Shown here: in pieces, positions 1-64,000 of the stretch
Layout: every line of letters starts with the position of its first letter
Position numbering within the stretch: position 1 is the first letter of the stretch
Source of the DNA: Bacteroidota bacterium
GTDB lineage: Bacteria > Bacteroidota > Bacteroidia > Chitinophagales > Chitinophagaceae
Length of the DNA stretch: 64,000 bases
Reading direction: 5' to 3'
Assembly: GCA_947460595.1 (NCBI GenBank)
Contig: CANHGS010000003.1
Coordinates: forward strand, 178,707-242,706
Position numbers and translations under genes: made by a program
The notes under the pieces: generated by a model
What the model saw: only the letters and a program-made list of their open reading frames with translations
Told to the model about the DNA's origin: nothing
Database searches by the model: none

Positions 1-39
1 TAATTGTTTTGCTATATTTATTCAGTTCCATAATCAGTT

Positions 40-918
40 TTATTTTTTCTCAACAATCAATGCGGAATAGGTTTCTTGTATTTTTTTACTCAAAGTTTCA
101 TCCCAATTTTTGGTAAATGGTTTTCCATCCAAGCTTTCCCAACCAATTACTTCTGCAGCTGTACCACAGAAAAAAGCAGCATCTGCACCATACAATTCTT
201 CAACAGTAAAGAATTTTTCTTCCACTGGAAGAGCAAGTGCTTGACAGATTTCTAAAACAGTTGCCCTAGTAATACCAGGTAAAATATTACCCAATGATGG
301 AGTAAATAATTTGCCGTCTTTTTCATAAAATACATTGGCACCAGGACCTTCCGCTACAAAACCATTCATATCAGTTAACAAAGCCTCGTCGTATCCTTTT
401 GCCTTTGCTTCTTGAGAAGCCATGATAGAATTCACATAATGACCAGCTGCTTTTGCATGAATCTTAAATCCTTTGGGGTTGGGTCTTTCAAAAGAAGATG
501 TCATGATCCGCAACAACTTATCACCCAAAAAAGCACCCATTTCCCAAGCCTGAATGGTTAAGTGGGCACTGGTGTTTTTATTAAAGCTCATATTCTCACC
601 TACATAAACTAGTGGGCGGATATAAGCGTCTTGTAGGTTATTATCTGCTAAAACTTTGTAGGTAGCTGCAATGAGTTCATCGGTATCATATTCATAAGGA
701 AGAGAAAGCGTTTCTGCAGAAACCCTTAAGCGGTCATAGTGTTCTTTTGCTTTGAAAATCTTGGTCTCACCAGATTTAGTTCTATAAGAACGGATACCTT
801 CAAAAACTGCATAGCCGTAGTGCAATGACTGACTATACAGGTTCATCTTGGTATCGGCTGCTTTTACAAAAGCCCCGTCTAAATAGATAATTGTGTCCTC
901 GTTAAAATAATTTGCCAT
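40..918 (-). CDS. ilvE: Branched-chain amino acid aminotransferase
   Basis: PLP fold-IV aminotransferase moving the amino group between glutamate and the 2-oxo acids of leucine, isoleucine and valine, in the cytoplasm. Visible family marks are VFEGIRSY near residue 38, the Schiff-base lysine in HAKAAGHY (about K156) and the EGPGANVF phosphate-binding turn. Full family length of 292 residues from the ATG at 916-918. An in-frame extension 12 codons upstream begins MFFIIPKK and is rejected because homology starts at MANYFNED. It lies downstream of leuA on the same strand, separated by a terminator-like hairpin, which fits a leucine biosynthesis cluster. Confidence 0.93.
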   Translation of the reverse strand: MANYFNEDTIIYLDGAFVKAADTKMNLYSQSLHYGYAVFEGIRSYRTKSGETKIFKAKEHYDRLRVSAETLSLPYEYDTDELIAATYKVLADNNLQDAYIRPLVYVGENMSFNKNTSAHLTIQAWEMGAFLGDKLLRIMTSSFERPNPKGFKIHAKAAGHYVNSIMASQEAKAKGYDEALLTDMNGFVAEGPGANVFYEKDGKLFTPSLGNILPGITRATVLEICQALALPVEEKFFTVEELYGADAAFFCGTAAEVIGWESLDGKPFTKNWDETLSKKIQETYSALIVEKK

Positions 919-951
919 AATCTGATTGTTCTTTTTTGGGATAATGAAAAA

Positions 952-1030
952 CAAAAGCCCCGCTGTAGTGCATCATTCAAAAAATAAAAAGAACGCTGTT
1001 TTTAAAAAGCACGGGGCAAAAGCCCCGCGC
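952..1030 (-). terminator. Intrinsic terminator after leuA, with a repeated half-site before ilvE
   Basis: Read on the minus strand, CGGGGC-UUUU-GCCCCG (1027-1012) is followed by a U5 tract, a good intrinsic terminator for leuA. The 12-mer CAAAAGCCCCGC occurs at 1017-1028 and again at 952-963, so the second half of the hairpin could also pair with a downstream copy just before ilvE. The terminator is well supported; a switching role for the second copy is speculative. Confidence 0.65.
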
Positions 1031-1061
1031 GTAAAACTAAAACTATACTTATGAGAAAACC

Positions 1062-2228
1062 CTAATTAGTGGCCAACTCAGGCGTATAAGCCTTTGCCAG
1101 CTGGTGCAAGTCATCCTCTTCTACTTCCTTTTTCTTGTCAGCAACTTGCAGGAATTTTTCGTATAAAAAATCAATATCGTTTCTGTTGAACTGGTAACCA
1201 ATTTTCTGCAGACGGTGTGCCAATGCACTCCTACCACTTCTGGCAGTGAGTACAATTTTACTCAGACCAGCGCCCACTTGTTCTGGATTGATGATCTCAT
1301 AAGTGGTGGCATCTTTCAAAAATCCGTCTTGGTGAATACCGGATGAATGTGAGAAAGCATTGGAACCAACAATGGCTTTATTAGGTTGTACCGGCATGCG
1401 CATCACATCAGAAACCTCCCTACTCATATTATAGAGTTGCTTGTGATGAATACCAGTATGAAAATTCAAATGTTTGTGCTGCTCAATAATCATAACAACT
1501 TCTTCCAAAGAAGTATTACCTGCACGTTCGCCCAGACCGTTGATGGTACACTCAATTTGTCTTGCACCGCTAATAACCCCGGCAATACTGTTGGCTGTGG
1601 CCAACCCCAAGTCGTTGTGGCAATGGCAAGAAATGATTGCTTTGTCAATATTGGCTACATTGTTAACCAAGTAAGCAATTTTTTCCCCGTATTGGTAGGG
1701 CAAGCAATAGCCCGTTGTATCTGGAATATTCACTACAGTGGCACCGGCTTTTATGACGGCTTCTACCACACGTGCTAGATAATCGTTGTCCGTTCTACCC
1801 GCGTCTTCCGCATAAAATTCCACGTCATCGGTGAAATTTCTGGCCCATTTAACACACTGGATGGCCCTTGCTAGAATATCCTCTCTGTTAGAATTGAATT
1901 TACTTTTGATATGAAAATCGGAAGTACCAATACCCGTATGAATCCGAGGTCTTTTGGCAAATTTCAAAGCCTGTGCTGCTACTTCAATGTCTTTTTGAAC
2001 CGCACGGCTCAGTCCACATACGGTAGCATTGGTAACGGCTTTGGAAATTTGGGTCACTGATTCAAAATCGCCCGGGCTAGAAATGGGAAATCCGGCTTCA
2101 ATGATATCTACGCCCAAGGCTTCCAATTGCATGGCCAGATCCAATTTTTCTTTGGTATTTAACTTACAACCAGGCACTTGTTCCCCGTCGCGCAATGTGG
2201 TATCAAATATGAAGACCTTCTCACTCAT
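1062..2228 (-). CDS. leuA: 2-isopropylmalate synthase, short form without LeuA regulatory domain
   Basis: Claisen-type condensation of acetyl-CoA with 2-oxoisovalerate, the first committed step of leucine synthesis. The HMGL-like TIM barrel shows DTTLRDGEQ at the N terminus (catalytic Arg and metal Asp), HCHNDLG (metal His pair) and GLGERAGN. The protein ends near residue 388 after a short helical tail, so the C-terminal LeuA dimer domain that binds leucine in the roughly 510-residue forms is absent. Allosteric leucine inhibition is therefore not expected by that route. The start is the ATG at 2226-2228, two codons inside the longest frame. Homocitrate or citramalate synthase are less likely alternatives given ilvE next door. 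Confidence 0.85.
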
Positions 2229-2243
2229 GAACACTATTTTTTG

Positions 2244-2306
2244 TTAAGATGGCAGGCCCCTATTTTTGTCATCGATTGCCTTTAACAACAAAATGGAACC
2301 TGCCAT
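2244..2306 (-). CDS. Candidate leucine-rich leader peptide of leuA
   Basis: A 20-codon frame in the leuA leader reads MAGSILLLKAIDDKNRGLPS and stops 15 nt before the leuA start. Ile-Leu-Leu-Leu in a row followed by Ala-Ile is the composition expected of a branched-chain attenuator peptide. The reading frame starts inside ATGGCAGG and ends at the matching CCTGCCAT (2249-2256 and 2299-2306), so the start and end of the ORF can pair. No U-rich terminator follows the pairing, so the mechanism is unclear and the ORF could be coincidental. Confidence 0.45.
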   Translation of the reverse strand: MAGSILLLKAIDDKNRGLPS

Positions 2307-2341
2307 TTCGAATATAGCAAGGCTCAAACTCTAAAAATGAA

Positions 2342-2371
2342 CAAAATAGGGGTGGTTTTACACTGGTCAAA
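2342..2371 (-). promoter_or_regulatory. Putative leuA promoter
   Basis: On the minus strand TTTG (2371-2368) is followed after exactly 19 nt by TATTTTG (2348-2342), close to the Bacteroidota -33/-7 consensus but one base short in the -7 element. A start near 2337 would give a leader of about 110 nt containing the leucine-rich ORF. It overlaps the zone of the divergent promoter at 2378. Confidence 0.5.
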
Positions 2372-2377
2372 TAGTCT

Positions 2378-2385
2378 TATATTTG
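2378..2385 (+). promoter_or_regulatory. Putative -7 element for the 2430 gene
   Basis: TATATTTG matches TAnnTTTG exactly and lies 44 nt upstream of the ATG at 2430. No good TTG-type -33 element is visible at the usual spacing, so only the -7 element is supported. Confidence 0.4.
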
Positions 2386-2429
2386 TTAAAAGCCTTACTG
2401 TTACTGGATTTCAGGAATAAAAAATTACG

Positions 2430-4007
2430 ATGCCTAACCGTTCAACTGACGCTTTATTTTTATTAGTCCAGTCCTTAGAAAGGTGGGAAAAGCGAAATTT
2501 TAAGCTGTATGTTACCAGGAACACCGGTTCCTCTGACCTCAAAATCACCCAATTGTTTGATGCCTTGGACAAAATGGGGGAATATGACGAGGAAAACCTG
2601 CTCAAAAAGACCCCGGGCATTCAAAAACAGCAATTATCTAACTTAAAAGCCCATTTATACAGGGAGGTTCTTGCCAGTTTGAGATTATTAAAGCAGGAAG
2701 ATAATATTGACCTACAGCTCCACGAACAGCTAGATTTTGCTCGGATTCTCTATAATAAGGGGCTTTATTACCAGAGTTTGCGGATTTTGGAGAAGATTAA
2801 AGACCTAGCCAAGACTAATAACCAGGTTACTTACCTATTACAGGCCCTTTTTCTTGAAAAGAATATAGAAAGCCTGCATATAACCCGAAGTATGCAAGAC
2901 CGGGCGGATAAATTAGCTGCTGATGTAGAAGAAACCAACCAACGCCTAACCATGATTGGCGCATTATCCAATCTTTCTTTGCAATTGTATAGCTGGTATA
3001 TCAAGAATGGCCTGGCCAGAAATAGCAAGGACACGGAAGAACTAAACCGTTTTTTTAATAATTCAGTCATTGAAGCATCCAAAGACGCCAAGGGCTTCTA
3101 TGAGCGATTATATAGATACCAGTGTTATTGCTGGTATGCTTTTATTACAAAAGACTTGATAGGCTATTATAGGTATTGCCAAAAATGGGTAGACCTGTTT
3201 CAGGCGGAACCTAGGATGATTGAAGTAGAAACCGCTCATTATATTAAGGGGATGCACAATTTAATGGGTGCACATTTTGACCTAAAAAATTACCAAAAAT
3301 TCAAAGAAACCATTGCGCAATTTGAAGCATTTGCTCAAACCCCCATTGTAGTAGACAATCAGAATAATCTGATTCAGGTATTTGTCTATTTGCAGATTTC
3401 TAAATTGAATGGGCATTTTCTAGAAGGAACATTTAGTGATGGCTTGGCCGTTGTACCCCAAATAGAAGCCAAGCTCAAAGACTACGAATTGTACTTAGAC
3501 AGGCATCGGGTATTGGTTTTCTATTATAAGATTGCATCGCTTTATTTTGGAAGTGGTGACCACGACAAGAGCATTGACTATCTTAATAAGATCATCAATT
3601 GGAAAATGGATCTTAGAACAGACTTGCAATGCTATGCGCGTCTACTCCATTTGATTGCGAATTTTGAATTGGGCAATTTTAACCTCTTGGAATACTTACT
3701 CAAAAACGTGTACCGCTTCATGTACAAAATGGAAAACCTAAGTACCGTGGAATTGGCCGTTTTTGACTTTGTGAAAAAAAGTTTCCGTTTGCAAAAACAG
3801 GAATTCAAACCTGCGTTTGAGAAACTATTGGCTAAGCTCAAAGAGCTGGAACATGATCCACTTGAAACCAGGGCCTTTATGTACTTAGATATTATCTCTT
3901 GGCTAGAAAGTAAGATTTCTGACACGCCTGTTCAAACGGTGATTCGTAATAAGTATCTGGATGCTGTTAAGAAAAATCAGTGTAGAACCGCTCCCGTTGT
4001 AGAATAA
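2430..4007 (+). CDS. Alpha-helical repeat protein of unknown function
   Basis: A 525-residue soluble protein without signal peptide or membrane segment. The sequence is rich in Leu, Lys, Glu and Tyr, with recurring patterns such as YNKGLYYQSLRILEKI and SGDHDKSIDYLNKII that look like TPR or TPR-like helical hairpins along the whole length. No catalytic motif was recognised. It is transcribed divergently from leuA and 29 nt ahead of a split amidohydrolase gene. Similar-looking uncharacterised proteins are common in Chitinophagaceae; function cannot be assigned. Confidence 0.8.
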   Translation: MPNRSTDALFLLVQSLERWEKRNFKLYVTRNTGSSDLKITQLFDALDKMGEYDEENLLKKTPGIQKQQLSNLKAHLYREVLASLRLLKQEDNIDLQLHEQLDFARILYNKGLYYQSLRILEKIKDLAKTNNQVTYLLQALFLEKNIESLHITRSMQDRADKLAADVEETNQRLTMIGALSNLSLQLYSWYIKNGLARNSKDTEELNRFFNNSVIEASKDAKGFYERLYRYQCYCWYAFITKDLIGYYRYCQKWVDLFQAEPRMIEVETAHYIKGMHNLMGAHFDLKNYQKFKETIAQFEAFAQTPIVVDNQNNLIQVFVYLQISKLNGHFLEGTFSDGLAVVPQIEAKLKDYELYLDRHRVLVFYYKIASLYFGSGDHDKSIDYLNKIINWKMDLRTDLQCYARLLHLIANFELGNFNLLEYLLKNVYRFMYKMENLSTVELAVFDFVKKSFRLQKQEFKPAFEKLLAKLKELEHDPLETRAFMYLDIISWLESKISDTPVQTVIRNKYLDAVKKNQCRTAPVVE

Positions 4008-4036
4008 TTCCGATATTCAACCCACAAACAACTGCT

Positions 4037-5627
4037 ATGCCTAATAAATTTATGTACGGGATGCTATTGGGCATCTTATGCTTGCTTTCTATTTCTGTAT
4101 TGGCCCAGATTCAAAAAGCACCGGAGAGAAAAGAAGGTGATGGCCAATATTCCCAACTCATTATTCGTGGTGTTACACTCATCAATGGAACCGGTGCACC
4201 AGCCTATGGACCAGTAGATATTGTCATTGAAAAAAATAGGATTGTACAAATTGCATCGCTTGGAAATCCTGCGGGCAAAATCAACCCTGCACGCAGACCC
4301 GTCTTAAAAGATGGTGGTAAGGAACTAAATTGTGAAGGCATGTATGCCATGCCTGGCTTAATAGACATGCACGGCCATATTGGTGGTACAGAACAAGGTA
4401 CGCCTGCTGAATACGTGTTTAAATTATGGATGGCCCATGGCATTACTACCATCAGGGACCCATCGGCCGGTAACGGCCTAGATTGGGTACTAGACCAAAA
4501 AAGAAAGTCTGCCGCCAATACCATTACTGCGCCACGCATTTTTGCTTATACCGCTTTTGGTATGGGTAGCCCAACTCCTATTGCCAATGCAGAACAAGCT
4601 AGGGCGTGGGTACAACAAAATGCCAAGAATGGTGCAGATGGTATTAAATTTTTTGGTGCGTCACCTGAAGTCATGGACGCTGCCATTCGTGAAAACAAAA
4701 AATTGGGATTGCGCTCTTGTGCACACCATGCACAAACCGATGTGGCTAGATGGAATGTGCTTAGTTCTGCCAAAGCAGGCATGACCAGCATGGAACACTG
4801 GTATGGTTTACCAGAAGCATTGTTCACAGACAAAACTGTACAACAGTTTCCGTTAGACTATAATTATAACAGCGAACAAAATAGGTTTGAAGAAGCAGGA
4901 AAACTCTGGAAACAAGCCGCAGCGCCATTTACTCCACATTGGAATAAAGTGATGGATGAATTATTGGCCCTAGATTTTACACTAGATCCTACCCTTTAAT
5001 ATCTATGATGCCAATAGGGATTTGCATAGAGCACGCAGGGCAGAATGGCATGAAAAATATACCCTTCCTTCTCTTTGGAAATTCTTTGAGCCCTCTTTAC
5101 AATCACATGGATCTTATTGGGTGAATTGGGGAACCGAACAAGAAGTAGAATGGAAAAACAATTATCGTTTGTGGATGAGCTTTATCAACGAATACAAAAA
5201 TCGTGGTGGTAGGGTCACTGCCGGTTCTGACAATGGATTCATCTATCAGACTTATGGATTTGGTTATATCCGAGAACTAGAACTCTTGCGTGAAGCAGGT
5301 TTTCATCCATTGGAAGTGATTAGGTCTGCAACCTTATATGGTGCACAAGCACTGGGTGTTGAAAAGGATTTGGGAACGGTTGAAGTAGGCAAGTTGGCAG
5401 ATTTAGCTATTGTCAATGCCAATCCACTTAAGAACATACAAGTGCTCTATGGTACGGGTGCCATTGAATTAACACCTGAAAATAAAATCATCAGAACTGG
5501 TGGCGTACAATACACCATCAAAGACGGCATTGTTTATGACGCCAAAAAATTATTGGCCGATGTAAAAGCCATTGTAGATGCAGAAAAAAAGAAAACTGGT
5601 TGGGAACTAAAACAACCCGGTAACTAG
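4037..5627 (+). pseudogene. Exported amidohydrolase split by a +1 frameshift
   Basis: Two consecutive frames together make one amidohydrolase of about 530 residues. The first (4037-4999) has a signal peptide (MPNKFMYGMLLGILCLLSIS, cleavage after VLAQ), the metal-binding HGH in GLIDMHGHIGG, and later a HHAQTD stretch. It stops at TAA 4997-4999. The second frame (open at about 5000, ends 5627) continues with NIYDANRDLHRARRAEW, then GSDNGF and the typical C-terminal GKLADLAIVNANPL. The break is at ACC CTT TAA, where slipping one base forward gives TTT AAT and restores the frame. A recent indel, a sequencing error or recoding could explain it. The intact protein would be a periplasmic imidazolonepropionase-like hydrolase of unknown substrate. 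Confidence 0.8.
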
Positions 5628-5644
5628 TTTATCATAGATTTTTG

Positions 5645-5679
5645 AAAAGGGTTATCTGGACCAGATAACCCTTTTTTTT
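5645..5679. terminator. Bidirectional terminator shared by convergent genes
   Basis: A perfect 15-bp inverted repeat (5645-5659 against 5661-5675) with A-rich left and T-rich right flanks terminates transcription from both sides. The stop codon of the minus-strand lipoprotein gene (5652-5654) lies inside the left arm, so the stem overlaps the end of that coding region. Confidence 0.85.
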
Positions 5680-6002
5680 ATGGCTTTGTCAAAAAATTTC
5701 TCGCCGTTGCACTGACTGATCATGGGGCCACCAAAACCACCTACTGAACAAACATAATTACAGGTAACATCATAAATGGGAGTGGCAGCATCCGCAATTT
5801 TCAGAGATGGTGTGTGAGCATAGACCATCTTACCTTGATATTCGTATTCAACTACTTCACTAATACCATATTCATTTTGCTTGGCAGTTTCAATGGTTTT
5901 TCTCAGACAATCGGGAATGTCTTTGGGCAATCCATCCTCTTTTTTACAAGACAAGACTATTAATAAACTCAGAAAGGCAATATAGGACCAACGTTTCATC
6001 AT
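5652..6002 (-). CDS. Small lipoprotein, DUF6970-like
   Basis: From the paired ATGs at 5997-6002 the product is about 116 residues: a lipobox signal peptide (MMKRWSYIAF to LLIVLSC), then PDCLRKTIE, a VVEYEYQGKMVYAH strand segment, and a Cys-containing CNYVCSVGGFGGP turn. This resembles small Bacteroidota lipoproteins of the DUF6970 type; the assignment is by eye. An N-terminal extension of 17 codons is open but would bury the signal peptide, so it is rejected. Function unknown. Confidence 0.65.
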   Translation of the reverse strand: MMKRWSYIAFLSLLIVLSCKKEDGLPKDIPDCLRKTIETAKQNEYGISEVVEYEYQGKMVYAHTPSLKIADAATPIYDVTCNYVCSVGGFGGPMISQCNGEKFFDKAIKKRVIWSR

Positions 6003-6056
6003 GTTATTTTGTCTATGACGCTGCAAAAGAAGACAATGCTGCAACTCATTCAAAAA

Positions 6057-7841
6057 TTATGCGTAGATCCGTTCTACATTTTCCTTGAATTTTTCCATGA
6101 CCACTTTTCTCTTCAAACTCATTTTAGGAGTCATTTCACCAGTTTCAATACTCCACTCTCTTGGAATGAGCTCAAACTTTTTAATCTGTTCTACGTGGTT
6201 AAAGAAATTATTGAAACTCTCTACTAGCTCTCTGTATAATTCCAATACTTTGGGATTGTGTAAGGCGTCTTCCACCGTAGTAAAAGGAATGTTTTTTTCA
6301 CGCATCCATTCTTTGAGGGTGGGGAAAGAAGGAACAATTAAGGCACCAACAAATTTTCTTTCCGCACCTACTACCATTACCTGCTCAACAAAAGGACTTT
6401 CCTTGAGTTTGTTTTCAATGGGTTGCGGTGCTACGTATTTACCACCACTGGTTTTGAACAATTCTTTTTTCCTATCTGTGATTTTCAAATACTTGCCCTC
6501 ATCCATAACACCAATATCGCCAGTATGCAACCATCCATCTATCACGGTTTCATCTGTTAGGTCTTGACGTTTGTAATATCCTGCCATAACACAGCTTCCA
6601 CTTACCAAGATCTCTCCGTCTTCTGCTAACTTAACTTTGATTCCTTCAATCACTGGACCCACGGTTCCAAACTTGGTTCCGCCAACTGCTTTTCTGTTCA
6701 CACTAATCACCGGACTATTTTCGGTTGGTCCATATCCTTCATAGACTGGAATGCGGGCAGCGTTAAAGATGCGTAAGAGTTTTACTTGACAAGCAGCGCC
6801 TCCAGTAACTATAAAATTAATATTCCCTCCAAGGGCTTCACGCCATTTAGAAAAAATGAGTTTGTTGGCAATGGCCAATTGGGTGTCATACCACCAGCCA
6901 CCACTTTTTTGGTTATCATATTTTTCAGCCAATCCCACTGCCCAAAAAAAGAGTTTTTTCTTGGTGCCGGTTAACTGTGAACCTGTTGTCATAATTTTCT
7001 CAAATACTTTTTCTAGTAACCGTGGAACGGTGGTAAATCCGTCTGGTTTTACCTCTTTTAAATTATCGCCAATGGTTTCTAAACTTTCTGCATAATAGAT
7101 GCTGATCCCACTAAATAAATAGATATAGGTACACATCTTTTCAAAAATATGATTCAAGGGTAGAAAGCTCAAGACCTTGGTATTCGGGGCGTCATTAAAA
7201 GGAAAGCTTACTTTAGAATAGTAAACATTGGTGTATATATTGCTGTGGCGCAACATGACTCCCTTTGGTGTTCCTGTAGTTCCAGAAGTATAAATAATGG
7301 TAGCCAAATGTTCTGTAGGCACCATTGCTTTAGCTTCCCCTACTTTGGCCAAATTAGTGGGGCTTGACAAAGCCAATACCTCAGTCCAGTGTGACACGCC
7401 TTCTAGTCTATCAAAGCTAAAAATCTTTTTCACTGAGGGTACCCTTGCGCAAACGTCTTTTGCTTTCTCATATAAATCCTGGCTACTAACAAATACATAT
7501 TTAACCGCAGCATCATTTAAAATAAATTCTAATTCTAAAGGATTGGTGGTAGGATATACCGGCACTAAAATAGCCCCGGTTTGTTGGGTAGCAAGGTCCG
7601 TAAATACCCATTCAGGACGGTTATTACTAATAATGGCAATTTTGTCTGCACCTTCTGGGGTAAAATCGTTACCACTAATACCCAATTCAAATAAACCCGC
7701 ACTGAATTTATTGGCAATATCAGCCACTTCTGCAGTACTGTATTTAACCCATTTGCCGTTTTCTTTTGCGGCCAACATATCCTGTTTGGGAAAATACTGC
7801 AATTGGTGTTCAAGGCAATCAAATAATCTTTTACTGTTCAT
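6057..7841 (-). CDS. Long-chain acyl-CoA synthetase (AMP-forming)
   Basis: Activates fatty acids to acyl-CoA via an acyl-adenylate, for beta-oxidation or lipid remodelling. The ANL-superfamily P-loop appears as TIIYTSGTTGTPKGV around residue 185, followed by EGYGPTENSP, DGWLHTGDIG, and the hinge ITDRKKELFKTSGGKYVAP. About 594 residues, normal for the family. The start is ATG 7839-7841; 14 upstream codons in frame are discarded. Preceded by the terminator of the serC run, so it is probably its own unit. Confidence 0.9.
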   Translation of the reverse strand: MNSKRLFDCLEHQLQYFPKQDMLAAKENGKWVKYSTAEVADIANKFSAGLFELGISGNDFTPEGADKIAIISNNRPEWVFTDLATQQTGAILVPVYPTTNPLELEFILNDAAVKYVFVSSQDLYEKAKDVCARVPSVKKIFSFDRLEGVSHWTEVLALSSPTNLAKVGEAKAMVPTEHLATIIYTSGTTGTPKGVMLRHSNIYTNVYYSKVSFPFNDAPNTKVLSFLPLNHIFEKMCTYIYLFSGISIYYAESLETIGDNLKEVKPDGFTTVPRLLEKVFEKIMTTGSQLTGTKKKLFFWAVGLAEKYDNQKSGGWWYDTQLAIANKLIFSKWREALGGNINFIVTGGAACQVKLLRIFNAARIPVYEGYGPTENSPVISVNRKAVGGTKFGTVGPVIEGIKVKLAEDGEILVSGSCVMAGYYKRQDLTDETVIDGWLHTGDIGVMDEGKYLKITDRKKELFKTSGGKYVAPQPIENKLKESPFVEQVMVVGAERKFVGALIVPSFPTLKEWMREKNIPFTTVEDALHNPKVLELYRELVESFNNFFNHVEQIKKFELIPREWSIETGEMTPKMSLKRKVVMEKFKENVERIYA

Positions 7842-7904
7842 ATGGCAATTGTTGTAGAGGAAAACAATAGTTAGAACTTTCAATTTAGGTAAAAGCAGAC
7901 AAAT

Positions 7905-7935
7905 AAAAAAGCCGATGAAGATCCATCGGCTTTTG
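7905..7935 (-). terminator. Intrinsic terminator of the serC-DUF1015-TPR run
   Basis: A perfect 11-bp stem (7907-7917 with 7924-7934), six-base loop, and a run of six A on the plus strand that reads as a U tract in the minus direction. It lies just after the TPR gene stop at 7952. Confidence 0.85.
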
Positions 7936-7951
7936 AGAGAATTTTTAACAA

Positions 7952-8962
7952 TTAGTTGCCAGTATAATACTGCTGTGTAGGCACTTTAAATACCCTTCCT
8001 TGTTGAAATTGTTGAAAGGCTTGCACCTCTTTTGCATGAACAGATTGCCATTGCTGGAAGGCCGCTGGATTTAGAGCTGCCCCAAATACCCATTGTTGAT
8101 AGGCATCCCAAATGCCTTCTTTTTGCAACTGCATTAAGTGATCCACCAACCTTAATGGAAGTTGGGTAGCTTTTTCAGCAATCCAATTAGTTACGAATAC
8201 CAACCTTGCCTGTAGCAAATTTTCCAGATTAATATTCACTGGTTTGCCGGCATTGTTGTTCTGACAAATAGCAGCGGCAAATGCTTTTTCAAAACTATTG
8301 CCGTTTCCAAATTGTTGCAATGCCCCAGGTTGCAATAGTGCCTGATAAGCATTGAGCAGTTTTCCCTTAATGGTTTCTGTTCTAGCCGTAAAGCTTTCAA
8401 GATTAATAAAATATTCACCATACAAAGCCACGCGCAACCATTTTCTATTTAGTGCATAATACATGCTGGCATTGTAATAATTATTGCTATGATTAGGGTC
8501 TTGTTCTATCCCTTTTTCCCATTGAACAATGGCTTGCTCCAATTGCTGTTGCATGGCCAAGAGTTCTCCGTATTCATTGTATAAAACACCTGCATGCGGG
8601 AATTTTAAAATACCATATTTGTATAAAGTGGCGCATTCTGAATAATTAGCTGCTGCTTTATAAGCCATTCCTAGCATTTGAAAACACTGCGCATCGGCGT
8701 CAGCCCTATCTATTAAAGGCCTTGATATTTGTGCTGAAAGAACGGGATTATTTTGCAATAAATACAAATAAGCTAGGTCTTTTTGCATGTCAATATTGGT
8801 GCTGTCTTGCTTAACTGCTTTGAGTAAGACAGTGGTAGCTGTTTCATATTCGCCTTGGCGCATCAAGATCTTGGCAGATTCATACAATTGCTTGGCGTCT
8901 TGTTGCGCAAAAACTTGGCAACTAGCAATTAGGAAACAGCAAATCAGGACTAATTTTTGCAT
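7952..8962 (-). CDS. Exported TPR-repeat protein
   Basis: 336 residues with an N-terminal signal peptide (MQKLVLICCFLIASCQVFAQ; the internal Cys leaves a lipobox possible). Degenerate TPR units follow, for example DAKQLYESAKILMRQGEYETA and DPNHSNNYYNASMYYALNRK. The C-terminal third is Gln-rich without a recognised domain. It starts 9 nt after the DUF1015 stop and is last in the run before a strong terminator, so it is co-transcribed. Likely a periplasmic protein-interaction scaffold; the partner is unknown. Confidence 0.8.
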   Translation of the reverse strand: MQKLVLICCFLIASCQVFAQQDAKQLYESAKILMRQGEYETATTVLLKAVKQDSTNIDMQKDLAYLYLLQNNPVLSAQISRPLIDRADADAQCFQMLGMAYKAAANYSECATLYKYGILKFPHAGVLYNEYGELLAMQQQLEQAIVQWEKGIEQDPNHSNNYYNASMYYALNRKWLRVALYGEYFINLESFTARTETIKGKLLNAYQALLQPGALQQFGNGNSFEKAFAAAICQNNNAGKPVNINLENLLQARLVFVTNWIAEKATQLPLRLVDHLMQLQKEGIWDAYQQWVFGAALNPAAFQQWQSVHAKEVQAFQQFQQGRVFKVPTQQYYTGN

Positions 8963-8971
8963 GAGTTTAAA

Positions 8972-10207
8972 TTATTCATAAATCAAATGCGTCAATAAAC
9001 CATCTCTTAATTTTGGCTCAAACCAAGTACTCTTGGGAGGCATTACTTTTCCACTATCCGCAATATTGAATAATTGGTCCATGGTAACAGGATAAATGCT
9101 AAAAGCAGCAGCCATTTCTCCACTATCTACTCTTTTTTCTAGTTCACCCAATCCGCGAATACCACCTACAAAATCTACCCTGGTATCTGTTCTAGGATCA
9201 TTTATATTGAGTAAAGCAGAAAGTATATTGTCTTGTAAAATGGTTACGTCTAATACACCAATGGGATCTTCAGTAAAAGTACCAGGCTTGGCTACTAGCT
9301 TGTACCATTGCTTGTTTAGATACAAACCAATCTCATGTAAGTTAGTAGGCCTAATTGCCTGAATACCTTCAATGGTTACTGTAAATTTTTCTTCTAGTGC
9401 TGCTAAGAAAGCATCTACACTTAATCCATTTAAGTCTTTTACCACACGGTTATAATCCATGATGAATAACTGATTAGAAGGAAACAAGGTAGTTAGAAAA
9501 TGATTGGAACCCTCTGTGGCAGCAGCTCCTAGAGCGGCACGTACTTTTGAAGCAGATGCTGCTCTATGATGTCCGTCTGCTATATAGGTGCAAGGAACCT
9601 GCTGAGCAAAAATGCGTGTGATATTATCGCAGGTACTACCATCACTGATAATCCAAATGGTATGTTGAATACCATCTTCCGCCGTAAAATCATAACCAGG
9701 AGACTTGGTGGTTTTCCATTTTTCAATAATCTGATCAATCTCCGTATTGTTTCTATAAGCCAAGAAAACATTACCAGTTTGTGCGCCAGATGTTTTAATA
9801 TGGTTAATCCTATCCAATTCTTTTTCTGGTCTAGTAAATTCGTGTTTTTTGATAATGTCATTTTCATAATCATCCACGCTGCTTACGCACACCAAACCTG
9901 TTTGGCTTCTGCCATTCATGATTAACTGATAGATATAATAACATTCTTTTGATTCCCTGAATAGGGTGTCTCGCTGAATAGATGCCACCAAGCTTTCCTT
10001 GGCTTGTTGATACACTTCTTGTGCGTGAACGTCTACGGTTTCCGGTAGGTCTATCTCACTTTTAGTGATATGCAAAAAGGAGAAAGGATTTCCCTGCACT
10101 TCAATTTTTGCTTCTGCGCTGCTCAATACGTCATAGGGTCTACTAGCTACTTGCTTGGCCAGTTGTGCTTGAGGTCTTAATGCTTTGAACGGTTTGATGT
10201 TTGCCAT
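8972..10207 (-). CDS. DUF1015 family protein
   Basis: 411 residues opening with MANIKPFKALRP and SRPYDVLSSAEA, then the ADGHHRAASA core near residue 215, all typical of DUF1015 (SpoIIIM-like). The conserved HH motif suggests a catalytic or metal role, but the reaction is unknown. DUF1015 genes sit beside serC or serA in many genomes, as here (21 nt after serC), suggesting a link to serine or phosphoserine metabolism. Confidence 0.85.
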   Translation of the reverse strand: MANIKPFKALRPQAQLAKQVASRPYDVLSSAEAKIEVQGNPFSFLHITKSEIDLPETVDVHAQEVYQQAKESLVASIQRDTLFRESKECYYIYQLIMNGRSQTGLVCVSSVDDYENDIIKKHEFTRPEKELDRINHIKTSGAQTGNVFLAYRNNTEIDQIIEKWKTTKSPGYDFTAEDGIQHTIWIISDGSTCDNITRIFAQQVPCTYIADGHHRAASASKVRAALGAAATEGSNHFLTTLFPSNQLFIMDYNRVVKDLNGLSVDAFLAALEEKFTVTIEGIQAIRPTNLHEIGLYLNKQWYKLVAKPGTFTEDPIGVLDVTILQDNILSALLNINDPRTDTRVDFVGGIRGLGELEKRVDSGEMAAAFSIYPVTMDQLFNIADSGKVMPPKSTWFEPKLRDGLLTHLIYE

Positions 10208-10228
10208 CTTCTATTTTTAGTTAGTATA

Positions 10229-11299
10229 TTATCCGTGTTGTTTTGCAAAATCCTGCATCAGGTCTGTCATGGCTTTTACACTACTCATTGGCAGTGCATT
10301 ATACATGCTAACCCTAATGCCACCAACGGTGCGATATCCTTTTACGCCCACAAAACCCGCTTGTTTGCACTGATCCAAGAATAGGTTTTGCAATGACTCG
10401 TCTTCAATAAAGAAAACGGCATTCATTTGGCTCCTATCTTCCTTGGCTACTTTGGCTTGGAAGAGTGGAAGACTGTCAATAGTATTATATAATAAGTCTG
10501 CACGCTCTTGACTTCTTTTTCCCATTTCTGCAAGACCACCTTCCTGTTCAATCCACTGCAGGGTAAGCATACTCACATAAACGGCAAAGACAGGTGGCGT
10601 GTTCATAAGAGACCCAGCTTCAATATGCTTTTGGTAATTCATGATGGTTGGAATCTTGCGCTGGATTTTGCCCAAAAGATCCTTTTTAATCACCAACATA
10701 TTTACGCCGGCTGCACCCATATTTTTTTGGGCACCCGCATAGATTAAAGAGAATTTTTTAAAGTCAACAGCTCTACTAAAAATATCACTACTCATATCGC
10801 CAATCAACGGAATATCTAAATTGGGATATTCATGCCATTGGGTTCCTTCTACGGTATTATTGGTAGTGATATGCAGGTATTTGGCATTGGCTGGAATGTT
10901 CAAATCCTTGGGAATATAGGTATGAGATTGATCGGCGGAGCTGGAAGCCAAAACAGCATTGCCAAACAGATTGGCTTCTTTAAAGGCCTTATTACCCCAG
11001 ATGCCATTATCACAATAAGCAGCAGTTTCATTTTGATCCAATAGGTTCATGGGAACCTGCATAAACTGGGTAGTAGCGCCACCATGCAAAAAGAGTACTT
11101 CATATTGGCCATCTAATTGCATGAGTCTTTTTACTGATCCAATGGCCGAATCTAAGACCCCTTGAAAATGGCTGGTACGATGCCCAATTTCAAGAATGGA
11201 CAGTCCGGTTCCATTAAAATCATGGATGGCTTTAGCGGCCTGTTCCAATACCGGTTGGGGCAGTATAGATGGCCCCGAATTGAAGTTATAAACGCTCAT
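10229..11299 (-). CDS. serC: Phosphoserine aminotransferase
   Basis: PLP enzyme of fold type I converting 3-phosphohydroxypyruvate and glutamate to phosphoserine. Shows NFNSGPSILPQPVL at the N terminus, HGGATTQFMQVP, and the PLP lysine in YAGAQKNMGAAG (about K195). 356 residues from ATG 11297-11299; the longer frame adds only MRFQAIE. Downstream DUF1015 and TPR genes appear co-transcribed. No serA or serB is in the window. Confidence 0.93.
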   Translation of the reverse strand: MSVYNFNSGPSILPQPVLEQAAKAIHDFNGTGLSILEIGHRTSHFQGVLDSAIGSVKRLMQLDGQYEVLFLHGGATTQFMQVPMNLLDQNETAAYCDNGIWGNKAFKEANLFGNAVLASSSADQSHTYIPKDLNIPANAKYLHITTNNTVEGTQWHEYPNLDIPLIGDMSSDIFSRAVDFKKFSLIYAGAQKNMGAAGVNMLVIKKDLLGKIQRKIPTIMNYQKHIEAGSLMNTPPVFAVYVSMLTLQWIEQEGGLAEMGKRSQERADLLYNTIDSLPLFQAKVAKEDRSQMNAVFFIEDESLQNLFLDQCKQAGFVGVKGYRTVGGIRVSMYNALPMSSVKAMTDLMQDFAKQHG

Positions 11300-11370
11300 T
11301 TCGATTGCTTGAAACCGCAAGTTAACCGATTTTACAGGAAAACTTGGGTCGATTTGTGAATGGTAATCCC

Positions 11371-12024
11371 TTAGGATGCCTGTTCATGTGTTGCACTTAC
11401 CCCACCTGATACCACGTATTTCATGGCTTCGGCTGGGTGAATATGAGGGGGGAGTTCTTTAATTTTTTCTTTGGGAACCAGGTAAGTAATCCCTGAAATA
11501 GCATAAGAATGTGGTACATAGACCGTTAGATGTTGCTCTAGTCCAAGGTCCTTACTAGAATTTTGGGTAATAAAACCAATACGCCAAATATCAGGACCGT
11601 CTACATTGACCAATACAGGATGGTCAAATTTTTTCTTATTACCGGCAAAAGCTTCCAAAAAGTCCTTGACAGAGGAATAAATAAACTTAATCCCAGGGGT
11701 TTTTTCCAATACGGTATCAAATACGGCCACCAAGCGACCAACCACAAAAAGGCTTGATAACCAGCCAACTAATAAGACAAGAGATACTACCACCAAAAAT
11801 CCTAAACCAGGTAAACGGGTTAGATTTCCTCCGGCGTCTTTTTTTAATAATTCAGGAGCCAAATTATTGATCAAGTTGGGTAAAAAGCCATCTACATAAT
11901 TAAATAGACCCAAAACCACCCAAATGGTAATCCCAATAGGCGCTAAAACAATCAATCCCTGTAAAAAGAATTGCAGAAGTTTTTTTAGATAAGCACTAAA
12001 ACTAGGCTTGGGCAGCTGCCGCAT
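11371..12024 (-). CDS. DUF502 membrane protein
   Basis: About 217 residues from the ATG at 12022-12024. Two hydrophobic helices are evident (FFLQGLIVLAPIGITIWVVL and FLVVVSLVLLVGWLSSLFVV), followed by the soluble DUF502 part with TPGIKFIYSSVKDFLEAF and IGFITQNS. The 36 in-frame codons upstream are Lys-rich, extend toward the tetR operator and are not part of the family. Function unknown; reported mainly as a conserved inner-membrane protein. Divergent from tetR. Confidence 0.8.
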   Translation of the reverse strand: MRQLPKPSFSAYLKKLLQFFLQGLIVLAPIGITIWVVLGLFNYVDGFLPNLINNLAPELLKKDAGGNLTRLPGLGFLVVVSLVLLVGWLSSLFVVGRLVAVFDTVLEKTPGIKFIYSSVKDFLEAFAGNKKKFDHPVLVNVDGPDIWRIGFITQNSSKDLGLEQHLTVYVPHSYAISGITYLVPKEKIKELPPHIHPAEAMKYVVSGGVSATHEQAS

Positions 12025-12115
12025 GGATAAGAATTTGTTTCTGTGAACAAAGAAAGCAGATTTTGATGGTTTATCCCTTTTTTTTACCAGTCGACAAAAT
12101 TTTAAATTTTTTTTA

Positions 12116-12149
12116 TATGGAAACTTTGACAACGTATAAAGTTTCCATA
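12116..12149. promoter_or_regulatory. Perfect inverted repeat, likely TetR operator
   Basis: TATGGAAACTTT (12116-12127) and AAAGTTTCCATA (12138-12149) are exact 12-bp inverted arms around a 10-bp spacer, 24 bp before the tetR ATG. The arms overlap both promoter elements of the same gene, the arrangement expected for autorepression. Confidence 0.75.
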
Positions 12150-12155
12150 GTTTTG
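12125..12155 (+). promoter_or_regulatory. Bacteroidota-type promoter of the tetR-RND operon
   Basis: TTTG (12125-12128), 19 nt, then TAGTTTTG (12148-12155) is a full match to the -33/-7 consensus. A start near 12160 leaves a leader of about 14 nt. Both elements are embedded in the inverted repeat at 12116-12149. Confidence 0.75.
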
Positions 12156-12173
12156 CATGACTATATCTAGATT

Positions 12174-12809
12174 ATGGAAACAGCTCAACGAATTATCAGC
12201 AAGACACATGAACTTTTTATGCGATATGGCATTAGAAGTGTGAGCATGGATGATATTGCCTATCACTTGGGGATGAGCAAGAAGACCATTTACCAATATT
12301 TTGCCGACAAGGACGCCTTGGTAGACGGGGTATTGGACATTGAACTTCAACGCAACTATCGTCAATGCGAACTACACAAACAAAATAGGGAGAACGCCAT
12401 TCATGAAATTTTTATGGCCATTGATGACATGCAAGACATGCTCAAGCAACTGAACACCTCTATTGTTCATGATATTCAAAAATATCACCCAATGTCTTTT
12501 CAAAAATTGAACGAGCACAAACAAGAATACTTCTACAAGGTGATCAAGGATAATTTGGAATATGGCATTAAAGAGGGTCTCTATCGCCCAGAAATACAGG
12601 TAGACATTTTAGCCAAATTTCATATTGAATCCGTTTTTGTAGTCATGAATGGAGAAGTATTTCCAACTTCTAAATACAATATTTCTAAAGTGAGCCAAGA
12701 AGTACTAGAAAATTTCCTTTACGGCATTGTATCACTAGAAGGCATCAAAAAAATTCAACAATACAAAATACAAAGACAAAATCCAATTACACATGAACCA
12801 TCCAATTAA
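12174..12809 (+). CDS. TetR/AcrR family repressor
   Basis: 211 residues. The N-terminal HTH is clear: RIISKTHELFMRYGIRSVSM followed by IAYHLGMSKKTIYQYFADKD. The remaining all-helical part is the variable ligand-binding and dimerisation domain. It is first in a four-gene operon with a TolC, an MFP and an RND pump, and its stop overlaps the tolC start by 17 nt. It most likely represses the operon by binding the inverted repeat ahead of itself; the inducer is unknown. Confidence 0.92.
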   Translation: METAQRIISKTHELFMRYGIRSVSMDDIAYHLGMSKKTIYQYFADKDALVDGVLDIELQRNYRQCELHKQNRENAIHEIFMAIDDMQDMLKQLNTSIVHDIQKYHPMSFQKLNEHKQEYFYKVIKDNLEYGIKEGLYRPEIQVDILAKFHIESVFVVMNGEVFPTSKYNISKVSQEVLENFLYGIVSLEGIKKIQQYKIQRQNPITHEPSN

Positions 12810-14136
12810 AAGCATATTTTGGTTTTGCTTGCTATTGATAGCGAGTTTCCAAACCTTTGCTCAAAACAGCAGCTCACACGCTTTCTCTATAAAGGAATGT
12901 GTGGACTATGCACATAAGAATAATGTGCAGGTTAAAAATGCGCTGTTGAATGTACAGGTACAAAATCAAACCAACCGTGACATTACTGCTGCAGCAATGC
13001 CTTCTGTAACAGGAACCATTAGCGGAAATGATTTTTTAACCATTCCTACATCACTTTTACCTGGTGAGATTTTTGGGCAACCAGCAGGAACCTATATACC
13101 TGTTCAGTTTGGAACCAAGTTTAATGCCAATGCGGGAATTAATCTACAACAATTGCTTTTTGATGGTCAGGTATTCATTGGTTTGAAAGCCCGAACCACA
13201 AGCATTGAATTCCAGAACAAAAATGTAGAAGTAACAGAAGAAGCCATTAAGAGTAATATCTATAAGATTTACTACCAATTGGTGGCAAGCAAAACGCAGA
13301 TTGGCATCTATGACGCCAACCTTGATAGGTTGAACAAATTGTTACACGATACCAAAGTATTGTATCAAAATGGATTTGCCGAAAAATTAGACATTGACAA
13401 AATCTCTGTTCAGGTTTCCAATATAGAAACTGAAAAATTAAAAGCATTGAACAGTATTAGTGTTGGCTACTTAGGTTTGAAGACATTGATTGGTATGCCC
13501 GTAAAAGATACTTTGGTATTAACAGACCAATTAACGGAAGATAAAATTAAACAAGGCATTGACCAAGATAGCGCTTTTACCTATGATAGTAGAAAGGATT
13601 ACCAATACCTAAACCTTGGTAAGAAACTAAATGAATTTAATATTAGAAGGTATCAATTGAGTTATTTACCAACAATTTCACTTACTGGTGCTTACACTAA
13701 GAATGCACAAAGAAATGAATTTAATTTCTTTGGAAAGGGAGACTGGTTTACTACTGCATTTATTGGATTGAACGTTTCTATTCCCATTTTTGACGGATTC
13801 TCTAAAGACGCTAGACTGAAAAAATCTCGTATTGAACTCAAACAAACCGAGAATCAAATTGAAAGCCTGCGCAATAGCATTGACAATGAAGTAGAAACTG
13901 CTAAAATGAATTTTGCTGCGGCCATCACTACATTGGATTTTCAAAAAAAGAATATGGAATTAGCTGAGAATGTGTTTAAACAAACCACCAAAAAATTTGA
14001 ATTGGGAACTGGTTCCAATACAGAAATTACTGCAGCACAAACAGATTTACGCACCGCTCAGGCAAACTACATTAATGCACTCTATGGCGCCATTGTAGCC
14101 AAAGTAGATTTTTACAAAGCCGTAGGAAAATTATAA
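12793..14136 (+). CDS. TolC-family outer-membrane efflux protein
   Basis: 447 residues with a signal peptide (MNHPIKSIFWFCLLLIASFQ, cleaved after TFAQ) and two OEP-type repeats, starting with FSIKECVDYAHKNN and ending with a FELGTGSNTEITAAQTDLRT coiled segment, typical of the periplasmic tunnel helices. It forms the outer-membrane channel of the tripartite pump encoded here. The start overlaps tetR by 17 nt, indicating translational coupling. Confidence 0.9.
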   Translation: MNHPIKSIFWFCLLLIASFQTFAQNSSSHAFSIKECVDYAHKNNVQVKNALLNVQVQNQTNRDITAAAMPSVTGTISGNDFLTIPTSLLPGEIFGQPAGTYIPVQFGTKFNANAGINLQQLLFDGQVFIGLKARTTSIEFQNKNVEVTEEAIKSNIYKIYYQLVASKTQIGIYDANLDRLNKLLHDTKVLYQNGFAEKLDIDKISVQVSNIETEKLKALNSISVGYLGLKTLIGMPVKDTLVLTDQLTEDKIKQGIDQDSAFTYDSRKDYQYLNLGKKLNEFNIRRYQLSYLPTISLTGAYTKNAQRNEFNFFGKGDWFTTAFIGLNVSIPIFDGFSKDARLKKSRIELKQTENQIESLRNSIDNEVETAKMNFAAAITTLDFQKKNMELAENVFKQTTKKFELGTGSNTEITAAQTDLRTAQANYINALYGAIVAKVDFYKAVGKL

Positions 14137-14166
14137 GCCAACAACTAACAATATAAAGATTATAAT

Positions 14167-15357
14167 ATGCAACAAAAACCAAATATCCTAGTACTTGCAG
14201 CCATACTTCTAATGGCCGCTTGCGGAACCAAATCAACTGATTCAGCTGAATTAAGCGTTAAGAAAAAACAATTAGACGACCTAAAAAAACAACAAACAGA
14301 AATTGGCAATAATATTGCCAAACTGGAAGCAGAAGTTTTGAAAATGGATCCTTCTTCTAAAGTTGAGAAAAGCAAATTGGTGGTAACAGCACTTATTGCA
14401 ACAGAAAAATTTACCCACTTCATAGACCTTCAAGGTAAAGTAGACGCGGTAAATATTTCTTATATCACTCCCCGTGGTGGAGGCGGACAGGTTCGGGAAC
14501 TCTATATTAAAAAGGGTGACAATGTAAGCAAGGGTCAGTTGATTTTGAAACTAGACGATGCCTTGGTAAAACAAAGCCTGGTAGCCGCACAACAAGGCTT
14601 AGAGTCTATTAAAACCCAATTGGCATTTGCAAAAAACCTATACCAAAAGCAACAAAATCTTTGGGCGCAAAATATTGGTACAGAAATTCAATTGATAACT
14701 GCTAAGAACAATGTAGAAAATTTAGAGAACCAATTAAAAAGTGCAGAAGAACAAATTAAAGTTACCCAAGAGCAAATGAAATTCACCTCTGTTTATAGCA
14801 ATGTAAACGGTGTTGCAGATGAGGTGAATGTACGTGTGGGTGAATTGTTTGCCGGTCCTGGTCAAATTAAAGTGGTAAATACTACTAATTTAAAAGTGAC
14901 TACACAGATTCCGGAAAATTATGCTAACCGTGTAGGTGTGGGTACTGCCATTCAAATTAGCCTTCCCGATATCAATAGAATTTTGGAAGCGAAGATTGGT
15001 GTTGCTGGAAAAATGATTGATCCCAACAGTAGAAGCTTTTATGTAGAAGCAAAGATTCCATATGACAAGAATTTTCGTCCTAACCAAATTGCCTTGGTTC
15101 GTGTGCAGGATTATCAAGCAGATAATGCAGTGACTATTCCAATCAATACTTTACAAAATGACGATAAAGGCCGTTTTGTAATGGTAGCAGCATCAGAAAA
15201 CGGAAAATTAGTTGCACGTAAAAGAGTAGTTGTAGCTGGTGAGTTATACGGTAACAAACTAGAAGTGACATCAGGATTAAAAGCTGGCGATGTACTTATT
15301 GTTGAAGGTCATCAGAGCTTGTATGACGGACAATTGATAACTACAGACGCTAAATAA
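14167..15357 (+). CDS. RND efflux periplasmic adaptor (membrane fusion lipoprotein)
   Basis: 396 residues with a lipobox (LLMAACGTK), a Lys/Gln-rich coiled coil at residues 35-60, then the lipoyl/beta-barrel sections (GQVRELYIKKGDNVSKGQLI, SVYSNVNGVADEVNVRVGE) and a C-terminal membrane-proximal domain ending GLKAGDVLIVEGHQSL. Bridges the RND permease and TolC. It sits 30 nt after tolC and 41 nt before the permease gene. Confidence 0.92.
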   Translation: MQQKPNILVLAAILLMAACGTKSTDSAELSVKKKQLDDLKKQQTEIGNNIAKLEAEVLKMDPSSKVEKSKLVVTALIATEKFTHFIDLQGKVDAVNISYITPRGGGGQVRELYIKKGDNVSKGQLILKLDDALVKQSLVAAQQGLESIKTQLAFAKNLYQKQQNLWAQNIGTEIQLITAKNNVENLENQLKSAEEQIKVTQEQMKFTSVYSNVNGVADEVNVRVGELFAGPGQIKVVNTTNLKVTTQIPENYANRVGVGTAIQISLPDINRILEAKIGVAGKMIDPNSRSFYVEAKIPYDKNFRPNQIALVRVQDYQADNAVTIPINTLQNDDKGRFVMVAASENGKLVARKRVVVAGELYGNKLEVTSGLKAGDVLIVEGHQSLYDGQLITTDAK

Positions 15358-15398
15358 TACGCGCAATCCTATTTGCGAAAAACCATTAAACTACTCGT

Positions 15399-18300
15399 AT
15401 GAGCGCATTAGAAACTATCCAAGGTAAGTTCAAAGAATTTGGACCTACCACCTGGAGTATAAAGAATAAAACATCTATTTACTTGATGATGCTCTTTGTG
15501 AGCTTGGCAGGTATCTACCAATTTGTGACACTACCCAAGGAACAATTTCCTGACATTGTGATTCCTACCATTTATGTACAAACCATCTATGTAGGTAACT
15601 CACCAAAGGATATTGAGAACCTGGTAACTAGACCCATAGAAAAACAAATCAAGGGTATCACTGGTGCTAAGATTAAAAAATTTACCAGTAGTTCTCAACA
15701 GGACTTTTCTGCTATTATGGTAGAATTTGACACTAATGTGAAAACAGACGTGGCATTGCAGAAAGTAAAAGACGCCATGGACAAGGCCAAACAGGATCTT
15801 CCCAATGATCTTACATCGCCGCCCACGGCATTAGAAGTAAGTTTTAGCGAACAGCCCATTATGTATGTAAATATTAGTGGTGACTATGATTTACAAAAAT
15901 TGAAGAAATATGCAGATGACCTAAAAGACAAATTAGAAGACCTGCCACAGATTAACCGAGTAGATATTGTGGGTGCTCCTGAGCGAGAATTCCAGATTAA
16001 TGTAGACAACTACCGCATGCAAATTGCTGGTGTTACTTTTGACGATATCAGCAATGCTATTCAGCGTGAAAACGTTGACATTTCTGGTGGCTTGTTAGAA
16101 GTTGGTTCTATGAAAAGGAACTTACAATTGAAAGGTCAATTGAAAACTGCTTTTGATATTGAGAAAATTATTGTTCGCAACCAAACCGGTGCGCCAATCT
16201 ACCTCAAAGACATTGCTGTTATCAAAGACACTGTAAAACAGAAAGAAAGTTTTGCCCGTTTAGATGGCAAGAATGTGGTTACCCTAAACATTATCAAGAG
16301 AAGTGGTGAAAACCTGATTGAAACCAGCGATGGTGTAAAAAAGATTGTTGAAGACATTAAAGCTTCCTCTTTTCCTAAAGACTTGAAAGCAGTAATTACC
16401 GGTGACATGAGTATCAAAACTCGTACCTCTTTCACGGACTTGGTGAATAGCATTGTCATTGGATTTATTTTGGTATTGGTCATCTTGATGTTCTTTATGG
16501 GTGTGGTGAATGCCTTCTTTGTGGCACTCTCTGTACCATTGAGTATGTTTGTAGCCTTTGTATTTCTGCCTGGGGCCGATGTAATTGTTGGAGGACACGT
16601 TACCTTAAACTTTATTGTACTCTTTGCCCTCTTGTTTGGGCTGGGTATTATTGTGGATGACGCCATTGTGGTCATAGAAAATACACACCGAATATTTGTA
16701 GATGGAAAAGGAAAACTATCCGCTACCATTTCTGCAAGAATGGCTGCGGGAGAAGTGTTTATTCCTGTATTGGCTGGTACCTTAACTACCCTTGCGCCAT
16801 TCTTTCCATTGCTGTTCTGGCCGGGAATCATTGGCAAGTTCATGATCTATCTTCCAACCATGCTCATCTTTACTTTGGCAGCATCCTTGGTTGTAGCATT
16901 TATCATGAACCCTGTATTTGCGGTAGACTTTATGAACCATCAAGAAGGGGAAGAAAAAGAACCCAAGTCTGCTATCTTTAAAAAGAAAGGATTCTGGGCT
17001 GCTATTATCTTGGGTGTTTTATTAGACTTGATGGGCGCTCCTTTCTGGGGTAACCTGCTCATCTTCTTCATGCTCTTGGTGATTCTGAACAAATATGTAT
17101 TGGACGATGCTATTCACTATTTCCAAAACCATGCATTGCCTTGGATCATGAACCATTATGAGAGCCTATTGCGTTGGGCACTCTATGGATGGAGACCTGT
17201 ATACTTATTGTTGGCAACCATTGGTTTATTCTTCTTCTCCTTGTTTTTCTTTGCAGCACGCAAGGTACCGGTTGAGTTCTTCCCTAAAGGAGATCCTAAT
17301 CAAATCTTTGTCTATGTAAAACTTCCGGTAGGTACCGATGTATTATATACCGATTCTATTACTAAAGTATTGGAAGGAAGGGTTAACAAAGTCTTGGGTA
17401 CTGAAAATGGTAAGACCAACCCAATAGTGGAAAGTATCATCAGCAATGTGGCTGTTGGCGCAAGTGATCCAACTAGTGGAGACCGCAGTACGCGTTCAGA
17501 ATTGGGTAGGATTCAAGTGAACTTTGTGGAATTTGAAAAAAGAGATGGCGCGGCTACTGCGCCATTGTTAGATAGCGTTCGCTTAGTAATGAAGGGAATA
17601 CCTGGTGCGGAAATTAGTGTGAACCAAGAACAAAATGGTCCACCAACTGAGCCACCAGTAAATATTGAAGTATCTAGTGAAGAATTTGACAACCTGATTA
17701 AGACAGCCGTTGGATTAAAAAACTACCTGGATTCCATTCAGGTACCTGGGGTTGAAGAATTAAAGATGGATGTGGATTTGTCTACACCAGAATTGACTTT
17801 GACTGTGAACAGAGAACGTGCTTTAATTGAAGGTGTTTCTTCAGGACAAATTGGGATGGCTTTAAGAACTGCCCTATTTGGTAAAGAAGTAAGCAAGATT
17901 AAAGAAGGAAAAGACGAGTACAAGATTCAATTGCGCAACAATGAATTTCAACGTAAGAACTTGGTAGAATTGTTGAACATGAAGATTAGTTTCCGTGACT
18001 TTGCTAGCGGTGGTGCTATCAAGAATATTCCTATTAGTTCTTTGGTGAAGATTGAACCTACCAGCACATTGGGTATGGTAAAAAGAAAGAACCAAAAGCG
18101 TTTAATCTCTTTGCGTTCAAACGTACTGAATGGTTATACCCCAACAGCCGTCAACCAAGTGATTGCTGCACATATTGAGAACTTTAAGCAAAAAGCTGAT
18201 GGCGTAAGCATTAAGCAAACTGGTGAAGGTGAGCAACAAGCAGAAACAGGCGCCTTTCTTGGAAAAGCTTTGTTGATTGCTTTGATGCTGATTCTTTTTA

Positions 18301-18980
18301 TCCTGGTATTACAGTTTAACTCAATTAGCAAACCAGTGATTATCCTAACTGAAATTATATTCAGTGTGATTGGTGTATTACTTGGGTTTGGTATTACTGG
18401 TATGGGAGTATCTGTAGTTATGACGGGTATTGGTATTGTAGGTCTAGCAGGTATTGTGGTGAAGAACGGAATCTTGGTCATTGAATTTACGGATGAACTC
18501 CGTTCACGTGGTATGAAAACCAGAGAAGCTTTGATTGAAGCAGGTAAGACTAGGATTATTCCGGTATTGCTCACAGCTTTGGCGGCTATTCTTGGATTCT
18601 TGCCCATTGCCATTGGATTCAATATCAACTTTATCACTTTGTTTGCAGAACTCAATCCACATATCTTCTTTGGAGGAGATAACGTGGTATTCTGGAAGCC
18701 TTTGTCTTGGACCATTATTTTTGGTTTGGCATTTGCCTTCTTTATGACCTTGGTGATAGTGCCAAGTATGTACCTGATCTCTGAAAGATTGAGACGCCCT
18801 ATGCGCAATATGTATGGCGGACGTTGGGTAAGCATGCTGGGTATTCCACCATTAACCTTGATATTCCTACCAATGATGGTTTGGACCTTATTAAAACATC
18901 GTGCAAAACGCATCAAGCGCGCACAAAAATTAAAAGGCGCTAATTCCGTGAACGAATCGTTTATTGGCAGCTGGTTCTAA
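15399..18980 (+). CDS. RND efflux permease with extra membrane segments
   Basis: 1193-residue HAE1-type proton-driven exporter. The TM4 Asp pair is visible in GLGIIVDDAIVVIENTHRIF and the TM10 Lys in GIVVKNGILVIEFTDE, so proton relay residues are intact. Two additional hydrophobic segments lie around residues 530-575, between the usual TM6 and TM7, and another near 1141-1163 at the C terminus; the canonical protein is about 1040 residues with 12 TMs. Last gene of the tetR operon and followed by a strong terminator. Substrate unknown. Confidence 0.92.
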   Translation: MSALETIQGKFKEFGPTTWSIKNKTSIYLMMLFVSLAGIYQFVTLPKEQFPDIVIPTIYVQTIYVGNSPKDIENLVTRPIEKQIKGITGAKIKKFTSSSQQDFSAIMVEFDTNVKTDVALQKVKDAMDKAKQDLPNDLTSPPTALEVSFSEQPIMYVNISGDYDLQKLKKYADDLKDKLEDLPQINRVDIVGAPEREFQINVDNYRMQIAGVTFDDISNAIQRENVDISGGLLEVGSMKRNLQLKGQLKTAFDIEKIIVRNQTGAPIYLKDIAVIKDTVKQKESFARLDGKNVVTLNIIKRSGENLIETSDGVKKIVEDIKASSFPKDLKAVITGDMSIKTRTSFTDLVNSIVIGFILVLVILMFFMGVVNAFFVALSVPLSMFVAFVFLPGADVIVGGHVTLNFIVLFALLFGLGIIVDDAIVVIENTHRIFVDGKGKLSATISARMAAGEVFIPVLAGTLTTLAPFFPLLFWPGIIGKFMIYLPTMLIFTLAASLVVAFIMNPVFAVDFMNHQEGEEKEPKSAIFKKKGFWAAIILGVLLDLMGAPFWGNLLIFFMLLVILNKYVLDDAIHYFQNHALPWIMNHYESLLRWALYGWRPVYLLLATIGLFFFSLFFFAARKVPVEFFPKGDPNQIFVYVKLPVGTDVLYTDSITKVLEGRVNKVLGTENGKTNPIVESIISNVAVGASDPTSGDRSTRSELGRIQVNFVEFEKRDGAATAPLLDSVRLVMKGIPGAEISVNQEQNGPPTEPPVNIEVSSEEFDNLIKTAVGLKNYLDSIQVPGVEELKMDVDLSTPELTLTVNRERALIEGVSSGQIGMALRTALFGKEVSKIKEGKDEYKIQLRNNEFQRKNLVELLNMKISFRDFASGGAIKNIPISSLVKIEPTSTLGMVKRKNQKRLISLRSNVLNGYTPTAVNQVIAAHIENFKQKADGVSIKQTGEGEQQAETGAFLGKALLIALMLILFILVLQFNSISKPVIILTEIIFSVIGVLLGFGITGMGVSVVMTGIGIVGLAGIVVKNGILVIEFTDELRSRGMKTREALIEAGKTRIIPVLLTALAAILGFLPIAIGFNINFITLFAELNPHIFFGGDNVVFWKPLSWTIIFGLAFAFFMTLVIVPSMYLISERLRRPMRNMYGGRWVSMLGIPPLTLIFLPMMVWTLLKHRAKRIKRAQKLKGANSVNESFIGSWF

Positions 18981-18995
18981 TAATATATATTTTTT

Positions 18996-19029
18996 AAAAG
19001 CCGCTCCCGCTCGGGGGCGGCTTTTTTTT
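18996..19029 (+). terminator. Terminator of the tetR-RND operon
   Basis: AAAAGCCGCTCCC pairs with GGGGGCGGCTTTT (one G-U pair) around a short loop, followed by a run of eight T. It lies 15 nt after the RND stop. Confidence 0.9.
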
Positions 19030-19048
19030 GCCGATTATCAAAAAGGAA

Positions 19049-19078
19049 TTTGCCAGATTCATTAGGCTGAGTAATTTG
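19049..19078 (+). promoter_or_regulatory. Putative promoter of the AIM24-like gene
   Basis: TTTG (19049-19052), 19 nt, TAATTTG (19072-19078), one base short of the TAnnTTTG consensus. The start codon follows at 19095. The spacing and shortened -7 element are the same as for the proposed leuA promoter. Confidence 0.45.
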
Positions 19079-19094
19079 CTAACAAAAGAAAATT

Positions 19095-19895
19095 ATGATC
19101 AATAATCACGAAATAGACTATCGCATTTTTGGAGAAGAAATGCAATACGTAGAAGTAGAATTAGACCCCAATGAAACCGCAATAGCAGAACCCGGTGCCT
19201 TTATGATGATGGACGACGGCATTGCCATGGAAACCATTTTTGGAGACGGCAGTAACCAAAGCAATAGTGGTGGATTATTTGGCAAACTCTTAAACGCAGG
19301 TAAACGTATATTGGTAGGTGAAAGTTTATTCATGACAGCTTTTACCAATATTGGTTCTGGTAAAAGACACGTGAGTTTTGCCAGTCCTTACCCTGGAAAA
19401 ATTATTCCGGTGAATCTACAACATATGGGACACAAAATCATCTGTCAAAAAGATGCTTTTCTTTGCGCAGCCAAAGGCGTGAGTGTGGGTATTGAATTCC
19501 AGAAAAGACTAGGCACTGGTTTGTTTGGCGGTGAAGGATTTATCATGGAAAAGCTAGAGGGCGATGGTATGGCATTCTTGCACGCCAGTGGTTTTGTCAA
19601 AGAAAAAATTCTGCAACCTGGTGAATTAATTAAAATTGATACGGGTTGTATTGTTGGCTTTACCGCCGATGTTGAATACGATATTCAATTTGTAGGAGGC
19701 ATTAAGAATACCCTATTTGGTGGAGAAGGTGTTTTCTTTGCTACCTTACGAGGACCAGGTATGGTATGGATTCAGAGTTTACCCATTAGCCGTTTGGCGG
19801 GAAGAATTCTGCAATATGCAACTACAACCAGAAAAGAAGAGGGATCTGTGTTAGGTGGATTGGGTAATATTTTGGATGGAGATGGATGGAGATAA
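19095..19895 (+). CDS. AIM24 / TIGR00266 family protein
   Basis: 266 residues without a signal peptide. Gly-rich beta-repeat layout with VEVELDPNETAIAEPGAFMMM at the N terminus, LFGGEGFIMEKLEGDG mid-protein and the hallmark GPGMVWIQSLP near residue 222, as in the TIGR00266/AIM24 beta-prism family. The molecular role is unknown; the family is widespread and was named from a yeast mitochondrial inheritance screen. It has its own promoter and is followed by a heptanucleotide array. Confidence 0.88.
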   Translation: MINNHEIDYRIFGEEMQYVEVELDPNETAIAEPGAFMMMDDGIAMETIFGDGSNQSNSGGLFGKLLNAGKRILVGESLFMTAFTNIGSGKRHVSFASPYPGKIIPVNLQHMGHKIICQKDAFLCAAKGVSVGIEFQKRLGTGLFGGEGFIMEKLEGDGMAFLHASGFVKEKILQPGELIKIDTGCIVGFTADVEYDIQFVGGIKNTLFGGEGVFFATLRGPGMVWIQSLPISRLAGRILQYATTTRKEEGSVLGGLGNILDGDGWR

Positions 19896-19958
19896 GGGAA
19901 GAGGGAAGAGTGAAGAGGGAAGAGGGAAGAGTGAAGAGGGAAGAGGGAAGAGTGAAAA
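19896..19958. repeat. Heptanucleotide tandem array, three 21-bp super-units
   Basis: Nine heptads directly after a stop codon, in the order GGGAAGA, GGGAAGA, GTGAAGA, three times over, the last heptad slightly decayed. A further 30 nt of almost pure purine follow up to the DinB-like gene at 19994. Related to the array at 34494. Confidence 0.95.
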
Positions 19959-19993
19959 ATTAGAAAAAAGAAAAAAAGAAAAAGAGAAAAACA

Positions 19994-20494
19994 ATGTTAG
20001 GAACTGAATTTAGGGAACAGGCCATTTATAGAATGGAAGAGAGTAGAAAGCGGGTATTGGCCTGTTTGGATTTAGTTCCTGAAGAGCGGATTTGGGAACA
20101 ACCCAATCCAGCACTTAATAGCATGGGTAATTTGGTATTACACTTATGTGGCAATATCACACAATATATTCTAACCACCTTGGGGGGCGCTGCAGACAAT
20201 AGAAATAGGGATGCAGAGTTCTCCACCCGTGGTGGGATTAATAGAGCGGAATTAAAAGCGCTTTTTGATGGGGTGCTGCAAAAAAGCATTGATCGCATAG
20301 CGGCTGCAACAGATCAGGAATTGGCTTTGGTAAAATCTGTACAGGTATATAAATTAACCGGCATAGGAATTATCCTGCACGTAACAGAACACCTCTCTTA
20401 TCATACCGGACAGATGGCCTTGCTTACTAAATTAATTACTGAAGAAGACCTTGGCTTTTACAAGGGATTAGACCTTAATAAAAAACACCAGTAG
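19994..20494 (+). CDS. DinB/YfiT-like four-helix metalloprotein
   Basis: 166 residues matching the DinB/DUF1572 fold: His in LVLHLCGN (H50) and the pair in TEHLSYHTGQ (H133, H137) form the expected three-His metal site. This superfamily includes thiol-dependent S-transferases and hydrolases; which reaction applies here is unknown. It is separated from the AIM24-like gene by a polypurine heptad array that forms its whole upstream region. Confidence 0.85.
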   Translation: MLGTEFREQAIYRMEESRKRVLACLDLVPEERIWEQPNPALNSMGNLVLHLCGNITQYILTTLGGAADNRNRDAEFSTRGGINRAELKALFDGVLQKSIDRIAAATDQELALVKSVQVYKLTGIGIILHVTEHLSYHTGQMALLTKLITEEDLGFYKGLDLNKKHQ

Positions 20495-20571
20495 TTATTA
20501 ACTTACACAATTTATAAGATAGTCCCTTTTGGGTGAATAGTTTCCCCAAGCTTAGTACTTTTAAAATTACC

Positions 20572-21729
20572 CTATGGGCGATATTTTTTGAGTTGGGCAA
20601 CTGCTTTCTCTAGTGTGGCTTCTTGCTTGGCAAAACAAAAACGAAGTACTTTATTGTCCGTACCCTCTTTGTAAAAAGCCGAGAGCGGAATACTGGTAAT
20701 CCCATATTCCTTGGTGAGTTGTATAGCTAGGTCTTTATCCGATACCTGAGAAAAATGACCATAACTATAGCACTCAAAATAACTGCCATGTGATGGAATG
20801 CATTTGAATGGCGTTTCTTTCATCAGCTCTCTAAAATAATCTCGCTTCACTTGCATTTGTGCACCAAGATCTAAATACGCATTTTTATTGTCCATGTATT
20901 GTGCAATCCCCAATTGCTTGGGCGTATCACAACTAAACACATTGAACTGGTGTATTTTTCTGAACTCTTTCATCAGCGCTGGCGCACTAATACAATAACC
21001 CAGTTTCCATCCCGTGCAGTGATAGGTTTTACCAAAGGAGAAACAAACAAAACTTCTCTCCAATAGATGCGGGTAACGCAAAATACTTTCGTGTTGCAAA
21101 CCATCATAGATCAAATGCTCATAGACTTCATCGCTCAAAATCAGGATCTGTGTGTCTGCCACAATGCTACTCAATTCTTGGAGATCAGTAGCGTTCAAAA
21201 CCGCACCCGTAGGGTTGTGTGGCGTATTGATCATAATCATCCGGGTGCGACTATTCACCCTCTCCCTAACCTCATCCCAAGGAATGGAATAATTAGGATA
21301 AGAAAGAGAGATTCTTACCGGAATGGCCCCATTGGTTTCAATATTGGGAATATAACTATCGTAAGCGGGTTCAAAAACTATGACTTCATCACCTGGTTGT
21401 AAGACCGTGGTTAAGGCTGTATAAATGGCATAAGTACCTCCGGGGGTTATGGTTAAATCTGTATCAGGATCAATGCTTGTGCCATACAAGGCTTGCACTT
21501 TCTCAGCCAATTTCTGCCTTAATAATGGCAACCCTGGCATGGGTGCATATTGGTTCCAATCAGCTTCCATGGCTTTGGCAACCAAACTGGTTAATGTCTT
21601 GTCCATAGGAAAATCAGGAAAGCCCTGACCAAGGTTTACCGCAGCGTGTTCCGTAGCCAATTGACTCATCACCGTAAAAATGGTGGTTCCTACAGTGGGT
21701 AATTTAGAAGCCTGGATCAAATCATTCAT
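20572..21729 (-). CDS. Methionine aminotransferase-like (class I/II, KAT/YbdL group)
   Basis: 385-residue PLP fold-I enzyme. Key marks are NLGQGFPDFPMD, NTPHNPTGAV, SDEVYEHLIYDG and the PLP lysine in FSFGKTYHCTGWKLGY (K234). The sequence resembles YbdL/kynurenine aminotransferase-type enzymes that prefer methionine or aromatic amino acids with 2-oxo acids. It lies 14 nt after the MG2/plug protein gene on the same strand, so co-transcription is likely although the functional link is not obvious. Confidence 0.85.
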   Translation of the reverse strand: MNDLIQASKLPTVGTTIFTVMSQLATEHAAVNLGQGFPDFPMDKTLTSLVAKAMEADWNQYAPMPGLPLLRQKLAEKVQALYGTSIDPDTDLTITPGGTYAIYTALTTVLQPGDEVIVFEPAYDSYIPNIETNGAIPVRISLSYPNYSIPWDEVRERVNSRTRMIMINTPHNPTGAVLNATDLQELSSIVADTQILILSDEVYEHLIYDGLQHESILRYPHLLERSFVCFSFGKTYHCTGWKLGYCISAPALMKEFRKIHQFNVFSCDTPKQLGIAQYMDNKNAYLDLGAQMQVKRDYFRELMKETPFKCIPSHGSYFECYSYGHFSQVSDKDLAIQLTKEYGITSIPLSAFYKEGTDNKVLRFCFAKQEATLEKAVAQLKKYRP

Positions 21730-21743
21730 GTAATGGCATTTGC

Positions 21744-24125
21744 TTATTGCAGCAATTTACTAATATGTACCAACTTGCCCTCATTATCCATCCCTTCTAA
21801 AACTAAATGATAGGATTTACTAAAGTCATTGTTGTAAAAATGTACTTTGAATGTTTGGTTGTTTTTGTTGGTATTAATCCAAGGCATCCATAATAAGGTA
21901 TTGCGCAAATCGGCTGTATTAAAGCCTGCTTGTTGCTCTGCATAATTGGGAGAATAGAATTCTTTTCTAGGTGAATAGCCCATCCATTCTAGGAAGTCTA
22001 ATCCCTTTATAGATCTAGTTGCGTCTATTCCTTTCTTGGTATAAATAGCAATAGCGCCACCTGCACCTCCACCAAAACTTCCAAAGAATGGGGGTCTAAA
22101 TACTTTAACATACGCCACGTCACTCATATTGATACTGAAAATTTGTTCGGCATCAGCCTGAAACTCATTTAAGAAAAAATCCGTTTTAGAACCCCGCCAT
22201 GTTGCAGAAGCATCAGGTGAATTGGGGTTATTGATTTGTAAACCCGCTACCCTACTTTGCAAATAACCCAAGATAGTATTACCACCTTCATTGGCCTGGG
22301 TCATATCAAATTGAATGCCATCACTAGAGAACAATCCTGAAGCGTATTTTTGATCCAATTCCTGCATGGGCGATTTTACTTTTGACTTAACTATTACTTC
22401 TTTTAAAGTGGTTTCAAGTTTCAATTGTTCCAATCGTTTGGCTTCTGCCGCTATGAATTTTAAAATTCCATTACCCGCTGTATCAATATTAAAATGGGTA
22501 TTGGCAATGATTCTATTTTTATCCGGTGTATATAAACTGTTCCAAATATTCACTTTGTTCTTGGCCCAAAGTGTAGCTGCATTAAGCTTGTAAAAAATGC
22601 GAGTAGTATCGTATAAAATGACATTGGGCTGAGAGAAAGTTCCATCTGGTTGAATGGGCAAAAAAATCATAGACTTAGAAGAATCCTTTGATTGTAAAAT
22701 TAGGTTCATCAATTCCGCTTTCTTGATCTTGTTTTCAGAGAGCCCTTCAATTTTGCCATATAAAGACAAATAAGCACTGTCTGCCGTATACTTGAGTTTG
22801 GGTAATTTTTCAGCCAACACGTTTTCCCAACTAAACCTTCTCCAACCATTGGTTAACATGACTAGATCTAATTGATTGTTTAAACTGTCTTCATCAGCCG
22901 TAAAATAATAAGCTGGGTTGTGCACATAACCCTTGATATCGCTGGTAAGTAATAAAGAAGAAAAAATATTGTCTTCCGTAATGCCATTTACATTGCCATC
23001 TGTAATAGCCAATGAAAGATTGGCCAATGTGCTGTCTTCTACAGAAATCTCAAATACATTTTTACCTCTTTTCTCTAAACTTAGGGTATCTATTTTAACA
23101 GTAGCAAACAGTTGGAATTCTTGGTTATTTACAAAAAACAAGCGTTCACAGATGGGTTGATTATTGGCATCAAACAAAGTAAGTTGAGCCACTCCAGAAG
23201 GAAATTGCATGACAGGAATCTTACTTCTGATTGCTGTTTTAGTAGACAAATTAGCTACCGCTTTAAACAAAATTTCTCCATTGGCTTGTGCCAGAATAGT
23301 GATTTTCTTCCAAGCTTCTGGAACTTCTACAGAGCGGTTAATTTCAAAACTCCTTTCCAAAGTACCGGGGTGTAAAATCAAGTTTACACCAAGAGCTGCT
23401 GCAGTAGGTAATAGGGTTTGATGACCATTCCCCAACTGATCATTCCAAAAGGCCGTATAGATTTCTCCCGTTTGAGGAAGGTATTGGAATGTACCCATAC
23501 CATCGTGTATAGTAGTAAAACTGGTGATCTCTTCTCCCGCTTTATTTTTAATGACGCCACTAATAGATTCAGGGAGTCCATTCTGGTTCACCGCCTTGAA
23601 TGCCATATTACAAGGGATTCCAATGACGGTATTGCCGCCCTCTGGTAAAAATTGCACTGTGGTACTTGGTAAAACAGTAGCCGATTTTTGACTATTGGTT
23701 AGACTAGAAAGAATAGTGAGTGTTCTCTTAAAATAAAAGGATGAATCAAAATTGCGCATCCAATTGGTATACCCTACAACGGTAAGGGTTTCACCAAAAA
23801 ATTTATCGGGTACTACCCAATTACCCAATGCTACCCCACTGACAATGGGTGCAGAAATATGTGCAGCAAGTTTACCATTAGCATCATGAACATCAAGGTA
23901 AAAATTTTTAGATAAGGTAGAGGGAAGTTGCAGTGAAGTCAAATAAGCTTTGAACCAAATGGTTTGACCCGGTGCATAGCGCTTGTTGTCAAACTGAACA
24001 TATACTTTTTCAATGGGTTGCTGTGTGGTCCATCTAGTTAACAAACTATCGGGGCCAATGGCTTGGGTTTTGCCCAATAAGGACAAAAACAATAAAGCTT
24101 GCAGAAATAGGATTTTATGCTTCAT
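21744..24125 (-). CDS. Exported MG2-like protein with C-terminal TonB-plug domain
   Basis: 793 residues with a signal peptide (MKHKILFLQALLFLSLLGKT). The N-terminal part has an alpha-2-macroglobulin MG2-like signature (EKVYVQFDNKRYAPGQTIWFKAY), then several beta-rich domains. Around residues 595-690 comes a TonB-receptor plug-like segment ending GGGAGGAIAIYTKKG. There is no beta-barrel after the plug. Such proteins recur in Bacteroidota as cell-envelope proteins of unknown function, possibly adaptors of outer-membrane complexes. Confidence 0.8.
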   Translation of the reverse strand: MKHKILFLQALLFLSLLGKTQAIGPDSLLTRWTTQQPIEKVYVQFDNKRYAPGQTIWFKAYLTSLQLPSTLSKNFYLDVHDANGKLAAHISAPIVSGVALGNWVVPDKFFGETLTVVGYTNWMRNFDSSFYFKRTLTILSSLTNSQKSATVLPSTTVQFLPEGGNTVIGIPCNMAFKAVNQNGLPESISGVIKNKAGEEITSFTTIHDGMGTFQYLPQTGEIYTAFWNDQLGNGHQTLLPTAAALGVNLILHPGTLERSFEINRSVEVPEAWKKITILAQANGEILFKAVANLSTKTAIRSKIPVMQFPSGVAQLTLFDANNQPICERLFFVNNQEFQLFATVKIDTLSLEKRGKNVFEISVEDSTLANLSLAITDGNVNGITEDNIFSSLLLTSDIKGYVHNPAYYFTADEDSLNNQLDLVMLTNGWRRFSWENVLAEKLPKLKYTADSAYLSLYGKIEGLSENKIKKAELMNLILQSKDSSKSMIFLPIQPDGTFSQPNVILYDTTRIFYKLNAATLWAKNKVNIWNSLYTPDKNRIIANTHFNIDTAGNGILKFIAAEAKRLEQLKLETTLKEVIVKSKVKSPMQELDQKYASGLFSSDGIQFDMTQANEGGNTILGYLQSRVAGLQINNPNSPDASATWRGSKTDFFLNEFQADAEQIFSINMSDVAYVKVFRPPFFGSFGGGAGGAIAIYTKKGIDATRSIKGLDFLEWMGYSPRKEFYSPNYAEQQAGFNTADLRNTLLWMPWINTNKNNQTFKVHFYNNDFSKSYHLVLEGMDNEGKLVHISKLLQ

Positions 24126-24234
24126 GGTATTTCAACTATTGGAATGACCTGCAACTGTGCAGCATACAATATTAGCATCAAAATTGATGCCCATTTTCAA
24201 ATCTGCTGCTCTCTAAAATATTTTAAGTGGGGAT

Positions 24235-25536
24235 TTAAAAACTGAGCTTACTAGACAGTCGTTTTAATTCAATCTCGGCCAGTTTTGCGGTATAACTCAA
24301 GTTGATCAAACGAAAACTAGTATTTTCAAAACTCTGTTGTGCCTGTTTTACGTCAATGATGGTAGCATTACCCAATTCAAATTTTTGGGTAATCAGGTCT
24401 AATAATTGTTGAGACAATTTAAAATTTTCCCTTTCCGTTTTCAGTTGCTCTAGGGTATTGGTATATGCCTGATAGGTTTTCACCGCCCCTGTTTCATAAT
24501 CCAACAAGAGGTTGTCATAAATGGTCTTAGCAGTTCTGGTATTAATCCCCGCCACCTGTTGTTGCTTTTTTACAATAGATCCATTGTAAATAGGAATCTG
24601 TAAGTTCAGGCCAATAAAGGGACCATAGCTCTGGTTCAATAAGATAAATCCTGCTGCGCTGCTTTGGCTAGAAAGGTTAAAACCGGTAGTTGCTCTTAAT
24701 GTGGGATAACTAGCAGCTTTGGCTTCCTTTTGCAAAAGCTCATTAATATGAATCTGTTGTTGCTGTGCCACCACCAATGGATTCTCACTTAAATGGGAGC
24801 GAACAGAATCAAGGCTCAAGGTTTTGTCAATGATAATGGTATCCTTGATTAAGAGGGGTTGATCAGCTGGTTTTAAGAAAATCAAATTGAGCAAGTCAGT
24901 TTTTGCTAGGTCAATGGCCAAAAACTGTGTTTGTTTAGCCTGTAAATTGGCATTCAAATCCAACTGTGCCTGAAAAATATCGGCATTATTGGCCACACCT
25001 ACTTCTTTGCGAACTTCTAAGATGGTCAACTTTTGTCTAGAAACTTCAATGGTACGGTCTAGTGCTTGCAAGAAATATTGCTGACGAACCACGTCAAAGT
25101 ATTTGGCCATTACGGCCGCAATGGTATTTTGAACTTGAGAAGCCAGTAATTGCTGATTCTGCTTTTCCAATTGACCCAAACGTTCACGAGTAGCTTGAAC
25201 CCTAAGACCGTTATACAAAAGGACGCTACCCGTTACATTGGCAGTAAGGTTATTACTACCCACATTGTTTCTTTTGGTATCTCGTATAGGATCGGGGAAT
25301 TTTTGGTTGATGCTGGTAATGGTTTCATTGTCATTGGCACCAGCTGTAACGGTTGGTAAACCACCTGCCACACCCGCACTATTATTGATAATGCTAATAT
25401 CAAGACTGTTTTGGGCCAGTTGAATATCATAACTATTCTTCAGTGCCTGATTAATGGCGTCTGTAAGCGTAAGCCTTTGTTGCGATATTCCCTTTAATGC
25501 AATAGTGCAAAATAGGACCAAAAACAGTTTCTTCAT
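24235..25536 (-). CDS. TolC-family outer-membrane protein (orphan)
   Basis: About 433 residues from ATG 25534-25536, which puts the signal peptide (MKKLFLVLFCTIALKGISQ) at the N terminus; the 12 upstream codons are discarded. OEP repeats are visible: LTLTDAINQALKNSYDIQLA and later FELGNATIIDVKQAQQSFEN. Unlike the copy at 12.8 kb there is no adaptor or pump gene beside it, so it must pair with components encoded elsewhere. It lies 57 nt downstream of pyrH. Confidence 0.88.
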   Translation of the reverse strand: MKKLFLVLFCTIALKGISQQRLTLTDAINQALKNSYDIQLAQNSLDISIINNSAGVAGGLPTVTAGANDNETITSINQKFPDPIRDTKRNNVGSNNLTANVTGSVLLYNGLRVQATRERLGQLEKQNQQLLASQVQNTIAAVMAKYFDVVRQQYFLQALDRTIEVSRQKLTILEVRKEVGVANNADIFQAQLDLNANLQAKQTQFLAIDLAKTDLLNLIFLKPADQPLLIKDTIIIDKTLSLDSVRSHLSENPLVVAQQQQIHINELLQKEAKAASYPTLRATTGFNLSSQSSAAGFILLNQSYGPFIGLNLQIPIYNGSIVKKQQQVAGINTRTAKTIYDNLLLDYETGAVKTYQAYTNTLEQLKTERENFKLSQQLLDLITQKFELGNATIIDVKQAQQSFENTSFRLINLSYTAKLAEIELKRLSSKLSF

Positions 25537-25593
25537 GCTTGTGAAATTACCAATGACCAAACAATGTCTCAAATAAATTACAGCAACGGGTGA

Positions 25594-26310
25594 TTAGCTC
25601 ACCAAAGTACCTAAATCAGAACCTTCCACCACTTTTAAAAGGTTACCAGGTTCGTTCATATTAAATACAATAATGGGGAGTTTATTTTCCATGCAAAGCG
25701 TAAAAGCTGTCATATCCATTACTTTCAGGTTCTTTGAAATGCACTCTTCATAACTAATTTTGTCATAACGAGTAGCTGTAGGGTCTTTCTCAGGATCAGC
25801 TGTATAAATTCCATTGACCCTGGTTCCTTTTAAAATTACATCGGCCTTCATCTCTACGGCGCGGAGCGATCCGGCTGTATCAGTTGTAAAATAAGGGTTA
25901 CCTGTACCGGCACCAAAAATGACCACACGGCCTTTTTCTAAGTGACGCAGGGCTTTTCTACGGATATAGGGTTCAGCTACTTGATCCATCTGAATGGCAG
26001 ATTGCAGGCGTGTGTAAACCCCAAATCGCTCCAGCATTGATTGCATAGCCATGGCATTAATCACAGTGGCTAACATACCCATATAATCGCCATGGGCGCG
26101 TTCAATACCGCTTTCTGCTTCATTCATTCCGCGATAAATATTTCCTCCACCTATCACTATGGCAACTTGAACCCCCTTATCTGTCACAGACTTAATATCT
26201 ATGGCGTATTGTTCAATAATCTTAGGATTAAAGGGATCGCCATTGCGTTGGTCGCCTAACAAGGCTTCTCCAGAAAGTTTTAGCAGAATGCGTTTGTACT
26301 TTGGAAGCAT
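25594..26310 (-). CDS. pyrH: UMP kinase
   Basis: Bacterial UMP kinase of the amino acid kinase fold: UMP + ATP to UDP + [14 protein letters not shown] at the N terminus, IGGGNIYRG, an Asp-containing [13 protein letters not shown] loop, and [17 protein letters not shown] are diagnostic. 238 residues, full length. GTP activation and UTP inhibition are known for the family. No frr gene adjoins it, unlike the common pyrH-frr order. Confidence 0.95.
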
Positions 26311-26381
26311 AGTTGCAGTTATTTATGCAAATAACCTTAATTTTTCACGAGCAACCAAAACGGATAGGTAAAACTAGGATT

Positions 26382-27476
26382 CTATTGGTTCTCAAAGCTG
26401 TTTAACCAAATTGATACCGCATTTAGTGGGCGCTTATTATCATCGATAATTTTAAAGGTTTTATCCAAATCCCAAATCATGGCCGGTATGCCAAATTGCC
26501 TCATGGTATTCATGACGTCTTTAAAATAATTTTCCCTAAACTTTAAAGGAATACTTGCTATTGATCCTGTTTCGGTACAAATTACTGGAACGTTGTTTAT
26601 CATCATCCAATCATAAACAGATCTTATTTTGCCCTCTATAAAAGCTTGGTTTGCCTTTTCTGAATAATGTTCATAATTATAAATCATGTCTGAGCTCATT
26701 TTCCGTTTTGGCTTTGAAGGCATTTCTGCATTTGAATAAGGAAAAGGAAGATTTGTAATATAAGTTTTATCAAGATCCCAAGCTGCACCTTGGTGCGTAA
26801 AAATATATGGTTCAAAAAAATGAAAGGCATAAATTATTTTAGAATCATTAGAAATTACTTTCATTTGTAGCAATGCATTAATCCCATTATAATTAGTAGA
26901 ACCAATTATCCAATACCTATCCAAATCTTTGGGGCGAAGTAATGCCATCATCCCTCTTTTTGAATTGCGCCATTCTAGAACTTCTAGTCTTGGATCATTA
27001 TACAATCCAAAAAACAAACGGTCATATCCTTTTCCTTTAAAATGCGCTACTATTTGACTCCACATGGCTGCAATTCTAATGGCTTCTTTTTGTATGTCTT
27101 GCTTTTTATAAATGGTTCCAGAATGATACGTGATATTTAAAACCATATTCTTTGATTCAACAAAATCAAAGATTTCTGTTAATACAAACAATAAATCTTT
27201 ATCTATTTTATTTGTACCCGGTTTAAGATAATCATCAAAAGAAACTGGTAGTCTAATTGACGTAAAACCAAGTTGATGCGCCAAAGAAATCTTATCAATC
27301 ACTTGTTTATAATTAGCTAATCTGTATGCTTTCTCTTTCCAAAATTTTTCAAAATAGGAAATGTTTACCCCAGCTTTAAAATGATTAGCTACTGCCTCTT
27401 GAAAATCCGGGATTCTTACTTGAGCGTTGGTATTGCAAAATAGCAATAGAAATGCAATACAATAAATAGTACGCAT
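26382..27476 (-). CDS. Exported GH5-like glycoside hydrolase with altered acid/base motif
   Basis: 364 residues with a signal peptide (MRTIYCIAFLLLFCNTNA). GH5 marks: ISYFEKFW, TSIRLPVSFDDY, the YAFHFFEP-FTHQG segment near residue 216 and the nucleophile Glu in VICTETGS (E302). At the acid/base position the usual NEP is NDP (N160, D161, P162), a Glu-to-Asp change. The gene is visibly more AT-rich than its neighbours, hinting at transfer. Likely a periplasmic beta-glucanase or mannanase relative, with reduced or changed activity possible. Confidence 0.8.
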   Translation of the reverse strand: MRTIYCIAFLLLFCNTNAQVRIPDFQEAVANHFKAGVNISYFEKFWKEKAYRLANYKQVIDKISLAHQLGFTSIRLPVSFDDYLKPGTNKIDKDLLFVLTEIFDFVESKNMVLNITYHSGTIYKKQDIQKEAIRIAAMWSQIVAHFKGKGYDRLFFGLYNDPRLEVLEWRNSKRGMMALLRPKDLDRYWIIGSTNYNGINALLQMKVISNDSKIIYAFHFFEPYIFTHQGAAWDLDKTYITNLPFPYSNAEMPSKPKRKMSSDMIYNYEHYSEKANQAFIEGKIRSVYDWMMINNVPVICTETGSIASIPLKFRENYFKDVMNTMRQFGIPAMIWDLDKTFKIIDDNKRPLNAVSIWLNSFENQ

Positions 27477-27683
27477 GCATTAAATTAAAGTAAATGAAAC
27501 TAGCAATATTTTGTTTGAATCTTGTGAGAATAGATTCGTCTAAATGTACCGCTCATTTATCATATATGAATTGTACTATTCTGGCATATACTTTCATTAA
27601 TACTTGTTTTAACTGGTTTTCAAAAAGTAGGTTATCAAGCCAATGTAACATATCAACTAATAAAAATAGATACACTCAGTAAC

Positions 27684-27713
27684 AAAAAAAGGCTGCCTCA
27701 AAAGAGACAGCCT
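27684..27713 (-). terminator. Terminator of the rplM-rpsI-rpsB-tsf operon
   Basis: AGGCTGCCTC (27690-27699) pairs with GAGACAGCCT (27704-27713), one mismatch, loop AAAA, then a U7 tract in the minus direction. It lies 22 nt after the tsf stop. Confidence 0.85.
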
Positions 27714-27735
27714 ATATAAAAATATTTACTAGATA

Positions 27736-28575
27736 TTATCCTAGGGCAACGCGTACAAACTGGGTAACTTTTAAATCAGCGTTTACTGACTGCAAGTATT
27801 CACCAACAGTTTTGCCACCGTCTTTTACAAAAGCTTGGGCCAACAAAGTATTCTCTTTAAAGAATGCGTTCAACTTACCTTCCGCAATTTTAGCAATCAT
27901 TTCGTCTGGTTTGCCAGCCATTTTAGGATCCGCTTTCATGGTTTCAACCACAATAGAGCGCTCTCTTTCAATGGTAGCAGCAGGAATAGCATCTGGATCA
28001 ACAGCCAAAGGATTCATAGCAGCAATTTGCATAGCTACGTCTTTACCAGCTTCAGCAGCATCAGCAGTAAGTCCTACCAATACACCCATGCGGTTTGCAC
28101 CATGAATATAAGAAGCTACATAGTTTGCTTCAATGCGCTCAAATTTAGCAACACCAATTTTCTCACCAATAGAAGCCAATTTATCGTTGATTAGGTCAGA
28201 CACCTTAGCACCATTAACCAATACTTCGTTTAGTTCTTCTGCGCTTTTTACGTTGTTTTCAACGGCAGCATCAGCAATACTTTGTGCAAAAGCAACAAAG
28301 TCAACGTTCTTAGAAACAAAGTCAGTTTCGCAGCTTATGCAAACCACAAAACCTGTTTTGTTATCAGCAGAAGTTTTTGCAATGATTACACCTTCTTTGG
28401 CTTCACGATCGTTGCGTTTTGCGGCAACTTTTTGGCCTTGTTTGCGCAACCAGTCAATAGCGGCTTCAAAATCGCCATTGGTTTCAGTCAATGCTTTTCT
28501 GCAATCCAACATACCGGCTCCGGTAGTTTGACGCAATTTGTTAATATCTGCGGCGGTAATAGTTACAGTAGACAT
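27736..28575 (-). CDS. tsf: Translation elongation factor Ts
   Basis: Guanine-nucleotide exchange factor for EF-Tu. 279 residues with the N-terminal UBA-like module (INKLRQTTGAGMLDCRKAL), KVAAKRNDREAKEGVI, the ETDFVSKN motif that contacts EF-Tu, and GVLVGLTAD. Complete. Last gene of the ribosomal operon, separated from rpsB by 167 nt holding a large hairpin and followed by a terminator. Confidence 0.96.
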   Translation of the reverse strand: MSTVTITAADINKLRQTTGAGMLDCRKALTETNGDFEAAIDWLRKQGQKVAAKRNDREAKEGVIIAKTSADNKTGFVVCISCETDFVSKNVDFVAFAQSIADAAVENNVKSAEELNEVLVNGAKVSDLINDKLASIGEKIGVAKFERIEANYVASYIHGANRMGVLVGLTADAAEAGKDVAMQIAAMNPLAVDPDAIPAATIERERSIVVETMKADPKMAGKPDEMIAKIAEGKLNAFFKENTLLAQAFVKDGGKTVGEYLQSVNADLKVTQFVRVALG

Positions 28576-28682
28576 ATATAATATGTTATTAAGGTTAAAA
28601 AAGATTTAACGGGGGCAATTTACACTGTCAATTAATGCATCCCTGTTAAGAAAAAATGAAGTAGGACTCAATCTATAAAATA

Positions 28683-28727
28683 TGGGTCATTATGCCTTGT
28701 TCCAGAGGAGCAACACGTAATGACCCA
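28683..28727 (-). ncRNA. Long two-part hairpin between rpsB and tsf
   Basis: Outer arms TGGGTCATTA (28683-28692) and TAATGACCCA (28718-28727) are exact complements. An inner stem TTGTTCC / GGAGCAA (28697-28703, 28707-28713, one G-U pair) closes on a 3-base loop. There is no U tract, so it does not look like a simple terminator. A processing, attenuation or protein-binding element is possible. Confidence 0.6.
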
Positions 28728-28742
28728 ATCAATTGATGCTTA

Positions 28743-29654
28743 CTATCGGCTTCCACCACCGCCAGCTGGGCGACGGTTTCCACTGCTTGGAACGCGACGC
28801 TTTGGTGCGCCACCAGGACCACCAGCAGGTGCACCTGAATTAGCTCCACCACCTCTTCTGCCACCACGGCCAGCTTCAGCTTGTGCTTCAGCTTCCAGGC
28901 GACGAGCGCGTGTTTCATTTTCGTTGTTGCTGTCATCTTCACCATCGTCATCTTTAGAAGCTTGACGCTCAGCCAAACCTTCTGCAATTGCTGCAATGAT
29001 GTAGTTTGTGATAATGGCAATAGATTTGGTAGCATCGTCATTTGCAGGTACCGCAAAGTCAACCTTATTAGGATCGCTATTGGTGTCTACCATACCAAAT
29101 GTGGTGATGCCCAAACGCTTAGCTTCTGCTAAAGCAATATGCTCATGTCCAATATCAACCAGGAATAAAGCAGCCGGTAAACGACCTAACTGAGCGATAC
29201 CGCCCAATACTTTTTCCATTTTTTCTTTATCGCGACTTAAAGTCAAACGCTCTTTCTTAGTCAGGCTCTCAGCGCTGCCATCAGCCAACATTTTTTCAAT
29301 GCTCTGCATCTTCTTAACGCTCTTACGAACAGTGTTGAAGTTGGTTAACATACCACCCAACCAACGCTCGGTTGCATAAGGCATGTTTACTTTCTTAGCA
29401 CATTCGCTAACTATTTCTTTAGCCTGTTTTTTGGTAGCTACGAACATGATTTTTTTACCGCTTTTGGCAATTTGTTTCATGGCCGCTGCAGCTTCCTGCA
29501 AATGGTCTACCGTTTTGTTCAGGTCAATGATGTGAATACCTTTCTTCTCAGCAAAGATGTAAGGCAACATCTTAGGGTTCCACTTCTTTTTCAGGTGACC
29601 AAAGTGTACGCCGGCCTCCAGGAGTTGCTGTTGTAATGAAGTGTTATTTTCCAT
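28743..29654 (-). CDS. rpsB: 30S ribosomal protein S2 with RG-rich C-terminal extension
   Basis: S2 core of about 235 residues: LLEAGVHFGHLKKKWNPKM, KKIMFVATKKQAKE, RWLGGMLTNF, FLVDIGHEHIALAEAKRLGI and the DSNPDKVD-like DTNSDPNKVDFAVPAND. After residue about 235 comes an acidic stretch (DDDGEDDSNNENE) and then a Gly/Arg/Pro-rich tail of about 45 residues (GRGGRRGGG, KRRVPSSGNRRPAGGGG). The tail makes it about 303 residues against a typical 230-260. Third gene of the rplM operon. Confidence 0.95.
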   Translation of the reverse strand: MENNTSLQQQLLEAGVHFGHLKKKWNPKMLPYIFAEKKGIHIIDLNKTVDHLQEAAAAMKQIAKSGKKIMFVATKKQAKEIVSECAKKVNMPYATERWLGGMLTNFNTVRKSVKKMQSIEKMLADGSAESLTKKERLTLSRDKEKMEKVLGGIAQLGRLPAALFLVDIGHEHIALAEAKRLGITTFGMVDTNSDPNKVDFAVPANDDATKSIAIITNYIIAAIAEGLAERQASKDDDGEDDSNNENETRARRLEAEAQAEAGRGGRRGGGANSGAPAGGPGGAPKRRVPSSGNRRPAGGGGSR

Positions 29655-29678
29655 TGTATGAGTTTGTTTAATTGAATA

Positions 29679-30068
29679 TTAACGTTTAGAGAACTGGAAG
29701 CTTCTACGTGCTTTCTTATGACCGAATTTCTTACGTTCAACACCACGTGGATCACGCTTCAGTTGACCGGCAGCTTTCAGTGCAGGACGCAATTCGCTAT
29801 TCACTTCTAACAGCGCACGGGCAATACCCAACTTAGCAGCTTCTGCTTGACCTTTCAAACCACCACCGGCGGCATTGATTACAATGTCAAACTTACCAAT
29901 AGCTTCAGCAGTTTTCAAAGGCGCTTCTACCTGGTTCTGCAGGTAAACCAGCGGAAAATAGGCTTTATAATCCTTGTCGTTTACAGTGATCTTACCATCG
30001 CCCTTGCTGATGAATACGCGGGTAACAGCTTCTTTACGACGACCAACTGCGTTTTTTTGTTTTTCCAT
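29679..30068 (-). CDS. rpsI: 30S ribosomal protein S9
   Basis: 129 residues: AVGRRKEAVTRVFI at the start, GGGLKGQAEAAKLGIARAL in the middle and the P-site tRNA-contacting tail ERKKFGHKKARRSFQFSKR ending in Lys-Arg as in all S9 proteins. It is 26 nt downstream of rplM and 24 nt upstream of rpsB. Confidence 0.97.
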   Translation of the reverse strand: MEKQKNAVGRRKEAVTRVFISKGDGKITVNDKDYKAYFPLVYLQNQVEAPLKTAEAIGKFDIVINAAGGGLKGQAEAAKLGIARALLEVNSELRPALKAAGQLKRDPRGVERKKFGHKKARRSFQFSKR

Positions 30069-30094
30069 TATTGTTTGTTTGGAATGTGTTTAAA

Positions 30095-30538
30095 TTAGAA
30101 TTTCAGTTCTTTAGGTTGCTGAGCAGCATGTGGATGTACAGCACCTGCATAAACGAATAATTTCTTAACCATTTTGCGGCCAAGTTTGTTTTTAGGAAGC
30201 ATGCCTTTAACAGCTCTTTCCATTAAAACTTCAGGACGACGCTTGATTAAATCTTCAGCAGCTTCCTTCTTTTGACCACCTGGGTATCCAGTGTAGTTCA
30301 TGTAAACTTTGTCGTGGAATTTGTTACCAGTCAACAAAACCCTCTCGGCGTTGATGATAATCACATTGTCTCCGCAATCTACGTGAGGAGTGTAATAAGC
30401 TTTGTTCTTACCGCGAAGAACAGCAGCAATCTTTGAAGCCAAACGACCTACGGTTTGATTAGTGCCGTCTACAACATACCAATTATGTTGAACGGTAGCC
30501 GCGTTCGCAGACTTTGTGGTGAAATGGAGTTTGCTCAT
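30095..30538 (-). CDS. rplM: 50S ribosomal protein L13
   Basis: 147 residues from ATG 30536-30538: [39 protein letters not shown] and [13 protein letters not shown] are L13 signatures. A longer frame to 30634 is open by chance and covers the promoter and leader, so it is rejected. First gene of the rplM-rpsI-rpsB-tsf operon, preceded by a two-hairpin leader. Confidence 0.96.
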
Positions 30539-30555
30539 AATATTTCTTTTTAAAT

Positions 30556-30599
30556 GACCCGGTGCTATCCCACCGGTCTGATATCCCGATTTATTCGGG
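30556..30599 (-). promoter_or_regulatory. Two-hairpin rplM mRNA leader
   Basis: In transcript order: CCCGA-ATAAA-TCGGG (30599-30585), then GACCGGTG-GGATAG-CACCGGGTC (30578-30556, one bulged base), 18 nt before the L13 start. The predicted transcription start falls at the base of the first hairpin. The position fits an autoregulatory ribosomal-protein leader; no binding evidence is visible. Confidence 0.5.
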
Positions 30600-30602
30600 G
30601 GG

Positions 30603-30634
30603 CAAAGGTAGGGGCCAATAGGCCGATATTCCAA
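30603..30634 (-). promoter_or_regulatory. Promoter of the rplM operon
   Basis: Minus-strand TTG (30634-30632), 21 nt, TACCTTTG (30610-30603), an exact -7 consensus. Predicted start near 30598, giving a leader of about 60 nt. Confidence 0.7.
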
Positions 30635-30767
30635 GCTTTTTGAAAAGTATTTTCACAGACACCTTTGTAACTGATTGATTTTCAATAATAATTTTGAATG
30701 ATTTTTTAAATTAGGTACTCAAATGCTTGATTTTGTTGGGTTTTAAGCACCTTTGGAAAAAGAATCC

Positions 30768-31931
30768 ATGGGTTTTTGCAAGTATCAGGCCGATGCCATT
30801 TTTACCGGAACCGAGTTATTAGGGGCAGATCAAGTCTTGATCATGGATCATCGCGGGGTGGTAGAAGCCATTGTGCCAGCCGCTGAAGCAGGGGAAGATA
30901 TTCTATACCAAGCGGGTTGGCTAAGCCCAGGTTTTGTGAACGCCCACTGCCATTTGGAACTAAGCCATATGAAGGGGCTGATTCCAGAGGGAACGGGTCT
31001 GGTAGATTTTATCATGTCTATCTTAAGCCTCAGGCATTTTCCAGAAGACGAGATTTTGCAGGCCATCAGTGACGCAGAAGCATCCATGATCCAAAACGGT
31101 ATTGTAGCCGTTGGCGATATCAGCAATAATGCCACCAGTTTTTTTCAAAAATCCAAGAACAACCTAAGCTGGCATAGTTTTCTAGAGATCAGCGGGTTCT
31201 CACCTCAGATTGCACAAATGCGTTTTGAACAGGGTCTAGCAGCATACCAGCAGTTTGAGCCCTTGCAGGGCGATGCTTTTCGGTTGAGCACGGCCGCACA
31301 CGCACCCTATTCTGTGTCCAATGCTTTATGGGAATTAATGGCACCATATTATCAAGGCAAAACCACATCACTTCATAACCAAGAAACCCATTTTGAAGAC
31401 GAATTTCTGAGTCAGAAAAAAGGAGACTTCACCAGACTCTATGAACTATTAAAAGTAGATACCAGTTTTTACCTTCCCACTGGAAAAAGCAGTCTTCAAT
31501 CTGTTGCGCATCATTTTGCAGAAGCCAAACAGGTATTGTTGGTACACGATACTTTTACCAAGGAAGAAGATTTGAATTTTATTGCCGCATTGTCTGAACT
31601 GCAGCAAACCCAATACCATTTTTGTTTATGTGTGAATGCCAACTTATATATTAATAAAGCCCTCCCACCCATTGAACTATTGCGTCAAAAAAACTGCAGC
31701 CTAGTCTTGGGTACCGATAGTTTGGCCAGTAATCACCAACTGAGTATTCTTTCAGAAATCAAAACCATTCAAGCAAACTATCCTCAGATTCCACTTACCG
31801 AGATCCTGCAATGGGCTACGCTTAACGGCGCCAAGGCTCTTGGTTTTGACAAGCGTTTGGGTAGTTTTGAAAAAGGCAAACAGCCGGGGATGGTTTGGAT
31901 TAAGGAAGCATCAATGCCTGACAACCATTAA
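30768..31931 (+). CDS. Amidohydrolase, aminodeoxyfutalosine/adenosine deaminase-like
   Basis: 387 residues from ATG 30768-30770 (a TTG five codons earlier is less likely). Metal site HCHLELSH near residue 65, then [19 protein letters not shown], a His in LLVHDTF and the Asp in LGTDSLASN, followed by [19 protein letters not shown]. This layout is that of cytosine, guanine or S-adenosylhomocysteine/aminodeoxyfutalosine deaminases of the amidohydrolase superfamily. A role in futalosine menaquinone synthesis is possible but no mqn gene is in the window. Divergent from rplM; stop is adjacent to hipA. Confidence 0.75.
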
Positions 31932-31932
31932 C

Positions 31933-33243
31933 TTAAACAAGTAAGGTTGATTGAATAGCTTTGAGTAATGGTGTTGGAACTTGTTGTTCTTCTGCAAAGT
32001 ATTCCCAACTGCTTACTTGAGTTTTGATCTCATGAACTATTTCCGCAGGTTTTTTAATATTCATAGACTTTGCAACGGCTAATAAATCTTGTGTGGAAAT
32101 CTGATCTCTTTGTCCATTCACACTCAAAGATTGCCTGCTCACCCATGGGCTGCCGGGTCTATACGCATGGCAAATATCATACGCTGGTGATAAATGCCAC
32201 TCTCCTGATTGATTCATGGTAAAGGCAAAATTTTTGGTATGGTCATCACAGTTTCTAGCAAGCACATTAAAAACCATTCTCCGGAATAATTGTTCCGCTT
32301 CAGGATAGCTTAACCGCAACATTCGCATGGTTTGAAACAACTGTTCATAAGAATAAGCATTGATTTCTGTAAAATCCACATGCTGCATACCACAAAAACT
32401 CTGAACATGCAATTTGCCCTGATCTGGTATTCGGTCAAATCTTTTGGTCATAAAATGAGCCCTTCCATGTTCTTGTAATAAACTGGATTCCATCATATCA
32501 ATGCCAGATGCCAACGCCATTTTGTAATAAGCCATTTCTACACGTCCATAACCGTTACTGGTTCCTAGTGGACCATCGCCCAAGCTCAGTTGCGTATCTA
32601 CAACACCATCAAATTTGATTAACCAGTGGGTGAATCCTTTTGGCGCTTCTGCCTGCCCTGATCTTAGTTCGCCTGTTTGAGCGTTAAAGGCAATCAAAGC
32701 CTTGGCCCTTGCTCCTCCTGCTGAAGTTCCAATTTTTAAAATTTGTGCAAGGGCTTTTTGCTCATCCGCTGATAAGTTGGTTTGAAATTCCTTTCTTCCT
32801 AGCATAATCTCTTGGGCAATATGTACCAAGTGATTCATTTCAATTTTAGTGGACGCCGCTCCTGCTTGTGGTTCAGCAGGTTCAAATTCCAAGGCACCCA
32901 TGCCTCGTTTACCAATAAAACAAAGGGTCTCAACAGGGTTTAGGCTATTGGTGGGTCTACCTTGTTGCGCCAACCATGCATTGATAAGGGTGTTTCCATA
33001 TTTATCTGGAAGCACATCGGACAAGAGTCCTGGTAATCCTTTGAATGTATTGCTTTGGCTTAATTCCTGAAAACTAAAGACCCTGCCTCTTGCTTGGGAA
33101 ATGGGCATTTTTAGTGGCGCTAAATCTAAATTCTGAGAAAGAAAAGAGGTCTCAAATTCAAAACTTCCTAGATGGGTAGTAGCATCCCATGCAATGGCAC
33201 CAACCCTTTTGCCCCAAAGATGTATATAGGCAGCATCAATCAT
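31933..33243 (-). CDS. hipA: HipA-family serine/threonine kinase toxin
   Basis: 436 residues. Gly-rich TSAGGARAKALI (about 175-186) is the ATP loop, THWLIKFDG supplies the Lys, and the catalytic and metal Asp residues appear in ARNCDDHTKNF (D335/D336) and SPAYDICH (D358). An N-terminal HipA_N domain is fused, so this is the single-chain form. Known HipA toxins phosphorylate aminoacyl-tRNA synthetases such as GltX; the target here is unknown. The ATG overlaps the hipB stop as TAATG. Confidence 0.9.
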   Translation of the reverse strand: MIDAAYIHLWGKRVGAIAWDATTHLGSFEFETSFLSQNLDLAPLKMPISQARGRVFSFQELSQSNTFKGLPGLLSDVLPDKYGNTLINAWLAQQGRPTNSLNPVETLCFIGKRGMGALEFEPAEPQAGAASTKIEMNHLVHIAQEIMLGRKEFQTNLSADEQKALAQILKIGTSAGGARAKALIAFNAQTGELRSGQAEAPKGFTHWLIKFDGVVDTQLSLGDGPLGTSNGYGRVEMAYYKMALASGIDMMESSLLQEHGRAHFMTKRFDRIPDQGKLHVQSFCGMQHVDFTEINAYSYEQLFQTMRMLRLSYPEAEQLFRRMVFNVLARNCDDHTKNFAFTMNQSGEWHLSPAYDICHAYRPGSPWVSRQSLSVNGQRDQISTQDLLAVAKSMNIKKPAEIVHEIKTQVSSWEYFAEEQQVPTPLLKAIQSTLLV

Positions 33244-33605
33244 TACCAATCTGCATTTGTTGACAAGGAATTATTTGATTGCTTGTTACTGGCTCTTTTT
33301 CTTTGGGCCCTTGCCTGTTTTGCCAATAACAAGGGACTTGCTTGAACCGGTCTTTGCAATTGTTTAAAAATAGACAACTGATCTAAGATCCGCAATACTT
33401 GAATCAAGGACAAAATAGTTCCTCCAGTCCCTTTCTCCAATAAACTAAGGGTTGACCTTGCTATTCCCGCTTGGTTGGCCAACTGTTCTTGGGTCAAATT
33501 TTGAGACAAGCGAGTTTCTTTGATAAAATTACCCAGCAATGCCAAGAGGGCTTGATCACTTAAAGCATGCCATTGTATGGCTGTATGTTCATTCATCATT
33601 GACAT
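33243..33605 (-). CDS. hipB: HipB-type XRE antitoxin
   Basis: About 120 residues with a Cro/C1 HTH: TRLSQNLTQEQLANQAGIAR followed by STLSLLEKGTG. A Lys/Arg-rich tail (KQARAQRKRASNKQSNN) follows. It should bind the operator upstream and neutralise HipA. Three near-adjacent start codons (33605, 33599, 33596) are possible. Overlaps hipA by one base. Confidence 0.88.
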   Translation of the reverse strand: MSMMNEHTAIQWHALSDQALLALLGNFIKETRLSQNLTQEQLANQAGIARSTLSLLEKGTGGTILSLIQVLRILDQLSIFKQLQRPVQASPLLLAKQARAQRKRASNKQSNNSLSTNADW

Positions 33606-33633
33606 AGATAAACCATTTGATTGGCTCTTTTGT

Positions 33634-33695
33634 CAAAATTATGATTTTTGTATGATTATTCAGTCGTTAATTGATTTTTTAATGATTTACGACTG
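33634..33695 (-). promoter_or_regulatory. hipBA promoter and operator
   Basis: Minus-strand TAATTTTG (33641-33634) is an exact -7 element; 19 nt upstream lies CTG at the expected -33 position. That CTG is the edge of an inverted repeat, CAGTCGTTAAT (33661-33671) and ATTTACGACTG (33685-33695), 10 of 11 bases matching. HipB bound here would block the -33 region. Confidence 0.6.
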
Positions 33696-33736
33696 ATTTT
33701 TCAGACATAAAAGACGTTTTAAGCCATACAAGTTGA

Positions 33737-34474
33737 TTAACCCAACACTTCCTGTAAAATAGGAAGGCTTTTGATTTCTCCAAAGTCCGGAATATGGAGT
33801 GATAAAAAGAGTTGGTAAGCGGCTAGAAGTTCTTGACGCAGATGGCGGTTGAGGACAATTTTTTCTAGTTCTGCAGGGTCTTGAATTTTAAGAAAATCAG
33901 ATGTGGTTTTGGCAAGTGGTCCTTCTATTAAATAAGGATGTAGGGGTTGCTCTTTAATGAACATACCTTCTTGCAAATCAAAGACTGGCGTGGCTGCTGA
34001 GTATTCACCTAAGAGTTGGAACCCAAGTTCACTAGCTAGACGCAACATAAAATAAAGCGGAATGTTGGCGGCTACTTGATCTGTGCACTGGTCTAATTGT
34101 TTGAGCGTTTCTTCTGCTAGATAAAATAATTCTGGATTGGCTTCGGGTTCCTTGAGTGCGTGTTGCAATAATTCTACCAAATAAGTGGCTACGGTATTGC
34201 GCACCACATTAAACAAGACTTGTTGATAGAGATAACTCCATTGATACTCTCGAATAAATTGGAGCTGTTTAAAATTGTTTTGGTACACTTCCATTTCCAA
34301 CATGGCGCCGGGTTGAAAATAGCTGGCCTTGCCGGCCGATGTTTTACTGCTTTTGCGCACCCCTTTTACAATATAGCTCTGTACGCCAAATAGCTGGGTG
34401 TACACCGATGTGATGATGCTGGTGTCGCCATATTTCACGGTACGCAATACTATACCACGGGTGGTGTGGACCAT
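33737..34474 (-). CDS. recO: DNA repair protein RecO
   Basis: 245 residues beginning HTTRGIVLRTVKYGDTSIITSVYT with the OB-fold (GVQSYIVKGVRKSSK) and a helical C-terminal domain. RecO loads RecA onto SSB-coated DNA with RecR. The four zinc Cys found in some RecO proteins are absent. The gene starts only 20 nt after a heptanucleotide array, which therefore forms its promoter-proximal DNA. Confidence 0.92.
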   Translation of the reverse strand: MVHTTRGIVLRTVKYGDTSIITSVYTQLFGVQSYIVKGVRKSSKTSAGKASYFQPGAMLEMEVYQNNFKQLQFIREYQWSYLYQQVLFNVVRNTVATYLVELLQHALKEPEANPELFYLAEETLKQLDQCTDQVAANIPLYFMLRLASELGFQLLGEYSAATPVFDLQEGMFIKEQPLHPYLIEGPLAKTTSDFLKIQDPAELEKIVLNRHLRQELLAAYQLFLSLHIPDFGEIKSLPILQEVLG

Positions 34475-34493
34475 GATTCAAAGGTAGAAGAAA

Positions 34494-34598
34494 AGTGAAG
34501 AGTGAAGAATTAAGAGTGAAGAGTGAAGAGTGAAGAGTGAAGAGTGAAGAATTAAGAGTGAAGAGTGAAGAGTGAAGAATTAAGAGTGAAGAATTAAG
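34494..34598. repeat. Heptanucleotide array, 15 units
   Basis: Fifteen perfect heptads, either AGTGAAG or AATTAAG, with no interruption. AATTAAG occurs at positions 3, 9, 13 and 15 of the array. The desaturase stop codon (34594-34596) lies in the last heptad and recO begins 20 nt beyond the other end. Same heptad register and motif as the array at 19896. Confidence 0.97.
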
Positions 34599-35331
34599 AG
34601 TTGGGAATAATTTTGATAATCTTCACCGCATTCAGACCACGCATCACAAAATAAGTGAGGTCAAATTCAAACCATTTCTTGGCAAAATTAGCGTCGTCTT
34701 TGGCATGATGATGGTTGTTCTGAAACAGTTCTCCCATGAGCAAAATACCCCAAGGTGAGCTGTTCTTGGAATGGTCACCGTTGTCAAAATTGCTATAGCC
34801 ATATTTGTGACCACACCAGTTAACCACGGCACCTTGAATAGGACCCATCATAAAATGAATGGGCAATAACAAAAACCACCAGGCATTGGGGGCAAAATAA
34901 ATATAGAAAGCAGTGTAGGCTGCGCCAAAAGCTAGACGGGTTAGAATATGGTGTCCAAAGCGGTCCAATTTGTCCCAAACGGGTAGGTATTCTTTGGTAA
35001 ACTGCGCATCGGGTAGGTTCTTGCCCGTGAGAAAACCACGGAAAATGATGATAGTATGCTGCATCATATGATACACGTCTTTGAAAAAATGCGGGGAATG
35101 CGGATCCTGCTCGGTATCGGAATACACATGGTGCATGCGGTGCATGACCCCATATGCCCTAGGTACCAAAAAGGAAGAACCTTGTACCAACCAAGTAGTT
35201 ACATAAAATACCTTTTCCCAGTTTTTGCTGGTGGTATACATTTTATGAGAAGCAAAACGGTGCAGGAAAAAACTATGGAAAAACAAAGACAGAAACCAAT
35301 GGCTAAAAAAGAAAATCAAAATGGCAAGCAT
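34594..35331 (-). CDS. Acyl-CoA (delta-9 type) fatty acid desaturase
   Basis: About 245 residues from ATG 35329-35331 (an upstream GTG adds 8). Three His boxes: HRFASH, HRMHH and NNHHHAKDD, with an additional HKYGYSN, as in membrane di-iron acyl-CoA desaturases. Hydrophobic helices are present at the N terminus (LAILIFFFSHWFLSLFFHSF) and centre. Introduces a cis double bond in acyl chains, tuning membrane fluidity. Its 3' end runs into the heptad array. Confidence 0.88.
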   Translation of the reverse strand: MLAILIFFFSHWFLSLFFHSFFLHRFASHKMYTTSKNWEKVFYVTTWLVQGSSFLVPRAYGVMHRMHHVYSDTEQDPHSPHFFKDVYHMMQHTIIIFRGFLTGKNLPDAQFTKEYLPVWDKLDRFGHHILTRLAFGAAYTAFYIYFAPNAWWFLLLPIHFMMGPIQGAVVNWCGHKYGYSNFDNGDHSKNSSPWGILLMGELFQNNHHHAKDDANFAKKWFEFDLTYFVMRGLNAVKIIKIIPNS

Positions 35332-35430
35332 AGTCGAAGGAGTTCTTTTAATCACTAAAATAGGAAGATAGGGGTAAAACCTATTTAAAGTACAAAACCT
35401 CCCATTAATTGCTGAAAATCAACGATTTTA

Positions 35431-36462
35431 TTAAACAGTTCCCGTGAATTGTCTCAAAAAGCGCACATCATTCTGAGAATACAGACGCAGATCGTTCACC
35501 TGATATTTGAGTTGGGTAATTCTTTCTACACCCATGCCAAAGGCGAATCCGGTGTATTTATTTGAATCAATGCCAAAATTATCCAACACTTTGGGGTGCA
35601 CCATGCCGCTACCCAAAATCTCTACCCAACCGGTATGCTTGCAAATATTGCATCCATCGCCACCGCAGATTAGACAGCTGATGTCCATTTCTGCACTAGG
35701 CTCCGTAAAAGGAAAATAACTGGGGCGGAAACGCACTTTCACGTCTTTGCCAAACATCTCTTGTACAAAAAAGTAAAGGGTCTGTTTTAGATCGGCAAAG
35801 CTCACGTTCTCGTCTATATAAAGCCCTTCCACTTGGTGAAAAAAACAATGGGCGCGGGCCGATATGGTTTCATTCCGGTACACCCTTCCCGGACAAATTA
35901 CGCGGATGGGTGGTTTTTGGGTTTCCATAACCCTTGCTTGTACGGAGCTGGTATGGGTACGCAGCAACCAGGCAGGGTCTTGGTTAATATAGAAAGTATC
36001 CTGCATATCGCGGGCGGGATGGTCTTCAGGTAGGTTCATGGCGCCAAAATTGTGCCAGTCATCTTCTATTTCAGGACCTTCTGCCACGGCAAAACCCAAG
36101 CGTTTGAAAATAGCAACTATTTGATTGCGCACTAAATTCAAAGGATGACGGGTGCCCACAGCAATGGGATCGCCCGGCAGGGATAGGTCAATGGCAGCAG
36201 TAGCGGCTCCATCACCACCGGTAGCGTTTTCTTTGAGGGTCTCAAATTTGGTCTCTACCAAAATCTTGAACTCGTTCAGGATCTGACCAAATTCCTTTTT
36301 TTGGTCAACCGGCACGTTCTTCATCTCAGCCATAATGGCTTTAACCAATCCCTTTGTACCGAGCCACTTGATGCGAAATGCTTCTACTAAATCGGCGGTT
36401 CCCGCTACTTCAGCAGCCACTTCTTCCTTATATCCAGCTATTTTTTGCAATAAAGCTTCCAT
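35431..36462 (-). CDS. pheS: Phenylalanyl-tRNA synthetase alpha subunit
   Basis: 343 residues, class II synthetase: N-terminal coiled coil, ATGGDGAATAAIDLSLPG linker, motif 2 region (CPGRVYRNETISARAHCFFHQVEGLYID), RFRPSYFPFTEPSAEMD and motif 3 GFAFGMGVERI. The CLICGGDGCNICK stretch carries the Cys often seen in bacterial PheS. pheT is not adjacent, as is common in Bacteroidota. Divergent from the DUF4290 gene. Confidence 0.95.
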   Translation of the reverse strand: MEALLQKIAGYKEEVAAEVAGTADLVEAFRIKWLGTKGLVKAIMAEMKNVPVDQKKEFGQILNEFKILVETKFETLKENATGGDGAATAAIDLSLPGDPIAVGTRHPLNLVRNQIVAIFKRLGFAVAEGPEIEDDWHNFGAMNLPEDHPARDMQDTFYINQDPAWLLRTHTSSVQARVMETQKPPIRVICPGRVYRNETISARAHCFFHQVEGLYIDENVSFADLKQTLYFFVQEMFGKDVKVRFRPSYFPFTEPSAEMDISCLICGGDGCNICKHTGWVEILGSGMVHPKVLDNFGIDSNKYTGFAFGMGVERITQLKYQVNDLRLYSQNDVRFLRQFTGTV

Positions 36463-36532
36463 GTTGCGAAGATAACGATTGACAATAACTTTCCATTAAA
36501 ACACAAAATTTCCGCCATCGGTGGGCATTCCA

Positions 36533-36540
36533 TACATTTG
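36533..36540 (+). promoter_or_regulatory. Putative -7 element of the DUF4290-murA unit
   Basis: TACATTTG matches TAnnTTTG exactly. The transcript would begin at about 36545, which makes the ATG at 36544 unusable and favours the ATG at 36562 as the real start. Confidence 0.45.
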
Positions 36541-36561
36541 TAGATGAATTTTAGTGATCAG

Positions 36562-37359
36562 ATGGAATATAATACGGACAGAAACCTATTGGGAATGAAG
36601 GAATACGGCCGCCACGTACAGAAGATGGTGGAGTTCCTTTTGACCATTGAAGACCGTGAAAAGCGTCAACTTCAAGCACAGTCTGTGATTGAGCTGATGG
36701 GCTTTTTGAACCCTCACTTAAAGAACGTAGAAGACTTTAGACATAAACTTTGGGACCATTTATTTTTTATCAGCGATTTTAAATTAGAAGTTGATAGTCC
36801 TTATCCTATTCCACAAAAAGAAACTTACAAACAAAAGCCAGATCCAATGCCTTATCCCAAGCGTCATCCAAAATATGCGCACTTGGGTAAGAACCTAGAA
36901 GTGGTGATAGACAAGGCTTTGAAAGAAGAAGATCCTGAAAAGAAAGCTGGATTTGCACACGCCATTGCTTATTATATGAAGCTAGCATATAGCAACTGGC
37001 ACAAAGAATTGGTACACGATGATTCTATTAGGGCTGAGTTGAATAGCATTACCGGCGGTGAACTAGAATTTAGTAATACCCCTTATATCAAACACCGCAA
37101 CCAGAATTTTGAACGCGATGAATTTCCGCGCAACAATGGTGGTGGTAGATGGCAGCAAAACTTTGGCGGACGCAATAATAATAACCGTAATGCGGGTGGA
37201 CAGAATAGGAGCAATAATCGTCCTAACAACAACAACCGCAATGCGGGTCCACAGAACAGGGGAGATAATCGGGGTAACAATGCCAATGCACAAAATATCA
37301 GCAATCCTGGAGGCGGCAGACCCGATTCTAGGGGCGGTAATTATAAAAAACGCTACTAA
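36562..37359 (+). CDS. DUF4290 protein with Asn/Gly/Arg-rich tail
   Basis: About 265 residues. The N-terminal 180 residues (MEYNTDRNLLGMKEYGRHVQ, FLLTIEDREKRQ) are the Bacteroidota-specific DUF4290 domain; family members usually begin at MxYNT, which with the promoter position supports this start over the ATG 18 nt upstream. From about residue 190 the protein is low-complexity (GGRNNNNRNAGG and similar repeats), ending NYKKRY, which suggests RNA binding or granule formation. murA follows after 17 nt. Confidence 0.85.
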   Translation: MEYNTDRNLLGMKEYGRHVQKMVEFLLTIEDREKRQLQAQSVIELMGFLNPHLKNVEDFRHKLWDHLFFISDFKLEVDSPYPIPQKETYKQKPDPMPYPKRHPKYAHLGKNLEVVIDKALKEEDPEKKAGFAHAIAYYMKLAYSNWHKELVHDDSIRAELNSITGGELEFSNTPYIKHRNQNFERDEFPRNNGGGRWQQNFGGRNNNNRNAGGQNRSNNRPNNNNRNAGPQNRGDNRGNNANAQNISNPGGGRPDSRGGNYKKRY

Positions 37360-37376
37360 CAAAACAGCAATCCCAG

Positions 37377-38684
37377 ATGAGCAGTTTTGAAGTGATTGGA
37401 GGCAATCAACTCAAAGGTTCCATTGAACCCCAGGGTGCCAAGAACGAAGCTTTGCAGATTATCTCTGCCGTACTGCTCACTGATCAGTTAGTGACCATTA
37501 CCAATATTCCAGACATTCTTGACGTAAACCTGCTCATAGAGTTATTGGAAGATATTGGTGTCAAGACCAATCGCGTAAGCCGAGACACTTGTACGTTTCA
37601 GGCTGATAATATTAATGTAGACTTTCTAGCATCAGAAGCATTTAGAAAAAAAGGCGGAAGACTGCGTGGCTCTGTGATGCTTGCTGGGCCAATGCTTGCG
37701 CGATTTAAACGTGCCTATATTCCCAAACCAGGCGGAGACAAAATTGGCCGTAGGCGATTAGATACCCATATCATTGGATTTGAAAAATTAGGCGCCAAAT
37801 TTGAATACGATGAGGAGCATAGTTGTTTCCGTTTAAGCTCTCCCCAATTAAAGGGATGCTTTATGTGTTTGGACGAACCCTCTGTTACCGGCACTGCCAA
37901 TATTTTAATGGCAGCTGTTTTAGCGCAGGACACCACTACTATTTATAACGCAGCATGCGAACCTTATATTCAACAACTTTGCAAAATGCTGACCCGGATG
38001 GGTGCACGTATCAGCGGCATCAGCAGTAATTTATTGGTGGTTGAAGGGGTTGAAAAACTAAGTGGTACTGAGCATCGCATGTTGCCCGATATGATTGAGA
38101 TAGGCAGTTTTATTGGACTAGCCGCCATGACCCAAAGTGAGATCACCATCAAGAATGCGGGTGTGGAACACTTAGGCGTGATCCCTGAAAAGTTTCAGCA
38201 ACTGGGTATTCAATTAGCCATTCAGGGCGATGATATTTATATACCTGCACAAGATTCCTATCAGGTGCAAACCTTTATGGATGGGGGCATCCTCACCATT
38301 TATGATCATCCTTGGCCAGGTTTTACCCCAGACTTATTGAGCATTGTGATTGTGGTAGCTACCCAAGCCATTGGATCTGTATTGGTGCACCAGAAAATGT
38401 TTGAAAGCCGCTTGTTTTTTGTAGACAAACTCATAGACATGGGTGCGCAAATTATTCTCTGTGATCCGCATAGGGCAACGGTCATAGGGCTTGGACGCAA
38501 ACAATCATTACGCGGCATTACTATGAGTAGTCCAGATATTCGTGCGGGTCAGGCATTGTTAATTGCAGCACTCAGTGCCGAGGGAAAAAGTACCATTCAA
38601 AATATTGAACAGATAGACAGGGGTTATCAGCGCATTGATGAACGCTTACGCGCACTCGGTGCTAATATTAAAAGGGTTCCTTAG
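37377..38684 (+). CDS. murA: UDP-N-acetylglucosamine 1-carboxyvinyltransferase, Asp-type
   Basis: First committed step of peptidoglycan synthesis: PEP + UDP-GlcNAc. 435 residues with GAKNEALQIISA near the N terminus (catalytic Lys-Asn) and RGSVMLAGPMLAR. At the position of the Cys115 loop (GGCAIGxRPVDLH) the sequence reads GGDKIGRRRLDTH, so Asp121 replaces the fosfomycin-alkylated Cys. This substitution confers intrinsic fosfomycin resistance in other bacteria. Stop overlaps the 3' end of a convergent small gene. Confidence 0.95.
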   Translation: MSSFEVIGGNQLKGSIEPQGAKNEALQIISAVLLTDQLVTITNIPDILDVNLLIELLEDIGVKTNRVSRDTCTFQADNINVDFLASEAFRKKGGRLRGSVMLAGPMLARFKRAYIPKPGGDKIGRRRLDTHIIGFEKLGAKFEYDEEHSCFRLSSPQLKGCFMCLDEPSVTGTANILMAAVLAQDTTTIYNAACEPYIQQLCKMLTRMGARISGISSNLLVVEGVEKLSGTEHRMLPDMIEIGSFIGLAAMTQSEITIKNAGVEHLGVIPEKFQQLGIQLAIQGDDIYIPAQDSYQVQTFMDGGILTIYDHPWPGFTPDLLSIVIVVATQAIGSVLVHQKMFESRLFFVDKLIDMGAQIILCDPHRATVIGLGRKQSLRGITMSSPDIRAGQALLIAALSAEGKSTIQNIEQIDRGYQRIDERLRALGANIKRVP

Positions 38685-38929
38685 TTTTTATTGCAAACAA
38701 ATAAGAAAGCTCGGTTGGGATAATCGCGCAGCATCTGCTGCATCTTCATGGGGTTTCTAATAATCTTGTATCTGTTGAGGTCTATTAGCTCATTGGCTTT
38801 GCAAAACTGGTCCCAGCACTCAATATTGCTCAGCACTTTGTTCAAGCGCAGCAATTGCGTATCCAACTCCTCCTGTGTTAGTGGACCCTGATGACTCAGG
38901 ACCAACAAATCCCTGTTTTTTGCACTCAT
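38681..38929 (-). CDS. Small protein of unknown function (82 aa)
   Basis: 82 residues, soluble, Leu/Asn/Gln-rich (TQEELDTQLLRLNKVLSNIE, then DLNRYKIIRNPMKMQQML). No domain recognised. The 3' end overlaps murA by 4 nt in convergent orientation. It lies 3 nt after a small lipoprotein gene, so the two are probably co-transcribed. Moderate confidence that it is real, based on good amino-acid composition and tight packing. Confidence 0.6.
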   Translation of the reverse strand: MSAKNRDLLVLSHQGPLTQEELDTQLLRLNKVLSNIECWDQFCKANELIDLNRYKIIRNPMKMQQMLRDYPNRAFLFVCNKN

Positions 38930-38932
38930 AGC

Positions 38933-39067
38933 TTATTGCCTTTCATTCCATTTATGGGGCGGACAACCACATCCATTGGCTCTTCTACTCTTAGCAGAAG
39001 CGCAAGAAACGCTGACCATTGAAATCAATAACAGTAAAACAATTAATTGGTTTATTTTGGGACGCAT
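38933..39067 (-). CDS. Very small Cys-rich lipoprotein (44 aa)
   Basis: From ATG 39065-39067: signal peptide MRPKINQLIVLLLLISMV with lipobox SVSC, then CASAKSRRANGCGCPPHKWNERQ-like mature part of about 24 residues containing a CGCP motif. Longer in-frame extensions overlap the divergent glycosyltransferase and are rejected. Function unknown. Confidence 0.6.
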   Translation of the reverse strand: MRPKINQLIVLLLLISMVSVSCASAKSRRANGCGCPPHKWNERQ

Positions 39068-39118
39068 AATAGCACTAAATTCAGGAATCGGTCTTAGAAA
39101 ACCAATCAAATATTTCAA

Positions 39119-40231
39119 TTGTTTGATAATATTAACATAGAACGCGTACTGGTTGCCCCACTGGATTGGGGGCTTGGCCATGCTACGCGTTGTATTCCTA
39201 TTATCAAAGCCCTTCAGGAATTAGGCAAGACCGTATTGTTGGCTGGCGATGGACCCCCTGCCCAATTATTGCAAACCGAATTTCCGGCGCTGACCCATTT
39301 ACCACTTAAGGGTTACCAAATTAGTTACGCCAAAACCGGATGGGGGTTACCTTGGCAAATGTTGTCACAGGCACCAACTATTTTCCAGACTATTAAAGAT
39401 GAGCACGCATGGCTAGATGCCATGATAGAAGAACAGCAAATAGACTTGGTTATCTCCGATAATCGCTACGGGCTTTATTCCAAAAAAATTCCCTGCGTGT
39501 TGATCACCCACCAGCTCGCCATCAAAATGCCCTTTGCATGGCTAGAGCGGCATGTACAAAAGATTCACTATTCACTAATTAATCGCTTTCATACTTGTTG
39601 GGTGCCGGATGCCAAGGGCCCACAGAATCTAGGTGGAGATTTATCACATCCAATGAAAATGCCGGCCATACCTGTGAAATGGATGGGGCTGCTATCGCGA
39701 TTTGAAAAGTTAAATCAATCTTCGGATTCTTTTAAATACAAATATTGTTTTTTGCTATCAGGACCTGAGCCACAAAGAACATTATTAGAAACAATCATTT
39801 TAAATAATATCAAAGACGTCCTTGAACCGATGGTCCTTGTTCGTGGATTACCATCAACTTCCGATTCAAAACAAATAAAAAATAGTTCTCTAAAAATTCT
39901 CCATCACTTACCGGCAACTGAATTAGCTCAAGTAATTTTGTCTAGCGAATGGATCATTTGCCGTAGTGGCTATTCCACATTAATGGACTTAGCGGCGTTG
40001 CGTAAAAACGCCATTTTGATTCCCACACCTGGGCAAACCGAGCAGGCATATTTGGCGCAACAATTAGCTGCACAGGGTATAGCAACTACTGTTGCACAAG
40101 CAAGATTTTCTTTAAGCGAATCCATTGCGCAAGCAAAAAAATTAAGCGCGGATTCAAGGGCTTCAAAAGAATTACCTTTTTTCAACACAAATATGTTGCA
40201 AGGATTGCTCTTGGCAATAGAAAGCCTGTAG
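39119..40231 (+). CDS. MurG/GT28-like glycosyltransferase
   Basis: About 370 residues. VLVAPLDWGLGHATRCIPII is the N-terminal donor/acceptor glycine loop of GT-B enzymes, and ILSSEWIICRSGYSTLMDLAAL with PTPGQTEQAYLAQQL is the GT28 C-terminal nucleotide-sugar site. Probably transfers a sugar to a lipid or envelope acceptor; donor and acceptor unknown. The only good start is TTG at 39119, with no in-frame ATG before the conserved motif. Its stop codon forms part of the -7 element of the next gene. Confidence 0.75.
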   Translation: MFDNINIERVLVAPLDWGLGHATRCIPIIKALQELGKTVLLAGDGPPAQLLQTEFPALTHLPLKGYQISYAKTGWGLPWQMLSQAPTIFQTIKDEHAWLDAMIEEQQIDLVISDNRYGLYSKKIPCVLITHQLAIKMPFAWLERHVQKIHYSLINRFHTCWVPDAKGPQNLGGDLSHPMKMPAIPVKWMGLLSRFEKLNQSSDSFKYKYCFLLSGPEPQRTLLETIILNNIKDVLEPMVLVRGLPSTSDSKQIKNSSLKILHHLPATELAQVILSSEWIICRSGYSTLMDLAALRKNAILIPTPGQTEQAYLAQQLAAQGIATTVAQARFSLSESIAQAKKLSADSRASKELPFFNTNMLQGLLLAIESL

Positions 40232-40236
40232 TTTTG
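40205..40236 (+). promoter_or_regulatory. Promoter of the DMT transporter inside the upstream gene
   Basis: TTG (40205-40207), 21 nt, TAGTTTTG (40229-40236): exact -7 consensus whose TAG is the glycosyltransferase stop codon. The ATG lies at 40244, so the 5' leader would be only a few bases. Confidence 0.6.
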
Positions 40237-40243
40237 TGGCCGA

Positions 40244-41155
40244 ATGGAAAGAAATACCAAGGCTCACTTGGCAGTATTAGGTGCCAATATCATTTTTGCC
40301 ATTAGTTATTCTGTTGTCAAATACCTCACCCCTGGCGTGATGCATCCTTATGCACTTAATGCCGTTCGGATTTTGGTGAGTCTGGTTTTTTTCTGGGGTC
40401 TCTTTGCGCTTAAACCCTCTAGGGCTGGGATTGATAGAAAAGATATTCCCCGTTTTTTGGCCTGTGCCGCCACGGGAGCCATGATCAATCAATTGATGTT
40501 TATCAAAGGCGTGTCTCTTACCACACCCATTCATAGTTCCCTGCTCTCACTTTGTACACCCATCTTTATTACATTTATAGCAGCATGGCTGATCAAAGAA
40601 ATGTTGAGTTGGCTGAAAATCCTGGGATTGGTATTTGGCGTAGGTGGATCACTCTTATTAATCCTCACCAAAGAACAACAGACAACGGTTGGTAGTAATA
40701 TTATTCTGGGCGATGTTATGGTCATGATCAACGCCATTTCTTATGCTTTTTATTTGGTCATGGTGCGTCCCTTGATGGCCAAGTATTCCGCCATACATGT
40801 TTTGCGTTGGGTCTTCACTTTTGGTACGGTACTGATATTGCCCTTTACGCTGGGCGATTTTGTAGACACTGATTGGTCTGCCTTTGCCTTTGGACACTGG
40901 GTAGCACTGGCATTTATAGCCATTGGCGCCACCTGTTTGGCTTATCTGTTTAATGTGTACGGGATTTCTGTGATTGGACCATCGGCCACCGGCACTTATA
41001 TCTATACCCAACCCATATTTGCCGCTATTATTGCTATCTTGTTTGCGGGTGAACATTTTAGTTGGATCAAGTTATTAGCTGCTGCCTGCATTTTTACAGG
41101 AGTCTTTTTAGCCAATTATAAACGAAGTGTTCCAGAAACCGTGGTGGAAGATTAA
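40244..41155 (+). CDS. EamA-family drug/metabolite transporter
   Basis: 303 residues with ten hydrophobic segments in two EamA repeats (first from AVLGANIIFAISYSVVKYLT, second from ILGDVMVMINAISYAFYLVM). Inner-membrane exporter or importer of small metabolites; substrate not predictable. It appears to have its own promoter. Confidence 0.88.
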   Translation: MERNTKAHLAVLGANIIFAISYSVVKYLTPGVMHPYALNAVRILVSLVFFWGLFALKPSRAGIDRKDIPRFLACAATGAMINQLMFIKGVSLTTPIHSSLLSLCTPIFITFIAAWLIKEMLSWLKILGLVFGVGGSLLLILTKEQQTTVGSNIILGDVMVMINAISYAFYLVMVRPLMAKYSAIHVLRWVFTFGTVLILPFTLGDFVDTDWSAFAFGHWVALAFIAIGATCLAYLFNVYGISVIGPSATGTYIYTQPIFAAIIAILFAGEHFSWIKLLAAACIFTGVFLANYKRSVPETVVED

Positions 41156-41172
41156 CCGACTCCCCCCTAACA

Positions 41173-41286
41173 ACAAACCTACCCATTTTCACATCCCACT
41201 CCCCCTGTCCACAAACCTACTCATCTTCACAACCCACTCCCACTGTCAACAAACCTACTCATCTTCACAACCTACTCCCCCTACCC
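41173..41286. repeat. 38-bp tandem repeat, three copies
   Basis: Three consecutive 38-bp units starting at 41173, 41211 and 41249, each opening ACAAACCTAC and containing a TTCACA segment and a CCCACTCC-type block. The array fills the gap between two convergent genes and overlaps the sixA stop codon. C/T-rich on the plus strand. Confidence 0.9.
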
Positions 41287-41772
41287 ATTTTTTGGACAGT
41301 CAAAGAACCAGAACAATTTTTCAACCTCCGCAAACTCAGTCCAATATTTAATGGGAATATTGATGGCGTAGATGCCGCAAGTGGGCATATCATCAATACG
41401 GGTATCGGTGAGTTCGTTTACAAAATCAGTGATGCCGGGGTTATGAGAAAAAATGGCAACTGTGTTAAGCTTGTCATCCAGCTCTCGAATAATCTCATAG
41501 AACACATGAGCTGGGGCATGATACAATTTATCAAAACTGATAATGGCCGTTTTTTTAATCTCCTGCGATTTGGCAAAATATTCTGCTGTACTAAAAGCCC
41601 TTCTAGCCGTACTAGAAACAATGGCGTCCAGTTTGATGCCCCTCTCCAAAATCCGATGCGCCATTTCAGGGGCATCGCGCTCACCACGTTCATTTAGCGG
41701 ACGGTCAAAATCGCCCAATAAATTGTTGTTCCAACTGCTCTTGGCGTGGCGGATAATCAATAATCGCTTCAT
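41281..41772 (-). CDS. SixA-type histidine phosphatase
   Basis: 163 residues. RHAKSSW at the N terminus gives the catalytic RHG-equivalent (RHA) of the SixA branch, with DFDRPLNERGERDAP, and the second His in IFSHNPGITDFV. E. coli SixA dephosphorylates the HPt domain of ArcB or PtsN-type proteins; the target here is unknown. Divergent from selU. Confidence 0.88.
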   Translation of the reverse strand: MKRLLIIRHAKSSWNNNLLGDFDRPLNERGERDAPEMAHRILERGIKLDAIVSSTARRAFSTAEYFAKSQEIKKTAIISFDKLYHAPAHVFYEIIRELDDKLNTVAIFSHNPGITDFVNELTDTRIDDMPTCGIYAINIPIKYWTEFAEVEKLFWFFDCPKNG

Positions 41773-41798
41773 GCGGAAAAGTTACAATAAACTAGACT

Positions 41799-41806
41799 TA
41801 CATTTG
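41799..41806 (+). promoter_or_regulatory. Putative -7 element of selU
   Basis: TACATTTG, exact consensus, ends 5 nt before the selU ATG at 41812, which predicts a leaderless or nearly leaderless transcript. No convincing -33 element is visible. Confidence 0.4.
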
Positions 41807-41811
41807 TATTC

Positions 41812-43017
41812 ATGGCAGCAAAAAGAGTAGGTCTTGCAGAATTTTTAACACTGGCAAAAACACATCCCTTATTAGATGTGCGCAGCCCGGGTGAATACCT
41901 ACACGCGCATATTCCTGGTGCACTAAGTCTACCCCTGTTCAGCGATGAAGAAAGAAAAGTGGTGGGTACGGCTTATAAGCAACAGAGCAAACAAGTAGCC
42001 ATTAAAATTGGTCTGAAATATTTTGGCGTGAAAATGGTAGAGATGGTGGAGACCGTTGAAGCTATGTTTAAAGATTTGAATCCTACAAAATCAGGATCCA
42101 ATAAATCATCTTCCCAATCATCTAAAATAAGTCCTCAGAAATCAGATCAAAGCTCCAACACCAACATTCCTTTTTCTCAATCATCCCAAACCACCCAATC
42201 AACATTAAATACACCCACATTTATCTCAAAAATTGTTTTGGTGCATTGTTGGCGCGGGGGTATGAGAAGCGCCGGTGTGGCCTGGTTGCTGGATTTGTAT
42301 GGATACCAGGTCTATACCTTGCAAGGCGGCTACAAAGCATACAGGGGTTGGGTGTTGGAGCAATTTGAAAAAGGGTATCCCATACAGATTTTGGGTGGAT
42401 ACACGGGCTCAGGTAAAACCGAAGTATTAAAAGCACTGGCCAACAAGTCCGAATGCGTAATAGACTTAGAAGGATTAGCTGGACACAAGGGTTCTGCATT
42501 TGGGAATATGGGATTGCCCTTACAACCATCGCAGGAGATGTTTGAAAATAAATTGGCTCAGGCGTTAGCAAATACTTCTCAAACAGAAGATATTGAAAAA
42601 TCCTCTCCAAGATGTATATGGATGGAAGACGAGAGTCAGCGCATTGGAACAGTAATTATTCCAACAGTCTTGTACCAAAAGATGCGAGAAAAAAAAGTCT
42701 TCTTTTTGGATATTCCTTTTGAATCAAGATTGGATTATATCTGCATTCATTATGGAAAGTTTTCAAAAGATCAGTTGATCAATGCCATCATACGAATTAA
42801 GAAAAAACTAGGGGGCTTAGAAACCAAAACTGCTATCAACGCTTTGGTAGAGGACGATGTTCGCTCATCCTTCCGCGTACTCTTGCAGTACTACGATAAA
42901 TTATACAGTAAGGGACTTGAGCGCAACCGCGAAAATCCCAGTTCACTAGTAACCCGCATAGATGCTCCAGTGGTGAATGACCAGGCCAATGCAGCGTTGG
43001 TGCAAGCTCAGCAATAA
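41812..43017 (+). CDS. selU: tRNA 2-selenouridine / geranyl-2-thiouridine synthase with linker insertion
   Basis: 401 residues. Rhodanese domain (LLDVRSPGEYLHAHIPGA, catalytic Cys in VHCWRGGMRSAG, C146) then a P-loop ATPase-like domain (GGYTGSGKT, 195-203) and DLEGLAGHKGSAFG, as in SelU/MnmH, which converts 2-thiouridine to 2-selenouridine at the tRNA wobble position. Between residues about 88 and 137, inside the rhodanese domain, lies a Ser/Thr/Gln/Asn-rich low-complexity insertion not expected in the family. Whether the cell makes selenophosphate (selD) is not shown here. Confidence 0.9.
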   Translation: MAAKRVGLAEFLTLAKTHPLLDVRSPGEYLHAHIPGALSLPLFSDEERKVVGTAYKQQSKQVAIKIGLKYFGVKMVEMVETVEAMFKDLNPTKSGSNKSSSQSSKISPQKSDQSSNTNIPFSQSSQTTQSTLNTPTFISKIVLVHCWRGGMRSAGVAWLLDLYGYQVYTLQGGYKAYRGWVLEQFEKGYPIQILGGYTGSGKTEVLKALANKSECVIDLEGLAGHKGSAFGNMGLPLQPSQEMFENKLAQALANTSQTEDIEKSSPRCIWMEDESQRIGTVIIPTVLYQKMREKKVFFLDIPFESRLDYICIHYGKFSKDQLINAIIRIKKKLGGLETKTAINALVEDDVRSSFRVLLQYYDKLYSKGLERNRENPSSLVTRIDAPVVNDQANAALVQAQQ

Positions 43018-43235
43018 AGAGTTAAACAGTTTCCTCAAAAGAAAATTCAAAATATATTCCAAAACTGTTGGGTCTGCAAAGAAACTAGGAAGAAAATTCG
43101 GAAGATCAACATCAGAGAATGCCTGACTTACCTGAACTAATTGGAATTTTCAAAAATCTACATCACCCACTCGGCGTATCTGCTAAGTAGAGGTGGGTGA
43201 CCACAGTCATTTTTTGAACTTTTAAAAAAGGGTCT

Positions 43236-43263
43236 TTTTTTATACTAGATTGAGTATAAATTG
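43236..43263. other. Palindromic 11-6-11 site, left copy
   Basis: TTTATACT (43239-43246), centre AGATTG, AGTATAAA (43253-43260). The 8-bp arms match exactly and extend imperfectly to 11 bp. The same arm core recurs at 43783-43810 with a different centre. Confidence 0.6.
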
Positions 43264-43415
43264 AAGGCCAATTAAAATCTGAGTTTTGTACCAGTCTTAC
43301 TGAACCAATTTGGGAAATTGAAAAGGGTTAATTGATAATTATACCCCAAGGGTACACTAAAGAAATAGAGCGTACACTAAATAATAGATCAGTAAAGAAA
43401 TTTAATTATCTAACA

Positions 43416-43660
43416 CCTAATCAAGTGCTACATCAAAAAATTGCACTTATTGCTTGAACTTTCAACCTAATCAAGTGCTACAACAAAATTGTACTTATTA
43501 ATTGAACTTTCAACCTAATCAAGTGCTACATCAAAAAATTGAACTTATTAATTGAACTTTCAACCTAATCAAGTGCTACAACAAAATTGTACTTATTACT
43601 TGAACTTCCAACCTAATCAAGTGCTACATCAAAAAATTGCACTTATTGCTTGAACTTACA
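43416..43660. repeat. Five-unit tandem array with alternating 50- and 48-bp units
   Basis: Units start at 43416, 43466, 43514, 43564 and 43612, each with CCTAATCAAGTGCTACA. Units 1, 3 and 5 continue TCAAAAAATTG, and units 2 and 4 continue ACAAAATTGT, giving a 98-bp higher-order period. Each unit ends ACTTATT-nn-TTGAACTT; AAGTGC/GCACTT can pair within units 1 and 5. No unique spacers are present. Confidence 0.95.
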
Positions 43661-43782
43661 TTTAAAAAAAGGAAAACAAAAATAGTAACCTGTTCAAATC
43701 AAATACAAAATGTCAATTCCTTCTCAAGCCACTCTAAAAAATCAAATTATTTATAAGAAAATCTCGGAGAAAATGACAGGCT

Positions 43783-43810
43783 ATTTTTATACTCGTTCTA
43801 GTATAAAAAT
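43783..43810. other. Palindromic 11-6-11 site, right copy
   Basis: ATTTTTATACT (43783-43793), centre CGTTCT, AGTATAAAAAT (43800-43810): perfect 11-bp inverted arms around 6 bp, 28 bp in total, the geometry of Xer/tyrosine-recombinase core sites. Sequence does not match the known dif core by eye. Confidence 0.65.
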
Positions 43811-43897
43811 GGGCTAAAATATTTTTTCTCAAAAACTAAGTACTGTGAGCGGAAGTAGCGCAGTGTTAAAAGCTCAGATTTTCAGTTTTGGATTTAA

Positions 43898-45082
43898 TCA
43901 TGCTTGGAAATAAAAAGATTTTATGGTGAGCCCGCCCATATAGCTCATCACAATGACAACTAACCAACCCACGGCCGTTAAAATACCGGAATGCTTATAA
44001 GTGCCTACCAGTGCGGATTTTCGAGAAACCAATAACATAATGGCTAGCGCAATGGGTAGGATCAGCCCATTGAGCGCGCCAACGGTCACCAGAATCTTTA
44101 CGGGATTTCCAATGATCATAAAAGCTAGGGTAGAAAAGACAATAAATCCGCTAATCAACCAACGTTCGTTTTTGGCAATCCATGGATGAAAGGTTTTTAA
44201 AAAAGAAACGGAAGTGTATGCGGCACCAACCACTGAAGTAATAGCAGCACACCACATGACTACGCCAAAAAATCGATATCCCATTTCTCCGGCAGCTGCG
44301 CGAAAAACGGATGCTGGTGGATTACTCATGTCTAATTGCACGCCCTGCATAATCACACCAAGGGCTGCTAAAAACAAAACAAATCGCATCACTGCAGTGA
44401 CCAAGATTCCTGTTACGGCACTCTTATTTACAGATGGCAATTGGGCTTCTCCGGAAATGCCCGCGTCTAATAATCTATGCCCTCCTGCAAAACAAATATA
44501 TCCACCAACAGTGCCTCCTACAAGGGTTACAATAGCCGTGCTACTGATGATCTCGGGTACAAAACTATGTTGTAAAGCATCGCCCAATGGTGGATGAGAA
44601 CTGAATGCCACATAAATGGTGAGTAGGATCATGAGGATACCCAATAGTTTGGCAAAAAGGTCCATCATCTTACCCGCTTCTTTCATCCAAAAAATCATGA
44701 GCGCAATCACGCAACTAAACAAAGCGCCATACGCCGTGTCCATGCCCGTTAGTACGTTTAATCCTAAACCGCATCCACCAATATTGCCAATATTAAATGC
44801 CAAGCCACCCAATAAAATTAATCCGGCCAATAGATAACCCAAACCGGGCAAGAGTTCGTTGGCCAAGTCTTGGGCGCGTTTTCCCGTTACCGCCAATACG
44901 CGCCAGATATTCATTTGCGCGCCAATGTCTAACAAAATAGAGATTACAATCACTAAGCCAAAACTGGAGAGTAATTGTTTGGTGAAGACCGTGGTTTGTG
45001 TTAGAAATCCTGGGCCAATGGCCGATGTGGCCATTAAGAATGCGGCTCCAGTTATAGCTGATGCGTTGGAAACTTTTTTCAC
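43898..45082 (-). CDS. YcsG-like NRAMP-superfamily transporter in a 5-oxoprolinase operon
   Basis: 394 residues with about 11 hydrophobic segments and NRAMP-type architecture. The metal-binding DPGN motif of TM1 reads SAIGPGFLTQT and the TM6 MPH motif is missing, so divalent metal transport is unlikely. Start codon overlaps the pxpA stop by 4 nt. B. subtilis ycsG, also NRAMP-like, sits in the same pxpA-containing cluster (ycsF-ycsG-ycsI-kipI-kipA). Uptake of 5-oxoproline or a related amino acid is the best inference. Confidence 0.8.
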   Translation of the reverse strand: MKKVSNASAITGAAFLMATSAIGPGFLTQTTVFTKQLLSSFGLVIVISILLDIGAQMNIWRVLAVTGKRAQDLANELLPGLGYLLAGLILLGGLAFNIGNIGGCGLGLNVLTGMDTAYGALFSCVIALMIFWMKEAGKMMDLFAKLLGILMILLTIYVAFSSHPPLGDALQHSFVPEIISSTAIVTLVGGTVGGYICFAGGHRLLDAGISGEAQLPSVNKSAVTGILVTAVMRFVLFLAALGVIMQGVQLDMSNPPASVFRAAAGEMGYRFFGVVMWCAAITSVVGAAYTSVSFLKTFHPWIAKNERWLISGFIVFSTLAFMIIGNPVKILVTVGALNGLILPIALAIMLLVSRKSALVGTYKHSGILTAVGWLVVIVMSYMGGLTIKSFYFQA

Positions 45083-45840
45083 TTCTTGGGGGAGACTTTG
45101 GGTGATTGAATGTTTATGTCAGCAGATGTTAGGGCCTGATTGATTTGTTGGGCAAATGAAACTGCATGAGGGCCATCGCCATGTATGCAAATGGTTTCAG
45201 CTGATAAGGAAACTATTTTTCCTGAAACTGCAGTAACATTTTGTTCTTGAATCATTTGCAAGACCTGCGCTAAAGAACTGGCTTGATCATGAATCATGGC
45301 ATTTGGTTGACTACGGGGTGTGAGGCTTCCATTGTCTTGATAGGTTCTGTCTGCAAATACTTCTGAAACCGTGCTTAATCCAAGGGCTTGCGCTTCACTG
45401 ATTAAATAACTACCGCTCAATCCATAAAAAATGAGTGCGGCGTCAAAATCTTTAGCTGCTTGGCATATGACGCGAGCCATAGTTGCATCGCGCGCAGCCA
45501 TATTGTATAAAGCCCCATGTGGTTTTACATGGTGCATGGCCACGGATGCTTCTTGCGTAATTCTTTGCATGAGTGCCAGCTGATCCCAAATCAATTGATA
45601 GAGTTCCTTTTCACTCAACTGCATTTCTGTGCGTCCAAAATTTTCCTTGTCTGCAAAGCCGGGATGCGCGCCAATGGAAACGCCGCTCTGTTTGGCCAGT
45701 GCAACGGTGGCGCGCATGATGGAATCATCGCCTGCATGATAGCCACAGGCAATATTGGCACTACTGATCAGGGGCATGAGCAGGGCGTCATTGTCCATAC
45801 CTTCACCCATATCGCAATTGAGGTCAATTTGTTTAGTCAT
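45079..45840 (-). CDS. pxpA: 5-oxoprolinase subunit A (LamB/YcsF family)
   Basis: About 253 residues from ATG 45838-45840; the in-frame extension of 24 codons overlaps pxpC. DLNCDMGEG, SANIACGYHAGD, GAHPGF, VKPHGALYN, EVFADRTYQDNGSLTPR and CIHGDGPHA are the YcsF signatures. With PxpB and PxpC it hydrolyses 5-oxoproline to glutamate using ATP. The start lies within the last codons of pxpC (8-nt overlap). Confidence 0.94.
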   Translation of the reverse strand: MTKQIDLNCDMGEGMDNDALLMPLISSANIACGYHAGDDSIMRATVALAKQSGVSIGAHPGFADKENFGRTEMQLSEKELYQLIWDQLALMQRITQEASVAMHHVKPHGALYNMAARDATMARVICQAAKDFDAALIFYGLSGSYLISEAQALGLSTVSEVFADRTYQDNGSLTPRSQPNAMIHDQASSLAQVLQMIQEQNVTAVSGKIVSLSAETICIHGDGPHAVSFAQQINQALTSADINIQSPKVSPKK

Positions 45841-46810
45841 TAGAAAGGTATTCCTGTAAGCGGAAGTTACAGGCATTTTTGAGTTGGCGCAAATGCTTTT
45901 CTTGTGCCGCATACAAGGATTCGGCTGTGTTTAAGTCTATCAATTGAAAGCGAATACTGTCTCCGGCATTCAGCTGCGCCAAACTTGGTAGCGATACAGA
46001 TGCCACATGACCCAGTCTAGGATAACCCGCCGTGGTTTGGTGATCAGCCATCAGCAAGATCGTTTGCGCATCTTGCAATAATTGCAGGGTACCAAAACCT
46101 ACTCCAGATGAAAGACATTCTTTGTACTCATCCAAATGCACAGGTGCAGATTGCAATCGATACCCCATTCTATTGCTATTGGTGGCAATTTGAAAGGGTT
46201 CATGAATCAGGCGTTGTTTGGAAGCATCATCTAATAATTCGTGTTCTGCCCCTGTAATCAAGTAGCAAGCACCTTGTGGATAGAGTTCCCGCACATTGGC
46301 TGTCCAAGGCATGACCGCGGGTTCTTCTACTTCATAAGAAAAGGGTTTGGCAAATGCTATCCAGTCTCCTTTTTGCAAATTGCGTCCTTGGTATCCGCCA
46401 CGAACCGCAAAATTATTGGTGGTCTTGGACCCCAACCATTCATCTGCTTCAAAACCGCCCTTTACGCTTAAATAACATCGGGCACCAGCAACGGGTTTAT
46501 TGAATTTGATCACTGAACCCGTTGGTACCAACATGGGTTGGTTCAAGGCTATTTCTACGCCGTCTAGGGTTGCTTGAAAATCCGCGCCACTGAGCGCTAT
46601 CAATGTGGGAGAGTTAAATTCCAATTGTGGCGCGGGATAGTGCATCTCCATGACCACTGCTCCGGTTGGATTACCCACTAAAATATTGGCCACTTGCATG
46701 GCAACGCAGTCCATTGCGCCGCCGGGTGGTATACCCAAGTGCTGGAAGCCAAATCTACCGGCGTCGCGCAGACTATCTGCCATCCCTGATTTAATTACGC
46801 GTACGCCCAT
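45833..46810 (-). CDS. pxpC: 5-oxoprolinase subunit C (KipA / carboxyltransferase-like)
   Basis: 325 residues: IKSGMADSLRDAGRFGFQHLGIPPGGAMD, LIALSGADFQATLDG, VKGGFEADEWLGSKTTN and TAGYPRLGHVAS are family marks of the KipA/allophanate hydrolase-C-like fold. Starts on the last base of pxpB and overlaps pxpA, so the three subunits are translationally coupled. Confidence 0.93.
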   Translation of the reverse strand: MGVRVIKSGMADSLRDAGRFGFQHLGIPPGGAMDCVAMQVANILVGNPTGAVVMEMHYPAPQLEFNSPTLIALSGADFQATLDGVEIALNQPMLVPTGSVIKFNKPVAGARCYLSVKGGFEADEWLGSKTTNNFAVRGGYQGRNLQKGDWIAFAKPFSYEVEEPAVMPWTANVRELYPQGACYLITGAEHELLDDASKQRLIHEPFQIATNSNRMGYRLQSAPVHLDEYKECLSSGVGFGTLQLLQDAQTILLMADHQTTAGYPRLGHVASVSLPSLAQLNAGDSIRFQLIDLNTAESLYAAQEKHLRQLKNACNFRLQEYLSND

Positions 46811-47532
46811 CAGGATGGATTGTTTTTGAGTTGATAAAATTGGTTAATGCTAATGGCTTCAAACTGTACTTGGTCACCCGGTTGAAACAAACTGGGTTGA
46901 TCATCATTGGCTCTAAACAAAGTCATAGGTGTTTGGCCAATCAACTGCCATCCCCCCGGGGAAGCAAAGGGATAGATCCCCGTTTGAACACCAGCTATCC
47001 CCACCGATCCAGCTGCCACAAGAGTGCGCGGTGTCTGCTTGCGCGGAGCCACAATACGCTCATCCAAACTACCCATATAAGCAAAGCCCGGTAAGAAGCC
47101 AATCATATACACCCGATAAGGTATGGCCGTATGAATGGCCACAAATTCATCCAATTCCATTTTTTTCACCTCACAAAGCTCCACTAAATCAGGCGCCAAA
47201 CTTTGGTGATAGCAAACCGGAATGCGCAGTTCTCTGGTGCTAGGCAAAGCCAGCAAATCCAATTGCTGCAAGGCATTGGTCAGGTACTGTTCCATGTATT
47301 GATAAACTGAAACATTACCCGCCCACTTTTTAATCAATGCTGCGTCATAGACCAAACTAATGGTGGAATAAGCTGGAATAATGTCTTTGATCCCATGCAG
47401 GTTTTCTTCTTTGAGCCAATAAAACAGGGCCATTACTTGGGCGTTGATCTCATCCTTGATCAAATTTCCAAAGTCCAATGTGATGGCTTGGTCTCCAATG
47501 GGGTAGATCCTATATGGGAATGGTTTTTCCAC
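46810..47532 (-). CDS. pxpB: 5-oxoprolinase subunit B (KipI-like)
   Basis: 240 residues: IYPIGDQAITLDFG, IKDIIPAYSTISLVYD, GFLPGFAYMG, TPRTLVAAGSVGIAGVQTGIYPFASPGGWQLIG are the KipI/PxpB domain hallmarks. First gene of the pxpB-pxpC-pxpA-transporter run. The start codon is GTG (47530-47532), with no ATG nearby in frame. Divergent from the ECF sigma gene. Confidence 0.93.
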   Translation of the reverse strand: MEKPFPYRIYPIGDQAITLDFGNLIKDEINAQVMALFYWLKEENLHGIKDIIPAYSTISLVYDAALIKKWAGNVSVYQYMEQYLTNALQQLDLLALPSTRELRIPVCYHQSLAPDLVELCEVKKMELDEFVAIHTAIPYRVYMIGFLPGFAYMGSLDERIVAPRKQTPRTLVAAGSVGIAGVQTGIYPFASPGGWQLIGQTPMTLFRANDDQPSLFQPGDQVQFEAISINQFYQLKNNPS

Positions 47533-47551
47533 GCTACAAGTTAACCCTAAG

Positions 47552-47579
47552 TTGTCAGAACTGAAAGCGGCTATCTTTG
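47552..47579 (+). promoter_or_regulatory. Promoter of the ECF sigma cluster
   Basis: TTG (47552-47554), 17 nt, TATCTTTG (47572-47579), exact -7 consensus. Predicted start near 47585 gives a leader of about 68 nt. It resembles a housekeeping promoter rather than an autoregulated ECF one. Confidence 0.55.
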
Positions 47580-47652
47580 GTTCAACATTTTTTTTCTATC
47601 CCATACAACCCTTTCCTACAAAAAAGCATTTAACTAATAAAGCGGCTGATTG

Positions 47653-48210
47653 ATGGAACTAGCAAAACTGCTACAAGAATGCAAGGAAGAAAGGCTAACG
47701 GCCCAAAGATGGCTGTTTGACCGATTTTCTACCAGCTTCTTTCTGCTTTGTAGAAGGTATTTGCGCAACAATGAAACCGCTGAGGAATGCATGATGAACG
47801 GGTTCTTGTGCATCTTCAAAGCCCTCCCCAATTTTGAATACCAAAACGATGGAGCAGCTATTAACTGGATGAAACGGATCATGGTGAATGAGTGTCTGCG
47901 CAGTTTAAGAAAAAAAGAGCCCATGCTCTTGGTAGCAGAGGAATTAGCTCAAGAGGTTCCCGTGGCAGACAATGCCTTGGATCAATTGGCGGCAGAAGAA
48001 TTGTTTCAATTGATTACGCAGTTGCCCATTGGTTATAGAACGGTGTTCAACTTGCACGTGATAGAGGGCTTGAAGCACGGAGAAATTGCGCAGGAACTAG
48101 GAATTACAGAAGGTACCAGTAAGAGTCAGTTAAACAAAGCTAGAGTGCTCTTGCAACAATTATTAGCAGCAAAAAATAGGGAAACAAATGCACAAAGAAA
48201 AACCAAATAA
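47653..48210 (+). CDS. ECF-type RNA polymerase sigma factor
   Basis: 185 residues from ATG 47653. Region 2 (CRRYLRNNETAEECMMNGFLCIFK) recognises the -10 and core enzyme, region 4 (LPIGYRTVFNLHVIEGLKHGEIA, ELGITEGTSKSQLNKAR) is the HTH for -35. It is followed, overlapping by 23 nt, by a single-TM protein that may act as its anti-sigma factor. Confidence 0.9.
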   Translation: MELAKLLQECKEERLTAQRWLFDRFSTSFFLLCRRYLRNNETAEECMMNGFLCIFKALPNFEYQNDGAAINWMKRIMVNECLRSLRKKEPMLLVAEELAQEVPVADNALDQLAAEELFQLITQLPIGYRTVFNLHVIEGLKHGEIAQELGITEGTSKSQLNKARVLLQQLLAAKNRETNAQRKTK

Positions 48211-48889
48211 TCCCTTAGCTGAAAAGCTAGATGGCATGAATAGCCTTCCGGAAGGATTTGGCTTTTCTGCCAATCGGGTATGGGATCAATTAGAACAAGA
48301 ATTACAAATCAAAAAGCCAAAACCAATCATGCTTTGGTTGCGCTATGCTGCCGCGATAGTCTTACTAGCAAGTGCCGCAACAATTTGGTTCTTGCAAAAA
48401 GAAACAACTATACCAACCAAATCTTCTACTAAACAAACAATTACAAAAACATTAGTAGTTCCTGCATCAGGAAGCAAAATAGAAGCGCCTGAATTAATCG
48501 CAAAAAGGGAAATGCCTGTGAAAAATAAAGTGTTGGTTTCAACTAGCATGGCTCTTGAATCAACTGCCCTTGTTCAAACAAGTATTCCTATAGAACCAAG
48601 CCCTATCATGGATTCCATTCAAACAAACGAAACCATCGCGGTAGCAATTAGTAGTCCTGCAGTAACTACAAAACCCGCTTTGAAATCAAATCCAGTTCGT
48701 AAAAAATATCCCGTAGTGCATTTGTACGATTTATATCGGGAACCCGAACCCATCTATTCCAAATCAGCACCTAAAAGAACCATTACAGAAACAGATGAAA
48801 GCCCTGTTGCTCCTGTAGAGACCAACAGAAGTTTCTGGCTTCCAAAACCCAAACCAGTGATTATTACCTCATTAACAGACAACCAATAA
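48188..48889 (+). CDS. Single-pass membrane protein, candidate anti-sigma factor
   Basis: 233 residues: a cytoplasmic N-terminal region of about 50 residues, one TM helix (MLWLRYAAAIVLLASAATIW, about 51-70) and a Thr/Ser/Pro/Lys-rich periplasmic part. No zinc anti-sigma motif (HxxxCxxC) is present. Its 23-nt overlap with the ECF sigma gene and its topology suggest an anti-sigma-like role, which is an inference. Confidence 0.65.
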   Translation: MHKEKPNNPLAEKLDGMNSLPEGFGFSANRVWDQLEQELQIKKPKPIMLWLRYAAAIVLLASAATIWFLQKETTIPTKSSTKQTITKTLVVPASGSKIEAPELIAKREMPVKNKVLVSTSMALESTALVQTSIPIEPSPIMDSIQTNETIAVAISSPAVTTKPALKSNPVRKKYPVVHLYDLYREPEPIYSKSAPKRTITETDESPVAPVETNRSFWLPKPKPVIITSLTDNQ

Positions 48890-50070
48890 TGATGAAAAAA
48901 CTATTCTTATGCTGCCTGATCATCTCAGGCTTAGCCAGCGGCTTGTTGGCTCAAAACAGAACCTATTATGCAGCTCCCATTAGTAGAGAAGACGCTAGCT
49001 ATAACTACCCCAGAATTACCCAAGGGAAAGCGCATTTTAGTTTTTGGGGAATCCTTAAAGCAAATAATATTAATGGTACTATGATCTTGGACTTAAACAA
49101 TATCAAACACCTCAAATACTTACCAAATCTAGATTCGTTAGTTAAAGCCATTCAACCCAGTTTAAAACCCCTTTTGGATTCTTTTAAAAACGATGCATTC
49201 AATAGACGGATTGATTATTTGTCTAACACATTGAATCCTCAGATTCGGATCTTGAATTATGACAAAGCCCCCCAACAATTTGTCATCAAAGAGGGTGCCA
49301 TGAATGAGTTAAAAACTACACAGGATACCATTCGCATTAAAGCTTATGTACAAGTATCAAAGGAAGACGTATCGGTTTATAATGATACCCGATATAATGC
49401 CAGTAACAAACCAGAAATGCAACCTTTTTATATTGCGCTAGTCTTCAACAATGCTAGTGATTTGTATAGTTTACCCGAGAATAGTTTGCAAAATTGTATC
49501 AATAGACTCCACCAAGAACTTGGACCCGACTATATTGCCAATGCCAATCCTAAATCCAATTATAGTGCGTCATTTGCTATGTTCAATGGAAAAATGTTTA
49601 GCCCAGGCAAAGTAAAATGGATTAAAAATCCAGGTCAGGTGCCTGAACTAGTCCCCAATATTTATGCAGGTATGCAATTTGCCAAAGGGGTTTTTGTACC
49701 ATCTTTCTCTGCGGGAATTAGATTTACATCGGACAATAGAAGCAATAGTACCAGTAGGTTATACGCCATGTGGGAACCCCATTTCTTTTTTAGTAAGGAT
49801 TTGTTGAACAATGTGATTACAGAAAGGAATGATTTTTTAACGCTTCGATATATTCACATAGAAAACAAACAAGCGGCTTTTGACTTAGTGGGTAATGTTT
49901 CCATTGGTTATTTGGTGAGCAGAAAGGGCAATTGGTTTGAACCCAATACTTATAAAGTAGGCATTCCCGGCGTAAGAAGTGGCTGGTTGCAATTAGAACC
50001 CGAATTCTTTTTCCATGGATTTCTAAAAGGGGTGAGCCCGTCTATCAAGTTGACCATACACTACGAATAG
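48889..50070 (+). CDS. Exported protein of unknown function
   Basis: 393 residues with a signal peptide (MMKKLFLCCLIISGLASGLL). The C-terminal half is rich in amphipathic beta-strand patterns (AGMQFAKGVFVPSFSAGIRF, VGNVSIGYLVSRKGNWF, ending TIHYE), suggestive of an outer-membrane or surface beta protein. It shares a base with the preceding gene stop and is the third member of the sigma cluster. No known domain. Confidence 0.65.
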   Translation: MMKKLFLCCLIISGLASGLLAQNRTYYAAPISREDASYNYPRITQGKAHFSFWGILKANNINGTMILDLNNIKHLKYLPNLDSLVKAIQPSLKPLLDSFKNDAFNRRIDYLSNTLNPQIRILNYDKAPQQFVIKEGAMNELKTTQDTIRIKAYVQVSKEDVSVYNDTRYNASNKPEMQPFYIALVFNNASDLYSLPENSLQNCINRLHQELGPDYIANANPKSNYSASFAMFNGKMFSPGKVKWIKNPGQVPELVPNIYAGMQFAKGVFVPSFSAGIRFTSDNRSNSTSRLYAMWEPHFFFSKDLLNNVITERNDFLTLRYIHIENKQAAFDLVGNVSIGYLVSRKGNWFEPNTYKVGIPGVRSGWLQLEPEFFFHGFLKGVSPSIKLTIHYE

Positions 50071-50108
50071 GTTTTTTGTATCTTTCGTGCAGAAGTAAAA
50101 CTCCTGCA

Positions 50109-53100
50109 ATGAAACAGATGACCCTCTTATGTGCATTGGTATTTTTGGTGGTAAGCCAAATAAGTGCTCAACCCAATTGGTTGCGTTATAGCGCCATATC
50201 GCCCGATGGCAAAACAGTAGTGTTCACTTATAAAGGTGATCTCTATAAAGTAGCCAGTAGTGGCGGAACAGCCGTGGCACTCACTAGTCATGAAGCCCAT
50301 GATTTTATGCCTGTATGGAGTCATGATGGCAAACAGATTGCATTTGCTTCTGATAGGTATGGCAATTTTGATATCTATACCATTCCTGCAGAGGGTGGTG
50401 AAGTAAAAAGACTCACTTACTACTCTACTCCGGAATATCCTTATGCATTTAGCAATGATGACAAGCAAGTTATGTTTGGATCTGCGCGTCAAGACGCAGC
50501 CAGCAATAGAACTTATCCAACAGCGTCACAGCCTGAGCTCTACGCCGTTTCAGTAAACGGTGGTCGTGTGAATCAGGTTTTGACTACGCCTGCAGAAGAC
50601 GTGAAATGGAGCAAGAACGGACAGTTGATGATTTATCAGGACAAAAAAGGTGGAGAGAATCAGTGGCGCAAACACCATGTATCGGCCATTGCGCGCGATA
50701 TCTGGGTGTATGATAGCAAGGCTGGCACGCACAAGAAGATCACCAGTTTTGCTGGAGAAGACCGCAACCCCATTTTCACAGATAATGACAAAGCCTTTTA
50801 TTATTTGAGTGAAGAGAGTGGCAGTTTTAATGTACACAAGATGAGTTTGGAAGGTGGCAAGAGCACGCAGGTCTCTAGCTTCAAAAAACATCCGGTACGT
50901 TTTCTGTCTAGTTCTAATAGCGGTACACTCTGCTATAGTTATGATGGAGAACTCTATACCCAAGAACCTGGGGCTAAGGCCAATAAAATCAATATTCAAA
51001 TTATCAGTGACGCCAAAGCCAATAACGAACGCCCTGTTCCAGTCAATGGTGGGGCGCGTGATCTAGCCGTATCGCCCAATGGCAAAGAAATTGCCTTTGT
51101 GTTTAGAGGAGAAGTATTTGTATCAGCAGTAGATGGTGGTGGTACCAAAAGAATCACCAATACCGCAGAGCAAGAACGCAGCGTAGGTTTTTCACCCGAT
51201 GGAAAATCATTGGTTTATGCTAGTGAGCGTGGCAATAGTTGGAAGATTTATCAAACAGAAATAGTAAGAAAAGAAGAACCCTACTTCTATGCATCCACTT
51301 TGCTCAAAGAATCGGCACTAGTGAGCAATGAAAAAGAAAACTACTTGCCCGCTTATTCTCCCGATGGAAAAGAATTGGCTTTTATTGAAAATAGGGCAAC
51401 GTTGAAAGTATTGAACCTTGCTAGCAAACAAAGCAGAACCATTTTAACCGATAAGGAATTATTTAGCTGGGGCGATAATGACCAGAACTTTGAATGGAGT
51501 CCCGATGGCAAATGGTTTGCTTTTAGTTATGCCGTAGAAGGTGTTTCAAATTCTGAGATTGGCATTATTAGCACCGATGGTAAGGGTAAGATTTTTAACG
51601 TAACAGAAAATGGTTTTAATGATGGCTCACCCAAATGGGCTATGGGTGGAAAAATGCTCTTGTATGAAACCGATAGAGATGGTTTGCGGGCCAAAGCCAA
51701 TAGCGGCGGTAGTCAGAGCGATATTTATGCAGTGGTGCTGAACCAAGATGCTTGGGATAAATTTAGACTCAGCAAGGAAGAAGCGGCATTGTTAAAGGAC
51801 CAAGATGAAAAAGCTGCTAAAGCCGATACCAGCAAAAACAAAATGAAAAAAGACAGTCTGATCAATATTGAATTTGACGGACTTACTTATAGAAAACAAA
51901 AACTCACTATCCACTCTTCTAGCTTGTCCGATGCCTTGGTGAGCAAAGACGGTGAAAACTTGTACTACTTAGCAAGATTTGAAAAAGGCTTGAATTTATG
52001 GAGCACCAATATTAGAACCAAGGAAACAAAAATTCTCTTGCCACTCAATGCCAATTCAGGATCACTGACTTGGGACAAGGATCAGAAAACTATTTTCTTA
52101 TTGTCTGATGGATCCGTGAGTAAGATTGATCCAACCAGTGGAAAAAGAGATGGCATTTCTATTAATGGAGAAATGCAATTAGACGTGGCAGCTGAACGCA
52201 AATTTATGTTTGAACATATTTGGCGCAGAACCAAGACCACTTTCTATACCGCTTCTTATCATGGCATTGATTGGGATAGCTACAAACCAGACTATGAGCG
52301 TCATTTGGCACATATTGGCAATAACTATGAGTTCACAGAATTACTCAGTGAAATGCTGGGAGAACTTAATGTGAGTCATAGTGGAGCTAGTTATGGTGCC
52401 TTCAATCCTAATGCAGACGCAACTGCTTCTTTGGGTGCCTTCTATAGTTATGCGCATAGTGGCAATGGGGTAAAAATTGATGAAGTAATTAAAGAAGGAC
52501 CACTAGACAAAGCAGGCTTTGGTATTAAAGCAGGCATGATCATTGAAAGTATTGATGGAGAACTCATCACGCCTGAAAAAGACTTGGCCCAATACCTGAA
52601 TAGAAAAGCAGGAAAAAATGTGTTGATTACTGTTTTGGATGCTGGCACCAAGAAGGAATTGATTGTAAAACCCATCGCCCTTGGCGAAGAAAATAGTTTG
52701 CTCTATAAACGTTGGGTACGCAAGAACCAAGAAGAGGTTGACCGTTTGAGCAATGGTCAGTTGGGTTATGTGCATATTCCTGGTATGAACGATGGTGCAT
52801 TCCGTGTAACCTATGAAGAAGTGATGGGCAAATACGCCACGCGCAAAGCCATGGTGATTGATACCCGCTTTAATGGTGGTGGAGACCTAGTGAGTGATTT
52901 GGCTGCCTTCTTAACGGGTAAAGCCTATATGTACAATAGCAATGACAAACGCATAGTCAGTTATGAACCTACTTTCCGTTGGACAAAACCTTCTATTGCG
53001 CTGGCCAATGAAGCCAATTATAGTGATGGTCATTGTTTTGCCTTTGGTTATCAAAATTTACAGATTGGTAAACTAGTAGGTATGCCTGTTCCTGGCACTT

Positions 53101-53309
53101 GTACTTTTGCAGGATGGGAATCCTTGCAAGACAATAGCATGCGTTGGGGTGTTCCACCAGTAGGTGTAAAAATGATGAATGGACGCTACCTTGAAAATTC
53201 ACAAACCGAACCCGATATCAAATTGATGAATGAATTTGAACAAGTGATCAGGGGTAAGGACCAACAATTGGAAGCAGCTATTAATGCCATGTTGAAAGAT
53301 TTGAAATAA
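50109..53309 (+). CDS. Tricorn-type S41 protease with beta-propeller
   Basis: About 1066 residues from ATG 50109; the longer TTG frame is rejected because the signal peptide MKQMTLLCALVFLVVSQISA sits here. N-terminal PD40/WD40 beta-propeller repeats (AISPDGKTVVFT, SHDGKQIAFASDR, SPDGKSLVYAS), a PDZ domain near 800-860 (LDKAGFGIKAGMIIESIDG) and an S41 catalytic core. ELNVSHSGASYG and NEANYSDGHCF carry the Ser residues expected from tricorn. Degrades peptides in the periplasm. Confidence 0.9.
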   Translation: MKQMTLLCALVFLVVSQISAQPNWLRYSAISPDGKTVVFTYKGDLYKVASSGGTAVALTSHEAHDFMPVWSHDGKQIAFASDRYGNFDIYTIPAEGGEVKRLTYYSTPEYPYAFSNDDKQVMFGSARQDAASNRTYPTASQPELYAVSVNGGRVNQVLTTPAEDVKWSKNGQLMIYQDKKGGENQWRKHHVSAIARDIWVYDSKAGTHKKITSFAGEDRNPIFTDNDKAFYYLSEESGSFNVHKMSLEGGKSTQVSSFKKHPVRFLSSSNSGTLCYSYDGELYTQEPGAKANKINIQIISDAKANNERPVPVNGGARDLAVSPNGKEIAFVFRGEVFVSAVDGGGTKRITNTAEQERSVGFSPDGKSLVYASERGNSWKIYQTEIVRKEEPYFYASTLLKESALVSNEKENYLPAYSPDGKELAFIENRATLKVLNLASKQSRTILTDKELFSWGDNDQNFEWSPDGKWFAFSYAVEGVSNSEIGIISTDGKGKIFNVTENGFNDGSPKWAMGGKMLLYETDRDGLRAKANSGGSQSDIYAVVLNQDAWDKFRLSKEEAALLKDQDEKAAKADTSKNKMKKDSLINIEFDGLTYRKQKLTIHSSSLSDALVSKDGENLYYLARFEKGLNLWSTNIRTKETKILLPLNANSGSLTWDKDQKTIFLLSDGSVSKIDPTSGKRDGISINGEMQLDVAAERKFMFEHIWRRTKTTFYTASYHGIDWDSYKPDYERHLAHIGNNYEFTELLSEMLGELNVSHSGASYGAFNPNADATASLGAFYSYAHSGNGVKIDEVIKEGPLDKAGFGIKAGMIIESIDGELITPEKDLAQYLNRKAGKNVLITVLDAGTKKELIVKPIALGEENSLLYKRWVRKNQEEVDRLSNGQLGYVHIPGMNDGAFRVTYEEVMGKYATRKAMVIDTRFNGGGDLVSDLAAFLTGKAYMYNSNDKRIVSYEPTFRWTKPSIALANEANYSDGHCFAFGYQNLQIGKLVGMPVPGTCTFAGWESLQDNSMRWGVPPVGVKMMNGRYLENSQTEPDIKLMNEFEQVIRGKDQQLEAAINAMLKDLK

Positions 53310-53310
53310 G

Positions 53311-54399
53311 ATGAAGAAAAAAGAATTTCTGGCGCATTTGCCCATTTGGACCCTAGTAGCTCCCATTACGGGATGGCTCTTTTTTGCGGGTGAAAAATTT
53401 GACTTAGGATTTATATTTCTATTGTGTCAAGGCGTGGCAATCATTGCTGCTGTATTGGCTGCGGTGCACCACGCAGAAGTTTTGGCGCATCGTGTGGGAG
53501 AGCCGCTTGGGTCTTTATTATTAGCCGTATCTGTTACCACTATTGAAGTGGCATTGATTGTTGAACTCATGCACACGGGTGGAGCTGACGCTTCTGTGTT
53601 GGCAAGGGATACGGTCTTTGCTGCAGAGATGATTATCATCAACGGCATCATTGGTCTTTGTTTGCTCATTGGCGGATTAAAACACCGAGAACAATCCTTT
53701 AGTTTAGACGGTGTGAGTGCCTCATTAACGGTTTTGGTAGCCATTTCAGTACTGACTTTAATACTCCCCAATTTCACCACTAGTATTCCCGGACCTTTTT
53801 ATAGTGCCAAACAATTGGCATTTGTAGCTGTAGTATCATTGGCCTTATATGGTACTTTTTTAGCCATGCAAAATGTACGGCATAAAGACCATTTTATTTC
53901 AAAAGAGGCTGTGGTGAATCATCCTCGTATGGGCAAACCCAGTAATCAAATTGCAGGTATAAGTGCCGTGCTATTGTTGATTGCCTTGTCTGCCGTGGTA
54001 TTATTAGCAGAAGCATTGGCTCCTGAAATTGAAGAAAGCGTTGTTGCAGCGGGTGCTCCAAAATCTATTGTGGGTATCATTATTGCCATGGTAGTTTTAT
54101 TACCAGAAGGCATTGCTTCTGTTCAAGCTGTTAGAAAAAACAACTTGCAAGCAAGTTTAAACTTGGCACTTGGGTCGGCCTTGGCCAGTATTGGACTAAC
54201 CATTCCAACTGTGGCGTTTATTTCACTCTATATGCATTTACCACTAACTCTAGGAATAGATACCAGATCAACCGTTCTCTTTTTGCTTTCCTTGTTTGTG
54301 ATTATATTATCTCTCAAAACTGGAAGAACTACCTTATTACAGGGAGTAGTGCTCTTGGTTATTTTTGCCGTTTACTTGTTTACCACCATTGTACCTTAA
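53311..54399 (+). CDS. chaA: ChaA-like cation/proton antiporter
   Basis: 362 residues, about 10 TM helices in two inverted repeats. Conserved acidic motifs GEPLGSLLLAVSVTTIEVAL and VVLLPEGIASVQAV with NLALGSALASIGLTIP are those of the CaCA superfamily, ChaA branch: Na+, K+ or Ca2+ against H+. It starts one base after the S41 protease stop, so it is co-transcribed with it. Confidence 0.85.
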   Translation: MKKKEFLAHLPIWTLVAPITGWLFFAGEKFDLGFIFLLCQGVAIIAAVLAAVHHAEVLAHRVGEPLGSLLLAVSVTTIEVALIVELMHTGGADASVLARDTVFAAEMIIINGIIGLCLLIGGLKHREQSFSLDGVSASLTVLVAISVLTLILPNFTTSIPGPFYSAKQLAFVAVVSLALYGTFLAMQNVRHKDHFISKEAVVNHPRMGKPSNQIAGISAVLLLIALSAVVLLAEALAPEIEESVVAAGAPKSIVGIIIAMVVLLPEGIASVQAVRKNNLQASLNLALGSALASIGLTIPTVAFISLYMHLPLTLGIDTRSTVLFLLSLFVIILSLKTGRTTLLQGVVLLVIFAVYLFTTIVP

Positions 54400-54458
54400 T
54401 AAGGAAGAAGTAACCTGCCTAAGAGAAAATAAGACGCCGCCTCATATTAAATTAGTAA

Positions 54459-55814
54459 TTAAAAGGTCTTAGCAATTTCTTTATAGGTATATGGTAATAC
54501 CATCTGGAATCTGTTATAAGAAGATGGGGAAATATTTTTCTTATCAAAAGGCACATAGTTTACATACTGTTTATTAGCACCGGCCACTCTTCCATATTTA
54601 TAGTCATAAGTGAACCAGCCATCAGGCTGTAATTTCACTTCTTGTATACTAGTATTGGGGATTGTTATAAAAAATTGATTCTTTTTCTTTCCAATATTAT
54701 TCACTAATTGGTTGGTTCTTAATGCTACAAAAGCTTCTTTTGCGGTTTCCACTGCGGGATCTATCAATTGAACATGTGCTGCTAAACATGATCTGTATCT
54801 ATACTCGTTATTAAGTTTATAATTATAAAGCTCTTTGAGTACTTTGGCAATAGTATCTCTCATATACGGATAATGGGTACATCCTAAGATGAGTGTATTC
54901 ATGGGTTTTTCCATTTTTTGTTGCAACATATTTTCTAGCAAACTAACAAGGTGATATCGAACATAGTTTGATGGGTCATTTAGTTGCATGTCTAAACAAC
55001 TACCCTTATTGTCATACTCACATAATAATTTGTTATTGGTCTTATCAAATTGATAAGCTGACAACAATGTTGTATCAATTCTATACAAGCTATTTTTAAC
55101 AGAAGGTCCTTTATAATCGGGTCTTGCTTTAGTAATGGTATCAACAAAATAACTCCAATCACGATCAATACTTTCCGCTAATCCTGAACCACCTTGGCTA
55201 ACAATAGATAATTCAGACATGCCTTTTAATTTAGACATGGATTGTAAAGTTCTAGGATATCCATTAGATGCAACAGTTCCTGCGGTAGCAAAAACGCCGA
55301 TTGTGCCTGATCCATTTTTTTGCTGATACTCAAGTGCTGCTTTTGAACCCGCATCAATCACACCAAGTACTGACACATTATATCCTTCTTGTTTTAATTT
55401 TTTTCTAATGTCTTCTAAGGCATAAGCTGTTGCCGTATTACAGGCTAGAACAATCATTTTTACTTCAGATTTGGCAACATCTTTTTTCAAAAAATAGGCC
55501 ATATTCTTAAAAATATGCTCCTTTAATAACTCGGTCTTATTTTCAGCAGCATAATTACCATAAGGCATATTTGCTTGATCGGCTAAGTATTGAAAATATT
55601 CAGAGCTAAAATCTGGTTTACCATCTGCTCCTGGCTTACCAGTAGTATTATTAAAAACATCTAAGGTTAGCATTGCTTCCATAATGGTTAGACCACCTGT
55701 ACCTGAGTCAAAGACCCCAATTGGCAATGCTTTTTTTTGAATAGGTGCTAATTGAGCATGAGAAATAATTCCAATTAGCAATGTTACTGTTAATAGATAT
55801 ATACGATATTTCAA
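54459..55814 (-). CDS. Exported Asp/Glu racemase-like protein
   Basis: 451 residues with a signal peptide (MKYRIYLLTVTLLIGIISHA, cleaved before Gln). The MurI fold follows: GVFDSGTGGLT (D36), VLACNTATA (first catalytic Cys, C125) and LGCTHYPYM (second Cys, C312). All catalytic residues of glutamate racemase are present. It is far longer than MurI (about 265 residues) through an insertion near 50-80, a large one between about 195 and 290 and a C-terminal extension of about 110 residues. Last gene of the SusCD-acylase-GGT run. Predicted to act in the periplasm; substrate unproven. Confidence 0.8.
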   Translation of the reverse strand: MKYRIYLLTVTLLIGIISHAQLAPIQKKALPIGVFDSGTGGLTIMEAMLTLDVFNNTTGKPGADGKPDFSSEYFQYLADQANMPYGNYAAENKTELLKEHIFKNMAYFLKKDVAKSEVKMIVLACNTATAYALEDIRKKLKQEGYNVSVLGVIDAGSKAALEYQQKNGSGTIGVFATAGTVASNGYPRTLQSMSKLKGMSELSIVSQGGSGLAESIDRDWSYFVDTITKARPDYKGPSVKNSLYRIDTTLLSAYQFDKTNNKLLCEYDNKGSCLDMQLNDPSNYVRYHLVSLLENMLQQKMEKPMNTLILGCTHYPYMRDTIAKVLKELYNYKLNNEYRYRSCLAAHVQLIDPAVETAKEAFVALRTNQLVNNIGKKKNQFFITIPNTSIQEVKLQPDGWFTYDYKYGRVAGANKQYVNYVPFDKKNISPSSYNRFQMVLPYTYKEIAKTF

Positions 55815-55871
55815 ACTAATCCAATTTTTCTGTAATTAATCAATACTAAGAATAATAAAAAGCTTAGCGTT

Positions 55872-57596
55872 TTAATATCCAGCTACAGAATCGTCTCCCC
55901 TTCTATCTGCAGCAGCTTCAATTTTTTTGTTTCCATGAATATAAATCAATTCTGTTTTACCAATAGAATTTCTATTGGTTAATTTATAACCCATTGAATT
56001 GAGTGAGGTTTTTAATTTATCAGGAAACCCTGGCTCAATAAATACCTCATCCGGTAAATGCTGGTGGTGAAATTTTGGTTGATTAATGGCATCATCTGTA
56101 TTCATATTAAACTCCAAAACATTCATTAATGCTTGGAATACGGATGTAGGAATTGTTGTTCCTCCAGGAGTACCCACAACAATTACTGGCTTCCCATTTT
56201 TAGTGACAATTACTGGACACATACTACTTAGCATTCTTTTCCCGGGCTGTATGGAGTTTGCTTCTCCGCCTACAGCGCCAAACATATTTGCCACTCCTGG
56301 TTTAACGGAAAAATCATCCATTTCATTATTCAATAAAAATCCTGCTCCTTTTACAACCGTTTTACTTCCATAACCCCCATTCAAAGTAGTTGTGATACTC
56401 ACCATATTTCCTTCTTTGTCATAAATACTAATATGGGTGGTTTCTTCACTTTCTTTGATGTCACCTGCTTTTACTTGACTACTTTTACTGGCAATACCAG
56501 GAGTAAAATCTGACATTCTTTTTGAAATATACTGCTCATTACTAAGCGCCTTGATTGGAACCTTCCAAAAATCTGGGTCACCCAAATGCTCGGCTCTATC
56601 CGCGTAAGCCCTTCTTTCTGACTCAATCATGATTTGCGTAGCTTCTGGAGATTGAAATCCTTTTTTAAGTTGCTGGGTATTTTCAACCATCTTCATCATT
56701 TGCAAAAGGATGATACCACCACTGCTCGGAGGTGGGAATCCATGAATTTGATATCCTCCATAATTAAAAGAAAGTGGTTTCCTGATTTTGGCTTGATAAT
56801 TTTTTAGGTCTTCAACGGTGATAATGCCATTACCTCTTTGCATTTCTTCAGCAATGAGTTTGGCTGTTTCTCCTTCATAAAATCCCTTAGCCCCATTTTC
56901 TTTAATTCTGGTTAGTGTAGCTGCCAGTTCGGGTTGAAACAAAGTATCTCCTGCTTTCCATGCAGCAGATTTTACAAAAGCAGGTGAATAACTATTGTTT
57001 TTAATAAATGCTTTCTGATTAGAATTTAAACTATTGGCTTCTCTTTCAGTAATAACATATCCATTTGCTGCTAGATCAATGGCAGGTTGAATTAAAATTT
57101 TAAAATTTAATTTAGCAGCAGGTAAAGTTGAAAAGATACCTGCTATGGTTCCTGGAACCCCTGATGCCAAACGGCCATTTTGCGAGAGGTCTAGTTGTGC
57201 ATTTCCGTCCTTATCTAAATACATATTCTTAGAAGCCCTGCCAGGCGCTACCTCTCTGTAATCAATAGCTAGAAATTCATTAGTTGCTTTTTTAGCAATT
57301 AAAAAGCCGCCGCCGCCAATATTACCCGCTGCTGGATATACAACTGCTAATGCTAATTGAACAGCAATACCTGCGTCAAAAGCATTGCCTCCTCTCTTCA
57401 TAATTTGAGCACCAATTAAACTGGCAAGAGGATGAGCGCAGCTTACTGCTGCATTTTGATAAAACTCATGTTTTACCTGTGTGTAATGATATGGATCAAC
57501 TTCCTTTCCTGCACCTAACCAAGGAGTTTGTGATTGACTAAATACTTCTCCAATACCAATAATTACAAAAAAAATGATTGAAAATACGCTGTTCAT
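55872..57596 (-). CDS. ggt: Gamma-glutamyltranspeptidase
   Basis: 574 residues, Ntn-hydrolase cleaving gamma-glutamyl bonds. Signal peptide MNSVFSIIFFVIIGIGEVFS; substrate Arg in DYREVAP (R114); self-processing Thr in EETTHISIYDKEGN (T386); NNEMDDFS and RMLSSM provide the remaining active-site Asp and Ser pair. Length and motif spacing match E. coli GGT. Its ATG overlaps the acylase stop by one base. Releases glutamate from glutathione, gamma-glutamyl peptides or polyglutamate. Confidence 0.93.
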   Translation of the reverse strand: MNSVFSIIFFVIIGIGEVFSQSQTPWLGAGKEVDPYHYTQVKHEFYQNAAVSCAHPLASLIGAQIMKRGGNAFDAGIAVQLALAVVYPAAGNIGGGGFLIAKKATNEFLAIDYREVAPGRASKNMYLDKDGNAQLDLSQNGRLASGVPGTIAGIFSTLPAAKLNFKILIQPAIDLAANGYVITEREANSLNSNQKAFIKNNSYSPAFVKSAAWKAGDTLFQPELAATLTRIKENGAKGFYEGETAKLIAEEMQRGNGIITVEDLKNYQAKIRKPLSFNYGGYQIHGFPPPSSGGIILLQMMKMVENTQQLKKGFQSPEATQIMIESERRAYADRAEHLGDPDFWKVPIKALSNEQYISKRMSDFTPGIASKSSQVKAGDIKESEETTHISIYDKEGNMVSITTTLNGGYGSKTVVKGAGFLLNNEMDDFSVKPGVANMFGAVGGEANSIQPGKRMLSSMCPVIVTKNGKPVIVVGTPGGTTIPTSVFQALMNVLEFNMNTDDAINQPKFHHQHLPDEVFIEPGFPDKLKTSLNSMGYKLTNRNSIGKTELIYIHGNKKIEAAADRRGDDSVAGY

Positions 57597-59788
57597 TAAT
57601 ATACGTTTTCGCCGGGATGATAACTCAATTCTTTATTTTTTAAAACATCTGATTTATAAAAATTAACCGTTTTAAATTGATGATTAATATAACCATTTGC
57701 TTGGTCTAAGAAGTGTTTAGAACTAGGATTGGAACTATTTCCACCAGTATATATAGATTTTGCTTGTAGCTTTTTTCCAAATGATACAACAGCCACAAAT
57801 GTATTTCCTGTTGTACCATATCTAACCTTAGATGTTTTAGACTTTTTACTTGTATAAGCATTTAGCGACCCCATGAATGATGGAGTAGCGGTAACGGCTA
57901 AACTAGGTAACAAGTCAGAAGCTTCTACTCCAGATGCATTTCTTTGAAAACGATTGATTTTTCCCCATGGAATATTCCATCCACTCCAATCCTTCTGCAA
58001 ATCGTTTAGCACACTATCAAATAAAGCCAATTGAATCTCAGGAGTTACTTCACTTAAAGAAATATTAGAACCATTGCTAAGCGGATAGGATTGCTCGTTT
58101 GTGATAGGCTTTTTTAATTTAGTCATATTCAACTGCAATATTTTCTCCATCCATAGCACAGAGAGCGTTGTTGCAACACTTGTGGTGTCTGAATTAAAAT
58201 TCCAATTGCGTAAAACTTGTATTGGTTCCTCTCTTTTATCTGATTTACCAATTGCATCATAAGATTTTACTAATTGAGGAATGAACTTTGCAGCATTTGC
58301 TAAATAGGGACTATGAGACATTTTTAGTATTGTATCAAGTGTAGCATTTGAAATATTATTTAATTGTCTTATTGCATTTACTGCTCTTGGGGTATGTCCA
58401 TCAGGGAACATATACAATGGCTTTTTAAACATCACAGAATCAAACTTACCAATACCATATAGCGGTGTTGAATTACAATTTTGTACCCAGCCATTTTTAG
58501 GATTAACATAATTGGGTATATCATTTAACGGGTGAACCCCTTTCCAATTAGTTTCAGACTTATTGCCAGGAACGGGTAGCGTCCAATCAAATTTTGTATC
58601 TCTTATTGGAACAAAATTTCCGTGCCAGTATCCAATATTTCCAGTCTTATCAGCATAAATGGTATTGGTTCCTGTCATCACTCTCTTGTCTAGCCAACTT
58701 TTAAATTCTTTAAAAGATTTGCTTTTAGTGATATTCCAATGAACATTGAGTAGTTCAATGTTCTCATTGATGGTTTTAGCAGCAATCCAATTTCCATTTC
58801 TTTTAGCTACTACAGGTCCGTGAGCAGTTTTATACGTTATAAAAGATATACTGTCTTTACCTGAAGCGTTTTTAAAATAGATAGTTTTCTTAGAAGAATC
58901 AATAGGAATCCATTTCTCATCGTACTCATAATAGTGTTTCCCATTCTCTAATTTCACGGTTTCAGTATACAAGTCTTTGGCATCAGATAAAGTAACGGTA
59001 TGCATCCAACCGCAAAATTCATTGAAACCCTGAAAAATGCTAAACTCACCTAGAAATGGTGCTCCGTAAACATTCAAGCCTTCATTACTAACTAATTGAA
59101 CTTCTATTCTGTTATAAAATTCTGAATGGGGATTTATCAATAAAATAGGACTCTTATCCTTTGTGTTCATGCCACTTATTGCCCATCCATTTGAACCATC
59201 GTGTAAATCTTCCTTCAAAAAAGTTTGCAGGTTTAATGCAACTGTTCTATCTGAAAAAATTGGATACATGTTTTTGATATCCGCCTCAGTAAGATTTGAG
59301 TTTGCAATTGAAGGAATATTATTTAGTAATGGTACCCAAGGTTTAATCCTATTCAAAAGTTTAGGCTTAGTATTGGGATGAGTTAAAATATAATAATTAA
59401 TTCCAGCAGCATACGCGTCGCATAATTTTTTAAGATAAGGAGAAGTCTGTTTATAAAGTTTCTCGGCCTGTATAGTATCTATATAAAGTCTTGACCATAA
59501 ATCTTTATAAACAGACGTTTTTCCCTGAACTTCTGATTCTCTTCCCATTCTTGAAATGATAGCATCCTCCACTTTACTAAAATAATCTTCGCACTGAACA
59601 TACATCATCCCAAAAACAGCTTCCGCATCAGTATTGGCATATATATGAGGAACCCCCCAATTATCTCTAATAATCTGAATAGCGTTTGCTTGTTTTATCC
59701 ATGTAGATTTTTCGTCTTTGGTAAATGCCTGTGCAAATGCCATCACAGAAAATATGGAAAATATAAAAGTGATTATAGATCTTTTCAT
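57596..59788 (-). CDS. Penicillin-acylase family (S45) Ntn-hydrolase
   Basis: 730 residues with a signal peptide (MKRSIITFIFSIFSVMAFA). The autoprocessing site is GSNGWAISG, which places the N-terminal nucleophile at S199 of the beta chain. NWGVPHIYA opens the alpha chain, and FCGWMHTVTLSDAKDLYTE is closer to AHL/aculeacin-type acylases than to penicillin G acylase. It removes an acyl group from an amide-linked substrate. 12 nt after susD. Confidence 0.88.
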   Translation of the reverse strand: MKRSIITFIFSIFSVMAFAQAFTKDEKSTWIKQANAIQIIRDNWGVPHIYANTDAEAVFGMMYVQCEDYFSKVEDAIISRMGRESEVQGKTSVYKDLWSRLYIDTIQAEKLYKQTSPYLKKLCDAYAAGINYYILTHPNTKPKLLNRIKPWVPLLNNIPSIANSNLTEADIKNMYPIFSDRTVALNLQTFLKEDLHDGSNGWAISGMNTKDKSPILLINPHSEFYNRIEVQLVSNEGLNVYGAPFLGEFSIFQGFNEFCGWMHTVTLSDAKDLYTETVKLENGKHYYEYDEKWIPIDSSKKTIYFKNASGKDSISFITYKTAHGPVVAKRNGNWIAAKTINENIELLNVHWNITKSKSFKEFKSWLDKRVMTGTNTIYADKTGNIGYWHGNFVPIRDTKFDWTLPVPGNKSETNWKGVHPLNDIPNYVNPKNGWVQNCNSTPLYGIGKFDSVMFKKPLYMFPDGHTPRAVNAIRQLNNISNATLDTILKMSHSPYLANAAKFIPQLVKSYDAIGKSDKREEPIQVLRNWNFNSDTTSVATTLSVLWMEKILQLNMTKLKKPITNEQSYPLSNGSNISLSEVTPEIQLALFDSVLNDLQKDWSGWNIPWGKINRFQRNASGVEASDLLPSLAVTATPSFMGSLNAYTSKKSKTSKVRYGTTGNTFVAVVSFGKKLQAKSIYTGGNSSNPSSKHFLDQANGYINHQFKTVNFYKSDVLKNKELSYHPGENVY

Positions 59789-59800
59789 TCAAGAAATGTA

Positions 59801-61288
59801 TTATCCAATTAATTTATTATATAGCGCTTCGTTATTAGGAATAGGCCAAATATAGTTGCCATCTGAAGGGTTAGAAGCTGGAACGGGTGTAGAACCTGTT
59901 GGCGTTTTAGCTGGTATAGGCAAACCTAATCTCATTATATCGCCATTTCTGATGCCCTCACCAAAAAATTCAATTCTACGTTCAGCTATAATTTTATTTA
60001 TTAAATCTGCCTTGCTACTAGGTATAAAAACTGTAGTTGCATCCGATCTTCCTCTAACTGCATTTAATAAAGCAGTTGATCTTGTATCTAATCCATTTAA
60101 ATTAGCTAACGCTTCTGCTAAATTTAATAAAACTTCAGAATATCTAATAACTGGAATATAATCTGTAAATGGAGTACCAACTACAAATTTAGTACACCAA
60201 AAACGACCTTTGTTTGTTCCAGAAGGAGTTGTGAATATAAAATTTCTTCTCTTGTCTGTTGTCTTCCAAGTTGCATCACTTACAATACCTTGTTCAAATA
60301 CATAAAACTGTCCAGTACCCGCGGCTCCTAAACCTGTACCATCTGCTGAATTGGGCAAAAAATTAGTTGCTAAAGAATTACCCGGTGCATCAGCAGCTGA
60401 AAATGCAACGGAAAACATAGATTCTGTAGAAGTATAAGGCGATTTAAAAACTGTTGTGATATCAGCAGGCAAAGAATGAGTAGTTCTCGTTGCATTTGTT
60501 GTAGTAAAAGGAGCTGTTGTTGAAACAAGTTTATTTGCTTCTACTGTAACATTTGTATAATCGCCCATTGTTAAATAAACTCTCGTCTTAAATGCAATAG
60601 CAGAATTCTTATTTACTCTTGTTGTATTTAATGCAGCACTAGCATATTTTGAAGGCAAATTATTCTCTGCAAAATCCAGATCTTTAATAATTTGTTGATA
60701 TACTTCCGCTACTGTGCTTCTAGCTAAATTATAATCAGCAAGTCCAGTATTTCCTTTTAACCTTAAAGGTAAACCAGGGTTTTTGCCCGCATTATTTCTA
60801 TATGGCTGTGCATATAATTGTAATAATGAATAATAGGTAATCGCTCTTAAAACTTTGGCTTCTGCTGTATAATTATTATACAAGCTATCCCCGGCAGCTT
60901 TCCTACCCAAGGCATCCATGCCCTCTAGAAATACGTTACAAGCATTGATAGCTTGATAGGCTTGTTGCCACACAATATTAACATCAGTAGTACCTGCGTC
61001 TGTGAGCATCATATAGGTTAACCCACCTTGAAGTGGATTTTGGTTGGTGCTAATAAATTCTCCTGCTCTAGCTTCACTATAAAGTATATAATTACTTCCC
61101 CATAAACCTGTGCCTTTAAATGTAGCATACAGCCCATTAACTTGGTTTGAAATTCTGGCAGGAGTTTCAAATGCTGAGGCGCCGGCAATTAGTGTAGTAG
61201 GAACTGGGTTTAAGTCTTCGGTCTTAGTACATGAAATAGCAAATACAGCAACCATTAAAAGAAGACCAAAATATTTTATGTTTTTCAT
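59801..61288 (-). CDS. SusD/RagB-family surface lipoprotein
   Basis: 495 residues: lipobox signal peptide (MKNIKYFGLLLMVAVFAISC), helical TPR-like SusD_N region with WQQAYQAINACNVFLEG, and the C-terminal SusD domain with RYSEVLLNLAEALANL and AERRIEFFGEGIRNGDIMRLG. Binds the cognate ligand above the SusC channel. It lies 41 nt after the susC stop. Confidence 0.95.
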   Translation of the reverse strand: MKNIKYFGLLLMVAVFAISCTKTEDLNPVPTTLIAGASAFETPARISNQVNGLYATFKGTGLWGSNYILYSEARAGEFISTNQNPLQGGLTYMMLTDAGTTDVNIVWQQAYQAINACNVFLEGMDALGRKAAGDSLYNNYTAEAKVLRAITYYSLLQLYAQPYRNNAGKNPGLPLRLKGNTGLADYNLARSTVAEVYQQIIKDLDFAENNLPSKYASAALNTTRVNKNSAIAFKTRVYLTMGDYTNVTVEANKLVSTTAPFTTTNATRTTHSLPADITTVFKSPYTSTESMFSVAFSAADAPGNSLATNFLPNSADGTGLGAAGTGQFYVFEQGIVSDATWKTTDKRRNFIFTTPSGTNKGRFWCTKFVVGTPFTDYIPVIRYSEVLLNLAEALANLNGLDTRSTALLNAVRGRSDATTVFIPSSKADLINKIIAERRIEFFGEGIRNGDIMRLGLPIPAKTPTGSTPVPASNPSDGNYIWPIPNNEALYNKLIG

Positions 61289-61329
61289 ATCTGAATTGTA
61301 TTGAGATTGATGATTAAAGTTTTTTATTA

Positions 61330-64000
61330 CTAAAAATTCACTTTTAATCCAATGGTATAAATTTTTGCATTTGGCATCATATTTCTATCAAAACCTTGCG
61401 TTGCAGATGAGTTATTTTGACTAGTCACTTCAGGATCTGCTCCTGGATATGGAGTGAATATTAATAGGTTTTGGCCACTTACAAATATGCTCATATCAGC
61501 AATTTGCAATTTTTTTGCAAATTTTTCAGCCAGTGCATAGGATAATGTTACAGTCTTTAATCTAATATAATCACTAGAATAAACATTAGCTGAGATTGGT
61601 AAAGAGTAACCCCAAGAGGTAAAATCACCATCTTGCACTTTAGGAACATCAGTTATATCCCCGGGCTTTTGCCAACGATTCAAAACCAGTGTGGAGTTAT
61701 TCATGAATCTAAAATCCATTAACGTACCCTGTGTTCCATAGTACATGTAACCACCAAATTGGTAAGTAAATAAAGCATTTAATGACCATTTTTTGTAATT
61801 AAATGTATTTGTTAAACCACCATATATTTTGGGTGTTGTATTTTTGTACACAACCGCATCAGATGAAGTTGAAATTGCAGGTGCTTTTGTGCCGTCTTCA
61901 TATTCCCATTGACTCTTTCCATATACAGGAACTTGCTCGTATAAAACTTTCTTACCATTCCCGTCTAAGAATATTCTTCTGCCTGTTTTAACATCAACAC
62001 CATCTGTTCTTATTGCATAAATCATACCAACAGAGTACCCAGGTAAGGTAATAGAAACACAATCGGTTGAACCACCAACATTCCCAAAAAGAATATTAGG
62101 GACCTCAGGAGAAAGAGAAGTAACCATATTTTCATTAAATGAAAAATTGAAATTGGTTGACCATGTAAAATTTTTATTTTGAACTGGAACAGCATTAAGC
62201 GAAACTTCAATTCCTTTGTTATACATGGAACCTACGTTTGATAATACGGAATTTACTGGTGAACCGGGTAACCCCGCTGATGCCGGTGTTGGTACACCAA
62301 AAATTAACCCATCAATATTGTTCTTATAATAAGAGATATCTCCAGAAAACCTTCCCTTTAACATAGAAAAATTAAATCCAATATCAAATTTCTTACTTGT
62401 TTCCCAAGCTAAGTTCTCATTACCTGCAGATGAAAAGAATAAGCCAGGTAAGCCACCATATAGGTTAGCTGAATAATTCGTGAGCGATGCGTAATCACCA
62501 ATACCACTTAAATTTCCAACCTTACCGTAACTTGCTCTTAATCTAAAGGCTTCAAATACTTTTGAAAGTTTAGAATTAATAAAGAAGTTTTCAGTTGTTA
62601 AATCCCAAGCTCCAGAATAGGAGTAGAATAAACCAGACTTATTGTTTTTACCTAATAATGATGATTCATCATTTCTAACACTACCTGTTAAGAAATATTT
62701 CTTTTTATAATTATATTGTAATCTACTAAAATAGGAATTGAAATATTGGTAATAAATTTGGTTTGCTGTATTTGATATTACAATATTAGAAAATCCACCT
62801 TGAATATTTGAAAAGAAGGGATCGGACTGGTTTGATCTTAATAATCCAAATTGATCTCCGTTTTTACTTTGTTCCTCTTGACCTAATAAGAAATTAAAAG
62901 AATGATCATTGTAAGTCTTATCGGCAGTCAAAGTATTGGTTAAGGTATAGCTTTCTCTTTTAGAAGATATGCCAGTAGCACTTCCTAGTGCCGTATTTCC
63001 TTCATTCGTTCTTGGATCAAAATACCTATTTGTTCTACTACTGATATTATCAACCCCATATAAAGTTTTAAAAGTCAACCATTTTGTTGGCTTAATCTGC
63101 GCATATAAATTAGATTGAATAAAATTATTAGCAGTATTATCGTCATTAAATTCTAAAGTAATAACAGGATTGGTATAACCCATTCTTGTTTGAGATGTTA
63201 AATGGCCTTGATTATCCATTAGGGCCAAGTTTAAACCGCTCACATTATAACTACCATCTTTATTATAGGGCCCAATAATTGGTGCCGCAACCAATGCCAA
63301 TCTGTAAGCAACTGAATTTGCTGCTGTTGAGCTAACACCATTACCAGTTGATAAAATAGCAGTTGTTTTATTATCCGTATAATTTGTTTTAGAACCAATA
63401 GACAACCAACTATTTATTTTATGGTCTATATTATATGTAACAGATTTTCTTCCATAATCATTTCCTTTTACAATACCTTCTTGACTAGAATATGAAACTG
63501 AAAAGAAATATTTAGTACTTGTGTTTGCCCCAGATAAACTTATAGAATGTGTTTGACCATTAGCTTTTCTAAAAATATAATCATACCAATTAGTTCTCAC
63601 AATATTACCATCGGGACCAATTGAGTTACCATAATAATTTGTAGTTGCGTTATACGTTTTGGCATTAACCAACCCTTCATTTTTAATTTCTAAATATTGA
63701 TCGCCATTCAAAATTTCTGCTAAACGTGTTGCTTCACCAGATGAAAATGTAACATCTAAAGCTACTTTTGCCTTTCCTGACTTGCCACTTTTAGTGGTAA
63801 TGAATACAACGCCGTTTGCACCTCTACTTCCGTAAATACTTGTGGCAGCGGCATCTTTAGCAATATCTACAGATTCTATATCATTGGGATTTAAAAATGC
63901 CAAAGGATTATTTGATGCATTTCCTCCCACATTAATATCCTCTACATATACAGGAACACCATCTACCACCACAAGCGGATATGAGCTTAATGATAAAGAG
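61330..64000 (-). CDS. SusC-family TonB-dependent importer, partial
   Basis: The 3' part of a SusC/RagA outer-membrane receptor. The frame is open to the right edge, so the N-terminal signal peptide, CarboxypepD_reg_2 domain and TonB box lie outside the window. The plug end is visible (VVVDGVPVYVEDINVGG, NDIESVDIAKDAAATSIYG, GANGVVFITTKSGKSG) followed by a 22-strand-type barrel (LSGANTSTKYFFSVSYSSQEG) to the terminal ...YTIGLKVNF. It should import the substrate processed by the downstream enzymes. Confidence 0.95.
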   Translation of the reverse strand, partial: SLSLSSYPLVVVDGVPVYVEDINVGGNASNNPLAFLNPNDIESVDIAKDAAATSIYGSRGANGVVFITTKSGKSGKAKVALDVTFSSGEATRLAEILNGDQYLEIKNEGLVNAKTYNATTNYYGNSIGPDGNIVRTNWYDYIFRKANGQTHSISLSGANTSTKYFFSVSYSSQEGIVKGNDYGRKSVTYNIDHKINSWLSIGSKTNYTDNKTTAILSTGNGVSSTAANSVAYRLALVAAPIIGPYNKDGSYNVSGLNLALMDNQGHLTSQTRMGYTNPVITLEFNDDNTANNFIQSNLYAQIKPTKWLTFKTLYGVDNISSRTNRYFDPRTNEGNTALGSATGISSKRESYTLTNTLTADKTYNDHSFNFLLGQEEQSKNGDQFGLLRSNQSDPFFSNIQGGFSNIVISNTANQIYYQYFNSYFSRLQYNYKKKYFLTGSVRNDESSLLGKNNKSGLFYSYSGAWDLTTENFFINSKLSKVFEAFRLRASYGKVGNLSGIGDYASLTNYSANLYGGLPGLFFSSAGNENLAWETSKKFDIGFNFSMLKGRFSGDISYYKNNIDGLIFGVPTPASAGLPGSPVNSVLSNVGSMYNKGIEVSLNAVPVQNKNFTWSTNFNFSFNENMVTSLSPEVPNILFGNVGGSTDCVSITLPGYSVGMIYAIRTDGVDVKTGRRIFLDGNGKKVLYEQVPVYGKSQWEYEDGTKAPAISTSSDAVVYKNTTPKIYGGLTNTFNYKKWSLNALFTYQFGGYMYYGTQGTLMDFRFMNNSTLVLNRWQKPGDITDVPKVQDGDFTSWGYSLPISANVYSSDYIRLKTVTLSYALAEKFAKKLQIADMSIFVSGQNLLIFTPYPGADPEVTSQNNSSATQGFDRNMMPNAKIYTIGLKVNF

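Follow-up and report, generated by a model that had tools for sequence, protein, structure and literature searches.

A SusCD locus encoding an S45-type acylase, a gamma-glutamyltranspeptidase and Fec-type regulators, with an exported glutamate-racemase-like protein as neighbour, in a Bacteroidota genome

Which compound is taken up by a SusCD system that is encoded with an S45 acylase and a gamma-glutamyltranspeptidase (GGT), and does the glutamate-racemase-like protein encoded next to them serve the same pathway? The window, a stretch of 64,000 nucleotides, ends in such a set of genes, and the study dealt with the part beyond its first 48 kb. The first-pass annotation had described susC, susD, acylase, GGT and racemase genes as a run on one strand with gaps of 41, 12, -1 and 57 nt, and both coordinates and strand agreed with this (Table 1), the acylase and GGT genes overlapping by 1 base at position 57,596. 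The protein families given to the five genes were also borne out by profile matches. The limits of the set needed correction: the window edge cuts the SusC gene, which extends approximately 857 bases further (full SusC 1175 aa, G000:C3:240036-243563), and genes for FecR and an ECF sigma factor adjoin it on the upstream side, outside the window. Export signals had been claimed for the four non-SusC proteins and were seen by inspection by eye, as a hydrophobic stretch without a lipobox at the N-termini of the acylase, GGT and racemase-like protein and as a lipobox-like Cys in SusD.

Table 1. Features of the locus, with coordinates in the window unless a locus handle is given
Feature	Position	Strand	Evidence or remark
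SusC/RagA-type TonB-dependent transporter, 3' part	61330..64000	minus	TIGR04056 558 bits; Plug and CarbopepD_reg_2 on full length
SusD/RagB-type surface lipoprotein	59801..61288	minus	PF14322 and PF07980 above cut-off
Exported S45 (penicillin/cephalosporin acylase type) Ntn hydrolase	57596..59788	minus	PF01804 381.5 bits
Exported gamma-glutamyltranspeptidase (GGT), E. coli type	55872..57596	minus	TIGR00066 528.8 bits vs cut-off 357.85
Exported glutamate-racemase-like protein, TTG start	54459..55814	minus	TIGR00067 107.8 bits, below cut-off 146.65
FecR	L005:1620-2741	minus	directly upstream of SusC, outside the window
ECF sigma factor	L005:2772-3392	minus	upstream of SusC past FecR, outside the window

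The adjacent SusC and SusD genes (best solved match of SusD, 3l22) identify a SusCD uptake locus, and the ECF sigma and FecR genes adjoin the TonB-dependent transporter gene as in FecIR-type systems. The N-terminal approximately 140 residues of SusC precede the carboxypeptidase-regulatory-like domain and resemble an STN signalling domain below the Pfam cut-off; residues 1-140 scored 18.3 bits with STN (cut-off 28.4) and 23.4 bits with FecR_C (cut-off 24.4), and the STN cut-off was missed in all three sequences tested, including those of the relatives G145 (15.2 bits) and G167 (14.8 bits). The locus is like SusCD/RagAB-type loci with FecI/FecR regulation in that genes for exported hydrolases form a single run with those for SusC, SusD, ECF sigma and FecR, but carries an S45 acylase and a GGT where those loci carry glycosidases or peptidases. 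No glycan-degrading enzyme or glycosidase was found in the locus, its enzymes being the acylase, the GGT and the racemase-like protein, and a tRNA scan of the 64-kb window found none. Promoter-like sites (32 against 43.0 expected, from a scan that models the sigma-70 type only) and terminator-like sites (3 against 6.2 expected) both fell below expectation, and the scan is therefore uninformative on operon ends.

Conservation was followed in 147 genomes of the genus. The order sigma-FecR-SusC-SusD-acylase-GGT was present in six of these, namely this genome and G188, G167, G145, G103 and G231 (sigma gene cut by a contig end in G231), at 64-87% protein identity, and this six-gene order is the conserved unit. 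A separate survey, in which two candidates were scored per genome, gave a count of at least 3 of 394. Compared with their G145 counterparts, SusC and SusD of this genome showed 85% identity, against 74% for nagB, a housekeeping neighbour in G145; strong conservation did not extend to every gene of the operon (GGT 80%, acylase 76%, sigma 73% and FecR 65%). An acylase orthologue occurred in thirteen genus genomes. SusCD linkage was kept in nine of them and no SusCD lay beside the acylase in the other four, while GGT was beside the acylase in six, absent in six (one seen over 722 bases only) and unreadable in one, so that the acylase-GGT pair is not obligatory. In G159, G100 and G171, SusD (and SusC where readable) adjoined the acylase but GGT was not seen, and in G077, of another genus, SusCD was divergent from the acylase. 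All six full operons had the extra N-terminal part of SusC, whereas the SusC proteins of G159 and G077 aligned from residue 138-142 onward, that of G159 also retaining residues 1-62 at 48%. The acylase may be the older SusCD partner, and GGT and Fec-type control would then have been gained in one lineage, the alternative being their loss elsewhere. As for the first-pass proposal of a linked unit, SusCD-acylase-GGT was conserved together with sigma and FecR and the racemase was not part of what is conserved.

The acylase matched PF01804 above cut-off, and residue 199 aligned to residue 1 of mature beta chains, which predicts autocleavage before Ser199. Its best solved matches were glutaryl-cephalosporin acylases. 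It resembles glutaryl-7-aminocephalosporanic-acid acylase and penicillin G acylase in the long alignment, in the Ser at beta-1 and in the His at beta-23 (Ser199 and His221 in the alignment), but unlike the former has Phe252 at the position of Arg57-beta, which we take to be the binder of the glutaryl carboxylate, so that a preference for glutaryl groups is unlikely. By family the protein is a penicillin/cephalosporin-type Ntn hydrolase, and family sequence does not fix its substrate. As this family includes penicillin, cephalosporin and N-acyl-homoserine lactone acylases, and as a weak match to the PvdQ model was seen, the acylase could be a detoxifier or signal quencher acting on beta-lactams or N-acyl-homoserine lactones while SusCD imports something unrelated. 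We consider this very unlikely given that the PvdQ match (101.3 bits) missed the cut-off of 950, the best solved matches lay elsewhere, the SusCD linkage was kept in nine of thirteen orthologues and the operon has no glycosidase.

The GGT retained its predicted nucleophile Thr386 together with Arg114, Asn406, Asp428, Ser457 and Ser458 in the alignment, residues to which we assign the presumed roles of their E. coli equivalents, including glutamyl binding by the Arg, Asp and Ser-Ser; Glu425 occupies the position of E. coli Gln430. The best solved match was the E. coli-type GGT 2e0w at full length, with catalytic and glutamyl-binding residues kept, and a further difference from E. coli is that this GGT is encoded inside a SusCD operon. 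In a protein search of a plasmid collection, two records that carry the name E. coli matched at 43.8% identity and no close relative appeared, all matches in that collection being below 60% identity. Here too the family sequence leaves the substrate unfixed. An E. coli-type GGT with these glutamyl-binding residues would suit a locus that scavenges glutathione or another gamma-glutamyl thiol, with the acylase in a separate role, yet this appears improbable, since the acylase and not GGT is the more constant SusCD partner, glutathione carries no N-acyl group and is small enough for porins, and a second GGT gene, 64% identical to that of the operon, is located elsewhere in the genome.

The reading that we lean towards, as somewhat probable, is that the six genes form a self-regulated operon for the uptake of a small N-acylated gamma-glutamyl compound on which the acylase and then the GGT would act in the periplasm. 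The first-pass claim that the enzymes point to an N-acylated or gamma-glutamyl substrate stands in that both keep the catalytic residues checked, and is weakened in that neither family fixes the substrate. SusD and SusC would bind and import the small N-acylated compound, and occupied SusC may use its N-terminal domain to signal to FecR; release of the sigma factor by FecR would then induce the operon. The acylase would act free in the periplasm, stripping the acyl group and exposing the alpha-amino group, and GGT would then release glutamate from the deacylated gamma-glutamyl donor; this order is reasoned from GGT chemistry, because the GGT donor needs a free alpha-amino group. The racemase gene lies just downstream in this genome and read-through may occur; the enzyme, if in the pathway, would interconvert released D- and L-glutamate.

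Whether the racemase belongs to the operon was addressed by linkage in other genomes. The five-gene unit with the racemase was rejected as a conserved unit, as no operon orthologue was found in 36 distinct other racemase loci, a number made up of 28 loci plus L136-L141, L147 and L166, with L142-L146 merely duplicating loci already counted in the 28. An upstream GGT could not show in L030, L040 and L139, where 19, 0 and 684 bases were available upstream of the racemase, and 1.8-2.4 kb were available in L016, L022, L027 and L029; for the remaining genus racemase loci, linkage was judged by which genomes carry the acylase. A search for the order in other genomes, as the first-pass annotation had suggested, found none among those examined with a racemase adjoining the operon. 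By the condition that the annotation itself had set, the five-gene order thus fails, while the order of six genes lacking the racemase holds. Since, among the genomes examined, the two stand side by side in this one only, the racemase is probably a neighbour and not a fixed part of the operon.

The alternative is that the racemase is a true member, in which case the operon would handle gamma-glutamyl compounds of D-glutamate (peptidoglycan peptides, poly-gamma-D-glutamate or natural peptides with gamma-linked D-Glu), D-Glu would be converted to L-Glu in the periplasm, and genes once adjacent would later have been separated or lost in most relatives. Its gene is adjacent on the same strand after a 57-base gap in which no terminator-like site was found on the gene strand by a computed scan, and a racemase was present in five of the six full-operon genomes against 24 of 141 others (p 0.001, for a subset picked after inspection and with shared ancestry ignored). 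Housekeeping neighbours are also shared: the interval between rhomboid-rlmH and nagB holds a lone acylase in G202 and a racemase in L032 and in L043, the operon end faces nagB in G167, G145 and G231, the L018 racemase starts beside rlmH, and all operon, acylase and racemase copies read against nagB point towards it. The racemase of G002 (L141) forms a fusion with a PF00144 serine hydrolase, and genes for sigma, FecR, SusC and SusD come after it; SusC and SusD genes follow the racemase in L139, and an Amidohydro_3 protein follows it in L035. A D-aminoacylase-like label for such neighbouring amidohydrolases was dropped, having no support beyond the Amidohydro_3 family.

We nevertheless regard membership as unlikely. 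Racemases occurred in 29 of the 147 genomes, and among the five that had both acylase and racemase the two were adjacent in one and on different contigs in the other four; with the acylase orthologue the racemase was found in 5/13 genomes and without it in 24/134 (Fisher p 0.13). The closest relatives of the racemase, L016 and L017 (84-85% identity), had no operon gene seen nearby, and their genomes (G132 and G136 by coordinate match) were not among the thirteen with an acylase orthologue. The rlmH-nagB site may be an insertion hotspot, and nagB of this genome is on another contig. Since Bacteroidota often carry SusCD genes, their presence in L139 and L141 may be chance, the SusC of these loci being only 26-28% identical to this SusC. 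The positional echoes, that is, the shared housekeeping neighbours and the fusion before sigma-FecR-SusCD, allow for a D-glutamate link; as put forward in the first-pass annotation, D-glutamate in the substrate would draw on one genome and weak positional hints. In its fullest form, the proposal would be a periplasmic pathway devoted to N-acylated gamma-D-glutamyl natural products, such as bacterial or cyanobacterial lipopeptides. Import would be induced, deacylation and gamma-glutamyl cleavage would follow, and an exported, as yet undescribed MurI-superfamily branch would racemize the freed D-glutamate without a cofactor and outside the cytoplasm; we hold this proposal to be quite improbable. 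A link to microcystin was considered from the chemistry of that compound.

Among the papers returned by a full-text literature search, no title concerned this combination of genes or an exported enzyme of the MurI type. Our preferred reading of the six-gene operon points towards SusCD systems that import non-glycans and rely on amide-cutting enzymes to process them. The racemase-like protein is of interest apart from the operon. It matched PF01177 with 38.5 bits against a cut-off of 31, its structure model (pLDDT 87.4) matched glutamate racemases of the MurI fold, and Cys125 and Cys312 were invariant across 22 sequences, all of which matched the TIGR00067 model (best E 7e-38). It shares with MurI the predicted fold and both catalytic Cys, but is exported, approximately 185 residues longer (signal peptide counted in) and below the cut-off of this MurI equivalog model, and a separate MurI-like protein of 275 aa without an export signal is encoded on contig C27 of the same genome. 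The protein is thus a putative cofactor-independent member of the Asp/Glu racemase superfamily with the active-site residues checked kept. We know of no role for the exported subfamily, and periplasmic racemization by this superfamily, if true, would be new to our knowledge. The records in which members of the subfamily were found bear the titles Bacteroidetes, Verrucomicrobia and Planctomycetota/Pirellulaceae.

The gene positions and intergenic gaps of the first-pass annotation agreed with our reading of the window, and the SusCD operon there is real, conserved and unusual. The full SusC (1175 aa) extends past the window edge and is preceded on the same strand by genes for a FecR protein (373 aa) and, further upstream, an ECF sigma factor (206 aa). 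The window and these genes belong to contig C3, and the genome measures 3.66 Mb. Acylase and racemase were searched for in 147 genomes of the genus, 13 of which carried an acylase orthologue, with E-values up to 1e-200 and, apart from the source genome, 59-77% identity. The order sigma-FecR-SusC-SusD-acylase-gamma-glutamyltranspeptidase (GGT) was present at six of these loci, in the source genome and genomes G188, G167, G145, G103 and G231, the last with its sigma gene cut by a contig end. No GGT was seen beside the acylase in G159, G100 and G171, where SusD, and SusC where the contig reaches, adjoined it, with 722 bases left 3' of the acylase in G159 and the contig of G171 stopping about 270 bases past it, while SusCD was absent beside the acylase in G139, G192, G236 and G202. 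In a family sample of 394 genomes, with two candidates scored in each, at least three carried such an acylase (E-values up to 1e-205), namely the source genome, G145 and G077, the last with SusCD divergent from it. From gene order we infer that SusCD and the acylase form the core of the operon and that GGT and Fec-type regulation mark one lineage. A limited check of the open-access literature returned no published description.

The first-pass annotation had also placed the downstream glutamate-racemase-like gene in a five-gene unit with susC, susD, acylase and GGT. The conserved SusCD operon was upheld but the racemase's membership was not, as the racemase lies on other contigs in the relatives that carry both it and the acylase. 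It occurred in 29 of the 147 genomes and together with the acylase in five; acylase and racemase contigs differed in all four others (C33/C32 in G188, C19/C3 in G167, C1/C5 in G145, C22/C20 in G231), where the racemase was flanked by relatives of a DUF1801/OmdA protein and a methyltransferase (families named on locus L031). Another 36 distinct racemase loci showed no operon orthologue within the DNA read, three of them, including L139, being uninformative upstream; distant SusC and SusD relatives adjoined the racemase at L139 and L141. In a tree of 31 racemases the source protein clustered with those of L016, L017 and L018 (98-99% bootstrap), outside a separate methyltransferase-linked clade of 17 rows (96/92). 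Metagenome-assembled Bacteroidota, several with Sediminibacterium or Chitinophagaceae in the record title, supplied its nearest relatives.

Two sets of observations hint at a possible racemase-operon link. Racemase frequency was 5/13 in acylase-bearing genomes versus 24/134 in others (p 0.13), which argues against a link, and the contrast of 5/6 with 24/141 (p 0.001) rests on a six-genome subset picked after inspection and ignores shared ancestry. In favour, a racemase-serine hydrolase fusion in G002 (L141) is followed by sigma, FecR, SusC and SusD genes and has upstream of it two further genes of the beta-lactamase family together with one for a Cys/Met PLP enzyme, and at L035 the racemase is followed by an Amidohydro_3 protein. 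The acylase or operon and the racemase also adjoin the same housekeeping genes, rlmH and nagB, in different genomes. The interval from rhomboid-rlmH to nagB held a lone acylase in G202 and the racemase at L032 and L043; at L018 the racemase start adjoined rlmH, with a GH97 gene behind the racemase. In G167, G145 and G231 the operon ended toward nagB-pyk-pfkA, the opposite side not being rlmH where seen. All acylase, operon and racemase genes readable against nagB were oriented toward it; nagB of the source genome is on contig C2. The rhomboid-rlmH/nagB-pyk-pfkA stretch, which holds or borders varied inserts (operon, lone acylase or racemase) in related genomes (L162, L128, L129, L163, L032, L043 and L018), is possibly an insertion hotspot.

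The racemase model (pLDDT 87.4) matched glutamate racemases best, with TM 0.79 to 1zuw by the target's length, 0.47 by the model's length and 23% identity, and Cys125 and Cys312 were invariant across 22 aligned sequences. Of 31 sequences, 30 have a hydrophobic N-terminal segment ahead of the catalytic domain, and the remaining one (L030) is truncated by a contig end, so export is a predicted trait of the family. The other MurI-like protein of the source genome (275 aa) has its catalytic motif directly at the start. Family members at 39-57% identity were also seen in Pirellulaceae of the Planctomycetota (L036, L039) and in Verrucomicrobia (L033), where the racemase shares four bases with the end of a gene that contains a sulfatase.

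Coordinates of the operon enzymes, neighbouring genes and related genes
Feature	Location	Description
Racemase	window 54459-55814 (-)	MurI fold
GGT	window 55872-57596 (-)	
Acylase	window 57596-59788 (-)	S45 Ntn hydrolase
Tricorn-like protease and calcium/cation-proton exchanger (ChaA-like)	window 50076-54399	convergent with racemase
Racemase fusion (G002)	L141:9901-12846	981-aa single frame; exported glutamate-racemase-like domain and PF00144 serine hydrolase
Second GGT, source genome	G000:C30:31266-32780 (L006:11249-12907)	64% identical
Third GGT, source genome	C3:135267-137039	25% identical
Acylase paralogue	L165:8067-10289 (G000:C13)	39% identical; near Amidohydro_3 gene

Acylase residues 37-706 aligned with glutaryl-cephalosporin acylase, so that Ser199 corresponds to the first residue of the mature beta chain and His221 to beta-23. 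Phe252 and Arg227 stand where that enzyme has Arg57-beta and Tyr33-beta, and the acyl pocket therefore differs. GGT retains Thr386, Arg114, Asn406, Asp428, Ser457 and Ser458. In the proposed scheme SusD would bind the substrate and SusC import it, its presence being signalled via FecR to the sigma factor. Cleavage by the acylase and GGT would likely be periplasmic, after import, since both lack a lipobox, and a small substrate would fit. GGT requires a free alpha-amino group, so deacylation would come first; N-acylated gamma-glutamyl compounds are the substrate class suggested. Acylase matches at about 39% identity were present in many of the genus genomes.
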